A stretch of DNA of 56,148 nt from positions 1 through 56,148 of the forward strand of contig DYLS01000012.1 in the NCBI GenBank assembly GCA_020721965.1, read 5' to 3'. The position numbers and the translations under genes are program-made. The DNA comes from Blastopirellula marina. GTDB lineage: Bacteria > Planctomycetota > Planctomycetia > Pirellulales > Thermoguttaceae. Shown in pieces: positions 1-56,148 of the stretch (the stretch's first letter is position 1; each line of letters opens with the position of its first letter). The notes under the pieces are model-generated. The model saw only the letters and a list, made by a program, of their open reading frames with translations. It searched no databases and had not been told where the DNA came from.

Positions 1-2013
1 ACCGCCCTTCCATTGGAACATCACGGCGCGATCGTGGTCCAGATTATGGCGAGTTAAAGCCGCCGCGGGTTGATACACGTCGTTTGGGGCAAAGCTCGAA
101 GCGGTCGCGATCGCACCACGGGCAAGGTCGCGAGGATCTTGATTCGGCAAATCAATGATGTAACAGCCGTCTTTCAGCAGTTGCTGTTGCAAATCCTGGA
201 TGTGATGCTGGTAGACTCCCCGCGGGGTAGTTTGATGGATTTTGCAGAATCCCGCCGCCGTGCCCACCGCCTGCCCTTGCAATCCGCAGGTAATCATCAC
301 CCGGGTGGCACCCAGCGCCGCATGAGACACGGAGATACAGCGGCCCGCCATCATCAGATTGTCCACGTCTTTTGTGTACAAACTGCGGAATGGTACCGAA
401 AATTTTACCTTGTGCGAGAAAATCGCGGGTGGGCCTGGGTCGTAAAATCCTTTCGGAGGATGGATGTCAATCCCCCACCCACCGTAGGAGACGCGATCTG
501 GGAACAAGGTTTGATTCGCGATGTCATGTTCTGTCATCACGTAGTCGCCGATCAATCGCCGCGATTCTCGCTTCCCGACCACATGACTGACCCATGTCAA
601 TTTGAAATGGGCAGCCTCCTCTTTGAGTTTTAGACAATGGTTTTTAACGTGATCCCACATGCCCCAAATGATACGGAGAAGTTCGTCTCGAATCACCTCC
701 GCGTCTTTGTAGGTGTCCAGCTCGCCGCCGTACTCGATGACCCATTGCCAGCCCCCGAATTGGAGTTGCGGATGCCGGTCGGGATTGAAATCTTCGCAAG
801 TCGGGAAGTGCCTCGCCCAATCTGGCCCGACGAACGGAACCGGCGTAGCTATTTGTTCGGTAGCATAGCGCAACGTTCCGCCCATCGTGCCTTTGTTGAG
901 GTCTCCGACCTCGGGGGCCCGTGTTTCGCCATACATCGATCGCGGCTCCCTCCCGTGACGATATTCCGTGCCTGCCCAAGCGCCAATCGAGCCGTCGCCC
1001 GTACAATCAATGAACGTTGAGCCAAGACACCGATACCGCTGCCCGCTATTGACATCCAGTGCTACCACGGCTTTGATCTTTCTTGGCTCCGCAAGCTCTA
1101 CGCCCGTGGCATGCATGTTCAAGAAGAGGTCCAGACGGGGTTCGCTCTGTACCAGCTTCAACAGTCGCTCCGAGTAACCGAAGACATCGCCCCGCACTTC
1201 TTCGATGATGCCGCCTTCCCCCGGATCGAGCGGCTGTCGCGTGGTATCTCCCTGGGGATTGACGAGGATCTCCGCACTGCCATTCCCGCCCAGAATGGGC
1301 CGATTCTGGATGAGGGCGGTACGGCAACCCATTCTGGCCGAGGCAACCGCCGCAAAGGTACCGGCCAAGCCGCCTCCGACGACGACCGTATCGTACGGTC
1401 CCATGTCACGAATCTCTCGGCTCACGCCGCCGTATTGCTCGCGTAATACGGCGATTTTGGCGGGGTCATTCGGCAGCGGAAAGTCGGGATCGGTAGCAAG
1501 CACCATCGCATCGCAGCGGCCATAGTGGCCTGTCAAATCGTGCAGCCGCACCTCGAGCGGCCCCGACGAAAGCTCCCACTGGCCACCGGCTTCCCAGACC
1601 CACTCCCCCACCTTCGATGCACCGAATACTTTTCCCGCAGGTTTTCCGCCCAAAATGACCTGGAACCTGCCGGGGCTGAACTCGGGCACCCAATCTCGAC
1701 AGCGAACCCAAAGGTAGTACTTTCCGGACCGCGGAATCGACACGGTGGTTACCGCATCCGCGACCGGGCCATCCAGACCGATGGCCAATAAGAAAGGCGA
1801 GCCCATCTGATCTACGAACTGGGCATCGTTGACCCACCCACCCCGCTCTTGGAAATGCTCGGTTTCCAGCCAAACCACATCGGCAGCGGTCTGTTCGGCA
1901 GACGCTGAATCATTTGCTGCGGTCGGAGCCGCAATCAAAAAAACTGCAACAAGGGCCGTTCTCAACAGCCGACCATTAAGTGCGTGAGACCGATGATCGA
2001 AGCGGTCCTGCAT
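1..2013 (-). CDS. FAD-dependent oxidoreductase, secreted, 3' end outside window
   Basis: The minus-strand frame is open from an ATG at 2013 to the window edge (671 codons), so the C-terminus is missing. The first about 40 residues carry a hydrophobic stretch (LLRTALVAVFLIAAPTAA) like a signal peptide. Residues about 50-180 look like a beta-rich accessory domain of the carbohydrate-binding or PA14 kind. A dinucleotide-binding motif GGGLAG lies at residues 213-218 after a short beta strand (YDTVVV). Further on are the segments STFIDCTGDGSIGAWAGTEY and NLMMAGRCISVSHAALGATR, which are typical of the FAD_oxidored family (PF12831) of planctomycetes. By family it would oxidise a small organic or sugar substrate outside the cytoplasm, but the substrate is unknown. 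The family call is firm; the accessory domain call is inference. No neighbour suggests an operon. Confidence 0.85.
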   Translation of the reverse strand, partial: MQDRFDHRSHALNGRLLRTALVAVFLIAAPTAANDSASAEQTAADVVWLETEHFQERGGWVNDAQFVDQMGSPFLLAIGLDGPVADAVTTVSIPRSGKYYLWVRCRDWVPEFSPGRFQVILGGKPAGKVFGASKVGEWVWEAGGQWELSSGPLEVRLHDLTGHYGRCDAMVLATDPDFPLPNDPAKIAVLREQYGGVSREIRDMGPYDTVVVGGGLAGTFAAVASARMGCRTALIQNRPILGGNGSAEILVNPQGDTTRQPLDPGEGGIIEEVRGDVFGYSERLLKLVQSEPRLDLFLNMHATGVELAEPRKIKAVVALDVNSGQRYRCLGSTFIDCTGDGSIGAWAGTEYRHGREPRSMYGETRAPEVGDLNKGTMGGTLRYATEQIATPVPFVGPDWARHFPTCEDFNPDRHPQLQFGGWQWVIEYGGELDTYKDAEVIRDELLRIIWGMWDHVKNHCLKLKEEAAHFKLTWVSHVVGKRESRRLIGDYVMTEHDIANQTLFPDRVSYGGWGIDIHPPKGFYDPGPPAIFSHKVKFSVPFRSLYTKDVDNLMMAGRCISVSHAALGATRVMITCGLQGQAVGTAAGFCKIHQTTPRGVYQHHIQDLQQQLLKDGCYIIDLPNQDPRDLARGAIATASSFAPNDVYQPAAALTRHNLDHDRAVMFQWKGG

Positions 2014-2237
2014 GCTATGTGACTCCACTGCTATCGCTGTCGAACCTCGGGCTGCGCCTCTCCGAATATTTACAACGAATCACGCTGCGTGCTCGTCGAA
2101 TCAAAAGGCTGTCTGCGGGCAAAAACGATCCGGCCAAGGATTCGGTACGCATTAGCCAGCCAGGCCATTTCCCGACTGCCGACTTTACGCCGCGGAGTTC
2201 GTCCTACGGGGCAGGGTTGTTTGCTTGCCACAACATC

Positions 2238-2281
2238 TTGTGGCAATGGAACATGACGGTTGTGGTAATGGAACATAACGG
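2238..2281. repeat. 22-bp tandem duplication
   Basis: Two adjacent 22-bp units (2238-2259 and 2260-2281) begin TTGTGG and end ACGG. They differ at two positions only (C/T and G/A). They lie about 230-270 bp upstream of the FAD oxidoreductase start. They could be a duplicated binding site or a slippage product; nothing in the sequence decides. Confidence 0.75.
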
Positions 2282-2447
2282 CTCGCAACACAGGCGGATA
2301 ATGTCATGAATCCGGCAGCCGTCGCGCTGTGGCATTAGTTTATCCCGCAGAGGACGCAAATTCAACGTTGTGCGGAGGAGTGCGCAGCGCGGGGCAGTGA
2401 ATGGCGCAGTAGTAGTGACCCATCTATACCGCCGACATAGGCCGGTC

Positions 2448-2671
2448 ATAACCGTTCACGGCTAAGCTATGACGGAAAAGATTTGCGAAACACCGAGGAT
2501 TGTTCAGAGGTTCCTTCGGTCTGGAATGGATTGTTATTTCGACGAGCGTTAGCGAGGAGAAATCTCAACCTCTGTCGACAAGCATTCTCGCGTTGGAAGA
2601 TTTCTCGCTTCGCTCGAAATGACAAGAGGCCGAGCCGTTTTGCAGTCACGAGAACCCCTGTGGACGACTAC
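2448..2671 (+). mobile_element. Family 1 MITE-like element, copy A
   Basis: This 224-bp non-coding element is flanked by a perfect 8-bp direct repeat GGCCGGTC (2440-2447 and 2672-2679). Its ends are imperfect inverted repeats: ATAACCGTTCACGG on the left matches the reverse complement of the right end at 10 of 14 positions. The body aligns with the elements at 27431-27716 (inverted) and 47988-48336. All share GTGAAAC or GCGAAAC followed by a GTTCAGAGG-like stretch, then a GACGAGCGT-AGCGAGGAGAAATCT block and a complementary AGATTTCTCGCTTCGCTCGAAAT block. No protein is encoded, so it would depend on a transposase elsewhere (inference). Confidence 0.8.
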
Positions 2672-2692
2672 GGCCGGTCGCAAGTCCACGCC

Positions 2693-5245
2693 CTATAAAT
2701 CTGGGCCTTGGATCAAGGTATCGAGCAATCCAGGGATACATGCCCCCCCGCCAGTGACCAAGATTTTGCGCGGCGATTCCAGGCTATCCCGGTGGATGCG
2801 ATCCATGAGGCGTTTCATGTCGTCATAGGCTTGGCGACGAAATTGCTCCAAGTGGGGTAAGACGTGGTCCAGCGGTCGGATGCGGCGCCAATCACCAGCG
2901 GCCTTGGATGCCGCAGAATAAGTGAGCTTCAGCTCTTTTGCGATGCTGCGGATCCACGAGTCACCCGCAATACCCAGGCTTACCATACGGACGTTTTTTG
3001 GATCCAGATAAATGGCGTGCGAGGCGGTCGTCCCCAAGTCGAGCAACAACAACGGGAGCCGATCGTCAGGAAGCCGCTGCCCATTGCCCGCCGCGTGCGA
3101 CGGCGATCCATTCTGACCGACTGGAGTACCGAGGTAATCAAACAGCAGCCAATTGAGCAAAGCCATGACATCGGTTGTCACTGCGTCCGGGACCACGTTC
3201 ACCAAACGCAGACGCTCCATGCACTCATTCAGCCAAAGGCGATTCATGGCGCCTAGGATGACGCCCGTCTGGGATGTTGTCGTCGTATTCCCGACAACAT
3301 CGCCCCACGACGCGAAACGCCAGGTCATATTCTCGCCCTTGTCGGGCAGCAACCGCTTTACTTCAAAGGAAAGGATTGTTTCCAGTTGATCGGCATCGAA
3401 CCGTGGCAACAGTGCGACGGAGGTGATGGCCAGGGCCGACGGCAGGGCCAGTACGAGCTGGTCGGCCTCCACCTCCTGGCGGGAGAAAACCTGATCCACG
3501 CTTTCCTTGAGCATGTCTAGAATCTGCCCGCGATTCGCCGCGTGCGAGAGAGGCTTCTCGTATTCGTAAAGATCGAGGTGCGTCAGCGTGACATCGCCGT
3601 TTGCCGCATCGCGTTCGGCACGCACTGCGCGGAGCTTCGTGCTGCCGAAGGCTACGCCCCAGGCCGATCGTGATTTGGGCCGCAGCCAGCGGGACAAACG
3701 CCCCATCAGACCGATCGAGTCGTCGGGAATCAGGTTCATGGCAAGAGAAGCAGCGCCGATTCCCTGCAACGCTGCACCCGTCGCTGAAAGGAATCCGCCA
3801 GGGTGGCGACGCAGCAGGGCGGCGTCCAATGATTCAGCCGTCTTTATACGATGAAAACACGTGATCCATTCCACCGGCGACCCCAGCGAGGACGACGAGC
3901 TTCCCCCGAGTAATCGGCACCAAGCCCCAGGGTTCTCGATGGGAGCCTGTACGCGGGCCAATTCCTCCTGCGTCAAAACTGGGGGATGATCTGGCGGCAA
4001 CAGTTCGCCCAGTGCCGCCACCATGCTCTCCAAGTACGGATACGTGTAATGGGCCGCCCGGACAAATCGCAACGTCCCCGTAATGGCCGCGAGTGCTCCC
4101 CTTAGCCTTGTCAGCTCGGCGTCGCACGCGGTTTCGGGCAACATCTCGAGTATCCGCAGGGCATCGGCGAAGCGGTTGTCTTGCAGGTGCCTCTCGACCA
4201 TCTTCTTGACGATCGGCACCAGCTTCGTGGCGACCTCACGCGATTGACGATGGTTTGGATTGAGTGCGAGTAACTGCCGAATGGCATTCAGCGTTTGCGA
4301 TAAATCCTTCTTTTGCAAGCAACTGGCTAGCTGCGACTCCCAATGCCGGAGTTCCCCAATGCGGCGGGTGTAAAGAGCGCACGCGGCTTGAATCTCGGGG
4401 GTCTGCATTTCGGAAGGAACGGCCGCCAAAGTTCGCACCGCCTGTTCGTAGTCCCCGGCTGCGGCAAGTTCTGCGGCCTGGGCGGCCACCGCCTCGATCT
4501 CGGCTTTTCGGCGAGCCAAGGCGGGCGCCAGAATCGCCTGCAATTCCTCAACCTTGCGCAGGACTCGTGCGTGCTCCCACCATGCCCGCTGGCCGCTCGG
4601 TATTTGCTCCAAGCACGCCGCGGCGTCCCAGGGCTTTTGCCGGGCGATCAACTCTTCGGCCCGCTCGATGAGCTGCCGAATCTTGGCCCTGTATTTCACC
4701 AGTTCCTCGCCGATCGCATAGCCGCAGACACCGCAGAAAGCCTCATCCGCGGGGACGTGGGAGCTGCAACCGGGGCAAATGCACCACAATCCCGCCCCAC
4801 ACTTGCCGCAAAAGTTGCGTTGTGCCGGGTTTTCCGCGCCGCATTCATGGCACGTGACATCGCGGCTGATCGCTGTTTCTTGCGTTCGGCCACGCTGCCC
4901 GGCCTTCTGTGGCGTTCGCTCCACCGATGGACTCGGGCTGCCCTTCATATCCGCCGCAAGCTTCGTCAAAGCGGCATTGAACAGCCGCCACTCACGCTCG
5001 GGCACATCCTCGAGGGTAAGATCCAAGATGCCACTTAAATGTTTAGCCAGGGCAGCGGGATCGCGAGGAAGGCTCAAGCTCTTCGCTTCGTGCAGAAGGG
5101 CCGCCTGATCGAACGAAAGACCCAGGCCACGGTTCCGTTGCCACGCTTTGAAGAGCGATTGCAAGACCTCGAACGCCACCGCTTGCGGCTCGGCGGCAGG
5201 CGGGGACATGGGGGAGTCAGCGGTTTGCATGCGGGAATCATTCAT
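2693..5245 (-). CDS. Zinc-ribbon protein with C-terminal PilM/FtsA-like ATPase domain
   Basis: The protein has about 850 residues. I chose the ATG at 5245 because it overlaps the stop of the upstream gene as ATGA, the usual sign of translational coupling. Two zinc ribbons follow each other: CHEC (132-135) with CGKC (146-149), and CPGC (157-160) with CGVC (171-174). The middle (about 190-390) is helical with TPR-like character. From about residue 525 an actin/FtsA-like fold of the PilM type begins (WGVAFGSTKLRAVRAE), with a late nucleotide-contact loop LVTGGGACIPG near the C-terminus. PilM proteins sit on the cytoplasmic side of type IV pilus and type II secretion machines and bind ATP. The fusion with zinc ribbons is much longer than an ordinary PilM (about 350 residues). 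No PilN, PilO, PilQ or pilus ATPase gene is in the window, so the partner machine is unknown. Confidence 0.72.
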   Translation of the reverse strand: MNDSRMQTADSPMSPPAAEPQAVAFEVLQSLFKAWQRNRGLGLSFDQAALLHEAKSLSLPRDPAALAKHLSGILDLTLEDVPEREWRLFNAALTKLAADMKGSPSPSVERTPQKAGQRGRTQETAISRDVTCHECGAENPAQRNFCGKCGAGLWCICPGCSSHVPADEAFCGVCGYAIGEELVKYRAKIRQLIERAEELIARQKPWDAAACLEQIPSGQRAWWEHARVLRKVEELQAILAPALARRKAEIEAVAAQAAELAAAGDYEQAVRTLAAVPSEMQTPEIQAACALYTRRIGELRHWESQLASCLQKKDLSQTLNAIRQLLALNPNHRQSREVATKLVPIVKKMVERHLQDNRFADALRILEMLPETACDAELTRLRGALAAITGTLRFVRAAHYTYPYLESMVAALGELLPPDHPPVLTQEELARVQAPIENPGAWCRLLGGSSSSSLGSPVEWITCFHRIKTAESLDAALLRRHPGGFLSATGAALQGIGAASLAMNLIPDDSIGLMGRLSRWLRPKSRSAWGVAFGSTKLRAVRAERDAANGDVTLTHLDLYEYEKPLSHAANRGQILDMLKESVDQVFSRQEVEADQLVLALPSALAITSVALLPRFDADQLETILSFEVKRLLPDKGENMTWRFASWGDVVGNTTTTSQTGVILGAMNRLWLNECMERLRLVNVVPDAVTTDVMALLNWLLFDYLGTPVGQNGSPSHAAGNGQRLPDDRLPLLLLDLGTTASHAIYLDPKNVRMVSLGIAGDSWIRSIAKELKLTYSAASKAAGDWRRIRPLDHVLPHLEQFRRQAYDDMKRLMDRIHRDSLESPRKILVTGGGACIPGLLDTLIQGPDL

Positions 5246-6438
5246 CGCGGAAGCCCGATTTCCGGATCCACCACGGCAGCCCAAACCATGAATTCGAACG
5301 ATGTCTCAGCCGGGTCGTCGAATACCACCTTCACTTTGCCGGAGTTGCCGCGGAGACGCACGAATCGCGGCGAATCAGCCGGGATTTCGATCGTCAAGCG
5401 GTAGTGGTTCGGCGAATCGGCTTGCGGTTCCAAGGCCACCCGCAAGTGCGGCGGGTCGCAGACCACTTCCTTCAATCCAAGGGGGCGTTGCAAATCTCGC
5501 GTTCGAACCATCAGCTCGGCCGCCACGCGTTTGCCTTGCGGTATGCGGCCGAAATTGAGCAGGCGACCTCCGCCCAAATACGCGCTGTCGATCTCGATCC
5601 GCGATGCCGCCGACCCCGCGAAGGGAATCACGAGCGTTTGCGGTTCCTTCGCGGACGGCGATACCAGGCGGAGGTGTATCTCGCCTTGGAACGCCGCATG
5701 TGTCAAAGAGGCAGGCACGAGCACGTCGATGCGATAACCGCTGAGGGCATCCAAATGCCGAATGGCCTCGGCGGCTACCGGTGTGACGCGGCATTCCACG
5801 CCCTCCAGCGTGATCTGCTCGATCTCCAACCAAAATTCCGGCCACAACTGGGAGTAAACCGTCACACTCCGCGCGGCGGGCAGCCCCGGCGTGATCTGGG
5901 AGAATTGGAGAGACTCGGGGTCCACGGCCAACCGTGCCTTGACAACGCCACTGATCGTCAGCGTGACGCGGTTGCGGTTCGGGTCGTTCGTCACAATCTC
6001 GGCGTACTGTCGAAATGGGCCGTGATGCCGCTCCTCCAAGAATCGGATGGTTACAAGAGTTTCACCTCCGGGCGGAATCGGTTCTTTCGGCACGTCTCCC
6101 GTCGTGCACCGGCAGGTAGATTTCCCCAACTGCAATTGCAACGGCGCCGTCCCCTCATTGCGGATGACAAACTGATGAAACGCCTCCGTATTGAAGTCCA
6201 CCGCACCAAAGTCGTGTTCCGACTCTGCCACTACTACCTTCGGCGCGGCGACCGGTAGCTTGGTCTCGGTTTCACGATCCCCGGAGCGCGGGGCTGCGGC
6301 AATTGGCACGCCTGTCTCCGAAGCCGAGGCCGCAGTCGAAGTCCGAGCACGCCAGGCCGACAAAACGAATCCCACGCCAGCGCTCAGGGCAAGGATCGCA
6401 ATTCCCAATACAATCAACAACCGGCGCATCACCAACAT
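5242..6438 (-). CDS. DUF1573 domain membrane-anchored protein
   Basis: The protein has 398 residues. The ATG at 6438 has a GGAGAG ribosome site about 5 bases upstream; a TTG nine codons earlier is also open but has no such site. The N-terminus is one membrane segment or uncleaved signal (RRLLIVLGIAILALSAGVGFVLS). A DUF1573 immunoglobulin-like domain follows at about residues 65-170: EHDFGAVDFNTEAFHQFVIRN, then KSTCRCTT, then IPPGGETLVTIRF. This family is common in planctomycete and Bacteroidetes envelopes and is thought to bind proteins outside the cytoplasm. The rest is beta-rich, probably more Ig-like domains. It is the middle gene of a three-gene minus-strand set: 27 bp from the gene before it, and overlapping the PilM-like gene after it. 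The role is otherwise unknown. Confidence 0.8.
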   Translation of the reverse strand: MLVMRRLLIVLGIAILALSAGVGFVLSAWRARTSTAASASETGVPIAAAPRSGDRETETKLPVAAPKVVVAESEHDFGAVDFNTEAFHQFVIRNEGTAPLQLQLGKSTCRCTTGDVPKEPIPPGGETLVTIRFLEERHHGPFRQYAEIVTNDPNRNRVTLTISGVVKARLAVDPESLQFSQITPGLPAARSVTVYSQLWPEFWLEIEQITLEGVECRVTPVAAEAIRHLDALSGYRIDVLVPASLTHAAFQGEIHLRLVSPSAKEPQTLVIPFAGSAASRIEIDSAYLGGGRLLNFGRIPQGKRVAAELMVRTRDLQRPLGLKEVVCDPPHLRVALEPQADSPNHYRLTIEIPADSPRFVRLRGNSGKVKVVFDDPAETSFEFMVWAAVVDPEIGLPR

Positions 6439-6465
6439 CGTGGTCTCTCCGCAAAATCTGAGCAA

Positions 6466-8478
6466 TCAAGGGCCGGGCGGTGGCGCGGCAACCGTTGGAT
6501 CCTTCCGCGACTCGATGCCGGCCTTCACCCACAGGATTTCCACCAACAAATCTTGTTCCTCGTGCACTCGTTCCACCTCGCCGACGGCCTTCACGCGGAC
6601 GTCCACGGAGTTCCAAAGCCCTTTTTCTTTCTCGACCAAATGATCCAACCAAAGGCCGTGCGGCAGCGGCCGCTCCTTCGCCAGCGGCAACATCCGGCGA
6701 TAATACGCCACCACGTTCCGCGGCGCCGCGTGGTCCACCAAACGCACATAAACCACCTCGACCAGCGGCTTCGCGTCCAGCCCCTCATCGGCTTGCGATG
6801 TGGGACGCAGTACCATAGATGCCGCGCACCCTGGACAGGTCTTCGAGTGCACGGAAAATCCCAGCAGCGATTCCGCGTCCCAGGTTCGCTGACGATCCAG
6901 GGGAACTCCCTCGCCTAATCGATTCATCCAACTGTCGATATTGGCATAGGTCTCATCCAGCCAGGCCTGGTACTCTACACGGACTCGCCCCATCGCGGCG
7001 ATTGCTGGAGTGACGGGCATTTCTCTTGGCAGCCGCGGCGTGGGCCCCCCCGTACTGCTCGCCCGCCCTGTGACGGGGCGCGGACCATACCGCAGCACCG
7101 CCGAATCTTGATGCTCCTTCAACAACAGCTTCAGCACCGTGATCAGCCCTGGGTCTGTGTATTCCATCTCCGCGAAAACACCCTCCGGTGGCTCGCTCCA
7201 GCGCTGACGCAAAAGCTCTAGAAGCCGTGCGCGAACCTCGGGCATAGGGAGCATGGCGGCAAACTTTACTGGGCCGCGTGAGTCTCGCAAAAATACGACC
7301 CGATCTAGCTCGCGGCACGTTTTTTCGGCGACCGCTGGACGCCACAGGGAATCGACGGTCATGCCTCTAACCGAAACCAGGTGGTACGGCGAATTATGCC
7401 GTCCCGTCTGTAAGCAGGATCGCCATCGGCTTGTGCTCCAATCCAGCGCCTGCTTCCATTCCTGTGCCTGCACCTCCGGCGGAAGTGATGTAATCACGTC
7501 CAGCAGCAATCGGACATCGGCCTCTTCGGAGCGGGTAATCACGCCAATAATGGTCTGCCGCAGCGGGGAATCCGGCTGGTCGGCAAACCTTTGCCAAACG
7601 GCCTCCCGCACCGTGCCATCCGACAACCTCAACGCGGTGCTGAGTGGTTCTGCGATCCACTGCGAGTCGGCGGTGGTCGCTAATCTGACCAGATCTTCCA
7701 GGGCGGCGTTGAAAACTTTCCCCTGCGGAGCGTTTTCTTCGGTAACGACGGATTCCAAGATCAGCTTTATCGCGGGGGCGTCGCGTCGAACGATCGCGTC
7801 TTGCCACGCCCGGACCAGGATCTCGTCTGCGGCGGCTGTGCGATTTTGTGACAGCGCCAAGCAAATGCCGCGGATGTAGATCGCGTCTTCGTCGCCGATG
7901 GGGTCGCTGGGGGCCGAACGACCTTTGCCGAGGATCAGTTCCAGCAATCCCCCCAACTTTTCGGCCGCTGCGGGATCGCCCACATGCAGGCTGCCCAGCG
8001 TCGAAATGGCCGACGGCAGACGTGGCGAGCGTTCCTCCCACGCCTTGCGAAAATCCTCCGGCGTCCAGTCTGCGGCATCGGCTGGATACTCGGTCTTCGG
8101 CGGTTCTGTGGGAGGCGGAGCTGGCGATGCGGCGGGGGCAGGCGTGTCTTGGTCATTTTCGAGAGATCGGTTAGGGTCGGGACCCTTGGCCCTTCCCGGC
8201 GAGCGGGGTTTGCGGGACTGGACCGTTTCTTCCTTTTTTGCGTTGGCCGCCGCCCGCTCCGCCGCCGCCTCGGCCGCCTCTTGCTCTTTACGCTGTTTGT
8301 ACTGAGCGAGCCACTCCTCCTTGCTCATCCCGCCCCAGGCCTGAAGCCGCGGGTCGCTCTTGCCGCAGCCCGAACCGATGGACATCGCTATCGCAATGCC
8401 CAGCAGCAACGCCAGGGCCGTTCCCTTGCGATGCCACGTGCCGGGCGACTTTCGATTGTCTTTATTCGTATCACTCAT
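6466..8478 (-). CDS. Hypothetical membrane-anchored protein, first gene of PilM-like operon
   Basis: The protein has 670 residues from the ATG at 8478. The frame is open further upstream, but that stretch has no protein character. Residues about 15-35 are hydrophobic and end in SIGSGCGKSD, a weak lipoprotein-like signal. A highly charged helix follows (WLAQYKQRKEQEAAEAAAERAAANAKKEE), then a Pro/Ala/Thr-rich linker (about 80-130). The long C-terminal part has repeated helical segments that could be HEAT-like. A conserved-looking CPGC pair lies in the last third (SKTCPGCAASMVL). I do not recognise the family. The 27-bp spacing to the DUF1573 gene and the coupling to the PilM-like gene suggest a joint envelope function. 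Confidence 0.72.
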   Translation of the reverse strand: MSDTNKDNRKSPGTWHRKGTALALLLGIAIAMSIGSGCGKSDPRLQAWGGMSKEEWLAQYKQRKEQEAAEAAAERAAANAKKEETVQSRKPRSPGRAKGPDPNRSLENDQDTPAPAASPAPPPTEPPKTEYPADAADWTPEDFRKAWEERSPRLPSAISTLGSLHVGDPAAAEKLGGLLELILGKGRSAPSDPIGDEDAIYIRGICLALSQNRTAAADEILVRAWQDAIVRRDAPAIKLILESVVTEENAPQGKVFNAALEDLVRLATTADSQWIAEPLSTALRLSDGTVREAVWQRFADQPDSPLRQTIIGVITRSEEADVRLLLDVITSLPPEVQAQEWKQALDWSTSRWRSCLQTGRHNSPYHLVSVRGMTVDSLWRPAVAEKTCRELDRVVFLRDSRGPVKFAAMLPMPEVRARLLELLRQRWSEPPEGVFAEMEYTDPGLITVLKLLLKEHQDSAVLRYGPRPVTGRASSTGGPTPRLPREMPVTPAIAAMGRVRVEYQAWLDETYANIDSWMNRLGEGVPLDRQRTWDAESLLGFSVHSKTCPGCAASMVLRPTSQADEGLDAKPLVEVVYVRLVDHAAPRNVVAYYRRMLPLAKERPLPHGLWLDHLVEKEKGLWNSVDVRVKAVGEVERVHEEQDLLVEILWVKAGIESRKDPTVAAPPPGP

Positions 8479-8915
8479 CGCGCGCTCGCTCCAATGATCC
8501 GTTTGACGGCCGTCGAAAGTATCGACTTTCCCCCGATCCCGAATGCTCCCCGATTTGCCCAAGTCGGAGAGGCATTCGAGACCGGGACGAGACCTAGGTC
8601 CCTGCACCGCGTTATCGATACCACCCGCAGTCACCAGTGCGAGGAAAGTCGATGTTGGCCGGGAAAGCCCCAAAATCGTGTCATGCCATCGCAACCAAAT
8701 CCCCAGATGTTACGTATGCTTCCACCGAACAGTTGCCCCGGCCGAATTGTTAGAAATGTGTTAAAGTGTCGTCGCAACGTCGCCAGGGAAGTTAGGATAG
8801 ACGAAGCCCCACAGTCTTCCCAATGGCCGCGCTTGCCCAGGATGAAGCCTTGAAACGGCGTGGTCACTAGGGCTGTAGAATAAAACCAAGCCGGGTTCGA
8901 ACGGGAGGGTAAACC
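8479..8915. other. Divergent intergenic region, PilM-like operon / coiled-coil gene
   Basis: This 437-bp spacer must hold the promoters of the minus-strand PilM-like operon and of the plus-strand gene at 8916. The only structured signal I see is the pair of TGTTA(A/G) hexamers at 8748-8764, listed separately. The long open frames covering it show no protein character. Confidence 0.5.
8748..8764 (+). promoter_or_regulatory. Two TGTTA(A/G) hexamers 11 bp apart
   Basis: TGTTAG at 8748 and TGTTAA at 8759 start exactly 11 bp apart. The surrounding sequence is strikingly like part of the array at 13214-13268: both read ATTGTTA, then a variable stretch, then TGTGTTAAA. The site lies between divergent genes, about 270 bp from the minus-strand start at 8478 and about 150 bp from the plus-strand start at 8916. 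Direct repeats with 11-bp period are the hallmark of OmpR/PhoB-family response regulators; the link here is inference. Confidence 0.45.
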
Positions 8916-9572
8916 ATGCCTGTGAAGAAGAAACGCTCGATTCCAACGGGTCCGATTGCCGCGGGTGTCGTGGCCGTATTGATCGTTTTGGGACTGGTTT
9001 GGTTTTTCTTTATGCGGCCAAAGCCGACGGTTGTCGCAACGGACAGCCCCGCAAAGACTGAAACGCCCTCGCCGACCGCGAAGCCCGCCGCGCCCCCTGC
9101 GCAGGCCGCTCCGGCCGCAACCTCCTCGAATCCCGGTGGCCTGAGCGAGCGTGTCGCACGGCTGGAGGCCTTTTTCCCGCCCGACGTCGAGCCGACCGAA
9201 GACCTCCTCACGCGGCTCGACCGCCTGGAGCGTCGGGTCGAACAATTGCAGGCCCAAATCAATAGCAACCGCACGCCCAGTACGGTCATCAACGAATGGA
9301 AGGTATCGGCGCAGAAAGCGGGCGATCCCCCCGCCGTATCGAACGATTTTCTGATCACGCGGCCCGTCTGGCGGGTCGCCTGTCGCGTGGTCCGCGGTAG
9401 CCGTGAACCTGGCGAGGTTATGGTTCGTGTCTTCCTGCGACAGGAACCGGAGCGGGTCGTGGCCGAAATCCCCGCCAACAGCAGCTTGGAAATCCGCAGC
9501 CCCCCCGGCGTATATTTCTTTCGCGTGACCGCCGTAGATGCCGATGCTGTGCTTGCCTGGGAGAGTCAGTGA
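8916..9572 (+). CDS. Single-pass membrane protein with coiled coil, unknown function
   Basis: The protein has 218 residues. The ATG at 8916 follows a strong GGGAGGGT ribosome site. A positively charged N-terminus (MPVKKKRS) precedes one membrane helix (about 13-33, GVVAVLIVLGLVWFFFM), so the rest should face outwards. An Ala/Pro/Thr-rich linker (about 40-72) leads to a heptad-like helix (LSERVARLEAFFPPD, LLTRLDRLERRVEQLQAQI) and a small beta-rich C-terminal domain. The membrane anchor, linker, coiled coil and domain order suits an envelope-spanning or assembly factor. It is divergent from the PilM-like operon, so a shared role is possible but unproven. I do not recognise the family. Confidence 0.75.
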   Translation: MPVKKKRSIPTGPIAAGVVAVLIVLGLVWFFFMRPKPTVVATDSPAKTETPSPTAKPAAPPAQAAPAATSSNPGGLSERVARLEAFFPPDVEPTEDLLTRLDRLERRVEQLQAQINSNRTPSTVINEWKVSAQKAGDPPAVSNDFLITRPVWRVACRVVRGSREPGEVMVRVFLRQEPERVVAEIPANSSLEIRSPPGVYFFRVTAVDADAVLAWESQ

Positions 9573-9622
9573 TTCCCGCCGCATAGCCTCTTCCTTTCTT
9601 CTCCCCGCCACCCGGCCATGAG

Positions 9623-9754
9623 CCACCAGCGTAAGCTGGTGGTGATGGTAAGTTCGTCGTTATACGAGCCACCAGCGTAAGCTGGTGGTGGATCGTAAGC
9701 TGGTGCTGTCTCATCCCGCCTGTCATCCTTTCCACCTCGGGCTTACGCCCGAGG
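9623..9754. repeat. Cluster of REP-like palindromes
   Basis: Two identical 20-bp palindromes, with arms CCACCAGC and GCTGGTGG around GTAA, lie at 9623-9642 and 9669-9688. A half copy (GTAAGCTGGTG) follows at about 9694. A third palindrome with arms CCTCGGGC and GCCCGAGG around TTAC lies at 9735-9754. All share a GCGTAAGC core on one strand or the other, so they look like variants of one extragenic palindromic family. They sit between convergent genes, the usual place for REP sequences. Confidence 0.75.
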
Positions 9755-9768
9755 CTCGTGTTGACCGG

Positions 9769-9809
9769 GAAAAATGCAAGACCGGGGACTCGCTGGAACA
9801 AGTCCCCGG
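9769..9809 (-). terminator. Probable intrinsic terminator of the 9915-11273 gene
   Basis: A perfect 9-bp stem (CCGGGGACT at 9782-9790, AGTCCCCGG at 9801-9809) with a 10-base loop is followed on the minus strand by TCTTGCATTTTT. It lies 106 bp past the stop of the pseudopilin-like gene. The T run is not immediately at the stem base, so efficiency is uncertain. Confidence 0.5.
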
Positions 9810-9914
9810 CCCGCTCCCTGCGGGTAAAAAATCCCCGTGTCCTCGATCCTTTTCTGCACAGTCACCGGTCAAACCAGCAGATCATCCCGATGAACCGGAG
9901 AGCGTGAGTCAAGA

Positions 9915-11273
9915 TCACTCGAAGTTCAGCGGCTTGCCCGCGTTGTTGTTGCGGATGAACACGCCGTTGAACATGCGGAAGGGCTCCAGCTCGACAGGAC
10001 CCGGCCGGTAGCCGATGTCGAAGTAATCCGCCGGTTCACCCGCGGTGCTGTTACCGTTATCATCCCAAACGGGGATCTCGAAGCCGGGGTTCAAATACCC
10101 ATCCCCGTTCAGATCGGCGAACTCCTGGACGGAGCCGTCGGCCATCAGGATGTTGGCCACGCCGCGGTGGATGGCGTACCAGTCCCGCGTATCCTGGCGG
10201 TAGAAGCGCTGGGCCACCGGGGCCGTCTGGCTGTCTTTCGTGTAGGTACTATCCGCAGTGCCATCAGCCTTTCCTAGGTCGATCAGGCCGGCCTCGGCGT
10301 CCATCTGCTTTTGCAGACCCTGCTGGTAGGCGAGCAGTGACAACTTCTTGTTGGTGCTGTCAACAAAAGCGGGGCCGTCATTGAAGGCCTCGGCCAGCCG
10401 ATCACCCTGCTTGGCGAGGGTTCGGTTGTTGGCATCGGTGATGGTGGTCGTCAGGACGGCTTCCTTGACGTCACCCGGCCCGCCGTCGCCCAGCAAGGGG
10501 ACAATGGAGCTGGGGATCGTTGAACCTTCCAAGACGCTCCGGCTCAACGGGCCAGTGGAGTCCTCTTGCCCCTTGTACTTTCCGGTACCAAAAGAGTACA
10601 TGTTTCCTGACGGCAATCGGGTCTGAGCGTCGCCCGCCTCCATAAATGGCACGCCGCCGACCTTTTGCACTGCCAGCACCGGTTCCCCACGGACCAGGAA
10701 ATAGCTGGCCGCGTAGTTGGTGTTGTAGCCCTTGGCAATGAGGCGATCCGCTACCGTTTTGGCCCGATCCGTATCGGTACCAGAGTAGGTGATACCCCCC
10801 GTTTCGTAGGTATCATCACCCGGTGTGCCGGTCCCGTACGCCAGTTGAGCGCAGGCATTCGTCAGCATTTCGCTGACGATCACGCCTTCCTCCGGATTGG
10901 TAGTGGTCGTACCGCCTCCGACCAGATCGTTCAGCTTTTCCGGGCCGGGGAACGAGCTGCTGGGGCACATCAACTTCGCCGGCTGGCAGACCCCGCCATT
11001 GACCAGGTCGGCGACCCAGCCGTAGGTATCCGGGCAGCCGTCCCGCCGGAAGTCGAACGCGCCGGAGCAGAACTTGCGCTCAGGGTCGCGGTCGGCATGG
11101 ATGTGGAAGCCCAGGCCGAACTGGCGGAGGTTGCTCTGGCAATTGGCGGCGCGGGCGCGTTCCCGAGCTGCCTGGAGGGCGGGCAACAACAGGGCCACCA
11201 AGATCGCAATGATCCCGATGACCACCAACATCTCGATCAACGTAAACGCTTGACGAGGCGTTGAACGTCTCAT
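9915..11273 (-). CDS. DUF1559-type pseudopilin-like protein (paralogue 1)
   Basis: The protein has 452 residues. The start at 11273 has GGGAG about 10 bases upstream. The N-terminus is a class III prepilin signal, [43 protein letters not shown]. The Phe-Thr junction before TLIE is the expected processing site, and Glu is at position 5 of the mature form. The C-terminal part carries [13 protein letters not shown], which is the H-x9-DG signature of DUF1559 proteins. These are very abundant in planctomycetes and are thought to be pseudopilins or envelope structural proteins. It shares the phrase CSGA-D--RDG and a similar layout with the gene at 11808-12998, so the two are paralogues from a local duplication. 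Confidence 0.88.
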
Positions 11274-11285
11274 GGAATTCTCCCT

Positions 11286-11325
11286 TTGTGTTTGAAATAC
11301 TCGCGTTGTGTTTGAAATACTCGCG
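11286..11325. repeat. Perfect tandem 20-bp duplication
   Basis: Two identical 20-bp units (11286-11305, 11306-11325; TTGTGTTTGAAATACTCGCG on the plus strand) lie 13-52 bp upstream of the start codon of paralogue 1, in its leader or promoter. The lack of any mismatch suggests a recent duplication. Confidence 0.85.
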
Positions 11326-11637
11326 GTTCAGCGGCAGCGAAACCCTTCGCTGCACGGCAAAACCTACCGATTTCCGTTTGGGCGCCAAGTTTTCCTGGAG
11401 GGCTGGCGTGGGTCCTCGCTTCGCCGATTTCGGCTTGCCTTCACTAGCCACGTAGGGCTACAATTCTCGTAGAGTGTTTTTCGTGAACTTTCCTCTGTGT
11501 GTGTCTGCTAGGCTCCTCCTTTCGGGATGTCTGGCGTTTTCCCGGCGGGGCATGGGTTGGCGGACCTGTGCCCCGCCCGCTGTTTGACGTGTGGCCTCCT
11601 GCTCCGTGCCTTTTGCCCACTTTCAGGGCGTCTTTGT

Positions 11638-11695
11638 CGGACGGCTTCCTCTGCCGTCCGCGCGATCGAAGCACATCGGAGAGTTTTCGATGTGC
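11638..11695. promoter_or_regulatory. Two consecutive perfect hairpins
   Basis: CGGACGGC/GCCGTCCG (8-bp stem, 7-base loop, 11638-11660) and GCACATCG/CGATGTGC (8-bp stem, 9-base loop, 11671-11695) lie 113-170 bp past the stop of paralogue 2. Neither is followed by a T run on the minus strand. They could be processing or mRNA-stability elements, or part of a leader for paralogue 1. Confidence 0.5.
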
Positions 11696-11807
11696 CCGCA
11701 GGTTCCTTATCGTTTAGATCATCCCGCGTCTGCCTCCTCGCTGCTTGGTCAAGGCGGCCGTTGCGAAGAATGCGCGACGTTTCGTTTCGTTCTCCGCAGG
11801 CGATCGT

Positions 11808-12998
11808 TCATGGCTGCCGCAACTCATGGCGGCTCCAGAACTCCGTCCGTGGTAGCTCCTCGCTGGAATCGCTATAGCCATTCGCAGTATCCGCGGTAAA
11901 TCCGTTGTTGAGCTGCTGGTCCCCGTTTCCGTCCTTGAAGGATTGCACGCTTCCGTCGGCCATCAGGATGTTGGCCACGCCGCGGTGGAGCGGGGCGAAT
12001 CCGCGATAGTCTTGCCGGGTGGCATTCCACATAGCCCACCAGCCAGCGGCACCCTCTCGAGCTGTGCCGGACGGAACCGTCAGAAACGCCATGGCTGGAT
12101 TTGTGACGGGACCGCGGGTGAAGGCTGGGACCAAAGGCGCGCCCGTGGAAAACTTGCCAAAAGGCCGCTCCAATTGGTCTGCGTTTCGCCCGTCGCCCAG
12201 GAGAGGAACGAAGGAACTGGCGACCTCCCCGGCCGCAAGCATATTGACGTTGAGCGGTCCATACGTGGAGCCGCGGGCCAGGGGGCTGGCCTCGCATCCC
12301 CCGCCCGATGCTACCAGGTTGCCTGTCGCGTCGAGCTTTACGCCCGTCCGCACGAGGAACCAGCTCGCCGTGTAATTGGTGTTGTAGTGCTCTTGATAAA
12401 TCCGTTCGGCAACCAGGGTATCGCGATTCGTCGAGGGGGTCGGCTCCGTGGCGATGATCTCTTCGCAGGGGTCACGTTTTTGCGTGCCATCCGGCAGGTT
12501 CTCTGCTGCCTTCCCCTTGTGATTGACGCCGCAGGTCCAGGTCGTGGGGACGGCAGGGTCCTCGGGCTGCCAGCTTGTCACGTCCAGATTCAACAGGTCG
12601 TTATAGGCCTGGGTGAGGGTCGCTGGATTGCTCGGGCAGAGGAGCTTTCCCGTCGGTGTGCCGCTTGCGACCAGATCCGCCACCCAACCGAGGGAAGTTA
12701 CGCTACCGTCTCGCTGCCAGTCCATGGCGCCCGAGCAGAGATCGCCGCGATTGGCCTGGGCGTGAACTTGAATCGCCATGCCAATCTGACGCAAATTGCT
12801 TCCGCACGCGGATTGGCGGCTGGACTCCCTCGCCGCGTTCAGGGCAGGGAGTAACATGGCAACCAGCAGGCTGATGATCACAATCACCGTCAGCATTTCA
12901 ACCAACGTGACGCCCGACCTCGGCTGGGTCGGGCCGTCAGCAGTCGGCGAGGAAAGCCGATCACGTTCCACAACTCGTGGCATCCTTAGACTTTGCAT
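11808..12998 (-). CDS. DUF1559-type pseudopilin-like protein (paralogue 2)
   Basis: The protein has 396 residues from the ATG at 12998, with a G-rich AAAGGGGGA stretch about 8 bases upstream. The N-terminal leader is longer than in paralogue 1 (about 30 residues). The prepilin-type helix then follows: [65 protein letters not shown] near the C-terminus is the H-x9-DG motif. By family it is a membrane-extracted pseudopilin-like envelope protein. Upstream, about 216-270 bp before the start, is an array of TGTTAA hexamers at 11-bp period, which suggests control by an OmpR-type regulator (inference). It lies 534 bp upstream of paralogue 1 on the same strand. Confidence 0.88.
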
Positions 12999-13213
12999 TT
13001 TCGTGTCCCCCTTTGAGGATCATCCATCTGGCCCATTGCCTCTATTTCGCGAATACACCGCATCCTGCCTATATTCCCTACTTTTCTTCCTATTGCTTCC
13101 TAGTAGCTGCGACAACGACTTCGTACTGGGCTTTTCGGGGGTGTCGATCTTTGCTCGCAGGCTCCCGGCGGTTCCCGGCTCTCAGCCTTCTTTGAGCTGA
13201 TTGTAACGGTCGA

Positions 13214-13268
13214 TTGTTAAGGAATTGTTAAGGTTGTGTTAAAACTCTGTTAAAAAGTTGTGACAGCC
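13214..13268 (+). promoter_or_regulatory. Phased array of TGTTAA boxes, 11-bp period
   Basis: TGTTAA occurs at 13215, 13226, 13237 and 13248, each start exactly 11 bp after the last. A degenerate fifth box (TGTGAC) falls at 13259, again in register. The whole can be read as five 11-mers. On the minus strand this is TTAACA repeated with 5-bp spacers, which matches the layout of known PhoP/PhoB-type boxes (direct hexamers, 11-bp period, one helical turn). It lies about 216-270 bp upstream of the pseudopilin gene starting at 12998. The spacing is seen directly; the regulator is inferred. Confidence 0.65.
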
Positions 13269-13480
13269 GCAGTTGTCTGAAATATGTTTCCGTCGCCTCC
13301 ATCGCCGTAGTCAGTTCATGTAACCCCCTCCCGCACGTTCTGCGGTAATATTTCTTGGGTTGTTAACAGTTGCGGCCCTTGTATTCCTGACGAGTATTTG
13401 CAGCACGCGTGCGGCCTTGTTTTATCCCGCAACGGTACATCATTATATTGCTACGAGCAGCAGGTCTTTCTACACACTCT

Positions 13481-13501
13481 CTATACACCATCGGTGTATA
13501 G
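13481..13501. promoter_or_regulatory. Perfect 9-bp palindrome with 3-base loop
   Basis: CTATACACC and GGTGTATAG flank ATC. As DNA it could be an operator; as RNA it would form a tight hairpin. No T run follows on the plus strand. It is nearly 400 bp upstream of the NHL gene, so its target is unclear. Confidence 0.4.
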
Positions 13502-13894
13502 TCCCATACTCTCGGCATGTATTCTCATACTCTCTGTAAACCGGATATTCGTGTGTATCGCATCCGCGCGATGTGTATGTGTGAGCTCTATTCTGGCAAG
13601 ATAAGCCTGGGCCATGCGAAGACGCCAGTTCCGTGAACGTGGGAGGGCGAAGGACGGGCGGAGCTTAGGCTTCGCACTTCGGCAGACGGCACACGGTGGG
13701 ATACAAGGAACCTTTGCATCCGCAGAACGTTCCAGTCCCACCCCAGGTCGCCTGATGGTTGCCTCCCCGCCATGCCCGTTGCGACATCATCCTGCCGCAG
13801 ACTTGACTTCGGCACTAGCGTCTTTTACGACGGTTTGGTACGAGGTTGGCGGTAGAGCTTGTGAGCTTGGGCAAGGCGACAGGGAGAATGCGAA

Positions 13895-15025
13895 ATGTTA
13901 CTCGATAGGAACGAGCGGTCTGTGACGAGGTATTGTGCCGCGTGTTGTGCGCTGATTCTTTTTGCGGGATTCATCGGACCAGGGCAGGCCGCCGCGTGCA
14001 ACCTAAACGAAGGTGAAGAAATCGCCGCTTCATCTCGCCCGCAGGCAGCCGCCACCACGCCCCAATATCCGCGAATCAATTTGTCCACTTGGTACGAGGT
14101 CGATCCGGCCTGGCCGCAACGGCCGGGCGATATTCCATTGGGGCAAACGCCTGCTGTCGCCGTAGATTCTCAGGATCGAGTTTGGGTCTATACTCGTGCC
14201 ATTCCACCCGTCCAAGTGTATGATGCGGCGACCGGCAAGCTTCTATTTAGTTGGGGAAAGGATGTTTTGGGAGACTATTTGGAGAAGATGGTGGCGCACG
14301 GGCTACGGATCGATTCCCGCGGACATATTTGGCTCGTGGACCTGGGCAACCACATCGTGCTGGAGCTTTCACCGGATGGCAAGATTCTAAAAGTGTTGGG
14401 GACGCCGGGCGAAGCCGGTTGCGATGAAACGCACTTCGATAAGCCCACCGATATAGCCGTCACACCCTCGGGCGAGGTGTTCGTTGCGGACGGATACGGC
14501 AATGCACGCGTGGTTCACTTCGACGCTAGCGGCCGTTTCGTCAAGGCATGGGGAACGCTGGGAGTAAAGCCAGGGCAATTCAGCGTGGTACACAATATTG
14601 CCATCGACTCCAAAGGACGTCTATATGTAGCTGACCGAAACAACGTGCGGGTACAAGTTTTCGACGCGGACGGAAGGCTTCTCGACGTTTGGCAAGACCT
14701 CCTCGTGCCCTGGGGCATGTGCATGATGCCGGGGGACGAGCTTTGGATATGTGGATGCTCGCCCATGCCTTGGCGCGACACCGATGAAGTCCTGAGTTGC
14801 CCTCCCAAGGACCAGCTCTTCATGCGTTTCGATACGGGCGGCCGCCTCCGTCAACTATGGACGGTACCCAAGGGGAATGATGGGGCCGAGCGGCCTGGCG
14901 AGCTGAATTGGGTTCACGCCGTGGCCTTGGACTCGCATGGCAATATCTTCGCCGGCGACATCATCGGTTCACGGGTGCAAAAGTTCATTCCTCACGCACC
15001 GCAGCGCGAGGCCGATGCCCCCTGA
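13895..15025 (+). CDS. Secreted NHL-repeat (six-bladed propeller) protein
   Basis: The protein has 376 residues. The ATG at 13895 follows AGGGAG by about 9 bases. The N-terminus has a hydrophobic signal stretch ending in an Ala-rich cleavage-like site (CCALILFAGFIGPGQAAA). The rest is a run of NHL-type repeats: VAVDSQDRVWVYTR, LRIDSRGHIWLVDLGNHIVLEL, IAVTPSGEVFVADGYGNARVVHFD, IAIDSKGRLYVADRNNVRVQVFD, VALDSHGNIFAGDIIGSRVQKF. The FVADGYGN-RV-HF pattern is like that in peptidylglycine alpha-amidating lyase-type propellers found in planctomycetes. It probably binds a ligand or acts as a lyase outside the cytoplasm; the substrate is unknown. The next gene (LemA) is 347 bp away, so it is likely a separate unit. 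Confidence 0.85.
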   Translation: MLLDRNERSVTRYCAACCALILFAGFIGPGQAAACNLNEGEEIAASSRPQAAATTPQYPRINLSTWYEVDPAWPQRPGDIPLGQTPAVAVDSQDRVWVYTRAIPPVQVYDAATGKLLFSWGKDVLGDYLEKMVAHGLRIDSRGHIWLVDLGNHIVLELSPDGKILKVLGTPGEAGCDETHFDKPTDIAVTPSGEVFVADGYGNARVVHFDASGRFVKAWGTLGVKPGQFSVVHNIAIDSKGRLYVADRNNVRVQVFDADGRLLDVWQDLLVPWGMCMMPGDELWICGCSPMPWRDTDEVLSCPPKDQLFMRFDTGGRLRQLWTVPKGNDGAERPGELNWVHAVALDSHGNIFAGDIIGSRVQKFIPHAPQREADAP

Positions 15026-15372
15026 TCGAAGATGCTCGAACGGCCCGAAATAAGATCGAGTCGCCAGGACGACAACCGCCTTCGGGGCCGGGATTCGATT
15101 ACCACAATTTAGCGCGGCTGCCGTTTCATCTCGCCATTTCATTCGGTACATTGAAATGGCTCCCGTCATGTTCGCGGCCGGAGGATGCCGATCGTTGGCC
15201 GGGATGGAAGTCGATACACCCAATCCCGCCGAGCTTGCTTGGGGGCACGCGGCAAATATCCGGGCTGTTCGAACGAAGAAGAAGATGTTTCCGTCGTCAT
15301 CGACTCGGTGCGGCGGGGTCGCGGCGGCTGTTCTGGTTGTCTCAGGGAATTGTTCATGAGGAGGTCGCTGGC
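15026..15372. other. Intergenic region before lemA
   Basis: This 347-bp stretch separates the NHL gene and lemA. The lemA frame stays open through part of it but the translation is not protein-like and overlaps the NHL gene. Apart from the GAGGAGG ribosome site just before lemA I see nothing structured. Confidence 0.5.
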
Positions 15373-15969
15373 ATGGGCATCATGGCGGCAGTGGTGATCG
15401 TGATTGTGGTGTTTCTGATTGTGTTAGTCGTCATTGGCATCTACAACAGATTGGTGACATTGCGGAACCGGTACCGCAACGCCTTCGCTCAAATCGATGT
15501 CCAGTTGAAGCGACGTTACGACCTGATCCCAAATCTGGTGGAAACCGCCAAGGGTTACCTGAAGCACGAGCGAGAGACCCTGGAAGCGGTGATTCAGGCC
15601 AGGAACCAGGCCGCGGCGGCCGGGCAAAGGGCCGCCCAGCAGCCAGGCGATCCAACGGCCATGCGTTCGTTGGCGGGCGCCGAGGGCCAACTCTCCGCGG
15701 CGATGGGAAGGCTGTTCGTTGTGGTCGAGGCCTACCCGGACCTCAAGGCCAATCAAAACATGCTGTCCTTGCAGGAGGAATTGACCTCCACGGAAAACAA
15801 GATTGCCTTTGCCAGGCAGGCGTTTAATGATGCAGTGACCGCTTACAACACGGCCCGTGAGACCTTCCCCAACGTCGTTTTCGCGGGGACGTTCGGTTTT
15901 CAACCGGCCGATCTGTTTGAAATCGAGGAGCCTGGCCAGCGAGAAGCTCCCAAGGTCTCGTTCCAATAG
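15373..15969 (+). CDS. lemA: LemA family membrane protein
   Basis: The protein has 198 residues, the usual LemA length. The ATG at 15373 is preceded by GAGGAGG with 8-base spacing, which rejects the much longer upstream frame. One N-terminal membrane helix (IMAAVVIVIVVFLIVLVVIGIYNRLV) is followed by the family core: RNRYRNAFAQIDVQLKRRYDLIPNLVETAKGYLKHE, then LSLQEELTSTENKIAFARQAFNDAVTAYN. LemA proteins are helical envelope proteins of uncertain function that often pair with membrane or peptidase genes. Here it is followed by an M48 metalloprotease 172 bp downstream, a pairing seen in other bacteria. The identity is secure; the function is not. Confidence 0.95.
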   Translation: MGIMAAVVIVIVVFLIVLVVIGIYNRLVTLRNRYRNAFAQIDVQLKRRYDLIPNLVETAKGYLKHERETLEAVIQARNQAAAAGQRAAQQPGDPTAMRSLAGAEGQLSAAMGRLFVVVEAYPDLKANQNMLSLQEELTSTENKIAFARQAFNDAVTAYNTARETFPNVVFAGTFGFQPADLFEIEEPGQREAPKVSFQ

Positions 15970-16141
15970 GGTCTGAAGTCCAAACGCCCATTGGAAACGC
16001 TCCGCGTTCTCAGGGGACATTGCGTCGTGCGGGGGAAGTGGGCTTCATTAGACGCCCCCGGGTCGGGGCAGCTTGGGGCCCCCCCTTTTTCGACTCCGAT
16101 TTACCGCGAATGACACTTCCACACCGGGGGTGCGGCCAGTC

Positions 16142-18151
16142 ATGGCAACGGATTTCTTTCAGCAGCAAGACAAAGCACGTCGCAATAGCGCCCTGTTGAT
16201 AGGCCTGTTTTGTGCCGCGGTCGTGGCCATCGTCTTGGTGATCTACCTCATCGTGGTCGGGCTGCTGGCACGCGTGCCAGCCAATCCCGATAGCGGTAGC
16301 CCCCCCAGCATAGCAGAGCGATTCTGGCAGCCGGAGCTGTTTCTCGGCGTGTCGTTGGGCACGCTAGCGGTGATTTCGCTGGGTACCCTTTACAAAATCA
16401 GCGAGGTATCGGCGGGCGGAGAAAAAGTGGCGCTGATGCTGGGGGGGCGAAGGGTCAATCCGAACACGCGCGATCCGGCCGAAAGGCGGTTACTAAACGT
16501 GATTGAGGAGATGGCACTCGCCTCGGGGACGCCTGTTCCGCCGGTTTATGTGCTGGATGACGAGCCGGCCATCAACGCCTTTGCCGCAGGTCATACACCC
16601 AGCGACGCCGTGGTCGCCGTGTCCCGCGGCGCCTTGGATTATCTCACGCGGGACGAGCTGCAAGGCGTGATGGGCCACGAATTCAGCCATATCTTGAACG
16701 GAGACATGCGTCTGAACCTGCGGCTGATCGGGCTGCTGCATGGCATCCTGCTGTTGGCCATCATCGGCTACTATGTCGTTCGCATCGCGGCATCGGGGAG
16801 TTCGTCACGCCGCTCGAAGAATGAGGGCGGGCTGAGGGCGGCGTTTCTCCTGATCGGATTGGCCCTGATAATCATCGGTTACATCGGCGTCTTTTTCGGA
16901 CAACTGATCAAAGCCGCTGTTTCCCGGCAACGGGAGTTCCTGGCCGATGCCTCGGCCGTACAATTTACCCGTTATCCTGCGGGGATCGCGGGAGCGCTGA
17001 AAAAGATCGGGGCCTTGAGCGAGGGATCGACGATTCGCGATGGGCATGCCGAAGAATGCAGCCACCTGTTCTTTTGCGACGCATTGAGCGGAAAAATCCT
17101 AAATCTGTTCTCGACGCACCCGCCTTTAATCCAGCGGGTCAAGCGGCTGGACCCCGGCTTCGACGGTATCTTTCCGAAAATCCAACGGCTATCGCCTGAC
17201 ACTGCCGAGGAACCCGGGGTCACGCGCCGCCCGGCGGTCCGCTCCGCAGGTGGGCCAGGAGCTCGCACCGGCACACGCGGGCAGACCTCGCGGCCGTTGG
17301 TAGCCGCCCTGGCCGGGGGGGCGGTTTCCCCGCCGAACATGATAGGCGTCGGGGAGATCGAACTCGGCATCGCCTCCACAATCCTCGACCGCTTTCCTGA
17401 ACCGCTTCGGGAAGCAGGGCGAGAGCCGTTCTCTGCAAGGGCCGTGATTTACGCCCTCCTCTCCAGCCCGGATCCGTCGATCCGTGCCGCTCAATGGGAC
17501 GCTCTGAAATCTCAAACGGAACCCCTCTGCTACCGGCGGACGGAACAATTGGCCGCGATCTGTGACCGATTGCCGGCAGAGGTCCGTTTGCCTTTGGTGG
17601 ATTTCTCGCTTCCAGCCCTAAAGCAGCTTTCGCCTTCGCAATACGCTTCTTTCCGCCAGGTCATCGAATCCCTGGTGCTGGCTGATCGTAAGATCGACCT
17701 TTTTGAGTATTTGATCCGCACCGTTGTGCTTCGATACTTGGACCTGCATTTTGGTCGCAGCAAGCCGCCATCCATTCGCTACACAGCGATCAACGCCTTG
17801 GTCGGACCCCTGAGTCTAGTATTCTCTATCCTGTCGCGCGTTGGGGATGGCAACCCGGACGCAGCACGGAAGACCTTCGATCACGCGTGCGAGGCACTGG
17901 GAAGACCCCTGAAAATGCTTAATCCCGGACAATACTCGCTGACTGCCCTGGATGCGGCGCTAAACCAATTGGCGCAAGCAACGCCGATGATCAAAAAGCG
18001 CGTCTTGGCCGCGGCGGCGTCTTGTGTGACCTGCGACCGTAAAGTGACTGTGGAAGAGTGGGAACTCCTGCGGATCATAGCGGCCGCTCTGAATTGCCCG
18101 ATGCCGCCCATCGCCATAGCCGAAACCATTTCTACGGGTGCGAATCGGTGA
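16142..18151 (+). CDS. M48 family membrane metalloprotease (HtpX-like) with long C-terminal extension
   Basis: The protein has 669 residues from the ATG at 16142. Two membrane helices (about 17-42 and 66-82) precede the catalytic domain. The zinc motif HEFSH is at residues 179-183, and the third ligand Glu is in REFLADA (Glu265), as in HtpX/Ste24-type peptidases. Another hydrophobic pair lies at about 195-213 and 234-255. Ordinary HtpX is about 290 residues. Here a linker rich in Arg, Pro and Gly (about 365-415) leads to about 250 helical residues whose end (KKRVLAAAASCVTCDRKVTVEEWELLRIIAAALN) resembles a TerB-like helical domain. The active site should face the cytoplasm and cut misfolded membrane proteins (family knowledge). 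It probably forms an operon with lemA. Confidence 0.9.
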   Translation: MATDFFQQQDKARRNSALLIGLFCAAVVAIVLVIYLIVVGLLARVPANPDSGSPPSIAERFWQPELFLGVSLGTLAVISLGTLYKISEVSAGGEKVALMLGGRRVNPNTRDPAERRLLNVIEEMALASGTPVPPVYVLDDEPAINAFAAGHTPSDAVVAVSRGALDYLTRDELQGVMGHEFSHILNGDMRLNLRLIGLLHGILLLAIIGYYVVRIAASGSSSRRSKNEGGLRAAFLLIGLALIIIGYIGVFFGQLIKAAVSRQREFLADASAVQFTRYPAGIAGALKKIGALSEGSTIRDGHAEECSHLFFCDALSGKILNLFSTHPPLIQRVKRLDPGFDGIFPKIQRLSPDTAEEPGVTRRPAVRSAGGPGARTGTRGQTSRPLVAALAGGAVSPPNMIGVGEIELGIASTILDRFPEPLREAGREPFSARAVIYALLSSPDPSIRAAQWDALKSQTEPLCYRRTEQLAAICDRLPAEVRLPLVDFSLPALKQLSPSQYASFRQVIESLVLADRKIDLFEYLIRTVVLRYLDLHFGRSKPPSIRYTAINALVGPLSLVFSILSRVGDGNPDAARKTFDHACEALGRPLKMLNPGQYSLTALDAALNQLAQATPMIKKRVLAAAASCVTCDRKVTVEEWELLRIIAAALNCPMPPIAIAETISTGANR

Positions 18152-18679
18152 AAAGGTCGATTTCGACAATCGCCTCTACGATATGCGCCGTGTGGGCGAA
18201 ATTATGTTGCAGCCGCACAGTCGTTGCCACCGCCGCCTTTCGCGACGGCCTTGGTCTGCTGGCACTGCCAGGAAGTCGGCTCGATAATCGCGCTCCCGTG
18301 GCGTCCGGCGTGTCAGAGTGCACCGCTTAGAATCCACGCAAAACGCCTATGCTGTGGTCAGGCGGTAAAGCCGGCAAAGCCACAATGTACTCGAGGGCAA
18401 GATTGCTTGCTTGGCTCAAGATCTTGTCGTGATGGAACGCGACCCCTCGCAGTCTACGCTGCGGACATCATGCCGTCCGGCGGCGGTTGCGGTGGTGTAT
18501 CACAGCTTGCGCGGAAAAGCTGGCCCAGCATTTCACGATCCAGACGCACGACGCATCTCGGTATAGCTTCCCCTAGTACCGAGATTTGGACCGCTACCAC
18601 GAAAGGCTCAGGTTGAGAGGACCGTAACTCAATGTGCGTGTGGGAGACGCAGCGGCCGCGAGTATAGCCCCTCAAGACG
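18152..18679. other. Convergent intergenic region, possible gene remnant
   Basis: This 528-bp gap lies between the M48 gene (+) and the GH127 gene (-). It holds a perfect 9-bp inverted repeat (ATCTCGGTA at 18555-18563, TACCGAGAT at 18577-18585) that could serve as a hairpin between the converging transcripts, though no T run follows. The minus-strand frame 18454 to about 18620 reads quite protein-like (FVVAVQISVLGEAIPRCVVRLDREMLGQLF) but has no good start. It may be the tail of a decayed gene; I cannot identify it. Confidence 0.4.
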
Positions 18680-18826
18680 CTATTCCACTTGCCACTCCAA
18701 AATCCCGCCCGAAAAACCCTCCCGAAGTTGAACCTCGACCCGCAGGCCGGTCGTCTCCACAGGGCTGAACTCCACGCGATTGAAAGCGTCCTTTTTAACG
18801 CCAAATTCGTCACGAGTATTGACGGG
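18680..18826 (-). other. Out-of-frame C-terminus of the GH127 gene
   Basis: The -1/+1 shifted minus-strand frame encodes VNTRDEFGVKKDAFNRV and then VEVQLREGFSGGILEWQVE before a stop at 18680. This is the normal ending of GH127 (DUF1680) proteins. It joins the main frame exactly if one C is removed from the CCCC run (GGGG at 18824-18827 on the plus strand), giving WRPVNTRDEFG. So this piece belongs to the gene at 18810-21089 and is cut off by a one-base insertion, or by a sequencing error in a homopolymer. Confidence 0.85.
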
Positions 18827-21089
18827 GCCGCCATTGTTCTCCATCCCGGTACAGGAGTCGCCAGCTTGCAGGAACGCGGCACTGTCCTCCAGATGGTTCG
18901 TCATCGAACCAATACACTTCCGCGGTGGTCAGGCGGACAGGAGTTGGCCAATGGTATTCCACCCACTCCGCCGTGCCGCGATGATCCCACCAAGTGAATC
19001 GTGGAATAGCGTGATCATTGGAGTTTTGCGGAACCAGGCCATCATTCATTGCCTCGACCTGATCGCCGAGATTGCAATCGGAAACCGCAGGTTCGGCGGT
19101 TTCGAACGCTGTCATTGGTTCTTCATCGCCTAACGTGGCGGGATCGAGCGGACGGTACAACCGTCCCTCCCAGGATGGATCATCCATCACGGGATGGCGC
19201 GACTTGCCGAGTTGACGGACCCACACGACCATCGGCCCCGGTTCACGGTGATCCCAAGCATAGTATGGCACGGCCGTCACACGGCGACCGTCCGCCGTGT
19301 CCGCCTGTACAACCACAACGCCGCCAAGCAGATCGGGCCGGTACTCCGTTGAGAACCGGGGATCTTTAGCTAGGGCGCACCGTCGCACGTCGAAGGCATT
19401 GTCCACGCTCTCCAAACAGTAAACAAGCGGCCCTCGTTGCAGAGCGACCCGACCACGATCGGCCACCACGGCGGGATGAGCCTCCCATCGCTCGACCGGC
19501 ATCGCCAAGTGGAGATTCACCCGATCGCCCTCTTTCCACTGGCGCCGCAGCACCAAATACCCCTTTTCGATGCTTGGCTGTTCGACCCGCTCGTCGTTTA
19601 CCGCGACCTGGAAATCATGGCACCAACCGGGAATGCGCAGCTTGAGGGCAAACTCGCGCGGAGCTTGCGGAAACAGATGAACCGTGATGTCTTCATCCCA
19701 AGGATATCGCCCCTCTTGCCGGATTCCCAGCTTTCCGCCCGGCGTGTTCAAGACAGCGCTCCCCGCCGCATAGAGATTGACAAACACCTCCTCTGGATCC
19801 GTCCGGATCATATAGACATAACCCGGTACGGATGGGATTAGTCGCACAACGTTGGTAGGGCAGCACGCACATCCGAAAAACGGCTGTCGATGGTGATCTC
19901 CCCCGGATGCCAATGGATTGACGTAGAAAAAGTGCTCGCCGTCCAAGGCGACGCCCGCCAAAACGTTGTTGTATAACGCACGTTCCATCACGTCCACGTA
20001 CTGCGCGTCTCCGTGCATGAGTGCCAAACGATAAGACCAGAATACCAGCCCGATCGCCGCGCACGTTTCGCAATACGCCGATTCGTTCGGCAATTCATAC
20101 GGGTCGCCGAAAGCCTCTCCCACGTGACGCGCGCCGACGCCACCCGTGATATACAATTTCCGCAGCGTAACATCCTTCCAGATTCGGTCCATCGCGGCGA
20201 TCAATTCCGGATCACCCGTATAGGCGGCAACATCCGCCACTCCGGAATAAAGATACATGGCCCGTACCGCGTGCCCCACGATTTCCGATTGCTGACGCAC
20301 CGGCAGATGATCCTGGCAAGACAGCCCATAGGAAGGGCGATGCGTGCTATCTCCTCGCTGATCGACGAAAAACTTGGCCAGGTCGAAATAACGGCGTTCG
20401 CCTGTAACCTCGTACAACTTCACTAATGCCAGCTCGATTTCCTCGTGACCAGGCACGCCGTACTTCTTGCCTGGGCCGAAGGTTCTGTCGATGTGGTCAG
20501 CGAGGCGGATCGCCACGTCCAGCATGGTGCGTTTACCCGTCGCACGATAGTGCGCCACGGCGGCCTCGAAGAAGTGGCCCGCACAATACAACTCGTGCTT
20601 CACCGGTAAATCGGTCCAGCGCTGGTCCAGGCCAGTCAGCGTGTAGTAGGTGTTGAGGTACCCATCCTCGCGCTGGGCCGCGCCAATCCACTCGATGACC
20701 CGATCCATCTGCTGCTCCAACGCGGGGTCCGGCGAAGCCGCTAGGGCATAGGACGCTCCTTCGAGGACCTTGTATACATCTGAGTCGTTGAAATAAATAC
20801 CTTCGAATTTGCCTTCCATAAGCCCGGCCGCCTTGGCAAAGTTGGTGAACCGGCCCGTCTCTTCGCACCATCGAAAATTGTGTGGGAGCGAACGATCATG
20901 GTTCGTTTTCAGCCGAGGGGACCAGAAGCCATCATCGAGTTGAACGGACGTAAACGGTACCGCAGTCAGCCGATGGGCAGCAGGAGGTACCGCCTGTCCC
21001 CTGGCCGGAACAGCCGCGCACAAAAGACCCGTAAACGCCGCACACCTCAAAGCGACATCCAACACGCCTGGTCTCGCTGATCGCATCAT
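18810..21089 (-). CDS. GH127 beta-L-arabinofuranosidase-like (DUF1680) protein, frameshifted near 3' end
   Basis: The main frame has 759 residues from the ATG at 21089 (a second ATG at 21086 is equally possible). A signal peptide-like stretch ends in AAVPARGQA. The family core follows: FTSVQLDDGFWSPRLKTNHDRSLPHNFRW, then EDGYLNTYY, then HELYCAGHFFEAAVAHYRATGK, then HFFYVNPLAS and FFGCACCPTNVVRL. This last Cys-rich segment holds the zinc and nucleophile cysteines of GH127. The family removes beta-L-arabinofuranose or related sugars from plant glycans. The C-terminal jelly-roll is interrupted: after YRDGEQWRP the frame runs into RQYS and a stop, while the expected ending continues in another frame down to 18680. 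About 45 residues of the terminal beta domain would be lost if the shift is real. Confidence 0.88.
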   Translation of the reverse strand: MMRSARPGVLDVALRCAAFTGLLCAAVPARGQAVPPAAHRLTAVPFTSVQLDDGFWSPRLKTNHDRSLPHNFRWCEETGRFTNFAKAAGLMEGKFEGIYFNDSDVYKVLEGASYALAASPDPALEQQMDRVIEWIGAAQREDGYLNTYYTLTGLDQRWTDLPVKHELYCAGHFFEAAVAHYRATGKRTMLDVAIRLADHIDRTFGPGKKYGVPGHEEIELALVKLYEVTGERRYFDLAKFFVDQRGDSTHRPSYGLSCQDHLPVRQQSEIVGHAVRAMYLYSGVADVAAYTGDPELIAAMDRIWKDVTLRKLYITGGVGARHVGEAFGDPYELPNESAYCETCAAIGLVFWSYRLALMHGDAQYVDVMERALYNNVLAGVALDGEHFFYVNPLASGGDHHRQPFFGCACCPTNVVRLIPSVPGYVYMIRTDPEEVFVNLYAAGSAVLNTPGGKLGIRQEGRYPWDEDITVHLFPQAPREFALKLRIPGWCHDFQVAVNDERVEQPSIEKGYLVLRRQWKEGDRVNLHLAMPVERWEAHPAVVADRGRVALQRGPLVYCLESVDNAFDVRRCALAKDPRFSTEYRPDLLGGVVVVQADTADGRRVTAVPYYAWDHREPGPMVVWVRQLGKSRHPVMDDPSWEGRLYRPLDPATLGDEEPMTAFETAEPAVSDCNLGDQVEAMNDGLVPQNSNDHAIPRFTWWDHRGTAEWVEYHWPTPVRLTTAEVYWFDDEPSGGQCRVPASWRLLYRDGEQWRPRQYS

Positions 21090-21396
21090 CGCAGTCCTTA
21101 TTCTTCAGTTCGCCTGAGCGATTGTTTCGTCCGACTGACCGGAAATCGCCTGAATATTCAAACCAATGCGTGGAAACGCATTTCTGGTTGCCCAACCCCG
21201 CGGCCACTTGCCCCAGAAGAACACCTGCAACTCCGCAACGGGTAGTCGTCGCCGTTTTCTTTGATTGGCGCCGAGGTCGCAAAAACCTCTTAATTTCAGT
21301 TTTTAGCCTGCTCGGGAGGGTCTTGCAACCCAAGAATTCAGATTCGGAGGGAGTGCCCTCGCGATTTATCATTAAGGTGCTGTCTTCGATGATCGC
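21090..21396. other. Intergenic region upstream of GH127
   Basis: This 307-bp region lies between the lipoprotein stop and the GH127 start, both on the minus strand. It should contain the GH127 promoter. I see no clear repeat, hairpin or gene in it. Confidence 0.5.
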
Positions 21397-21861
21397 TCAA
21401 GGGCTGCTGGACGATGCTTGGGTTGGGCTTTTCAATTCCAACTTGAGAGCTTGAGAGGCCCCCGCGGAAATCGAAATCCTCTGGCCGTTGCCCACTGCAT
21501 TGGGTGGAATACCAGCCGACTCGTTCAGTCGCTCGCCACGGGTAGCCATTACCGCCATTTCCCCAGAGCTGCGGGGATACTGAATCTGCGGTCCACTGCT
21601 TACGGTCACGATCTTTTCACCGGGCACAACGTCCGCAATGGTAAACTTCCCATCACGAATTTCCCCTCCTACAGTTTCCCCTTTACCATCCGCGGGAGCC
21701 AACGTAACGTATCCCGCGGCGACGGCGGTCCCGTCGTAAGTTACCTCTCCGGTAACCGTCACGCCGGATGAGCTGCCGCACCCGGCCATCACCAAAATCC
21801 CCACGGCGACGACGCTCCAAGCCGCTCCCTGCCGCAACGCTTTGACGATTAATTGCCGCAT
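21397..21861 (-). CDS. Small lipoprotein with carboxypeptidase-regulatory-like fold
   Basis: The protein has 154 residues from the ATG at 21861. A longer frame upstream overlaps the DUF1559 gene and is not protein-like. The N-terminus is a signal with a lipobox (VVAVGILVMAGCGSSSG), so it should be a lipid-anchored envelope protein. The body (VTVTGEVTYDGTAVAAGYVTLAPADGKGETVGGEIRDGKFTI) is the transthyretin/carboxypeptidase-regulatory-like beta sandwich that planctomycetes place directly next to DUF1559 genes. It lies 73 bp downstream of the DUF1559 gene on the same strand and is surely co-transcribed. The function is unknown; partnership with the pseudopilin is inferred from conserved pairing. 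Confidence 0.87.
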   Translation of the reverse strand: MRQLIVKALRQGAAWSVVAVGILVMAGCGSSSGVTVTGEVTYDGTAVAAGYVTLAPADGKGETVGGEIRDGKFTIADVVPGEKIVTVSSGPQIQYPRSSGEMAVMATRGERLNESAGIPPNAVGNGQRISISAGASQALKLELKSPTQASSSSP

Positions 21862-21934
21862 GCCGGGCCTCCAAATGGCAAGCCTAGGATCTTTACACCA
21901 AAGCGATCGAGTTGGTTCAACCTCAGGATCGCAA

Positions 21935-22972
21935 TCAGAAATCGGTTGTGGTTTCCCTGCCGGATCGGGTGGCAACCTGCCTCCAAAGCAGCAGGTCGAT
22001 GGTACTGGAAACAAAGCGTACGGAGCCATCCACCAGGGCCAGGTTCACACCGCCGGGATGCTTGCTTCTAGCGCCAGCATAAGCCTGTGCCGCGCTCGGC
22101 GTCCACCACAGATTCGCGGCAATGCTGACGCAGGGCTGGTAGTAGGTACCGTCACCCTGGTTTTGCGGGCAGGGGCCGATGATCCGATCGGGGGCAGAAG
22201 AATTGGGCGTGATGGCGTGGCTGTACAAAGCCCCGCCCATGTTCCCGTAAAGCATGGAACCGATTGGCCCGCCCCACCACGTCACCTGCGGCACAACGCT
22301 TTCGGAAATCAGAGCGGTGTTTGATGTGCCGTCCAATACCTCGGCGAAGCTTACCCCCTTCGTCTGAATCGAGGCCCCCGTGTCGAAGCTTTGATCGTGT
22401 CGCACGGCAAAGACGCCCGGCAGCCACGGGCCTGTAGTACCGTCTAAAACGTCTTCGCCATACATATCTCCCGATCCGACGCAACCGCGATAGTTCCCCC
22501 GATAAAAACCGTAGGCACCGGTGTTCAATTCGTTCCCGAAGGGTCCGCCGTCGCTCGGGCAATAAAATGGTGGAATCTTGGCATGCCGAGCGTTCCGCAA
22601 TTGCTGGTCATCTCCAATCGGCCCATTAGGCCCCGGGTAATTTTCGACATAACCCCGCTGAGGCAGCGTCCAGTATTGATCGTAAACGGCCTGCTGTTCG
22701 ATAGACGGAAGAATCAACTGCGCCCACGTGTACGTATCCCATTTGTCATACTTGCGACCGTATGGCAACTCCTGGAACTTGTCGTGAAAATTATGGCAAG
22801 CCAACGCGAGCTGCTTCAGGTTATTGGTGCATTGGGATCGCCGGGCAGCTTCCCGCGCGGCCTGCACCGCAGGCAACAATAGCGCAATAAGAATACCGAT
22901 AATCGCAATTACGACCAGCAGTTCCACCAATGTGAAACCCGTCGCCCTGCTTCGCCCACTGGCTGTACGCAT
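21935..22972 (-). CDS. DUF1559 pseudopilin-like protein
   Basis: The protein has 345 residues, a standard DUF1559 length. The ATG at 22972 has a strong AGGAGGT site upstream. The prepilin-type helix [51 protein letters not shown] is the textbook form: cleavage between Gly and Phe, Glu5 present. [16 protein letters not shown] near the C-terminus is the H-x9-DG motif. Unlike the two paralogues at 9915-12998, it is followed by the small lipoprotein gene as in most planctomycetes. An inverted repeat at 23102-23130 lies 130-158 bp upstream and may be an operator. Confidence 0.93.
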
Positions 22973-23288
22973 GATCCCGACCTCCTAGGCATTCGTCGAT
23001 GACCTTAAAACATAAAACATGCTCAACTACCGGCGGAATCGGACGGAACGCAACACCTATTCTTCATGCTATCCGACCTACCACAGCAAAGCAATGAACA
23101 AGTGCGCAAAAATATCGTACATTTGCGCACAACGCGAAAGCATCCCTATTGTTGGGAGATTTCTGGGATAGCCTGCCTCAAGAATGGCTTCATCGGGCGG
23201 GGGATTACGTGCCGCACGGACACCATCCCATTCGGAGCGGGAACCGACGGACACCATTGCTCTGCCCCGTACTCTGCCCCGGGGGCCG
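22973..23288. other. Intergenic region upstream of the DUF1559 gene
   Basis: This 316-bp spacer between two minus-strand genes holds the inverted repeat at 23102-23130 (listed separately) and the AGGAGGT ribosome site of the DUF1559 gene. I see nothing else. Confidence 0.5.
23102..23130. promoter_or_regulatory. Operator-like inverted repeat
   Basis: Perfect 9-bp arms GTGCGCAAA (23102-23110) and TTTGCGCAC (23122-23130) are separated by 11 bp. The centre-to-centre distance of the arms is 20 bp, about two helical turns, which suits a dimeric DNA-binding protein on one face of the helix. It is upstream of the DUF1559-lipoprotein pair. The regulator is unknown. Confidence 0.5.
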
Positions 23289-24641
23289 CTAAGCGTCGCT
23301 GACCTCCGTTCGGTCTCGCTCCAGTTGTTCCAGCCGAGCAGGTATCGCAAGGATGGAAGCGAGCAAAGCCAAGGCGAGTTGTCCAAAGACGAAAGCCAGA
23401 TACGCCCCCACGGGGAAGAAAGCACCCAAGAGGAGGAAATTCCGCCCCGATGCCTGGAGGGCCGGCGACAGCCACCCCGCCTTGGGGGCCTCCGCGAATG
23501 GCTCCAGATCGCCATACGGCACGCTCGCACCCTGGTTCAAGCTGAAGAACCAGCCGATCAACACTTGGAAGAATCCCAGCAAGATCAACGTGCCGAATAA
23601 GACCGGCGTCATACGGAGCATCATTTTGAGAAAACACTGTATAAGCCCAATCGCTTCCTCGGCCGGCGTGGTCTCGGGCACGATGGAGATGTTCATCCCC
23701 TCCAGGTTCAAGATAGACAGGCCAAGGTAGGCAAAGACGATGAAAACCCCGAGTGCTATGAACAGGAAAAATACGGGGCCGTCTCGAACCGCGATAACGG
23801 TGAGCGCGACCAATCCCGTAATCCCGATGAAGAACGCTATCAGCGATAACCCATCGGTGGATGCCGACGAACCGAGCTGTGCATGAACCAGGCGATCCCA
23901 CCGTTCTAGCACGAATAGGATACGGGAGCTTAGGTATTGCAGAATGACGAGGAACGCGGCGACAACGATGCTAGGGAACAATTCCTGAGCGTCCCGAAGC
24001 TGAATCGATGTTGTCAGCCCACTGACAAAGATTACCGCGGCCCCTGCCCAAAGGCCGATTTTACCGCCCAGGGCAAATAGTCTCAGCGTTGCATTGATGA
24101 ACTCGCTGCCGAAGTGCTGCCGCGCTAGCTTCAAGAGACCGTCGAATACACGCCCACCCAGACTCTCTCGCGATCGCGCGAACGTTGTTGGTGAGTTTTC
24201 GAAGGCATCGGTGAGACGCCCCCTGCGTCCTTCGTCCAGCCGGGGCGGCGTGGTCGAGAGCGGCGGTGGTTTGGGAATATACGTTGGTCTCTGATCGTCG
24301 CCTAATTCCGCCGCAACTGCTTCGGGGATGGCTAAGCCGGGCTGAGTCGGACCCGCCTTGTCGTTTGCATCGAAGTGCGTCCCCTCGGCTAAAGGCGATA
24401 GGCGCTGGGTGTCTTGCGCACTGGAGCTAGTCACCGGGCCGGTGGGCAGCGTTCCGCTCGGCGTTTCGTTTTCGGGAAACAGCCCCCGCACCCGCTTGGC
24501 TGGCATCCAGTCCCGTAACCCTTCGCGCCAAACCAGATCATCAGGCAACAATTCCGCGTTTTCCGCTAACCGTTTCAGCTCCCCCGCGGTGATCGGCCCG
24601 ATCTTTTGTTCACCCTTGGCATAGTACCATTGCTGAACCAT
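23289..24641 (-). CDS. GYF_2-domain polytopic membrane protein
   Basis: The protein has 450 residues from the ATG at 24641. The first about 60 residues are a GYF_2 (DUF4339) domain: QWYYAKGEQKIGPITAGELKRLAENAELLPDDLVWREGLRDWMPAKRVRGLF. This fold binds proline-rich peptides or serves as a cytoplasmic adaptor. A Pro/Thr-rich linker (to about 160) leads to a membrane region of five to seven helices (for example GGKIGLWAGAAVIFVSGL, GLSLIAFFIGITGLVALTVIAV, FFLFIALGVFIVFAYLGLSIL, MTPVLFGTLILLGFFQVLIGWFF, PVGAYLAFVFGQLALALLASILAIP). This architecture, an adaptor plus membrane domain, is common in planctomycetes. The function is unknown. It is divergent from marC, 121 bp apart. Confidence 0.82.
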   Translation of the reverse strand: MVQQWYYAKGEQKIGPITAGELKRLAENAELLPDDLVWREGLRDWMPAKRVRGLFPENETPSGTLPTGPVTSSSAQDTQRLSPLAEGTHFDANDKAGPTQPGLAIPEAVAAELGDDQRPTYIPKPPPLSTTPPRLDEGRRGRLTDAFENSPTTFARSRESLGGRVFDGLLKLARQHFGSEFINATLRLFALGGKIGLWAGAAVIFVSGLTTSIQLRDAQELFPSIVVAAFLVILQYLSSRILFVLERWDRLVHAQLGSSASTDGLSLIAFFIGITGLVALTVIAVRDGPVFFLFIALGVFIVFAYLGLSILNLEGMNISIVPETTPAEEAIGLIQCFLKMMLRMTPVLFGTLILLGFFQVLIGWFFSLNQGASVPYGDLEPFAEAPKAGWLSPALQASGRNFLLLGAFFPVGAYLAFVFGQLALALLASILAIPARLEQLERDRTEVSDA

Positions 24642-24762
24642 GGCGTATCCTCGGGACACCGTGCCACGCGTACGAGAGGGACCTATTGCTTCAACCATCG
24701 CTATCGTGATTCAATTCGTATGGATTTGCAAGCCGACCAGCCGACAACCTCGAAAGGTCAGT

Positions 24763-25368
24763 ATGGACTCCTTTGCCACGTTTTTGAGTCATACGCTGTA
24801 CTGCTTGGTGCCACTTTTTATCGCTGTCGATCCCATCGGGCTGCTCCCGTTATACTTGGGGTTGACCGCCGAGCTATCGGATGTCGGCAAGCGACGCGTC
24901 ATTCGGCAATCCTTATTGACGGCGGCCGTCGTCGTGGTCGGTTTCGGATTGGCCGGCCAATGGATCTTGTTCTACTTGCAGATCACCATCGGCGATTTCA
25001 TGGTGGCGGGAGGAGTACTCCTTTTCGGCCTAGCCATGGGAGACCTGTTCGCCGCACAGAAGCGGCAGCCTCGTCCCGATCCCGATTCCCTTGACGCCGT
25101 TCCCCTGGGAATTCCATTGCTCGCCGGGCCGGCCACGGTCTTACTGTTGAGCAATTCTTACGGCGTCTTCCCGGCCCTGATGGCCGCGTTAATCAACATC
25201 GGCCTTACCGGCTGGATATTCGGAGAGGCATCGCGCATCGAGGCGGTGCTCGGGCGCACCGGCCTGCAAACAGCATCCAAGATGGCAGCGCTGATCCTGG
25301 CCGCGATCGGCGTGATGATGGTTCGCCGGGGCCTGATGGCGATGTTCCCCACCCTTGCGGGAAGCTGA
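24763..25368 (+). CDS. marC: MarC family integral membrane protein
   Basis: The protein has 201 residues from the ATG at 24763, the typical MarC size (about 200). The six-helix pattern and family motifs are present: LVPLFIAVDPIGLLPLYLGLTA near the N-terminus, GGVLLFGLAMGDL, and VPLGIPLLAGPATVLLLSN (the conserved P-L-x-x-P-x-L-x-G-P-A motif). The C-terminus is VLGRTGLQTASKMAALILAAIGVMMVRRGL. Despite the name, the family is not clearly tied to multidrug resistance and its transport substrate is unknown. It stands alone, divergent from the GYF gene. Confidence 0.93.
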   Translation: MDSFATFLSHTLYCLVPLFIAVDPIGLLPLYLGLTAELSDVGKRRVIRQSLLTAAVVVVGFGLAGQWILFYLQITIGDFMVAGGVLLFGLAMGDLFAAQKRQPRPDPDSLDAVPLGIPLLAGPATVLLLSNSYGVFPALMAALINIGLTGWIFGEASRIEAVLGRTGLQTASKMAALILAAIGVMMVRRGLMAMFPTLAGS

Positions 25369-25423
25369 CCGAAGTCGCTCCGCCTCGCAACGCCATTCTT
25401 CGCGAGTGGAAACCACCCCGAAG

Positions 25424-25645
25424 TCACATGGCCTCAAGGCTCGAATCGGTGGGTTCCGGGAACTCCTGACGAATCCTGTCCATCAGGTGTTCCACAATCC
25501 CACGTTTTTCCCGCAGCATATCTCGAACGTCTGCGAACCGAGAATGGCGAATCTCACAGTGGAGGTCCGCCCTCTCGCGCTCCAGTAATTCGAGAAGCAG
25601 CGCGGATTCATGCGGAGAGAGTTCCAGCGTCGGCACCATGGTCAT
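25424..25645 (-). CDS. Small helical protein, unknown function
   Basis: The protein has 73 residues from ATG 25645, or 71 from ATG 25639. AGAGGAGGG immediately precedes the first ATG, so the second has the better spacing. The sequence is one or two amphipathic, charged helices: ELSPHESALLLELLERERADLHCEIRHSRFADVRDMLREKRGIVEHLMDRIRQEFPEP. Very similar small proteins with this helix-turn-helix outline (not the DNA-binding kind) occur as hypothetical genes in planctomycetes. It lies 133 bp downstream of the ketosynthase homologue on the same strand, so it could share its transcript. No function can be named. Confidence 0.7.
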   Translation of the reverse strand: MTMVPTLELSPHESALLLELLERERADLHCEIRHSRFADVRDMLREKRGIVEHLMDRIRQEFPEPTDSSLEAM

Positions 25646-25778
25646 CCCTCCTCTCGAAAGACCCAACACGCCCCATATATGGTAAGCGCATGGCCGCCGG
25701 GAGACAACGCCCCTTGTTGGTGGGAGCCGGAACGGATGATTCAGACGGTAACCGCGGATTCTGCTGGGAAAAAGGCCA

Positions 25779-27101
25779 TCACCCCTCGCAGAACCGCTGA
25801 ATGACGGCCGCAGAGGCCTGCCCCTGAGAATTGAAGCACAGGTTGACGAACACGTCGCCGGACGGGACATCGCCGCTTCGTATAACCCGAACGGGGCACT
25901 CCGGATCGGGGGTCTCGTAGTTCAGAGTGGGGAATAGCAGCCCCTCCTGAAGTGCCAGAATGCCGATCGCCAGCTCCACCATCCCGCTCCCAGCCCCGAG
26001 GTTGCCGAAGAAGCTCTTTGGAGCCATGACCGCTACGGTATTCGGCCCGAAAACGTCAGCTATCCCCATCGCCTCTTCACGATCCGATGTCCTCGTACTG
26101 AGACCGTTCGCGACCACAAAATCGATCCGGTTTGGGGGTAGATTCGCGAGCTTCAAGGCACCCGTGAGGGCCAACCGGACAGCCTGCCGAAGGTCGGCCA
26201 CGCCGCTCTTGGAGATTGCTGCCACGGAGCAAGCCGATAGCACCTCCGCGAAAATAGGGGCGCCACGGCTTTTCGCATGAGACAGAGTCTCCAGAATCAT
26301 TGCGCCCGCTCCCTCGCCCAGCACCATCCCGCAACGATGCCTATCGAAGGGGCGGCTCACCGCAGCCGACTCCTGGTCATCCACAATCGCCAATTCTTCT
26401 TGCTGAAGCGAGTGCATCACTTTCATCGTGCTCAACCGCGTACCGGTCGAACCCGCCAACATGATGTCGGCTCGCCCACCACGAATGGTATTCATCGCAT
26501 CCATGAGACATACATTCGCCGTCGCTTCGCGGAGCGTGAGAGAGTTGCTCGGACCACGCAGGTCGTTGTAGATGCCCAAATGACTGGCGGGCATGTTCGG
26601 GAGGTACTTGAGCAACCACAGAGGAAACAATTGCGGCATCCCCTGCTCGGCCCACAATGAATAGCGAAACTGGCCGTTTTCATCCTTCGCATGGCGAAAT
26701 CCTTCGGTGAATTCCTCGGGCGAGCTGACCATGTAGTCGCTGCCGAAGCACACGCCGATTCGCGCCGGATCGACCATGCCGGGGACAATGCCGGCATCAT
26801 TGATTGCCAGTTGGCCGGCAGCCACACCCATCTGGCACTCGCGGCACATGACCTTCACGGCCTTGCGGAGTCCTTTTTGGATTTCCTTGCTGGGCAATTC
26901 ACCGAAGTCGTGAATCGCCCCCGTAAAATCTTTTACCTCGCCGCCAACGCGAAGTGGCACCGCATCGGGCGGCAAGGCGCTTAGCGGTCCGACCCCGCTT
27001 CGCCCGTTCCGCAGCGATTCAGCGATGACGCTTTTCGTCGTCCCAATCGGGCTAATGTTGCTCCATCCCGTGATAACGACTCTGCGTGACTCCGCAACCA
27101 T
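25779..27101 (-). CDS. Ketosynthase (KAS II/FabF) homologue lacking the Cys-His-His triad
   Basis: The protein has 440 residues, the normal length of a thiolase-fold condensing enzyme, and aligns with FabF throughout: VVITGWSNISPIG at the start, GPSNS, and GMVLGEGAGAMILE at 258-271. The catalytic positions are all replaced. FabF has Cys in the T-A-C-T-S-G segment; here the segment is TLREATAN with Glu192. The first His (H-G-T-S-T) is Asn332 in ANGLST. The second His (K-S-x-x-G-H) is Asn367, although Lys362 is kept. It cannot condense acyl chains in the usual way. Chain-length factors of type II polyketide synthases are similar non-condensing partners, with Gln at the Cys position. No ketosynthase partner, ACP or reductase lies in the window. 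It may be a partner subunit, an acyl-binding or a decarboxylating protein (inference). Confidence 0.85.
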   Translation of the reverse strand: MVAESRRVVITGWSNISPIGTTKSVIAESLRNGRSGVGPLSALPPDAVPLRVGGEVKDFTGAIHDFGELPSKEIQKGLRKAVKVMCRECQMGVAAGQLAINDAGIVPGMVDPARIGVCFGSDYMVSSPEEFTEGFRHAKDENGQFRYSLWAEQGMPQLFPLWLLKYLPNMPASHLGIYNDLRGPSNSLTLREATANVCLMDAMNTIRGGRADIMLAGSTGTRLSTMKVMHSLQQEELAIVDDQESAAVSRPFDRHRCGMVLGEGAGAMILETLSHAKSRGAPIFAEVLSACSVAAISKSGVADLRQAVRLALTGALKLANLPPNRIDFVVANGLSTRTSDREEAMGIADVFGPNTVAVMAPKSFFGNLGAGSGMVELAIGILALQEGLLFPTLNYETPDPECPVRVIRSGDVPSGDVFVNLCFNSQGQASAAVIQRFCEG

Positions 27102-27430
27102 TCCGCTACCTCACCCAGAGAGGCCTCTTGTGAACACGGCATAAAAATATCAGTTTACCGCCACAATCCGCGTGCGTCGAGGGATTCGCCCCTAAACTCC
27201 ACCCAGTGTTGCTCCTGAAATGGCCACAGCAAGAAGGCCGTCTTTTCTGTGGAGCTAGGGCATCTCGGGAAGAGTGGCCAAGAGTTGCAAAGAGCGGATT
27301 GCGGAAGGGAGGCCGTCGAAGGTTCTATATGTTAGCACTATGGGTTCGTAGGACGGGTGGCAGTGTCGTTTCCGATACGAACCGTAGGATATTTGACCGG
27401 TATTCGATTACAACCTTCGATACAACATAG

Positions 27431-27716
27431 GCAGCCTTTCACAAGAATTCTAGTCGCTGCGATACGGCTCGCCCTCCTGTCATTTTGAGCGCAGCGAGAA
27501 ATCTTGCGAAGCGAAAAACCCTTCTCGACAGGGGGTACGATTTCTCCTCGCTGACGCTTGTCGAAGGGACACTGCCGACGCTCGTTGCAGGGACATTGCT
27601 GATGCTCATCGAGATGACGGTCCATTCTAGACCAAAGGAATGCTGAACAACCCTCGGGAACGCCCCCCGTTGTTTCACAAATACATCTGTTACAGCTAAG
27701 CCTTGAACGGTTACCA
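27431..27716 (-). mobile_element. Family 1 MITE-like element, copy B
   Basis: This is the longest copy (286 bp), in inverted orientation to copies A and C. It is flanked by a perfect 11-bp direct repeat ATACAACATAG (27420-27430 and 27717-27727). Its ends are GTAACCGTTCAAGG and, reverse complemented, GCAGCCTTTCACAAG. It is longer than copy A because the GAGCRTCRGCA-TGTCCC block occurs three times in tandem (about 27553-27620). It carries no coding frame. Confidence 0.8.
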
Positions 27717-27743
27717 ATACAACATAGAATCACTAGGCTTTTT

Positions 27744-27911
27744 ACTGGACTTTTACAATTTGGGGTTACAAGTTCCCCCTTTCTCTGGAAAGATGGTACG
27801 GCGAAGGCTATTTCCCAGGAAAACAGCTTTCCTTGTTCCCTTGAACTGCCCAGCACTCCAGTTTGTAGTCCTCTCTCAGAGGGGAATCGAGCACCTATCA
27901 AAAGTCCAGTT
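27744..27911 (-). mobile_element. Family 2 MITE-like element, copy A
   Basis: This 168-bp element starts ACTGGACTTTTACAATTT and ends AAAAGTCCAGT. In reverse complement it aligns end to end with the copies at 37394-37560 and 43069-43235, including the CTCTGAGAGAGG hairpin near one end, a GAAAC/AAACTG-like centre and the CCCCAATTTG... end. TTTT flanks both sides, which could be a short target duplication but is weak. No coding frame. It begins 16 bp after the flank of the family 1 copy. Confidence 0.78.
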
Positions 27912-28502
27912 TTTACACTACCAAGTTTGTTAGAGATTCGAGCGCCCTCTATGCGGTCGTTTTGGATGCTGTCGAGGGCGGCGTCTTTCCCCCCCCGGTT
28001 ATGGCCAACATTGAAGCTCTGGCCGCTGTGGCGCGTCATCCGGCCGTAAGCAACCGTGCGAACCGATCTCGTTGGTCGGGGCGATCTCAGGTGGAGCGTC
28101 ACCGCGGGCGTTCTCGTGAAAGCAGGTGTGACCGGGTACCCAGGCGTCCAAATGCAACGCCTGCGCCTGGATACTGAGCGAAGTCCGATCTGCCGTGCGC
28201 TGGCAAAAATGGGTTATAGTAGTAAAGTCGGTGTGCCAACTCGGAAATCGGAATACAGATCGCCGACGTTGCGTGGGAATCCTAGGGCAGCCGACTTGCG
28301 CGAGTGACGAACAAGCGGTCAGCCGGGGCGATCTGCGGCGAAGGATCCCAAACGATTCAGTGCACTCGCCGCTGAAGCGGGATCGGGTGCCCAGCGAGCG
28401 TATGCCCAGCGTGCAAACGTTGTTGCCACGGGTGACAATGGCTTGAGAAATGGACCCTGATCCTGACTAGGCAATCCTGTTGCGATAACAAAAGACCTCT
28501 CC

Positions 28503-31403
28503 ATGATCATCCAACAACTGATCGTAGTGTTGCCGTGTTACAGCCTGGAAGATTTCCAGCTCGACCGCACGGACGAAGACGCGGAGCAATTGCTGGCCGC
28601 CTGGACCGTGTTATACCACCCTGCACTCTTGAACGGCGTGCGATTCCTACCGCGTTGGGAACGGGCATACGATCCACCGAGTGATCCCAAGGATGCCTTA
28701 ATCGTCGTTCCCAATGTATCGGAAAGCTGTATTCCGCCGGGCTGGATCGAAAATCTCGATCCCGAAAGAGTCATCTTGCTCCGAAACTTCAAGGATCAGC
28801 GGGAGCTGCGACACCAAATCGAAGAAGTCTGGCCGACGCCGATGCCATCGTTGGAAGAGTCGGTGCTGGATCAGTTCTTCGCCCTCGGTTTTGCTTATCT
28901 CCAGGTCGAGCTGATGACGCGGCAATTGCGGTACATGAGCAATCTGGACGAGATTCGCTTTCGCGAATCGGCGTTGAAGGCGGCCGACGCAGCCTGCAAC
29001 GGAGACATGGACTCGGTGAAACCGCATTTGCAACGGGCATTCGATTTGCTGAGCGAATCGCGGGAATACTTTTACCCCCTTCAGAATCACCTGATCGACC
29101 TGACGTTGACGGCCGAGACGACTCTTGGGGCGGGCCTGTTCCGCGAATTGCGGCACGGCGATCGAGTCAATCTTGTCATGACCGGCGAGGCGACCACAAG
29201 ACTGGCCGAGAAGCACCCGGAAACTCTAGCCGAACTGCGGAAGGCGCTGGAAGAGAATCGGGCGGCGCTCGTGGGCGGAGAGCATCGCGAGGGGCCGTGG
29301 ACGCTCCTCCCACAATCCCTTTGGATCCGCGATTTACAACGTGCCCGCCGGGAATACGAGACGCATCTGCAAATCACTCCCCAGATATTTGGGCGGCGGC
29401 GATTCGGGCTGTGCTCTCACTTGCCAGGCGTTTTAGCGGCGGCGGGATTCACAGGCGCCCTTCATTCCGCTCTGGACGACGGCGCGTTTCCCGTCGGCAA
29501 CCAAAGCAAGCTGCGATGGGAAGGAGAGGATGGACAAACCATCGACGCGCTGGGCCGCATCCCGCAAGACGCCTCTCGCGCAAGCGTGTTTTTGAAATTA
29601 GCGGACACGGTGGGCCGTGTCTTGGACCTCGACCATGCCGCCACCACCATATTCGCGCACTGGCCGGATGCCGTAAGTTATTGGTATCGCTTGCTCCGCA
29701 TCACGGCGGGTTTCTCTCCCGTCTTGGGCACGTTTCGATTACTACCCGAATTTTTTCGAGAAACCCAGTACGTTGGCACTCGCACGCAATACCCGGCGGA
29801 GCGCTACGCATCCCCATATTTGAGTCAGTGGGTCGCAGACGGAAGCCCGGATCCGATCAGTCGGTGGACGAGGCTTTTGCGGTTACTTGCCAAGGTGGAC
29901 GCAGCCAGAAATGCATTAGTGATGAGGGCACTCGTTACGGGACGGTGGGATGAGCAGGCGGCGTCCCGTTACGAACGGCTCGAACGGCGTCTCGATGAGG
30001 CGGTCTCTGGGGCAGAGATGCCGGATCACCACGACCGGATCGCACGCATCGCCGAGGAAAGCGAGGAATCGCTCGCCGAGATCGTTCGATTGCTCGCGGA
30101 GAGTTTGTTTCCAGGGGCAAACTCAACGAAGGCCCAGCCAGTTGGATACGTGATCGTCAATCCTTACCCTTTTCCGCAACGGGGGGCGACCGTGCTTTCC
30201 GAGACGCCCTATCCGCCCAAGCTTGAACCCCCCGTTCTAGCGACGGGGCGGGACGCAAGCGATCCCGTGGTTGTGGAGGTGCCGCCCATAAGCTACTGGG
30301 CTATTCCTAGCGGCGAAGCTTCCGTGATGAAGGAGGCTGGCAAACGACGGGGTATGTTCTCGCGAAGGATTCCATCGGAGCCGTCGATTCAGGTGGAGGG
30401 CCTGGTCGTTCAAAACGACTTCTTCCGCATAAGAATCGACGAAACGTCCGGCGGGATTGGCGCCCTGGCCTCAGCGCCGGTCGGCAGAAACCTGCTCAGC
30501 CAAAAGGTGGCCTTGCGATTGCCGATTCCCGGGGATGACACGAGCGAAGCACTCGAGGATCCTGAGCGCCACTATACCCGGATGATTGCTGAATCCGTGG
30601 AGGTGGTAACCTCCAACCGGACCCAGGCGGAGTTCGCCTCACGGGGTCGTCTGGTGAACCGAGCCGGTGATCTTGTGGCACGATTCGAGCAATTCACAAC
30701 TGTTGTGTCGCGACTCCCCGTGGTGAGGATTCGGATTCGCCTTCAGCCGGAGCGTCTGCCGGAGGGTTCTCCGTGGTCGGAGTATTACGCCTGCCGATTT
30801 GCTTGGAACGACGAGACGGCCGAGGTCCACCGCTCGCTGGGCTGGTGCCGCAATGCAACAGAGGCGTCGCTTTTGGAAAGCCCCTGGTACGTTCATCTGA
30901 CCACACAAAAGCACGCGTTGACATTCTTGACGCCCGGTCTGCCTTTTCACCGCCGTATTGGTTTGCGGCGATTGGACACGCTGTTGATGGTAAAGGGGGA
31001 AACGGCTCGAGAATTCGAGCTAGGAATTGGATTGGACCTGCGTTACCCTCTGCATGCGGCGTTGCAACTGGGCGAGTCACCCATCAGCATCCCTGTCAAT
31101 TCGACCTTGCCGGAACCCGCTTGCGCCTGGATGATGCATGTGGATGTCCGCAACGTTCTATTGACGGCGGTGTTTCCCGTTGCCGAAGGTGACCGTCTGG
31201 CAGGCTTGCGATTGGAGCTTTGGGAAACCGAAGGGCGTGCGGGCGATGCTACCATCCGATTCTGTCGGCCCTTGCGATCGGCTTATCGACTGGATTTGTG
31301 GCAAAGGGAGATCGAGCCGCTCCCTACAGCCGAAGACGCTGTAACCGTGAGCTTCCATCGGTTTCAGCGACGTTCGGTCGAGGTGCGATTTGGGGACACA
31401 TGA
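28503..31403 (+). CDS. GH38 alpha-mannosidase-like protein, probably non-catalytic
   Basis: The protein has 966 residues from the ATG at 28503. No signal peptide is evident. The order of elements is that of GH38 enzymes: an alpha/beta catalytic-like region (residues about 1-400), a helical middle (about 470-540), and a beta-sandwich C-terminal half starting near VVQNDFFRIRIDETSGGIGAL. In true GH38 enzymes the nucleophile Asp lies in a W-x-x-D-x-F-G-H segment before a conserved L-P. Here the corresponding segment reads PQIFGRRRFGLCSHLPGVLAAAGF, with no Asp. The usual N-terminal His-x-Asp zinc site is not seen either. So it may bind glycans without cleaving them, or use other residues. It is upstream of cmk by 145 bp on the same strand. 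The fold call is moderately firm; loss of activity is inference. Confidence 0.65.
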   Translation: MIIQQLIVVLPCYSLEDFQLDRTDEDAEQLLAAWTVLYHPALLNGVRFLPRWERAYDPPSDPKDALIVVPNVSESCIPPGWIENLDPERVILLRNFKDQRELRHQIEEVWPTPMPSLEESVLDQFFALGFAYLQVELMTRQLRYMSNLDEIRFRESALKAADAACNGDMDSVKPHLQRAFDLLSESREYFYPLQNHLIDLTLTAETTLGAGLFRELRHGDRVNLVMTGEATTRLAEKHPETLAELRKALEENRAALVGGEHREGPWTLLPQSLWIRDLQRARREYETHLQITPQIFGRRRFGLCSHLPGVLAAAGFTGALHSALDDGAFPVGNQSKLRWEGEDGQTIDALGRIPQDASRASVFLKLADTVGRVLDLDHAATTIFAHWPDAVSYWYRLLRITAGFSPVLGTFRLLPEFFRETQYVGTRTQYPAERYASPYLSQWVADGSPDPISRWTRLLRLLAKVDAARNALVMRALVTGRWDEQAASRYERLERRLDEAVSGAEMPDHHDRIARIAEESEESLAEIVRLLAESLFPGANSTKAQPVGYVIVNPYPFPQRGATVLSETPYPPKLEPPVLATGRDASDPVVVEVPPISYWAIPSGEASVMKEAGKRRGMFSRRIPSEPSIQVEGLVVQNDFFRIRIDETSGGIGALASAPVGRNLLSQKVALRLPIPGDDTSEALEDPERHYTRMIAESVEVVTSNRTQAEFASRGRLVNRAGDLVARFEQFTTVVSRLPVVRIRIRLQPERLPEGSPWSEYYACRFAWNDETAEVHRSLGWCRNATEASLLESPWYVHLTTQKHALTFLTPGLPFHRRIGLRRLDTLLMVKGETAREFELGIGLDLRYPLHAALQLGESPISIPVNSTLPEPACAWMMHVDVRNVLLTAVFPVAEGDRLAGLRLELWETEGRAGDATIRFCRPLRSAYRLDLWQREIEPLPTAEDAVTVSFHRFQRRSVEVRFGDT

Positions 31404-31548
31404 ACACGTTGGCCATCGAGCCAGGGTGGCCTGTGAGGCGGCTTCCGCGGAAAACACGCGGAAAACAATAGATGGGAAAGAAAACACGCTAGTCCCGGAG
31501 ACAGCGGCACGCAAGACTGACGTTTCAAGATATCCTGTAACACCTTCC

Positions 31549-32208
31549 ATGATTGTAACCATTGACGGCCCCGCCGCGGCGGGGAAGAGCACCGCTGCGA
31601 GGCTGCTTGCCGATCGCCTGGGCTTTCGCTATCTCGACACGGGCGCCATGTATCGGGCTGCCGCCTTGGCCGCCATGCGGGCGGGGATCGACTACCGGGA
31701 CCTATCGCAGGTGGACGCTGTCGCCGGGGGCATCAATCTGTCTTGGGCAGGGACACACCTCCTGCTTGACGGCGAGGATGTTACGGATGCGATCCGCTCT
31801 CCAGACGTTACGGAAGCAACTCGCTACGTGGCGGATAGCCCGAGGCTGCGGGAAAGGATGGTCTCATTACAACGAGAGATCGGCCGCGTCTGCGATTTGG
31901 TAACGGAAGGCCGCGACCAAGGCACGCTCGTTTTCCCCCACGCCGAGTGCAAGTTCTTTCTGACGGCCGATGCAAGGGAACGGGCCAAGCGTCGTGCCGC
32001 GGACTATGCCGCGCAAGGGAAGCATGTCGCTTGGGAAGATGTCTTGCGCACGATCATCGAACGGGATCAGGCTGACTTGTCCCGTCCCGTGGGGGCCTTA
32101 CGGCGTCCTCCCGATGCTTTTCAGATATGTACCGATGGACTGTCCGTGGAGGATGTGGTACGCCAGATGGAGGCGTTGGTGCGGAAAAGGCAGCTTGAGC
32201 TGTCGTGA
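31549..32208 (+). CDS. cmk: Cytidylate kinase
   Basis: The protein has 219 residues, the normal Cmk length. The start at 31549 places the P-loop GPAAAGKST at residues 7-15; the longer upstream frame overlaps the preceding gene. Other Cmk motifs follow: FRYLDTGAMYRAAAL (CMP site), DVTDAIRSPDVTEA, VTEGRDQGTLVFPHAECKFFLTADARERAKRR, where GRD and the lid are recognisable. It phosphorylates CMP and dCMP with ATP in the cytoplasm for nucleotide supply. One difference is EGRDQGT where most have EGRDIGT. plsC follows on the same strand, a common cmk-plsC arrangement in many bacteria. Confidence 0.96.
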   Translation: MIVTIDGPAAAGKSTAARLLADRLGFRYLDTGAMYRAAALAAMRAGIDYRDLSQVDAVAGGINLSWAGTHLLLDGEDVTDAIRSPDVTEATRYVADSPRLRERMVSLQREIGRVCDLVTEGRDQGTLVFPHAECKFFLTADARERAKRRAADYAAQGKHVAWEDVLRTIIERDQADLSRPVGALRRPPDAFQICTDGLSVEDVVRQMEALVRKRQLELS

Positions 32209-32334
32209 AGTGGGCGAGCCTGAAACCAAGCTTCACGGCCAAGCGGATAGCCCGCGCCACGTCCCAGCCGATTCCAAAATCGGTCCCTAGAAGTGCAGAT
32301 GCAAAGCGGCACTGCGATGCTTGGAACAATAGGC

Positions 32335-33063
32335 ATGTCCCAGATTCCGTCGAACGCGAACACGAAGGCAAACCGGGTCGGTACCGCGGGGGCGCCGCAT
32401 CGGCCACCCAAGTACGTGAATCGGTGCTGGTATGAATTCAGCACGCTGGTGGTGCGTGCCGTGGCGAAGCTGTGCTTTGGAATCCGCTACACCGGTTGCG
32501 AAGCGATTCCTCGCACCGGACCAGTCCTTATCGTCGCCAACCACCAAAGCCATCTGGATCCTCCGCTGATTGGAGCCGGCGTGCCTCGCACCATCAGTTA
32601 CCTGGCCCGGCAAACGCTGTTTCGCTCTCGTTTCTTTGCCACCCTGATTCGCTCCTATGGTGCGATACCATTGGATTTGGAGGGTAATCCGCTGCCCGGC
32701 ATCAAAGAGAGTTTGCGGCGGCTGAAGGCGGGCGATGCACTGCTGATTTTCCCGGAAGGAACGCGAACTCCCCACGGCGATCTGCAACCGTTTGAGCGGG
32801 GATTTACCGCTCTTGCCAAGCGGACTCAGGCAGTCATCGTACCGGCTGCGATCGAAGGCGCGTACCAGGCCTGGCCCCGGCGCCGACGGTTTCCGCGTCC
32901 CGGCCGCGTTCAGGTCCACTTCGGACGCCCTCTAACGCCAGACGAGTACCGGGAGTGGCCAGAAGAGCGCCTTGTCGCGGAAACGGAGGCTCGAGTCCGG
33001 GAAGCCATAAACCTCTTGCGAAGCCGGTCCGCATTCCGCTCCCGGCGACCGGAGCAAGGCTGA
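32335..33063 (+). CDS. plsC: 1-acyl-sn-glycerol-3-phosphate acyltransferase
   Basis: The frame is open from a GTG at 32293; I prefer the ATG at 32335 (242 residues), but ATGs at 32299 and 32317 are possible because no strong ribosome site decides. The PlsC signature is clear: the NHQSHLDP catalytic box (H-x4-D) and FPEGTRTPHGDLQPFERGF (acceptor-binding box). A hydrophobic stretch before the NHQS box anchors it to the inner membrane face. It adds the second acyl chain to lysophosphatidic acid to make phosphatidic acid. It lies 126 bp after cmk and is probably co-transcribed. Confidence 0.94.
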   Translation: MSQIPSNANTKANRVGTAGAPHRPPKYVNRCWYEFSTLVVRAVAKLCFGIRYTGCEAIPRTGPVLIVANHQSHLDPPLIGAGVPRTISYLARQTLFRSRFFATLIRSYGAIPLDLEGNPLPGIKESLRRLKAGDALLIFPEGTRTPHGDLQPFERGFTALAKRTQAVIVPAAIEGAYQAWPRRRRFPRPGRVQVHFGRPLTPDEYREWPEERLVAETEARVREAINLLRSRSAFRSRRPEQG

Positions 33064-33072
33064 TTGGCAGTC

Positions 33073-33104
33073 CCGGTAGCAGCCATCGCGGCAGAAGCTA
33101 CCGG
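33073..33104 (+). terminator. Hairpin after plsC, possible terminator
   Basis: CCGGTAGC (33073-33080) and GCTACCGG (33097-33104) form an 8-bp stem with a GC-rich interior, 10 bp past the plsC stop. A second small hairpin (CATGCC/GGCATG) follows at about 33137-33154. The T run is poor, so termination may need Rho. It separates plsC from the converging gene at 33263. Confidence 0.4.
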
Positions 33105-33262
33105 CTGTTGGTTCCACCAAAAAACTCAGGCGAAAACATGCCACCACGGCATGCGGCCGCCGAGGAAAACGGCTGATGCGGCGGCGAGGTTCGACGGCTA
33201 CCAACGATGCTATCGGCAATTCCTGTAACGACGCTTTCCCCCTTGCAAGGCCATTTCCGCGT

Positions 33263-35863
33263 TCAGGGGTTGGTTTCCCAGAACCACGCCTCCACGGCCT
33301 GGGGGTGTGAAACCAGAATGACCGGTTTGCCGTCTTTGCGCCCCACGGCCACGCCGGTTAGCGGTTCTCCAGTGTTGAAGCGATCTGCAAGTGAGCCCGA
33401 TTTGCTCAACATGTGAAGCGATCCATCGGCAGCCGCCAGTATCCATTGCTGCTGCTTTGCGTCATCGAGCGGCCCCCAGGCAATTTGTTCGACCGGGTAC
33501 TCCGCCATTCCGCGAGGCAGCCGGTATTTCCACAATTCCTGGCCTTCCATGTTGAATCCAAATGCCTCAATCTGCCCGTAGTCGGTAACGTCCAGACCGC
33601 AAAGCTCCGATTGCCCGTCGCCGTCTAGATCCGCGGCCGCCAGCCAAGTGATCGTGCGACCGGGAACGACCACCTCACGCAATCGTTCGCCAGCAAGGCT
33701 CAGCTCTACGGCGCTGCCATTGCTGGTGTTGGTTACGATGAGGGTTCGTTTTCCGCCGGCTTCCAGCAATTCGCTGATACGAAAGGCTACCGAGACCGTC
33801 CGATTTCCCCAGATTCGGGTGCCCTTCAGCGAGACCCCTTGCACGCCTCCGATGCCGAGGTAACTAACCGCGAAGTCGATTCGTTCATCGCCATCGAGAT
33901 CGAGAAACCGCACATCGGCAAGGCCCTGGTGCGGAGGGGCGTCGTCCGGGGGGAATCGCAGCACAGGCTGGAAGGTCTCGTCGAATATCAGCAGTTGACG
34001 GCCACCCATGCCCCAAGCTGCGAAGAGCCGTTTTCCGCCCTGATCGCGGGCCGTACGCAGGAAATCGACGAGATCCGGCGGCGTGGGTTTCAGGACGTAT
34101 CGCGCCAGGACCTTCCCATCCCATCCGACCTCCGCGGCCGTGTTGCCATCCTCCACCACAAGGATGCGGGAATTCGCATTTTGCGACGCATCTCCCTCAG
34201 CGTCATACACCAACAGATTGCCAGGCGATTTGAGCAGATCGCAACGGAAAACGCGGGTAAGACGGTGCTTTTCCGGTTGTGAAGCAGGGGCCGCCGGAAC
34301 CGACGCCTTGCCCACGATCTCTTCCATCGGAAACGTATACAGACCGTTACTTTGCGATTCCGAGATCAATCGCTTCAACTCATCTTTCATCTTCTGGAAG
34401 CTGTTCTTTTCCTCCTGAGCCAGATCGACGCCGGACAGGATTTTGTCCAGCGTCGCTCCAAGCCGTTCTGCCAAGTCGGGCACCGATCCGAGGTGGTAGG
34501 TCTGGACCGTGCCGTCGGCGTTCAGCACGGCCATCGTTGGAACCGTTCCCCCACGCGGCCGAAAGACCGCCGAAAAGCAGCGTTCGGCATCGTTCTTAGG
34601 ATCGCGGGCGAGGGGAATATCCACTTGCCAGCTCTTCAAAAGGTCAAGCAACTCTTGATTCGTCACGGCCGGGCCGTCCAAACCCTCCGTGACGTGATCC
34701 ACACTGACCGCCCAGAAGTTGACGCGATCTCGGTATTCCGGCACCAAGGTTTGAATTTGCCGGAGCGGATACGGTGAAAAGGCATCATTCTTGGCCCAAA
34801 ACTCGAGCACCGTCGGCTTTCCCGCCAATCGTTGCAGGTCCAGCGGCTGGTCATTCGCATCGACGAATTCAAAAGGCTCCGGCTTTTTCCCGAGGTATTC
34901 GTAACCGTGCGGGTGCAGTTCATCGACGATCTTGGCTTCAGCCGGGACCTCGAACTGGAAGGCCGCGGGATCGATCGTTACGTTCAGACCAGCACCGACA
35001 AACTCGGCATACATGACCAGATCCCGCATTTGTCCCGCGCCCATTGCTCGTCGAATCTGCTCGATGGGATATTCCAGTCGCACTAAAACATGTTCTTGGC
35101 GGTCGATCCAGAAGACGGCCGTCCCGTCCGGCCGCGTCACGCGTATGCGATCGCAGGTGAACGTCCCCAACGTGCCCGGCGGTAGGAGTTCTGGAGGTCC
35201 AGCCTGGTAAAGCAGCGTCTTGAGTGGATCTTCCGCCAACAGGAGCACCAGAGGCGGCGGCACCAATGAAAACCCCTGAGTTGGCCCCTGCATGAGACTA
35301 TTGGCCAGGACCGTGTCCCGCATCAGTTCCCCAAGCGACCACTCCTTTGGGGCCCGCAGGCGAAGCACCTGGTTCGGCAACGTCCGCACCGACGCCCAAA
35401 GCATTTCGCCATTGGAGACCATTGAGCCTTCGTAGCAGAGTAGTCGCAGCTTATTGGGACGTTCCCAAGCCGTTACGAACTCCATTTGGCTCTGAACCGG
35501 CTGATCGTTAAGCATTCCCCGGATAATGACTTTGCCGTTGTCCGCGTAACTCTCTGCCTTGTGGTAGGCTTCTACCATGGCCTGGAGAATTTGCTGCGGG
35601 GATTGATTACTCGGCGGTGGGGTCTGGGCCTCGTTGGATGGAGCTGAACCGGACGTCGCTTGGCCCGGCTGCGGTCGCGCAACCTCCTCCGATCCGGCGG
35701 GCTTGCTGGAAGAATCAGCGAAACTTCCCTGAGACGTAGCGTCTTGTTTCGCAGGACTCTCCCGCGTCGATTTCGAACAGCTCAGGGTTGCGATGACCAA
35801 GACTAGGACGGGCAAAACCGTGACCAGCCATTTCACTCCTTGCCTCAGCTTCAACGACTCCAT
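33263..35863 (-). CDS. Large lipoprotein: LolA/DUF2092-like, thioredoxin-like (no CxxC) and FG-GAP domains
   Basis: The protein has 866 residues. The ATG at 35863 follows AAGGACACG. The signal peptide ends in a lipobox-like VIATLSCSKS. A Ser/Pro/Gln-rich linker reaches about residue 90. The next about 200 residues (MVEAYHKAESYADNGKVIIRG, FVTAWERPNKLRLLCYEG) resemble the LolA-like DUF2092 fold. A thioredoxin/TlpA-like domain follows (PTVLEFWAKNDAFSPYPLRQIQTLVPEYRDRVNFWAVSVD), but the W-C-x-x-C site is replaced by WAKNDAFSPYP, so it has no redox cysteines. The C-terminal about 300 residues hold FG-GAP/VCBS-like calcium-loop repeats (DLDGDERIDFAVSYLG, DLDGDGQSELCGLD). It is probably an exported, lipid-anchored sensor or binding protein. 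The function is unknown. Confidence 0.82.
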   Translation of the reverse strand: MESLKLRQGVKWLVTVLPVLVLVIATLSCSKSTRESPAKQDATSQGSFADSSSKPAGSEEVARPQPGQATSGSAPSNEAQTPPPSNQSPQQILQAMVEAYHKAESYADNGKVIIRGMLNDQPVQSQMEFVTAWERPNKLRLLCYEGSMVSNGEMLWASVRTLPNQVLRLRAPKEWSLGELMRDTVLANSLMQGPTQGFSLVPPPLVLLLAEDPLKTLLYQAGPPELLPPGTLGTFTCDRIRVTRPDGTAVFWIDRQEHVLVRLEYPIEQIRRAMGAGQMRDLVMYAEFVGAGLNVTIDPAAFQFEVPAEAKIVDELHPHGYEYLGKKPEPFEFVDANDQPLDLQRLAGKPTVLEFWAKNDAFSPYPLRQIQTLVPEYRDRVNFWAVSVDHVTEGLDGPAVTNQELLDLLKSWQVDIPLARDPKNDAERCFSAVFRPRGGTVPTMAVLNADGTVQTYHLGSVPDLAERLGATLDKILSGVDLAQEEKNSFQKMKDELKRLISESQSNGLYTFPMEEIVGKASVPAAPASQPEKHRLTRVFRCDLLKSPGNLLVYDAEGDASQNANSRILVVEDGNTAAEVGWDGKVLARYVLKPTPPDLVDFLRTARDQGGKRLFAAWGMGGRQLLIFDETFQPVLRFPPDDAPPHQGLADVRFLDLDGDERIDFAVSYLGIGGVQGVSLKGTRIWGNRTVSVAFRISELLEAGGKRTLIVTNTSNGSAVELSLAGERLREVVVPGRTITWLAAADLDGDGQSELCGLDVTDYGQIEAFGFNMEGQELWKYRLPRGMAEYPVEQIAWGPLDDAKQQQWILAAADGSLHMLSKSGSLADRFNTGEPLTGVAVGRKDGKPVILVSHPQAVEAWFWETNP

Positions 35864-36567
35864 AACATCGTGTCCTTTGCAGCAAAGAATCCTGGTTGAC
35901 GTCGATATGCTTGCATGAAATATTGCGACGCGACGCGAGAACGATTTTTGCCGTTAACAGACACATCACCCGTTACGTTAGCGTTTCGCGTCGGGCGGGT
36001 TTACCTGACCCCGTCGGTGCTTGAGCGAGATAAATACATTACGGGCTACACCAGCGTTTCGCGTCCCTTTTGGTGCCGTGCGACGACCCTTCGAGCTTTA
36101 TCCCAGCGAAACACCGCCGTCCGCCGGGACCACGCCGTAACCTCATGCCCCCGGTCCACGAGGCGATCCGATCACCCCAGTCTTGCGCCACACATGTTTC
36201 CCTACGGCACATATTTTCCTACGGCGCGGGGACCTCCACGCATTATTGGCGATTCGGCCCAAACGGTAAAGCTCAACGTTTCCATGAGGGGAACGCGGCG
36301 AATGGACGATACGACCGTCTTCGAATCGAGTACGGCCTTGATGGCGTCAACTTCCCGGCGGGGCAAGATCTTCACGCCCGATGAGAAAGGGAGAGCATGC
36401 AAGAGAGGCTTGCAGGTACAGGGCCAGAGATAGACCGCAAAGGCCGATCGGTTTCGGATTGGCCGTAGGCTCCGAGAATCGGCTTCCTCGACCGCGGGTT
36501 TTCCGGGTACTGCTTCAGGGGAGATGTAGGCGCGGGCCAACATTTCGGCCCAGCCGACCTGGCTTTA
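35864..36567. other. Intergenic region between two minus-strand genes
   Basis: About 700 bp. A 13-bp direct repeat AGCGTTTCGCGTC occurs at 35980-35992 and 36053-36065, and CCTACGGC occurs twice near 36196-36226. An open minus-strand frame (36202-36543) has some protein character but no recognisable motif or good ribosome site, so I do not call it. The promoter of the lipoprotein gene must lie at the right... end near 35864-36000. Confidence 0.45.
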
Positions 36568-37122
36568 TCAGCGCAGAAAGCGATACACGAGCGGGTAACG
36601 CCATTCCTGCCCCCGATGTGCCTTGACGGCCGCAATGATCGGCAGAACCGTCGCGATCACGGATAGGACGCTGGCGATAGCTCCCACCCCGGTTTGAAGC
36701 GGTAAGATAACCGGCCGGAATAACCATGCCGCCATCGTGAAAGCCCCACCAAGCACCGTGCACAAACCGAAGGCGATCCCCCAGCAGATGAGAAAATTGA
36801 TGACATTCTTTCCGTGGCGGTCCACTTCCGGGAACTTCTCACGGAACAAAAGCCACACCAAAACCGGAGCAGCGAATCCGAACGGCTTGATAACGAAGCC
36901 CAACAACAGCGAAAGATGGACTACGGTGCTCCAGAAACGGGCCTGTGCCGCGGGCGTGTCTCCGATAAGCCCGCGCATGCCGGCGAACAAGCTGCGGATC
37001 GGTCGTGCCTCCGGGGAATTGTCGGTCAAGACGCGTTGCTTGGCGGCGGCGAATTCCTCATCCGACAGCACGCCCTCTTCGTGCAGCCGGCGCAGCCGCT
37101 CCAATTCTTCGGAAATGTTCAT
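36568..37122 (-). CDS. SHOCT-like / DUF4870 membrane protein
   Basis: The protein has 184 residues. The ATG at 37122 has AGGAGGTGGG just upstream, so I reject the 24-residue longer frame. The N-terminus is a SHOCT-type helix pair (ISEELERLRRLHEEGVLSDEEFAAAKQRVL), a short oligomerisation or targeting motif. The rest matches DUF4870 (Tic20-like): a helix WSTVVHLSLLLGFVIKPFGFAAPVLVWLLF, then EKFPEVDRHGKNVINFLICWGIAFGL, where HGKNVINF is the family hallmark, then two more helices. It is a four-helix inner membrane protein of unknown function, divergent from pfkA. Confidence 0.88.
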   Translation of the reverse strand: MNISEELERLRRLHEEGVLSDEEFAAAKQRVLTDNSPEARPIRSLFAGMRGLIGDTPAAQARFWSTVVHLSLLLGFVIKPFGFAAPVLVWLLFREKFPEVDRHGKNVINFLICWGIAFGLCTVLGGAFTMAAWLFRPVILPLQTGVGAIASVLSVIATVLPIIAAVKAHRGQEWRYPLVYRFLR

Positions 37123-37601
37123 GCGGCACCCACCTCCTGATTGTACGCAGCACAGCCGCCTTGCGTGCGGTGATCCAAGCCGATCGATGGTCACCGCGTG
37201 ACGAAAAAAGCAATATACCGTCTTTATCGGCAGCCGTGCACATTAGCGATGATGCACGAATCGGGGAGGAGGTCGCAAGCCCCGACGATTTCGAAGGCGT
37301 GCCCTTCGCGCACGCCAGCCCATTTTCTGGTATCTTGGGATGGATCACCTGTTATTGGTTCCTTTGCAAGGAGACTCTGTTCCAGTCTTAGTCACTGGAC
37401 TCTTGCAAATTGTTCGCTCGACCTCTGAGAGACGGCGACAAATGGGGTGCTTGAGCAATTTGGTGAAACAACGAATGCCGTTTTCGCAGGAAACTGCCTT
37501 CGCCCATCCACTTGACGATGGGAAAGCGGAGCTTGTGGCCCCAATTTGCAAGAGTCCAGTTCGTCACCAAAGCGAGAGACCTACAAGAAAGGACAGGTTC
37601 G
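37123..37601. other. Divergent intergenic region upstream of pfkA
   Basis: This 479-bp region separates the SHOCT/DUF4870 gene and pfkA. A family 2 element fills 37394-37560 and ends only 41 bp before the pfkA start. So the pfkA promoter either lies inside the element or more than 200 bp upstream of the gene. I see no other gene or motif. Confidence 0.55.
37394..37560 (+). mobile_element. Family 2 MITE-like element, copy B
   Basis: This 167-bp element has perfect 19-bp terminal inverted repeats (ACTGGACTCTTGCAAATTG at 37394-37412, its complement at 37542-37560). It is the best-preserved copy of family 2. The flanks TAGTC and TCGTC could be a worn 5-bp target duplication. It aligns end to end with 43069-43235 and with the complement of 27744-27911. 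No coding frame. Confidence 0.85.
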
Positions 37602-38591
37602 ATGCGGATCGGCGTGTTTACGAGCGGGGGCGACGCCCCGGGGATGAATGCATGCATTCGGGCCGTGGTGCGGTCGGCTTTGGCTGCCGGGCACGAGGTC
37701 GTCGGGATTCGCCGAGGTTACCGTGGCCTCCTCGAAGAAGATTTTCATCGGGATGAAGACGGCGATATCCGCATGAAGTTGCGAAGCGTTTCGGACATCA
37801 CGCGACTGGGCGGTACCATCTTGCACACGAGTCGCTCGTCAGACTTCCGCACCGAAGAGGGATTAAAAAAAGCCGCGGAGATATTGCGAAAATACGCCAT
37901 CGATGCGCTGATCCCGATTGGCGGCGATGGGACGTTTCACGGAGCGGTAGCCCTGTCTCGATATTGGAAAGGCCAGATCGTTGGCTGCCCCGGCACCATC
38001 GATAACGATCTGCTCGGCACTGATTTTACGATCGGCTTTGCCACGGCGGTGCAGACAGCGGTCGATGCCGTGGATAAGCTGCGCGATACGGCAGACGCCC
38101 ACGAGCGAATGTTCCTGATCGAGGTTATGGGTCGTCATTGCGGGAGTATCGCTCTATATTGCGCAATTGCTAGTGGTGCCGAGATCGCCGCCATCCCAGA
38201 AACCCCGACCCGCATAGACGAAATCGTCCGCCGGCTCCACGCTTTCACGCAACGAAAGAAAACTTCTGTGATGATGATTGTCGCGGAAGGGGACGAGCAG
38301 GGTGGGGCACTTGAGCTGCAACGGCAACTCCAGGAGCGGAGCTGCCCCTACGAAATGCGGGTTCTCGCCTTGGGACATCTGCAACGCGGCGGCTCTCCGG
38401 TCTTCGCCGATCGCATCCTGGCCGCGCGGCTCGGCGACTTTGCCGTACAATCTATCAGCGCCGGAAAGACCGGAGTAATGGCAGGGGATATCGGCGGTCG
38501 TCTAGCCCTCACTCCGTTCGGGGAAACCTACGCAACCCATCGGCAGGTCGCCCCCGAAGACCTGCACCTGCTGGAGATCATGGCCACGTGA
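37602..38591 (+). CDS. pfkA: ATP-dependent 6-phosphofructokinase
   Basis: The protein has 329 residues from the ATG at 37602. Family A motifs are complete: GVFTSGGDAPGMNACIRAVV (nucleotide loop), PIGGDGTFHG at 105-114, PGTIDND at 130-136 with the catalytic Asp134, and MGRHCGSIAL. Gly at the second position of GGDG-T and Gly in P-G-TIDND are the residues of ATP users; pyrophosphate-dependent enzymes have Asp and Lys there. It makes fructose 1,6-bisphosphate in glycolysis. The usual hexameric or tetrameric enzyme is about 320-340 residues. A family 2 element sits directly upstream, leaving only 41 bp for the leader. Confidence 0.96.
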   Translation: MRIGVFTSGGDAPGMNACIRAVVRSALAAGHEVVGIRRGYRGLLEEDFHRDEDGDIRMKLRSVSDITRLGGTILHTSRSSDFRTEEGLKKAAEILRKYAIDALIPIGGDGTFHGAVALSRYWKGQIVGCPGTIDNDLLGTDFTIGFATAVQTAVDAVDKLRDTADAHERMFLIEVMGRHCGSIALYCAIASGAEIAAIPETPTRIDEIVRRLHAFTQRKKTSVMMIVAEGDEQGGALELQRQLQERSCPYEMRVLALGHLQRGGSPVFADRILAARLGDFAVQSISAGKTGVMAGDIGGRLALTPFGETYATHRQVAPEDLHLLEIMAT

Positions 38592-38659
38592 GGTGATTGC
38601 CGCCCGGTTCGGAGCGATCATGCAAACCGACCTCGAATCCTTCGCCTTGATCCTGGTTT

Positions 38660-39655
38660 TCACGGGATCATCAGCATCCCGATCAGCAGATACGTCGTCA
38701 AGGCTGTGACGTCCGTGAGGGCTAGGACGACAGGCCCCGCCGACGGCCGGGCGTCACGCTGCGCCATCCAGAAAATCACGGGCACCACAGTACCGACGAT
38801 TGTCGCGATCAACAGGCCGAGCGTGATACCTCCCGCAATGGGCAGAAAAAGCCGCGGTTGCTTAGCCCACGCTACCGCGAAGCCTCCGACCAACGTCCCC
38901 AAGCATAAACCCAGCACCGTTCCGGTCGATGCTTCCCTGCGCAGGAAGCTGAGGATTCGCTTCCCGGAAAATATGCCTAATTGCCGACGATCGAGCACGA
39001 GGGTCAACGTTTGTACGCTTACGCTCTCGGCCAATGCCAGGACGACGGGCAAAAACAAGGCCAGGGTTACGGCACGACTCAGCAAATCTCGGAACATGCC
39101 TGCAAGCACGGCGCAAATCAAGCCGCCAGCCAAGTTGCTCAACAGAAGCCCAAACCGCCGCTGGAAGATGGCCACGGAACTTCCACGGCGAATTTCAGAC
39201 AGTGTGAAACCGATCAATTGGAACAGTTCCTCTGCCCAATTCTGCTCCGAGGTATCCGCCAAACGAAACATCTCCTCGTTGTAAACGGTGGCCTCGACGA
39301 CGCCGACCATCCGCCTTTCCTCATCTACCACGGGCACGGCCAGCAGCCGATGCAGGATGAACAACTCGCACGCATCTTCCAAAGTGGCGGATCGGGGAAT
39401 GGCGACCACTCGCCGCTCCATGATCTGGGCGACCGGTGTATCGGGCACATTCAACAAGATCCGTCGCGTGGGAACAACACCTACCAAATGCCCTGCTGAC
39501 GTTACGACGTAAAAATAGATGGCTCGCGATTTGAAGCCCGTCTTCCGCAATCGGTGCAGGGCCGCCTCGATCGTTTCGTGTTCCAACAATCGCGGATAGT
39601 CCAGATCGGCGAATTCTATTACGTTGCGACGAAGGTGGTCCTCTGAGGGGAACAT
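38660..39655 (-). CDS. MgtE-like Mg2+ transporter with CBS pair, lacking the N domain
   Basis: The protein has 331 residues from the ATG at 39655; the frame is open another 68 codons upstream but these are not protein-like. Residues about 15-140 form a CBS pair (GHLVGVVPTRRILLNVPDTPVAQIM, ATLEDACELFILHRLLAVPVVDEERRMVGVVE). A short linker leads to the five-helix MgtE channel domain: RRFGLLLSNLAGGLICAVLAGMF, ALFLPVVLALAESVSVQTLTLVLD, and the last helix GPVVLALTDVTALTTYLLIGMLMIP, where the conserved Asp of the pore lies. Normal MgtE is about 450 residues and has an extra N-terminal helical domain, which is absent here. The CBS pair probably still senses cytosolic Mg2+. It converges with pfkA, 68 bp apart. 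Confidence 0.88.
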   Translation of the reverse strand: MFPSEDHLRRNVIEFADLDYPRLLEHETIEAALHRLRKTGFKSRAIYFYVVTSAGHLVGVVPTRRILLNVPDTPVAQIMERRVVAIPRSATLEDACELFILHRLLAVPVVDEERRMVGVVEATVYNEEMFRLADTSEQNWAEELFQLIGFTLSEIRRGSSVAIFQRRFGLLLSNLAGGLICAVLAGMFRDLLSRAVTLALFLPVVLALAESVSVQTLTLVLDRRQLGIFSGKRILSFLRREASTGTVLGLCLGTLVGGFAVAWAKQPRLFLPIAGGITLGLLIATIVGTVVPVIFWMAQRDARPSAGPVVLALTDVTALTTYLLIGMLMIP

Positions 39656-40460
39656 GTGAAATATGGACTCCCTGGTGCGAGCACAGCCGTGAGAACTGCT
39701 TGCCGAGAACGATTGCCATCCGGCAGGAGCAGCTTTTCGATCAATTGTACGACACAACATCGTGAACGACGACGTTGATTTGATAGGGAGGACGAACCAA
39801 ATTCCCCGCAGCGATTGCTGCCACCGTGAGCAACATGATGATCGTACCCGATACCGCACGAGGCTGTGTGGGCGGCCAGCAATGGCTGCGATCTCTGGGA
39901 TCGTGCGGAACCTCGGGCGTCCTGTTTATCCCAAACTTCCTGGACGTATTTTTACGTAAAGCATTACTGCGTAAAGACTTCCTGTTGATTTGCGCTACTT
40001 GCCGTAGTCATGTAATGGTTTTTCGTAAGTTCTTGCCTTGTAATGACTTGCGCGATTCGCCTTGTACTCAGAAAACAGTGAGAGAATCGGGGTGCTCAAT
40101 TGACGTAAAGCATTGTCTTGCAACCACTTGCAATTAGCATCCCCCTATTTCGCTGGGGGGAAGTTTGGTTTATCGGAGGCGTGGCACTGACAGAATACGA
40201 GAGTCGCAGCAGTCCTGAGGAAACGATCAAAGCCCGCCAGCCGTTTTGCATGTCATGCGGACGGGCTAAATTCAGCTCCCATTTCAATCAATTGGCTACC
40301 ACCCTGTCGCATCAGTGCTATAGCGCAGGATTGTTTGCGAGGATCGACATCGTGTGGTGATGCACCCCTACGCCCCGCAATCGATGGCGGGCACATCATG
40401 CAATCAGGCCAACTTGGCGCTGTAGTATTAGTGTGCCGATGGGGCGGTCCTTTTCGTCTC
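39656..40460. other. Intergenic region upstream of the MgtE-like gene
   Basis: About 800 bp between two minus-strand genes. ACGTAAAGCATT occurs near 39954 and again near 40103, and a hairpin (CCCCC/GGGGG arms, 40141-40159) follows the second. Around 40230-40267 an AGCCCG/CGGGCT pair could be part of a terminator for the gene ending at 40461. I found no Mg2+-responsive leader that I recognise and no convincing small gene. Confidence 0.45.
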
Positions 40461-42920
40461 TCACTCTTGCAAAGAATAGAGCAAGACATTCAGCCCAATC
40501 CGGGCTGCGTCTTCCGGGATGTAGCCCTGGCATCCAGTGCTTTGCTGCTTCTCCAAAGCACAACTCAGGTCGTAGGGGGAAAAGATGATCGCCCAGCGCC
40601 CATCCATACGCACGCCCTCCAATTCAGGCGGCACTTTTCGCAATATTTCGGCCCTGGCCTCCCGCGGGCCAGTCGGCTGAGGATCTCGTCGGGTTACCAA
40701 TTGCAAGTCAAATCCCCCGTATGTCCCACGTAGCAATGCATCATCTGGCGGGATCGGTTGCAGAGGGTGTTCTGGCAAGATGGCCTGCATCTCGAAGCGG
40801 AAGGATTCCGAAAAGGCCTGCGATGAGCAGACGGCGTCAGCCAAGATCATTCCCCCTCTTTGCACATAAGTGCGGAGCCGGCTGCGTTCCTCGGGTGTCA
40901 GGCGGAAGGCATTTCTGCCGTGCATGAACGCCAGGTGGAAGTCGAAAAGCGAATCGTCGGTGATGGCGATGTCGTATTTCACCAAATCGACCCGCAAGCC
41001 CAGTTCGCGTTGCGCGGTCTCGAGAAGGTTGGTCACCGCACGAGGCGCCACGGAACAACCTCCCGGATGTTGCAGTACCGCGACGGCCAAGAGATTGCGT
41101 CGCCCCACCTGTTGTGGTTGGCTTTCGACGGTCCGGTCGAAGAACTCGTATTTGTAACTCAATTGGCGATTGGTGGCATAGGCCATGATATTTCTGCCGA
41201 GGGCCAAGGCGGCATCGACCTGCGATTGCACGGCCTCCGCGAATCGCGTTTCACGGCCGGCTCGCGAAATCTCCCAAAGACACGAAAGCGACGATTCGCC
41301 GGGCTGGGGAGGCGGAGAGTAAACGACACTGGTTCGGCAACCAAAATCCACGCCCAACAGCGGCCGCACATGTTCGGGCGGAATGGCTGTCTCGGCTCGC
41401 CAAATGGGATGCTCCGGGGGCAGTAGGCGAAGGCGATATTCCGGTTCGGGAAAGGCCAGTTCCATCAACTCGCGAAATCCCCGATCGAAATCGCCTTGCG
41501 GGCAAACCGCCTCAGCCACAATAAATCCCCCTCGGTCCAAGTAGTCGCGGAGCTTGCGCGCCAAGTTTCGCTGCGCAGCGGCGTCCGGGGGCAAGGGTGT
41601 TCGACTCCCGCCGAAATATAAGACGGGCGACTGCTGAAGATCGTCCACGGTAGCCGACATTAGGTCTACAACTTGCCATCCCAAATCGATTTTCCAGGCT
41701 TTCTCAAGGTGTTCTGTGAGATTGCCTAGATCGTTGTGATGCGGATTCCAAGCGGTTTCGTCGCCCCACTTCAACTTCGCTGCCAGGATGGGGCGGCGCC
41801 CCTTGGCCAGAAAAAGGAGGGCAAAGGCGGTTGCGACAAGAGGATCGTCCTCGCCTGTTCCGGCCGGGGCTGGCCCGACCCAATAGTCGGCCGCTAGCCG
41901 TGCCGCGTCGTCCCCTCCTGCTCTCCGAGTCTTCAACTCTAAAAGGAAGGCCGAGCCTTCTCGATACCAATCGTGAGAGCCGATGAATCGTTGCGAGGTG
42001 AGTCGGCCAACGCGCTCTAGACCGTAGAGATAATACAAAAGCCACTTGCTGCCCGATTGGGGGTTCTGCCGCACCGAAAAGTTCCGGCTGAGCCAATTCA
42101 AACCTCGGCGGATGCGGTCGTTTTCGTCTTTTGCCGCCTGACAGCATTGGATTTGATCGCCTTGGATCACCGCATTGGGGGAGTGCACCATTGCGTACAC
42201 GATCACCAGGGCACTGATCCCGGCGCAGGTCATGCTGCCGGTACCTTCCAGCCCTTTTTGATAGCCCCAGGAGCCGTCCGGATTTTGCACTCCCTCCCAA
42301 TAGTCGCGGGCGTTCTTCCAGACATCGTCGGATGCGCGGATGCCCACACGCTCGGCTTCGTACAAAGCCAGCAGGGCGAATTGGCTGTTGGAATTGTCAG
42401 CCCGCACACCAAAACCAGGGTAGGACCAACCGCCGCGATCTGGGCCATCTTTCACCTGCACCCGTTCCAGCCAGCGGATATTTTGTTGAATGAGCGCTGC
42501 ATCACGGTCAGGCTCCGCTCGACACAGCACCATGGTTTGCAGAGAAACCGAATAGGTGGAGTTGACTGTCTGCGGCTGGAATCGACGAAACTGTCGAAGG
42601 GCCTTCTGGATTACGGGGTCGTCCGGCGGCACACCCGCCGTCAGAAGTGCCAGCGTGCACAAGGCGCTAACGCCGCCCACGTGTGGCGGCGAATCGCTCC
42701 ACGAGCCGTCTGGTTTCTGCTGACGCTTGAGATACTCCACCCCACGGTCGATGGCTTGCTGCAACAAAGGAGCCAATCTCTCGGCCGGTATTTGCCCGAA
42801 AACGCTATCACCATCTAGACCGATCATCCAAATACAAAGCATCGCTGCGGACAGGGCCATGCCACGTTTGGAACGTCGAATCCTTCGGTTAATCGTCGTG
42901 GACAGCATGATGTCGCCCAT
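40461..42920 (-). CDS. Terpenoid-cyclase-fold protein with two DUF4159 domains
   Basis: About 819 residues from the ATG at 42920 (alternatives: GTG 42950, ATG 42908). A signal-like hydrophobic segment (MALSAAMLCIWMIGLDGDSVFGQ) starts the protein. Residues about 40-370 are alpha/alpha-barrel repeats of the squalene-cyclase/prenyltransferase type (AIDRGVEYLKRQQKPDGSWSD, ARDYWEGVQNPDGSWGYQ). No DXDD-type cyclase acid motif is seen, so it is probably a binding scaffold. Two DUF4159 domains follow (SPVLYFGGSRTPLPP... RGGFIVAEAVC; FDFHLAFMHGRNAFRLTP... RGGMILADAVC), which have a glutamine-amidotransferase-like fold. DUF4159 proteins travel with MoxR/DUF58/BatA operons in planctomycetes and Bacteroidetes; here the operon starts divergently 700 bp away. 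Confidence 0.82.
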   Translation of the reverse strand: MGDIMLSTTINRRIRRSKRGMALSAAMLCIWMIGLDGDSVFGQIPAERLAPLLQQAIDRGVEYLKRQQKPDGSWSDSPPHVGGVSALCTLALLTAGVPPDDPVIQKALRQFRRFQPQTVNSTYSVSLQTMVLCRAEPDRDAALIQQNIRWLERVQVKDGPDRGGWSYPGFGVRADNSNSQFALLALYEAERVGIRASDDVWKNARDYWEGVQNPDGSWGYQKGLEGTGSMTCAGISALVIVYAMVHSPNAVIQGDQIQCCQAAKDENDRIRRGLNWLSRNFSVRQNPQSGSKWLLYYLYGLERVGRLTSQRFIGSHDWYREGSAFLLELKTRRAGGDDAARLAADYWVGPAPAGTGEDDPLVATAFALLFLAKGRRPILAAKLKWGDETAWNPHHNDLGNLTEHLEKAWKIDLGWQVVDLMSATVDDLQQSPVLYFGGSRTPLPPDAAAQRNLARKLRDYLDRGGFIVAEAVCPQGDFDRGFRELMELAFPEPEYRLRLLPPEHPIWRAETAIPPEHVRPLLGVDFGCRTSVVYSPPPQPGESSLSCLWEISRAGRETRFAEAVQSQVDAALALGRNIMAYATNRQLSYKYEFFDRTVESQPQQVGRRNLLAVAVLQHPGGCSVAPRAVTNLLETAQRELGLRVDLVKYDIAITDDSLFDFHLAFMHGRNAFRLTPEERSRLRTYVQRGGMILADAVCSSQAFSESFRFEMQAILPEHPLQPIPPDDALLRGTYGGFDLQLVTRRDPQPTGPREARAEILRKVPPELEGVRMDGRWAIIFSPYDLSCALEKQQSTGCQGYIPEDAARIGLNVLLYSLQE

Positions 42921-42949
42921 GGGGCTTCGATTCTCTTCCCTCGCGGTCA

Positions 42950-43059
42950 CACCAAATTACCCATCCAGCACATCCCGCACAGTTGACTTGCCGCTAAGGC
43001 GACGGCGAGTCCCTGCCAGCCCATCGCACCAAATTACCTATCTGGCATATTCCGCACAG
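42950..43059. repeat. Imperfect 33-bp direct repeat pair
   Basis: The first unit (42950-42982) and the second (43027-43059) both start CACCAAATTACC and end CCGCACAG. They match at 28 of 33 positions, with changes that are mostly transitions. They are 77 bp apart, between the DUF4159 gene and the family 2 element. They could be duplicated regulator sites or traces of an older insertion. Confidence 0.65.
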
Positions 43060-43068
43060 AGCGTCATA

Positions 43069-43235
43069 ACTGGACTGTTGCAACGTGTTCGCTCCCTCTA
43101 TAAGAGAGGGCGACAAACTGAAGCTCTGGGTAAATCAGAAAAACAAGGAAGGGCGTTTCCACAGTAAACTGCCGTCCTTCTTCGTTCCCCCGAGGGGATA
43201 GCGAAGCTTATGAACCCAATTTGCAAAAGTCCCGT
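43069..43235 (+). mobile_element. Family 2 MITE-like element, copy C
   Basis: This 167-bp element begins ACTGGACTGTTGCAA and ends with TTGCAAAAGTCCCGT, a worn version of the 19-bp ends of copy B. The interior has a CCCTCTATAAGAGAGGG hairpin (about 43094-43110) where copy B has CTCTGAGAG. The flanks CATA and TATA are at most a weak target duplication. No coding frame. It lies in the divergent promoter region of the DUF4159 gene and the MoxR operon. Confidence 0.8.
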
Positions 43236-43617
43236 TATAAGTTGGCAATTTTACAGGGCAATTTAGAGAGAGATTGACGGCCTTGCGGCAATATTCACTT
43301 GAAGGTGAACCGCTCCTATCAACCATCATTTGCATCCTGGCGTGCAATCGGCGGACATGTCGATCCGGAAAACATGGTCTTGCTGGCGATCAAGCGGGCT
43401 TGCGTCGCGGCGTCCTTGCCTCTCAAATTACGATAGGAGAAGAAGTGCGGCGGGGAAAGCCCCATCGTGATTCGCGACCCCAAAAATGCCCCACCAGGCA
43501 ACCGTTGGGATGGCACGCGGTGAGAGTCGCAGCTCGGTCTCGCGGAAAGATCGGGGCGCAATCGAAGCGCATTCGATTCGACTTGCGAAGCATCATCTGA
43601 TGATATGAGGTGCGGGA

Positions 43618-44637
43618 TTGTCCACAAAACCACGAAGTCTCGGGGATGTCCTCCAGGAATTCAGCTATCATCGCAAGCTGATGCAGGACGAACTGCAAAA
43701 GGTGATCGTTGGCCAGGCAGAGGTCTTGGAGCAAATCCTGGCGGCGATTTTCACGCGCGGCCACTGTTTGTTGGTGGGCGTGCCCGGATTAGCCAAGACC
43801 TTGATGGTGAGCACGCTGGCTCGCATTCTGGACGTGCAGTTCAAGCGTATTCAATTTACGCCGGACCTGATGCCCTCGGACATTACCGGCACGAATGTCC
43901 TGGAGGAGGATGAGCAAGGGAAACGCTACTTTCGCTTTGTGGAAGGCCCCGTTTTCACCAATGTCCTTCTCGCTGACGAAATCAACCGTACGCCTCCCAA
44001 GACGCAAGCGGCACTGCTTCAAGCGATGCAAGAACGCGAGGTGACGGTCGGCCAACAAACCTATCCGCTTCCGGAACCGTTCTTCACAATTGCCACCCAG
44101 AATCCCATCGAGCAGGAGGGAACGTATCCCCTCCCCGAAGCGCAACTGGACCGTTTCATGTTCAACATCAAGGTCGATTATCCGACCTTAGAGGAAGAGG
44201 AGAGGATCTTGGCTGTGACGACGCGGAGCGAGAAGGCCGAGGTACGCAAGATTCTCAACGGAAAGGCTATCGTCAGCCTTCAGAAATTGGTCAATTCTGT
44301 TGCAGTCAGCCCATACATCATCCAATATGTAGCCCGCTTGGTCCGGGCCACCCGCCCGAACGATTCCGCTTCGCCGCCGTTCATTCGAGAGATGGTGGAT
44401 TGGGGGGCAGGGCCGCGGGCCGGCCAGTTCCTGATTCAAGGCGGCAAGGCCATGGCCGCCATGGACGGTCGCTTCACGGTCGATGTCGAAGATGTGCGTA
44501 AACTCGCCGTTCCTGTCCTGCGACATCGCGTCAGCACGAATTTTCAGGCTCAGGCAGAGGGGATGACCAGCGACGATCTGGTACGGCGGCTGATTAAGGA
44601 GGTTCCCACTCCCAGCGTCCCAAAATTTGAAACCTAG
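43618..44637 (+). CDS. MoxR family AAA+ ATPase
   Basis: The protein has 339 residues. The best start is a TTG at 43618 preceded by GAGGTGCGGGA; the first ATG is 21 codons further in and would cut into the conserved helix. Walker A GVPGLAKT is at residues 54-61; Walker B with the MoxR hallmark is [24 protein letters not shown]; sensor 1 is [22 protein letters not shown]. MoxR ATPases act as chaperones that load metal ions or remodel partners carrying vWA domains. The next three genes on the strand encode such partners (DUF58, BatA-like, GATase-like with vWA). The gene starts a MoxR module. Confidence 0.94.
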
Positions 44638-44740
44638 TGCTCGGGGTAAATCACGGCGATTGGCCGAACCTAGGCTCACGCGTGCTCAATCCGTGGGCGG
44701 CGTGCCGGAACCTCGGCTGAAGTCTTCATGCGGAACTCTT

Positions 44741-45637
44741 ATGTCTAGCGTCGTTAAGTACCTCAAACCTGAAGTCGCTCGGCAGATCAAGCGGCTCGAC
44801 CTTCGCGCTGAGTTTATCGTCAAGGGCTTCTTGCAGGGATTGCACTCCAGCCCTTTTCAAGGATTCTCCGTCGAATTCAGCGAACACCGCAAATATGTGC
44901 CCGGTGACGACCCGCTGGATATCGACTGGTTGGTGTATGCCAAGACCGACAAATACTACGTGAAAAAATTCGAGGCGGAGACGAACATTACCGGCTTTTT
45001 GGCTGTGGATGCCAGCCGTTCGATGGGTTACACCTACCGCGGTGACATGACCAAGTTCGATTACGCAATTTGCCTTGCGTCCGCCCTTTGCTACCTGATG
45101 ATTCGTCAGCAGGACCCGGTTGGTTTGTGGGTTTTCGATGAAGTCGTGCGGCGAACGCTGGCTCCGCAATCGCGAAGATCGCAGCTCGGAAATGTGCTGG
45201 CCGTGTTGGCGAAGTTGATGCCAATGGGAAAGACGGACATTGTGGGCGGTTTGAACCGCATGGCCGGCGTCCTGCATCGCGCCTCGCTGATTATGATCTT
45301 TTCCGACCTATTGACGGATGCCGAACCGGTGATCAAGGCATTGTATCGCCTCAAGCACCGCGGGCACGACGTTATCATATTCCATGTGTTGGATGAAGCC
45401 GAAGTAAAATTCCCCTTCAGCGGCATGGTGGAATTGGAAGACCCTGAGACGCTGGATCGGGTAGAGATCGATGCGTCGGGCGTACGGGCTGAATACCTCG
45501 ATGAGTTGGAGCGATTTCGGGAGATGTATCGCAAGGAGTGTTTTCGGGCTGGGATCGATTACGTACCGCTGGATACCTCCATGCCGTTCGATAAAGCGTT
45601 GATCGAGTATTTGTTGCGGCGTCGCGCTCGATTTTGA
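44741..45637 (+). CDS. DUF58 (vWA-like) protein
   Basis: The protein has 298 residues from the ATG at 44741. The DUF58 hallmark segment is complete: SVEFSEHRKYVPGDDPLDIDWLVYAKTDKYYVKKFEAETN. A vWA fold follows with a good metal site start DASRSM (D-x-S-x-S), then MIFSDLLTD and HVLDEAE. No membrane helix is seen, so it is a cytoplasmic partner of the MoxR ATPase. It lies 103 bp after moxR and 19 bp before the BatA-like gene, consistent with one transcript. Confidence 0.93.
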   Translation: MSSVVKYLKPEVARQIKRLDLRAEFIVKGFLQGLHSSPFQGFSVEFSEHRKYVPGDDPLDIDWLVYAKTDKYYVKKFEAETNITGFLAVDASRSMGYTYRGDMTKFDYAICLASALCYLMIRQQDPVGLWVFDEVVRRTLAPQSRRSQLGNVLAVLAKLMPMGKTDIVGGLNRMAGVLHRASLIMIFSDLLTDAEPVIKALYRLKHRGHDVIIFHVLDEAEVKFPFSGMVELEDPETLDRVEIDASGVRAEYLDELERFREMYRKECFRAGIDYVPLDTSMPFDKALIEYLLRRRARF

Positions 45638-45656
45638 ATCTGTCGCATGGAATGCT

Positions 45657-47858
45657 ATGGCGTTTGTCACACCGTTGTTTCTCTGGATTGGCACCGCTCT
45701 GATCGGCATCCCCTTGGTGCTGCATTTGGTGATGCGGCAGCGCAGCCAACGTATTTCATTTCCGGCGATACGTTTTGTGCAGCAGCGCATTCATGTAGTG
45801 CGGCAGCGATTGCGTCTCCGGCATTGGCTCCTGCTCTTCCTGCGAATGGCGGTGTTGTTTCTGCTGGGCTTGTTATTGGCCCGACCTAGCGTCCGGCCGG
45901 AGGGCTTTCAATCGGGCGGGGAATCGCCCGTCGCAGCCGCCCTGGTATTCGATGCTTCCCCGCGAATGACCTATCGGCAGCGCAATCAAACGCGGTTGGA
46001 CCAGGCACGAGACATTGCCGATTGGCTGCTAACGCAATTGCCGCCAGGCAGCGAAATCGCGGTTGTAGACTCGGGCACGGGGCCAGCCGCTTTCGCCGTC
46101 GATCGCGCGGCGGCACGCTCGCAGATCGCCCGGCTTCCCATAGCCTTCCGCCCAGCCTCCCTCCCGGAAGCCATCCGCAAAACTCATGAGCTGCTGAAGA
46201 CAAGCTCTCTGGAACGTCGCGAAATGTACGTCTTTACGGATCTGGCGGCGACAGCCTGGCCAGAGAATCAAATCCCTCAGATCAAGCAGCTCATTGAGAA
46301 GGAGTACAATTCCAGCATCTACTTTGTGGATGTCGGCGTTCCGCAGGCGGAGGATACCGCGATCAGTGCTCCACGACTGAATCAAGAAGTGGTCTCCGGC
46401 GGTAGTCCCGTGGAGCTGGACGTTCCGTGCCGCCGCTTCGGAAGTGCGGTTTCTCAAACCGTCTCCGTCTTCTTGCAATCGGCGGAATCCAGCGAAGCAG
46501 GGGCGGAACGTTATGCCAAACGTAGCCAACGCACGGTCGACTTGAAGTCGAATAGCAGCGTCACCATATCTTTTTCTTTAGGCAACCTCAGCCCAGGCAT
46601 CCATCAAGGTTTTGTGGAATTGGAGGGCCAGACCCCGTTAGCTGTGACCGATCGGGTCTTTTTCACGCTCGAGGCCAGGGGGGCCGTGCCCGTCTTGATA
46701 TCGGCGCCAGCTCCCGCGGAGAGACACGGGCTGTATCTTTCGCAATCGCTGGCTCCGGATGCCTTTCGACGGGCAGGGACTGCCGCATTCGATTGTCGTG
46801 TCGTAGCGCACGACGAACTGGAAGGCATGGACCTCTCGAAATATGCGGCAGTGATCTTGTTGGACCCGCCCCCGCTTGCGGAATCCCTTGGGAACAAGCT
46901 CGAGGACGCCGTCCGATCCGGTAAAGGCTTGGCGATTTTCTGGGGTCGAAGGGCCGTCCCGGCCGAGGCTTGGGATACGCCTTCCTTGCGTCGCCTGCTA
47001 CCCGCCCGGCCCGTCATTCAATCTCGTGCCCCTGATGGCGACGTGTATCTGGCCCCGCACGCATATACCCATTACCTGCTAAGCCCTTTTCGTCCCCTGG
47101 CGGGTTCCGTGCCCTGGGATCTTTTCCCCGTCTACCGCTATTGGTTGGTGGAGACCGATCCGCAAGCCGCCTATATAGTGGCCGAATATAGCGACGGCCG
47201 TGCGGCGATCGTAGAAAAAACGCTGGGACGTGGCCGAGTCGTTTTGGTTACCACTCCCGTTTCAGACCTTCCCGAGGAGTCCCCATGGAACCTCTTACCC
47301 GTGGGCCAGGCGTGGCCGTTCGTCATCTTGGCCAATCAGTTGGGACTGTATCTGACAGGCGCGGCCGACGTTCGGCTCAATTATCTGCCAAACGAGGTAG
47401 TAGATGCACCAGTGCCTGGGCGCGACATCCCTGCGATATTCTTGCTGGATCGGCCGCCGGATATCCTCGCCCCGACCAACGCGACGGAACCACCGGTGCG
47501 GCTACAGGCTGACCCCGCCGGGGGACATTTGATCGTCCCGAGCACGGATCGGATTGGTAATTACCGGCTTCGGGCTGGGATGGGCAACGGCGCTTTCGAA
47601 TGGGGGTTCAGTGTCAATTTGCCGCCCGAGCAAGCAGACCTGACGCGAGTGCCCGCGGATCGGTTCCATGAATGGTTTGGCATGGCCGGGAAGAGAATAG
47701 CCCGCACACGCGAGCAACTGACGCGAGAGGTCTCCGTCGGAAGAAGCGGCTTGGACTTGGTCCCTTATTTTGCCCTGTTATTAGTGATCGTTCTGGGAGC
47801 CGAGCAAGTGCTCGCCAATCGGTTTTACCGCGAGCAGAGCAGAGGCGTGTCATTGTGA
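45657..47858 (+). CDS. BatA-type membrane protein with vWA-like domain
   Basis: The protein has 733 residues. The N-terminus is the BatA N-terminal domain: FVTPLFLWIGTALIGIPLVLHLVMRQRSQRISFPAIRFV, followed by a second membrane helix (WLLLFLRMAVLFLLGLLLARP). A vWA-like domain starts at about residue 90 (VAAALVFDASPRMTY). Its metal motif is D-A-S-P-R, so the second Ser of D-x-S-x-S is missing. The middle is beta-rich, then a Rossmann-like GATase-type segment (AAVILLDPPPLAESLGNKLEDAVRSGKGLAIFWG). A last membrane helix (LVPYFALLLVIVLGAEQVLANRFY) ends the protein. It is a periplasm-facing member of the MoxR module. A double transposon-like insertion separates it from the next gene. Confidence 0.88.
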   Translation: MAFVTPLFLWIGTALIGIPLVLHLVMRQRSQRISFPAIRFVQQRIHVVRQRLRLRHWLLLFLRMAVLFLLGLLLARPSVRPEGFQSGGESPVAAALVFDASPRMTYRQRNQTRLDQARDIADWLLTQLPPGSEIAVVDSGTGPAAFAVDRAAARSQIARLPIAFRPASLPEAIRKTHELLKTSSLERREMYVFTDLAATAWPENQIPQIKQLIEKEYNSSIYFVDVGVPQAEDTAISAPRLNQEVVSGGSPVELDVPCRRFGSAVSQTVSVFLQSAESSEAGAERYAKRSQRTVDLKSNSSVTISFSLGNLSPGIHQGFVELEGQTPLAVTDRVFFTLEARGAVPVLISAPAPAERHGLYLSQSLAPDAFRRAGTAAFDCRVVAHDELEGMDLSKYAAVILLDPPPLAESLGNKLEDAVRSGKGLAIFWGRRAVPAEAWDTPSLRRLLPARPVIQSRAPDGDVYLAPHAYTHYLLSPFRPLAGSVPWDLFPVYRYWLVETDPQAAYIVAEYSDGRAAIVEKTLGRGRVVLVTTPVSDLPEESPWNLLPVGQAWPFVILANQLGLYLTGAADVRLNYLPNEVVDAPVPGRDIPAIFLLDRPPDILAPTNATEPPVRLQADPAGGHLIVPSTDRIGNYRLRAGMGNGAFEWGFSVNLPPEQADLTRVPADRFHEWFGMAGKRIARTREQLTREVSVGRSGLDLVPYFALLLVIVLGAEQVLANRFYREQSRGVSL

Positions 47859-47987
47859 CAGATCGCCGTCCGAAGCAACCAGGGCGCGGAGCACAACGAG
47901 GGTCGGGAGGATAGCGGGAGGCTTTCCGTCGTGGCGAATCGCCGTCTGGATCAAGCCTTGTGGGCTGGGAAGCACAATAATACGAGG

Positions 47988-48336
47988 TAAGCGAGGGTGT
48001 CCGGGAATTAGATTTCGCAGTTTACCCAGATTCGCAACCGCACAGATACGCGAAACCGTGCGGCCAAATGTCCGAACACCATTGAAAACAAGAGGTTACG
48101 ACTGTCAAATTCCCGGACACCCTCAGGTAAGCGTTCACGGCTGAGCTATAACGAAAAAGATTTGTGAAACAACGAGGGTTAGAGGTTTTAGAGGTTCCTC
48201 GAGTGTGCAACGGGATGTCATTTCGACGAGCGTCAGCGAGGAGAAATCTTACCCTGTCGATAAGATTTCTCGCTTCGCTCGAAATGACAAGAGGATGAGC
48301 CATTTTACAGTGACGAAAACCCCTGTGAACGATCAC
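47988..48336 (+). mobile_element. Family 1 MITE-like element, copy C (interrupted)
   Basis: The left end GTAAGC (47988-47993) is separated from its continuation GTTCACGG (48133 on) by a family 3 element plus its 8-bp target duplication. Without the insertion the element is about 210 bp. Its right end is CCTGTGAACGATCAC, the complement of GTGATCGTTCACAGG. A perfect 11-bp inverted repeat (GAGAAATCTTA at 48241-48251, TAAGATTTCTC at 48261-48271) lies inside. The flanks AATACGAG and GATATGAA match at 5 of 8 bases, so the target duplication is worn. It aligns well with copy A. Confidence 0.8.
47994..48124 (-). mobile_element. Family 3 MITE-like element, copy A
   Basis: This 131-bp element begins GAGGGTGTCCGGGAATTAG and ends AATTCCCGGACACCCTC, that is, 17-bp terminal inverted repeats. 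A perfect 8-bp direct repeat AGGTAAGC flanks it (47986-47993 and 48125-48132). In reverse complement it matches the copy at 52076-52207 over its full length with roughly 85-90 percent identity by eye. It is inserted inside a family 1 element, so family 1 was there first. No coding frame. Confidence 0.9.
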
Positions 48337-48353
48337 GATATGAAGGAGTCGGC

Positions 48354-50612
48354 GTGACGCCGCGACTGACGCTCCATCCCATCGCCGACAGTTATGTGAT
48401 CGCCGTGGGCATCATAACGGCGATGCTAATCGTATGGTATCGCTTGCCGGTGCGAGCCGCGATGGATGCGAAAAAACGCCGCGTTTTGACGGCCCTTCGC
48501 TGCGGCATGCTCCTGGTCCTACTTTTCATCCTATTAAGGCCCACCTTGGAATACGTCACGATTTCACGCCAAGCGGCTACGGTCGTGATGCTGTTCGATC
48601 ACTCGCGCAGCATGAGCGTCCCCGACGAACTGAGCGGCCTGTCGCGGTACGAGGCGATGGTGCGTGCGGTGTCTCGATCCGGACCGCAATTGCGGAAGCT
48701 TGCCGGAGCGGTCGAGATCAAGGCGTTTGCCTTCGACGCGGAGACGACGGCTTTGCCGGTTCGCGACGGAATCCCCGAACTGCCACCCGCTCCGGAGGGA
48801 TCGCAAACGGCGATCGGCGCCGCCCTGGAGGACGTGCTCCGTTTGGAAAGCGGCAAACGCGTGCTGGCCCTGCTGATGTTTGGCGACGGCGCACAACGGG
48901 CACTCTATCCCCGCGATGCGATTCCCCAGCCCTCCGCCATGCGCATGAAAAGCCTCGATCAGCCGCTATTCGCCTTTCGTTTCGGGAAAGCGCGAGGGGC
49001 CTCGGAAGCCCGAGATTTGGCACTCGAAGGGCTGTCTTGCCCCGACCGGGTTTTCGTGAAGAACGAATTGCCGATCAGAGTGCGTATGCACGCGGTGGGC
49101 TATGCAGGGCAGGCTCTTACCGCGCAGCTTCTTTATGAGACCGAGCCAGGCAAAATGGAAGTTGTGGCCTCGCAGGAGATTCTGGTTTCTGGACCGGATG
49201 AGCGGGTCCCCGTGCAATTTCAATACGTTCCAAAAACGGCCGGCGAACACAAGATCGCAATTGCCGTTGCGCCGCAACCGGGTGAGAGCAGCGTCTTGAA
49301 CAACGAACAGAGCACGGTCGTGAACGTGCTGGAAGGCGGTATTCGCGTCCTGTACCTTGAGGGATCTCTCCGCGTAGAACAACGATTCCTGCGGCGGTCC
49401 CTGGACTCTTCGCCGGACATCCAAACCGATTTTCTGAGGCTGACCGCGTTGCCCGACGGTAGCGAGCCAAGCGATTTGGCCGATCGCTTCCGGCCGGGGA
49501 AATACGATGTCTATATCTTTGGCGACGTCGATGCGACGTCCTTCCGAAGTGAATGGCTCACGGAAGTCGCGACCGCGGTTTTGAATGGGGCAGGCCTGTT
49601 GATGCTCGGGGGATTCCAAAGCTTCGGCGCCGGTGGTTACGCCGAGACGGCTCTGGCGGAACTACTACCGGTCCGTTTGAATCGGTTGGAGCGACAAGAG
49701 CCCGGCTCGCCAATCCGTGCTGACTTGCATATCCCCGGCCACTTGCCAATCGTCCCCACCGAAATTGGACTCCAGCACTTCGCCTTATCCTTGGCACCAT
49801 CACCCGACGACTCGCGGCGGCTCTGGGCCGCGCTTCCACCGTTGGATGGAGCCAATCGCCTTGGCGGCGTAAAGCCCGGCGCACTGGTTCTGGCGGAAGA
49901 CGGTCAAAAAGATCCGATCTTGGTGGTGCAATTCTATGGCAACGGCAGGACGGCGGCGTTTGCAGCCGATTCCACTTGGCGATGGTGGATGCACGGAGAG
50001 GAACGGATTCACAAGCGATTCTGGCGTCAATTGGTCCTTTGGTTGGCCGGTCAAGACGAATCGCGCCGTCCCAGCGTCTGGATTCGCCTTGCTCAACGGC
50101 GGATTCTGTTGGGAGAAACACTCGAGTTCGAAGCTGGGGCCAACGACGATGCCGGTGAACCGATTGCCAATGCGGTGCTGGAGGGGTCGGTTCGGATGCC
50201 TGATGGTCGCATCGAAAACGTAACCTTCTCCAAGCAGGAGGGACGCGTCACGGCCCGCTTTCATCGGACCGAACAGGCAGGAGACTACGTGCTGACGGTA
50301 CGGGCTGCGGTCGATGGCCGAAATTTGGGTAACCGCGAGACCCGGTTCCTGGTAGTCGCCCGAGATTTGGAAATGGATCAACCTGCCGCCGACCCCACGC
50401 TGCTTGCGTCATTAGCGTCCACTACGGGAGGGGAAGTCTTGGCGTCGGAACAGCTCCCGGAACTCCTCGATCGTCTCTTAGAACAAACCAAGGACCTGGA
50501 GGTTCCGATCATCACACGCCGCACTCTCTGGGACACGTGGCCCGTCTTGTTTGCGTTCACAATGCTCGCTACCTGGGAATGGTTTTTGCGCAAACGGTGG
50601 GGATTGGTTTGA
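48354..50612 (+). CDS. Membrane protein with vWA and glutamine-amidotransferase-like domains
   Basis: The protein has 752 residues. The start is a GTG at 48354 with AAGGAG about 7 bases upstream. Two N-terminal membrane helices (ADSYVIAVGIITAMLIVWY; GMLLVLLFILLRPTLEYV) are followed by a vWA domain with a complete D-x-S-x-S motif (MLFDHSRSM). A class I glutamine amidotransferase-like domain lies at about 330-560 (IRVLYLEGSLRVEQRFLRRSLDS, GAGLLMLGGFQSFGAGGYAETALAELLPV) without the catalytic Cys, as in this family. The last helix (WPVLFAFTMLATWEWFLRKRW) anchors the C-terminus. It completes the MoxR-DUF58-BatA-GATase module typical of planctomycetes; the role is thought to be in envelope stress or assembly. 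Confidence 0.9.
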   Translation: MTPRLTLHPIADSYVIAVGIITAMLIVWYRLPVRAAMDAKKRRVLTALRCGMLLVLLFILLRPTLEYVTISRQAATVVMLFDHSRSMSVPDELSGLSRYEAMVRAVSRSGPQLRKLAGAVEIKAFAFDAETTALPVRDGIPELPPAPEGSQTAIGAALEDVLRLESGKRVLALLMFGDGAQRALYPRDAIPQPSAMRMKSLDQPLFAFRFGKARGASEARDLALEGLSCPDRVFVKNELPIRVRMHAVGYAGQALTAQLLYETEPGKMEVVASQEILVSGPDERVPVQFQYVPKTAGEHKIAIAVAPQPGESSVLNNEQSTVVNVLEGGIRVLYLEGSLRVEQRFLRRSLDSSPDIQTDFLRLTALPDGSEPSDLADRFRPGKYDVYIFGDVDATSFRSEWLTEVATAVLNGAGLLMLGGFQSFGAGGYAETALAELLPVRLNRLERQEPGSPIRADLHIPGHLPIVPTEIGLQHFALSLAPSPDDSRRLWAALPPLDGANRLGGVKPGALVLAEDGQKDPILVVQFYGNGRTAAFAADSTWRWWMHGEERIHKRFWRQLVLWLAGQDESRRPSVWIRLAQRRILLGETLEFEAGANDDAGEPIANAVLEGSVRMPDGRIENVTFSKQEGRVTARFHRTEQAGDYVLTVRAAVDGRNLGNRETRFLVVARDLEMDQPAADPTLLASLASTTGGEVLASEQLPELLDRLLEQTKDLEVPIITRRTLWDTWPVLFAFTMLATWEWFLRKRWGLV

Positions 50613-50656
50613 GATAGCCAAATAGGGCGGTGCAATATCGCGGACCGGGGACGGAG

Positions 50657-51943
50657 ATGAGCCACTTTGAAGGGACGGATCACGGTGACGGACCTCGGGA
50701 ACCAGCCCCCGAAGTCCCCCAGCTTACTGCCGGGTACCGGCTGGCAATCGTCGGCCGGTTGGCTGCGATGTCCCATTCGGCGGCTGCCGCCCTGCTGCGG
50801 CAAGGCGGGATATCCGTAGTGGATATAAATGATCCTTCCACGGAAATCTTGGTGCTAGGTGAATGGGATTTTTCCTGGACGGATTCGCCCAATTTGCAAC
50901 AGCTTTTGGCACGCGCTGGGACGCCCGCTCGTGATAAAGAACCGCGGATTCTCACGGAGTCGGAGCTTTGGCAATCCCTGGGCTTGCTGGACGAAGCGAC
51001 GGCAACGCGCCGCTGGTTCACACCGGCTATGCTGGCCGACTTGATTGGAGTTCCGGCCTCGGTCGTCCGCCGATGGTATCGCCAGGGACTGCTGAGGGCA
51101 GCCCGCGTGGTGTACCGTTTGCCCTATTTCGACTATGCGGAGGCCGCGGCCGCCAGGCGTCTGACGCTGCTGCGAGAAGAGGGTTTTTCGCTCGATGCGA
51201 TTACCCGCCGTGTGCGAGATCTCCTGACTCTTGTCCCCGCAGTCGAACGCAGCTTGAGCCAGATCACCGTGGTTGCGGTCGGCCGTCGGATTCTACTCCG
51301 CCGTGGAACGGCCCTGGTCGATCCCACCGGACAACTACATTTTGATTTTGAGATGGAGCCGGAGGCCCAGGCCCCAGAGTCGGACGATGCACCAGCCATC
51401 GTGTCTCTCCCTGCTCACATCCTTGATCCTAGCGCGACGCCCCCGCCCGAACCTGCCTCAACCTTGTTGGCCCGTGCAGAGGCGTGCGACGAAGAAGGGC
51501 GACTTGCGGAGGCCGTAGAAAACTATCGTGCGGCGATTGTTGCGGGAGGTCTGTCGGCTGAGGTTTGCTTTCAGTTGGCGGACGTGCTCTATCGCCTCGG
51601 CGATCTGTCCGGTGCCCGCGAGCGGTTCTGGATGGCGGTGGAACTGGATGATGGTTTCGTCGAGGCCCGCGTCAATCTCGGGGCAGTCCTGACGGAACTC
51701 GGCGAGTTTGAGTTAGCCGCAGCGGCCTTTCAAGGGGCGATCGACTTGCTTCCCGAATACCCGGATGCTCATTACCTCCTGGCGAAGTTGCTGCGCGGAA
51801 TGGGCCGCGATGAGGAAGCTCTCCACCATTGGCGCGAATTCGTCCGGCTGGCTCCACACAGTCCCTGGGTCGAAGCAAGCGACTGGGGAGAGAGCACGGA
51901 ACAAGCCGCATACCGTGATTGGACGGATCCCGCCGATCACTAG
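50657..51943 (+). CDS. BRCT-like, MerR-type HTH and TPR fusion protein
   Basis: The protein has 428 residues from the ATG at 50657 (a GTG at 50630 is also open). Residues about 22-95 read like a BRCT domain (YRLAIVGRLAAMSHSAAAALLRQGGISVVDINDPSTEILVLGE). Residues about 120-210 hold a MerR-type winged helix (WFTPAMLADLIGVPASVVRRWYRQGLLRAARVVYRLPYFDYAEAAAARRLTLLREEGFSLDAITRRV). Residues about 275-420 are TPR repeats (LLARAEACDEEGRLAEAVENYRAAI, ADVLYRLGDLSGARERFWMAVELD, GAVLTELGEFELAAAAFQGAIDLLP). It is probably a DNA-binding regulator whose TPR part contacts a partner. It lies 44 bp after the MoxR module and may be its last gene. Confidence 0.78.
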   Translation: MSHFEGTDHGDGPREPAPEVPQLTAGYRLAIVGRLAAMSHSAAAALLRQGGISVVDINDPSTEILVLGEWDFSWTDSPNLQQLLARAGTPARDKEPRILTESELWQSLGLLDEATATRRWFTPAMLADLIGVPASVVRRWYRQGLLRAARVVYRLPYFDYAEAAAARRLTLLREEGFSLDAITRRVRDLLTLVPAVERSLSQITVVAVGRRILLRRGTALVDPTGQLHFDFEMEPEAQAPESDDAPAIVSLPAHILDPSATPPPEPASTLLARAEACDEEGRLAEAVENYRAAIVAGGLSAEVCFQLADVLYRLGDLSGARERFWMAVELDDGFVEARVNLGAVLTELGEFELAAAAFQGAIDLLPEYPDAHYLLAKLLRGMGRDEEALHHWREFVRLAPHSPWVEASDWGESTEQAAYRDWTDPADH

Positions 51944-52075
51944 CACTACAGCGCATGGGCCGCCTCATCGCATGATGTGCCCAGCAACTGTTGCGAGCCG
52001 TGCTGTCCGATCACCACAAGATGGCAAGCCAGGCAACCAATCCTGCGCGGTGATACTCGGCACGCTCAAATAAAC

Positions 52076-52207
52076 GAGGGTGTCCGGGAATTAGACAGTC
52101 GTAACCTCTTGTTTTCAATGGTGTTCGGACATTTGCCCGCACGGTTTCGCGTATCTGTGCGGTTGAGAATCGGGGTAATCTAAGGAATCTGCTTCCCGGA
52201 CACCGTC
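52076..52207 (+). mobile_element. Family 3 MITE-like element, copy B
   Basis: This 132-bp element begins GAGGGTGTCCGGGAATTAG and ends TTCCCGGACACCGTC. A perfect 8-bp direct repeat AAATAAAC flanks it (52068-52075 and 52208-52215). It is homologous to the complement of 47994-48124. The right end provides two bases of the TGA stop of the minus-strand gene starting at 53051. The target sites of the two copies are similar (AGGTAAGC and AAATAAAC). No coding frame. Confidence 0.92.
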
Positions 52208-53051
52208 AAATAAACGTAAAGCCCTTTTGACGTGGAGTTTGCCGGTGCGGGGTGGGAATGTATTCCACGCTGCCGGGCGATCGATTTTGCGGGTACAATT
52301 GCAGCAACTGCACGATCTCGTCCGGCATGTCGGTGCGGACTGGAAGCCCCAGCCCCAACGCGTGATCGGCCGTAAGCGGATAGTCGTGCGTCCAGTTCCC
52401 TTCGGAAAGAAGTCTAGCGATTTCGTCAGCTTTCTCCGCCGACACTTTGTCGGACAGTAGCTCCCGAACGGCATCCCGAACCTGATTGATGGCCTTTTCC
52501 GCAATGTCTGCCATGATCAGCGTTTCGTCGTCGATATCATTAGCCTCCTTACGACTCAAGACGCGAAGGATGGAAGCAGCGGGGCGGTTGCCAAGCTGAG
52601 GATCGACCGGTCCGAGTACAGCGTGACGGCACATGACGATTTCATCGGCGGCGAGCGCGATGAGGGTGCCTCCTGACATGGCATAATGTGGGACGAATAC
52701 CGTAACCTTGCCCGGATGGGCGTGAATGGCCTTGGCAATCTGAAGCGACGCCAGCACCAACCCCCCCGGTGTGTGCAAAATCAGGTCCAATGGCACTTCC
52801 TGGTCGGTGAGATGGATCGCTCGGATCACCTCTTCCGAGTCGTTGATATCGATGTATCGCACCAACGGAAAACCGAGCAGACTCATGGTCTCCTGGCGGT
52901 GAATGAGCACGATCACGCGGGATTGGCGATTCCTTTCGATCCTCCCGATCATCCTTTGCCGCGCCACCTCCAACAACTTACGGCTTAAAACCGGTTGTAG
53001 GGCTGAAATCATCAGAAATATCCAGAAGAAATCCATGACATTCATGAACAT
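52206..53051 (-). CDS. ClpP-like membrane serine protease (SDH_sah family)
   Basis: The protein has 281 residues. The ATG at 53051 has AAGGAG about 5 bases upstream, so a 49-residue longer frame is rejected. The N-terminus has a membrane helix (MDFFWIFLMISALQPVL) followed by basic residues. The body is the serine dehydrogenase proteinase family (PF01972, ClpP/SppA-like): VIVLIHRQE, LDLILHTPGG at 89-97, and PHYAMSGGTLIALAADEIVM with the likely nucleophile Ser126. The active site would face the cytoplasm. The stop codon is formed at the edge of a family 3 element insertion. The next gene downstream of its promoter region on the same strand is a rhomboid protease 358 bp away. Confidence 0.9.
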   Translation of the reverse strand: MFMNVMDFFWIFLMISALQPVLSRKLLEVARQRMIGRIERNRQSRVIVLIHRQETMSLLGFPLVRYIDINDSEEVIRAIHLTDQEVPLDLILHTPGGLVLASLQIAKAIHAHPGKVTVFVPHYAMSGGTLIALAADEIVMCRHAVLGPVDPQLGNRPAASILRVLSRKEANDIDDETLIMADIAEKAINQVRDAVRELLSDKVSAEKADEIARLLSEGNWTHDYPLTADHALGLGLPVRTDMPDEIVQLLQLYPQNRSPGSVEYIPTPHRQTPRQKGFTFI

Positions 53052-53408
53052 TTGTCTCCTTAAGAGTTTAACAAAAAGTAACCGTTTGCGGAGCATTGGA
53101 ATTGGAGGCGTCACGCCGCGGCGACCACACCACCTTGTGGCCCCCTTGAGCCATTGGCGGCTACGAGCCAAGCGTTTTTGCCACTCGGCTCGTGTCACCG
53201 CAGCATTCTACGCGTCGTTTCCCACAGGAACGGTTTCTACAGGTAAACGTTCACGCCCAACTTATGTCGCGAGGCGATAGACTCCATCACCGCAAGATGT
53301 TGAGCAGGGTTTCCCTGTCGCTGACGCGTTCGGACAGAGAACGATCACACACGAACCCCGTGAACGATTACTTCTATAGAAACTGCTCAATCCGCTGCAC
53401 GACAATAC
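53052..53408. other. Intergenic region with a short family 1 element
   Basis: This 357-bp spacer between the rhomboid gene and the ClpP-like gene, both on the minus strand, holds the element at 53243-53371. Near the ClpP-like start the minus strand reads TTTTTGTTAAACTCTTAAGGAG, an AT-rich leader with the ribosome site. No gene is seen. Confidence 0.6.
53243..53371 (+). mobile_element. Family 1-type short element, copy D
   Basis: This 129-bp element has ends GTAAACGTTCACG and CGTGAACGATTAC, inverted repeats matching at 12 of 13 positions and the same as the family 1 ends. It is flanked by TTCTACAG (53235-53242) and TTCTATAG (53372-53379), a target duplication with one change. The interior is shorter and only loosely similar to the other copies, so it is an internally deleted or diverged relative. 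No coding frame. Confidence 0.72.
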
Positions 53409-54149
53409 TCAATCCCGCACCCAAGGCAATTCCCAGAAGACCTCGTCCTTCATGTATCGGCGGCATTTTCTAGCGGATTGGGCGAAGAATCCGCAAAGGA
53501 CGACTCCCGCCGCAAAACCGCCCACATGCGCCCACCATGCGATGCCACCCACGTTGGGATCCAATTTTCCAAGACTAAGTGTACCGTTATATAACTGAAT
53601 AAAGGCCCATAGTCCGATAAAAAGATATGCTGGTAAAGCGAAAAATACCGGATAAAACAGGAGAAGAAACAGGATAATGACTTGCGCTCGAGGAAACATC
53701 ACCAGGTACGCCCCCATGACCCCCGCCACAGCTCCCGATGCACCCACCGTGGGGATTCTCGATGAAGGATTGGTCCAGACGTGTACGACGCCTGCGGTGA
53801 TGCCGCAGAGAAGATAGAAAATCAGAAAACGCGATGGTCCCATGCGGTCCTCGACATTATCCCCAAAGATGTAGAGCATCCACATGTTACCGATGATGTG
53901 CAGCCAGCCACCGTGCAAGAAGAGGCTGGTCAGAAACGGCCAGTAATCGTTCGCCGGAAATCCCACAATCGAGGCCCAATGGGGATGTGTATATCGTGCC
54001 GGTACGAGGCCGAACCAGTAAAACAACGGATCGCGGCTCTCCGGGGCAACTTGAATTTCGAACAAGAAGACAAGGGCATTCAGCAAAATAATGCCGTACA
54101 TCGCAATCGGTGTGTTGCGACTGGGAACGCTATCCATGATCGGAATCAT
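53409..54149 (-). CDS. Rhomboid family intramembrane serine protease
   Basis: The protein has 246 residues from the ATG at 54149, with TGAGGTAG about 6 bases upstream. Six to seven membrane helices are evident. The rhomboid signature is complete: LFLHGGWLHIIGNMWMLYIFG with the oxyanion Asn88, GASGAVAGVMGAYLV with the nucleophile Ser138, and HVGGFAAGVVLCG with the catalytic His208. The N-terminal loop (APESRDPLFYWFGLVPARYTHPHW) is the form found in bacterial rhomboids of the YqgP/GlpG-distant type. It cuts membrane helices of client proteins. A ClpP-like membrane protease is the neighbour on one side and an unknown membrane protein on the other. Confidence 0.95.
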   Translation of the reverse strand: MIPIMDSVPSRNTPIAMYGIILLNALVFLFEIQVAPESRDPLFYWFGLVPARYTHPHWASIVGFPANDYWPFLTSLFLHGGWLHIIGNMWMLYIFGDNVEDRMGPSRFLIFYLLCGITAGVVHVWTNPSSRIPTVGASGAVAGVMGAYLVMFPRAQVIILFLLLFYPVFFALPAYLFIGLWAFIQLYNGTLSLGKLDPNVGGIAWWAHVGGFAAGVVLCGFFAQSARKCRRYMKDEVFWELPWVRD

Positions 54150-54315
54150 TAGGCTACCTCACGTGCGGTTTTCCTCGTGCTCGTTGGATCGTGAACGATT
54201 GCGGCCGTCCTTTGCAATCGTAGTCTCGGTAGAATACCACAAGCCCGGCGTACTGTTTCCCTAAATGCATTCCGTGTCCCCGAACGGCCGGGATGCCATA
54301 GGTTTGATCTTGAGT

Positions 54316-55863
54316 TTACTCGCTGCTACCTTGGGGTGGATCGGTCGCAGAGCTGCCATCGCTGGTAGCTTCCCCGTCGGATGTGCCGCCGAGATTGGGA
54401 CCGGCAGGCGGCGCCGTCGCGGATTCCGTACCAATACGGCGGCGCAACGCGGTGAGCACTATCTTGTCTCGGCGATTCATCCATCCGACCCAAAGCCAAA
54501 CAATTCCGATCAAGAGGAGTAAAACGCCGACAAACAATGCCGCTAGTCTGGCTGTGCCACGCGTACTACGTTTGGCCAGCGGGATTGCCTCCCGGCCCAC
54601 CAGCAACGGCGACAATTGCCACGCCGTTTGCCTCTGGGCACCATCTGCGGCACGCTCCGGCCGATAACCCCATGTCTTGAAGAAGAAAGCGGCCACGGCC
54701 AGGTCCACGGAGTAGCGGGGGCCTTCCCCAGGCGCGATGCCGGGTGGGAGTTCCAGGACACAACAAACGAGTGGATTATTTTGAGAATCCGCCGGGAATA
54801 AGTAGATCGAGTAGTAGTGTGTAATGCCGAATCGTCGCCGGATATCGGCGTCGGCCACGTCAATCCTCTCGATCCGCCGCGCTGTACCGTAAAGCAAAAC
54901 GAGGTGCCCAATTTGCGAGGCCGGTTCATTGAACAGTTTGACAACAGGAAATACCGGCATTTTATCGGCGTCCAATTTTTGGCGAGCATATTGATAAAGG
55001 CTGCCCGCTTTGGCTCGCCCCGCGGCGGCTAACAGTTGATAGAAGACTTCCCGATCCCTGCCGGTCAGGAAATATCGCTCCAAAGTAGATCGCTCAGCGT
55101 CATCTCCTCGCTTGGAATCCTTAGTTGCCTGGGGAATATCGTCCAGAAGTGCGCAGTCCATTCCCAATCGCCCGAGTAGGGTATCGGGAAACCACGCGGG
55201 CCGATCCACGACGAGAAGCGGTATCGGCGATTCAGCGGAACCTCCTGCCCACTTCATGAAAATTCCGGTCAAACGAATCCGATCGCCGATGGGGAGCTTT
55301 GTCCGCCAGGCCAGTGGGATTCGCCACGCGTAAATCGAATAAGTGGTCCCTTGTTTATCGGATACCGTAAGAACTTGATAACTAGCGATGCCGGAATGGG
55401 TAGCGAGTTCGGGCGCCACGCCGACGGAGCGCACGTCCTTCAGGCTGCCGTGCACTCGAAACAGCCTTCCACGTAGCTCCGCCGACCGGTCCCAGAAGGA
55501 TCGCCAATCGGGAGCAGGTTCGCTCCAGTCATCCAACTCCATCGGCTGGAGTGCCGCGACGCGATCCAGCAGACGCACCAGCAGTTCCTCGTCCTCTTGT
55601 GATACGGGACCACCATCCCGAGCCTGCGCAAGACTGCTCTCCCCGATTCCAAACGCCGAGAGATAGGCTCGCATGCCGGTAATCGGCGGAACGTTTTGGG
55701 CCGCTGAAGCCGCGCCATGCGAATGCACATTCTCGGGGTCGTCGGCGGAGGTGTCGGACAACGCGAGTGCCATGCCCGACGGTAGCAGCATTATTACGGC
55801 CCAGCCGACGGCTAGGCCAGGTGCCAGCGCTCGGAATATCCCCCGCCGTTGATAAGCAGCCAT
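54316..55863 (-). CDS. Hypothetical membrane protein, planctomycete type
   Basis: The protein has 515 residues. The ATG at 55863 follows AGAGGAG. The N-terminus has a signal-like helix (ALAPGLAVGWAVIMLLPSGMALALSDTSA). A large soluble part (about 60-430) has two beta-rich segments that look like OB or SH3-type barrels (FRVHGSLKDVRSVGVAPEL... TYSIYAWRIPLAWRTKLPIGDRIRLTGIFMKW and GHLVLLYGTARRIERIDVADADIRRRFG). One membrane helix near the C-terminus (LAALFVGVLLLLIGIVWLWVGWM) is followed by a basic stretch and a low-complexity Gly/Ser/Asp tail. I do not recognise a family with known function. It is 166 bp upstream of the rhomboid gene on the same strand, so it could be a partner or substrate (inference). 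Confidence 0.75.
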   Translation of the reverse strand: MAAYQRRGIFRALAPGLAVGWAVIMLLPSGMALALSDTSADDPENVHSHGAASAAQNVPPITGMRAYLSAFGIGESSLAQARDGGPVSQEDEELLVRLLDRVAALQPMELDDWSEPAPDWRSFWDRSAELRGRLFRVHGSLKDVRSVGVAPELATHSGIASYQVLTVSDKQGTTYSIYAWRIPLAWRTKLPIGDRIRLTGIFMKWAGGSAESPIPLLVVDRPAWFPDTLLGRLGMDCALLDDIPQATKDSKRGDDAERSTLERYFLTGRDREVFYQLLAAAGRAKAGSLYQYARQKLDADKMPVFPVVKLFNEPASQIGHLVLLYGTARRIERIDVADADIRRRFGITHYYSIYLFPADSQNNPLVCCVLELPPGIAPGEGPRYSVDLAVAAFFFKTWGYRPERAADGAQRQTAWQLSPLLVGREAIPLAKRSTRGTARLAALFVGVLLLLIGIVWLWVGWMNRRDKIVLTALRRRIGTESATAPPAGPNLGGTSDGEATSDGSSATDPPQGSSE

Positions 55864-56148
55864 ACCATTACTCCTCTAGCAAGACTGACACCAGGCCCTC
55901 CCATCCCAGCCTGCCGGGCTAGTGCTCTTTTGTTCTGTAGCCTAACCTCTGTTCTTTAGCTTAGCAGCCAGCGGTCGGCGAGAGAACACTTGGCGAGCCG
56001 TACCGGAGGGACAAATCTACAGAATCGGCAACCCTGCCGTTGCCGCTAAAAAACGTCTTTGGGGTACGATTGGCAACTCCCATTCTATTCATTCAACGCA
56101 TATATCCAGCATATCCATGACCTGCCCTTTGTAATCATCACCATTTGC
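55864..56148. other. Right-end intergenic sequence
   Basis: This 285-bp sequence upstream of the last minus-strand gene contains its ribosome site (AGAGGAG, just after the start boundary) and presumably its promoter. TTCTGTAGC and TTCTTTAGC occur close together near 55933-55960. I see no gene in it. Confidence 0.5.

Follow-up and report, generated by a model that had tools for sequence, protein, structure and literature searches.

A dispersed MITE family of Blastopirellula marina and a candidate mover among IS elements of related planctomycetes

Two short segments of a 56,148-nucleotide stretch of the Blastopirellula marina genome (contig DYLS01000012.1 of assembly GCA_020721965.1; this whole stretch is hereafter the window) are members of a 21-copy MITE family that is ordinary in kind. 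MITEs are moved in trans by the transposase of an IS, and for this family the mover is, with a probability of about 0.87, the DDE_Tnp_1 transposase of an IS group of 1.18 kb that occurs in related genomes. An observation of two copies thereby becomes a defined family of mobile elements, characterized by a target rule, by its range of divergence (0.8 to 9.8% between the 21 copies and their own consensus) and by a candidate mover.

The two copies in the window

Copy A lies on the plus strand at positions 47993-48124 and copy B on the minus strand at 52076-52207. Both measure 132 bp, they stand in opposite orientation, and they are 92% identical to each other. The initial annotation gave the bounds of copy B exactly; its copy A, however, started at 47994 and measured 131 bp, where 47993 and 132 bp are correct. 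It also assigned 17-bp inverted ends to both copies, which is exact for copy A (ends GAGGGTGTCCGGGAATT, matching at 17/17 positions), whereas the ends of copy B match at only 14/17, its deviant end being GACGGTGTCCGGGAAGC. Each copy is enclosed by a perfect 8-bp target duplication that can be read from the sequence and carries no strand: AGGTAAGC at 47985-47992 and 48125-48132 around copy A, and AAATAAAC at 52068-52075 and 52208-52215 around copy B. The opposite orientation and the perfect, differing duplications are thus confirmed.

A second dispersed repeat (48127-48333) directly adjoins copy A, and its end motif is overlapped by the right-hand duplication of that copy. The right boundary of copy B falls within the stop codon TGA (52206-52208) of ORF 52206-53198 on the minus strand: the duplication contributes one base and the element its terminal GA. 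The site would also read TGA without copy B, and therefore the protein of this ORF is unaltered by the insertion. ORFs of 104 and 129 aa overlap the copies and extend beyond the element into the flanks, and the element has no transposase gene of its own. That no transposase lies in the window, as first stated, holds for DDE_Tnp_1 transposases, to which the statement is now limited: matches to PF01609 in the assembly fall only on contigs C372 and C72, and none on the contig of the window.

A genome-wide family with target duplications

The B. marina assembly (4.95 Mb, 380 contigs, 97% complete) contains 21 full or near-full copies of the MITE, distributed over 20 contigs and 91-100% identical to copy A. 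Their mean pairwise divergence of 8.4% indicates that the amplification was not very recent. Target duplications were counted against a control in which left and right flanks from different copies were paired (n=420), the bounds of one damaged copy (L020) having been placed by hand prior to the count. In strict register, a perfect 8-mer duplication flanks 13/21 copies versus 2/420 control pairs. Allowing the ends to slip by up to 4 bp raises the count to 15/21 versus 2/420, and accepting one mismatch in addition raises it to 20/21 versus 6/420. Both perfect control matches stem from two copies that have the target AATTATCT in common, and L015 is the sole copy among the 21 without a duplication. 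The initial annotation, which read the pair in the window as a non-autonomous transposed element and named a lack of duplications at most genomic copies as grounds against that reading, is borne out by these counts.

A codon-usage screen of the assembly placed 18 of the 21 copies outside predicted ORFs; copy B and one other (L003) sit at the final bases of an ORF, and one copy falls inside a doubtful ORF of 88 aa. The family has the features by which a MITE is recognized: a length of 132 bp (less than 500 bp), terminal inverted repeats, target duplications, dispersed copies and no transposase gene of its own. It also has ends in common with autonomous elements, all of which reside in other genomes (L118, L106, L088, L105 and the IS ends of G017, described below).

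With the 8-mers oriented as in copy A (n=21), position 1 is A or G in 19/21 sites, position 3 T or A in 20/21, position 4 T in 19/21, position 5 A in 15/21 and position 8 C or T in 20/21. This table includes four copies that stand outside the register (L007, L019, L020 and L021) as well as L015, which lacks a duplication; once L007, L019 and L020 are re-registered, TA occupies positions 4-5 in 14/21 sites. The resulting target core, approximately RRWTAWYY, is near-palindromic and agrees with the preference (A-x-x-TAA-x-C) that had been suspected from the two sites of the window.

Congeners lacking the element at syntenic places

The congeners G086 and G088 are without the element at the places that correspond to copies B and A, respectively. 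In G086, both convergent genes that flank copy B are kept, with the matched pieces 77 bp apart (versus 334 bp in B. marina) and no element seen between them. In G088, on a single contig, the genes flanking copy A are separated by about 127 bp (versus 495 bp), the end of one gene having been extrapolated by 8 residues; this gap leaves no room for copy A or for the neighbouring repeat. At the protein level the flanking genes are 45-73% identical to those of the congeners, and DNA identity is 68-76%. Since the gaps differ by 257 and about 368 bp, which is more than the 140 bp of element plus duplication, and the species are distant, these are syntenic and not base-exact empty sites. G087, the fourth genome of the genus, has no match to the region.

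Autonomous IS elements with the same ends

The route to a transposase was provided by ends without a close mate, which were followed up in related genomes. A full-length IS with the same 17-bp ends, the search for which had been recommended at the outset, was found in G265, a member of a different family of the same order. This complete IS (L118) is 1183 bp long, has ends matching those of the MITE at 17/17 and 16/17 positions, is flanked on either side by the duplication AACTAGTT (8/8) and contains an intact ORF of 358 aa. A second IS (L106, in G029) of 1192 bp has ends matching at 15/17 and 14/17 and likewise an ORF of 358 aa. Its left flank is lost at the contig start, and its right flank GATTATTT agrees with the target core. 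The L106 protein is 100% identical over 358 residues to one from JAKPGL010000105.1 (a Planctomycetota MAG; one locus in the related-loci search). In two further genomes (L088 in G018 and L105 in G020), a perfect 17-bp end adjoins a truncated homologous transposase. An end with one mismatch was also found in G495 (L121), but its flank AAAGAGAT lacks the TA core. In G185, an intact transposase of 353 aa (L119) is accompanied by ends that deviate at 4 and 3 positions and by no duplication (4/8), and this locus was not counted in support of the ends.

The transposases of L106 and L119 are 45 and 43% identical to that of L118, respectively. Homologues are present in 7/119 genomes of the family by sequence search, and in 6/397 genomes of the class at E <= 1e-20; most of them are broken. 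Against the Pfam model DDE_Tnp_1 (PF01609, cut-off 23 bits), L106 and L118 score 48.2 and 34.9 bits, and L119, at 19.3 bits, falls below the cut-off. Invariant D-K-S, D..YD and E-P-F stretches are common to the three proteins, as would be expected for a DDE enzyme, the putative assignment of the triad being our own. A structure predicted without alignment had a mean pLDDT of 40.6, too low for use, and the 20 matches to solved structures, all antibody chains with E values of 0.03 to 0.91, were taken as chance.

The MITE and the IS elements have just the 17-bp ends in common, and the interior of the MITE bears no visible likeness to any IS found. Descent of this interior from an IS was considered by comparing by eye the approximately 12 bases behind the ends, and the result was not convincing.

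Contig edges inside one IS in G017

The strongest link between IS and MITE comes from the draft genome G017. Fifteen of its contigs end about 80-87 bp inside one IS, five at left ends and ten at right ends. Contig breaks at one and the same IS are the signature of an element present in several copies, at which assembly came to a halt. The end pattern has 21 matches in this genome, the other six being a 321-bp deletion derivative on contig C124 and five unrelated places. For four of the five left ends, though not for the fifth (C45), there is a mate, a right end that carries an identical 8-mer and is oriented as expected. When sites were simulated from the site model, four mated left ends were reached in 2 of 20,000 draws. 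TA stands at positions 4-5 in 11/11 independent IS sites of G017, a tighter preference than at the MITE sites. The mated 8-mers and the TA sites together indicate that the IS makes 8-bp duplications at targets like those of the MITE.

All that the G017 assembly retains of the transposase gene is the C124 derivative and C-terminal stubs of 22 residues on five contigs, and it is through this derivative and these stubs that the ends are tied to the transposase. The derivative itself (L114) is an internally deleted IS with four mismatches in each end and a duplication of 4/8. G017 is therefore a concrete case of a draft assembly that retains the ends of a multi-copy IS while losing its transposase gene.

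MITE relatives and the end motif in other genomes

Homologues of the MITE, 131-137 bp long, are present in one congener (G086) and in three other genera (G030, with two copies, G020 and G002). The search matched them at 73-81% identity, over nearly the full length for G086 and one of the G030 copies and over 43-77 bases for the others; the alignment carries all of them from end to end. At least 8 of the 119 family genomes have matches in this search, two of which (G016 and G041) amount to little beyond an end-like stretch. A 15-bp version of the end, one mismatch being allowed, is present in 49/119 family genomes versus 13/119 for the reversed control pattern. Part of the single matches is chance and most of the excess is not.

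Among loci of relatives (one locus per genome, 30 genomes), seven pairs of ends were found. Two of them enclose a different interior, L087 (149 bp, duplication AATTATTT, 8/8) and L077 (152 bp, 7/8). L098 has 6/8, and L081, L086, L093 and L104 have only two or three of eight positions in agreement. The L081 ends are 981 bp apart and are probably a chance pair. Judging from these sequences, several MITE lineages seem to have made use of the same kind of ends.

No mover seen in the B. marina assembly

In the B. marina assembly, the L106 protein has no match at E <= 10, and a profile built from the three intact transposases finds none at 0.001. The same profile detected homologues in 8/119 family genomes and therefore works as a query. 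The 13-bp end (at most one mismatch) has 40 matches in the assembly, 34 of them within the 21 MITE copies and six single ones inside contigs. No lone end stands at a contig edge among these 40 matches, unlike in G017. DDE_Tnp_1 remnants on C372 and C72 were considered as the mover and rejected: they are broken, their loci hold one end-like site with 5 mismatches, and their best similarity to L106 or L118 reaches only E 0.068. Without a transposase or ends at contig edges, the family is best read as an orphan, the mover having been lost or residing in the few percent that are unassembled. We infer that the MITE family is now inactive in its own genome. For the mover, left unnamed by the initial annotation, there is now a candidate group, the DDE_Tnp_1 IS elements of relatives.

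Proposed mechanism and alternative explanations

Mobilization would begin with the binding of the 17-bp ends GAGGGTGTCCGGGAATT by a transposase supplied in trans, which would then cut the element out or copy it. This enzyme would insert the element at a target centred on TA and close to RRWTAWYY, with a stagger of 8 bp, and repair would then produce the 8-bp duplication. Most probably it is a DDE transposase (Pfam DDE_Tnp_1), about 355-360 aa long, from the 1.18-kb IS group of related genomes. We infer both these biochemical steps and the role of this IS group in moving the present copies.

IS1595, ISL3 and IS256 elements also make 8-bp duplications, and the initial annotation listed these three types as possible movers. 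A mover from one of these families, or from another that makes 8-bp duplications and happens to have similar ends, would account for the lack of a transposase of the proposed group in the B. marina assembly, where PF01609 was the only family surveyed, and for a MITE interior without visible derivation from any IS found. Such a mover is nevertheless improbable: the IS elements of relatives agree with the MITE in their ends (17/17 in L118), in duplication length and in target core, and the end search in the B. marina genome, which is blind to transposase family, revealed no lone pair of ends enclosing a longer element and had most of its matches inside MITE copies. The transposases found have no match to the Pfam or NCBIfam models of IS1595, ISL3 and IS256 at E <= 1, and the original suggestion is superseded by their match to DDE_Tnp_1 (two of three over the cut-off).

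Readings in which the segments did not spread by such transposition fare worse still. Both copies, on either strand, form more stable folds than shuffled sequences do (z -3.4 to -5.2), and the homologues in four other genomes could speak for a structured regulatory RNA or another functional repeat. Yet the consensus fold of 26 copies (21 from B. marina and five from relatives) has an energy of only -3.84 kcal/mol, its covariation term being 0.09; among its 15 pairs, 4 are altered on both sides in one or more sequences. Rfam has no match for the element, so that the conserved structured RNA against which the initial annotation cautioned found no counterpart in either Rfam or a conserved fold. 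Insertion, as seen in the duplications and the synteny gaps, contradicts a functional RNA, which we regard as very unlikely. Least probable of all is the spread of a palindromic repeat by a REP-type tyrosine transposase. The repeat that adjoins copy A could be of REP type, but perfect target duplications at 15/21 copies contradict such spread, which to our knowledge leaves no duplications of this kind. Movement of the MITE in trans by the DDE_Tnp_1 transposase of the 1.18-kb IS group is therefore retained as the explanation.

Relation to known elements

A review describes bacterial MITEs as shorter than 500 bp, bounded by inverted ends of about 4-30 bp, flanked by direct repeats, mostly intergenic in location and present in tens of copies, QMITE2 of Coxiella and Chunjie being examples (PMC10969869); MITEAba12 is another (PMC6382973). 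According to the same review, BOX, RUP and SPRITE repeats cluster and insert into one another (PMC10969869). The present family has the same general build as known bacterial MITEs and differs in its ends, its interior and the phylum of its host. The string 'planctomycet' is absent from the main text of that review (PMC10969869), and a literature search among open-licence PMC papers found no paper on this MITE or IS.

For all three intact transposases, the best NCBIfam match is the IS1182 family (NF033551). Their scores of 51.1, 37.6 and 51.9 bits stand against a cut-off of 270, and the matches of these enzymes of 353-358 aa cover only parts of the 488-position model. The IS5 models NF033580 and NF033579 give 14.6 to 21.5 bits (21.5, 14.6 and 16.4) against cut-offs of 110 and 140, and the match to the IS982 model is likewise far below its cut-off. 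Within the IS5 family, the ISH1 group also makes 8-bp duplications, with a TTA-like core. Judged against the Pfam and NCBIfam models, the IS group is perhaps new.

We tentatively suggest, at slightly less than even odds, that the partner of the MITE founds an IS group unnamed in the libraries searched. Such a group would be defined by a length of about 1.18 kb, ends GAGGGTGTCCGGGAATT, 8-bp RRWTAWYY duplications, a DDE_Tnp_1 enzyme of 355-360 aa and, immediately ahead of the transposase start, a long leader hairpin. It would repeatedly have made MITE families with unrelated interiors across the planctomycete family, some of which, as here, would have outlived their mover. The end motif can aid the annotation of both the IS and its MITEs. 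In a plasmid collection, the transposase had one distant match, in Spirosoma (51% of the query aligned, at 28.9% identity).

A second dispersed repeat adjoining a MITE copy

Next to copy A, the MITE copy located on the + strand at positions 47993-48124, lies another dispersed repeat, about 206 bp long (positions 48127-48333). The right target duplication of this MITE (48125-48132) overlaps the end motif of the repeat, GTAACCGTTCACGG. A search of its own genome returned dozens of matches to this second repeat, which was also found, complete or fragmentary, at 9 of the 21 MITE loci when flanks of up to 1.5 kb per side were considered. Two MITE copies inserted at separate places of the same genome (L004 on contig C308 and L020 on contig C247) share an identical target, AATTATCT.

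In genome G020, the motif of the second repeat, CCGTGAACGGTTACGG, lies upstream of a transposase piece (L105/L090, G020:C42:1-316). This motif sits approximately where homology ends, and the IS at this locus may have been broken by the second repeat. At L070 (G022:C148) and L065 (G016:C418), elements or ends of the same type carry different, hairpin-rich interiors (TTTAGCCCGCCGTG... and GTAGGAGGCGACTCC...), an arrangement resembling the capture of other repeats between the ends.

Predicted leader hairpin of the related IS group

In five leaders (L106, L088, L118, L119, and L121), the leader being the stretch from the left IS end to the transposase start, fold prediction places a long hairpin at a similar position directly before the transposase start. 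These leaders differ in sequence. The predicted hairpin may protect the transposase gene against external transcription.
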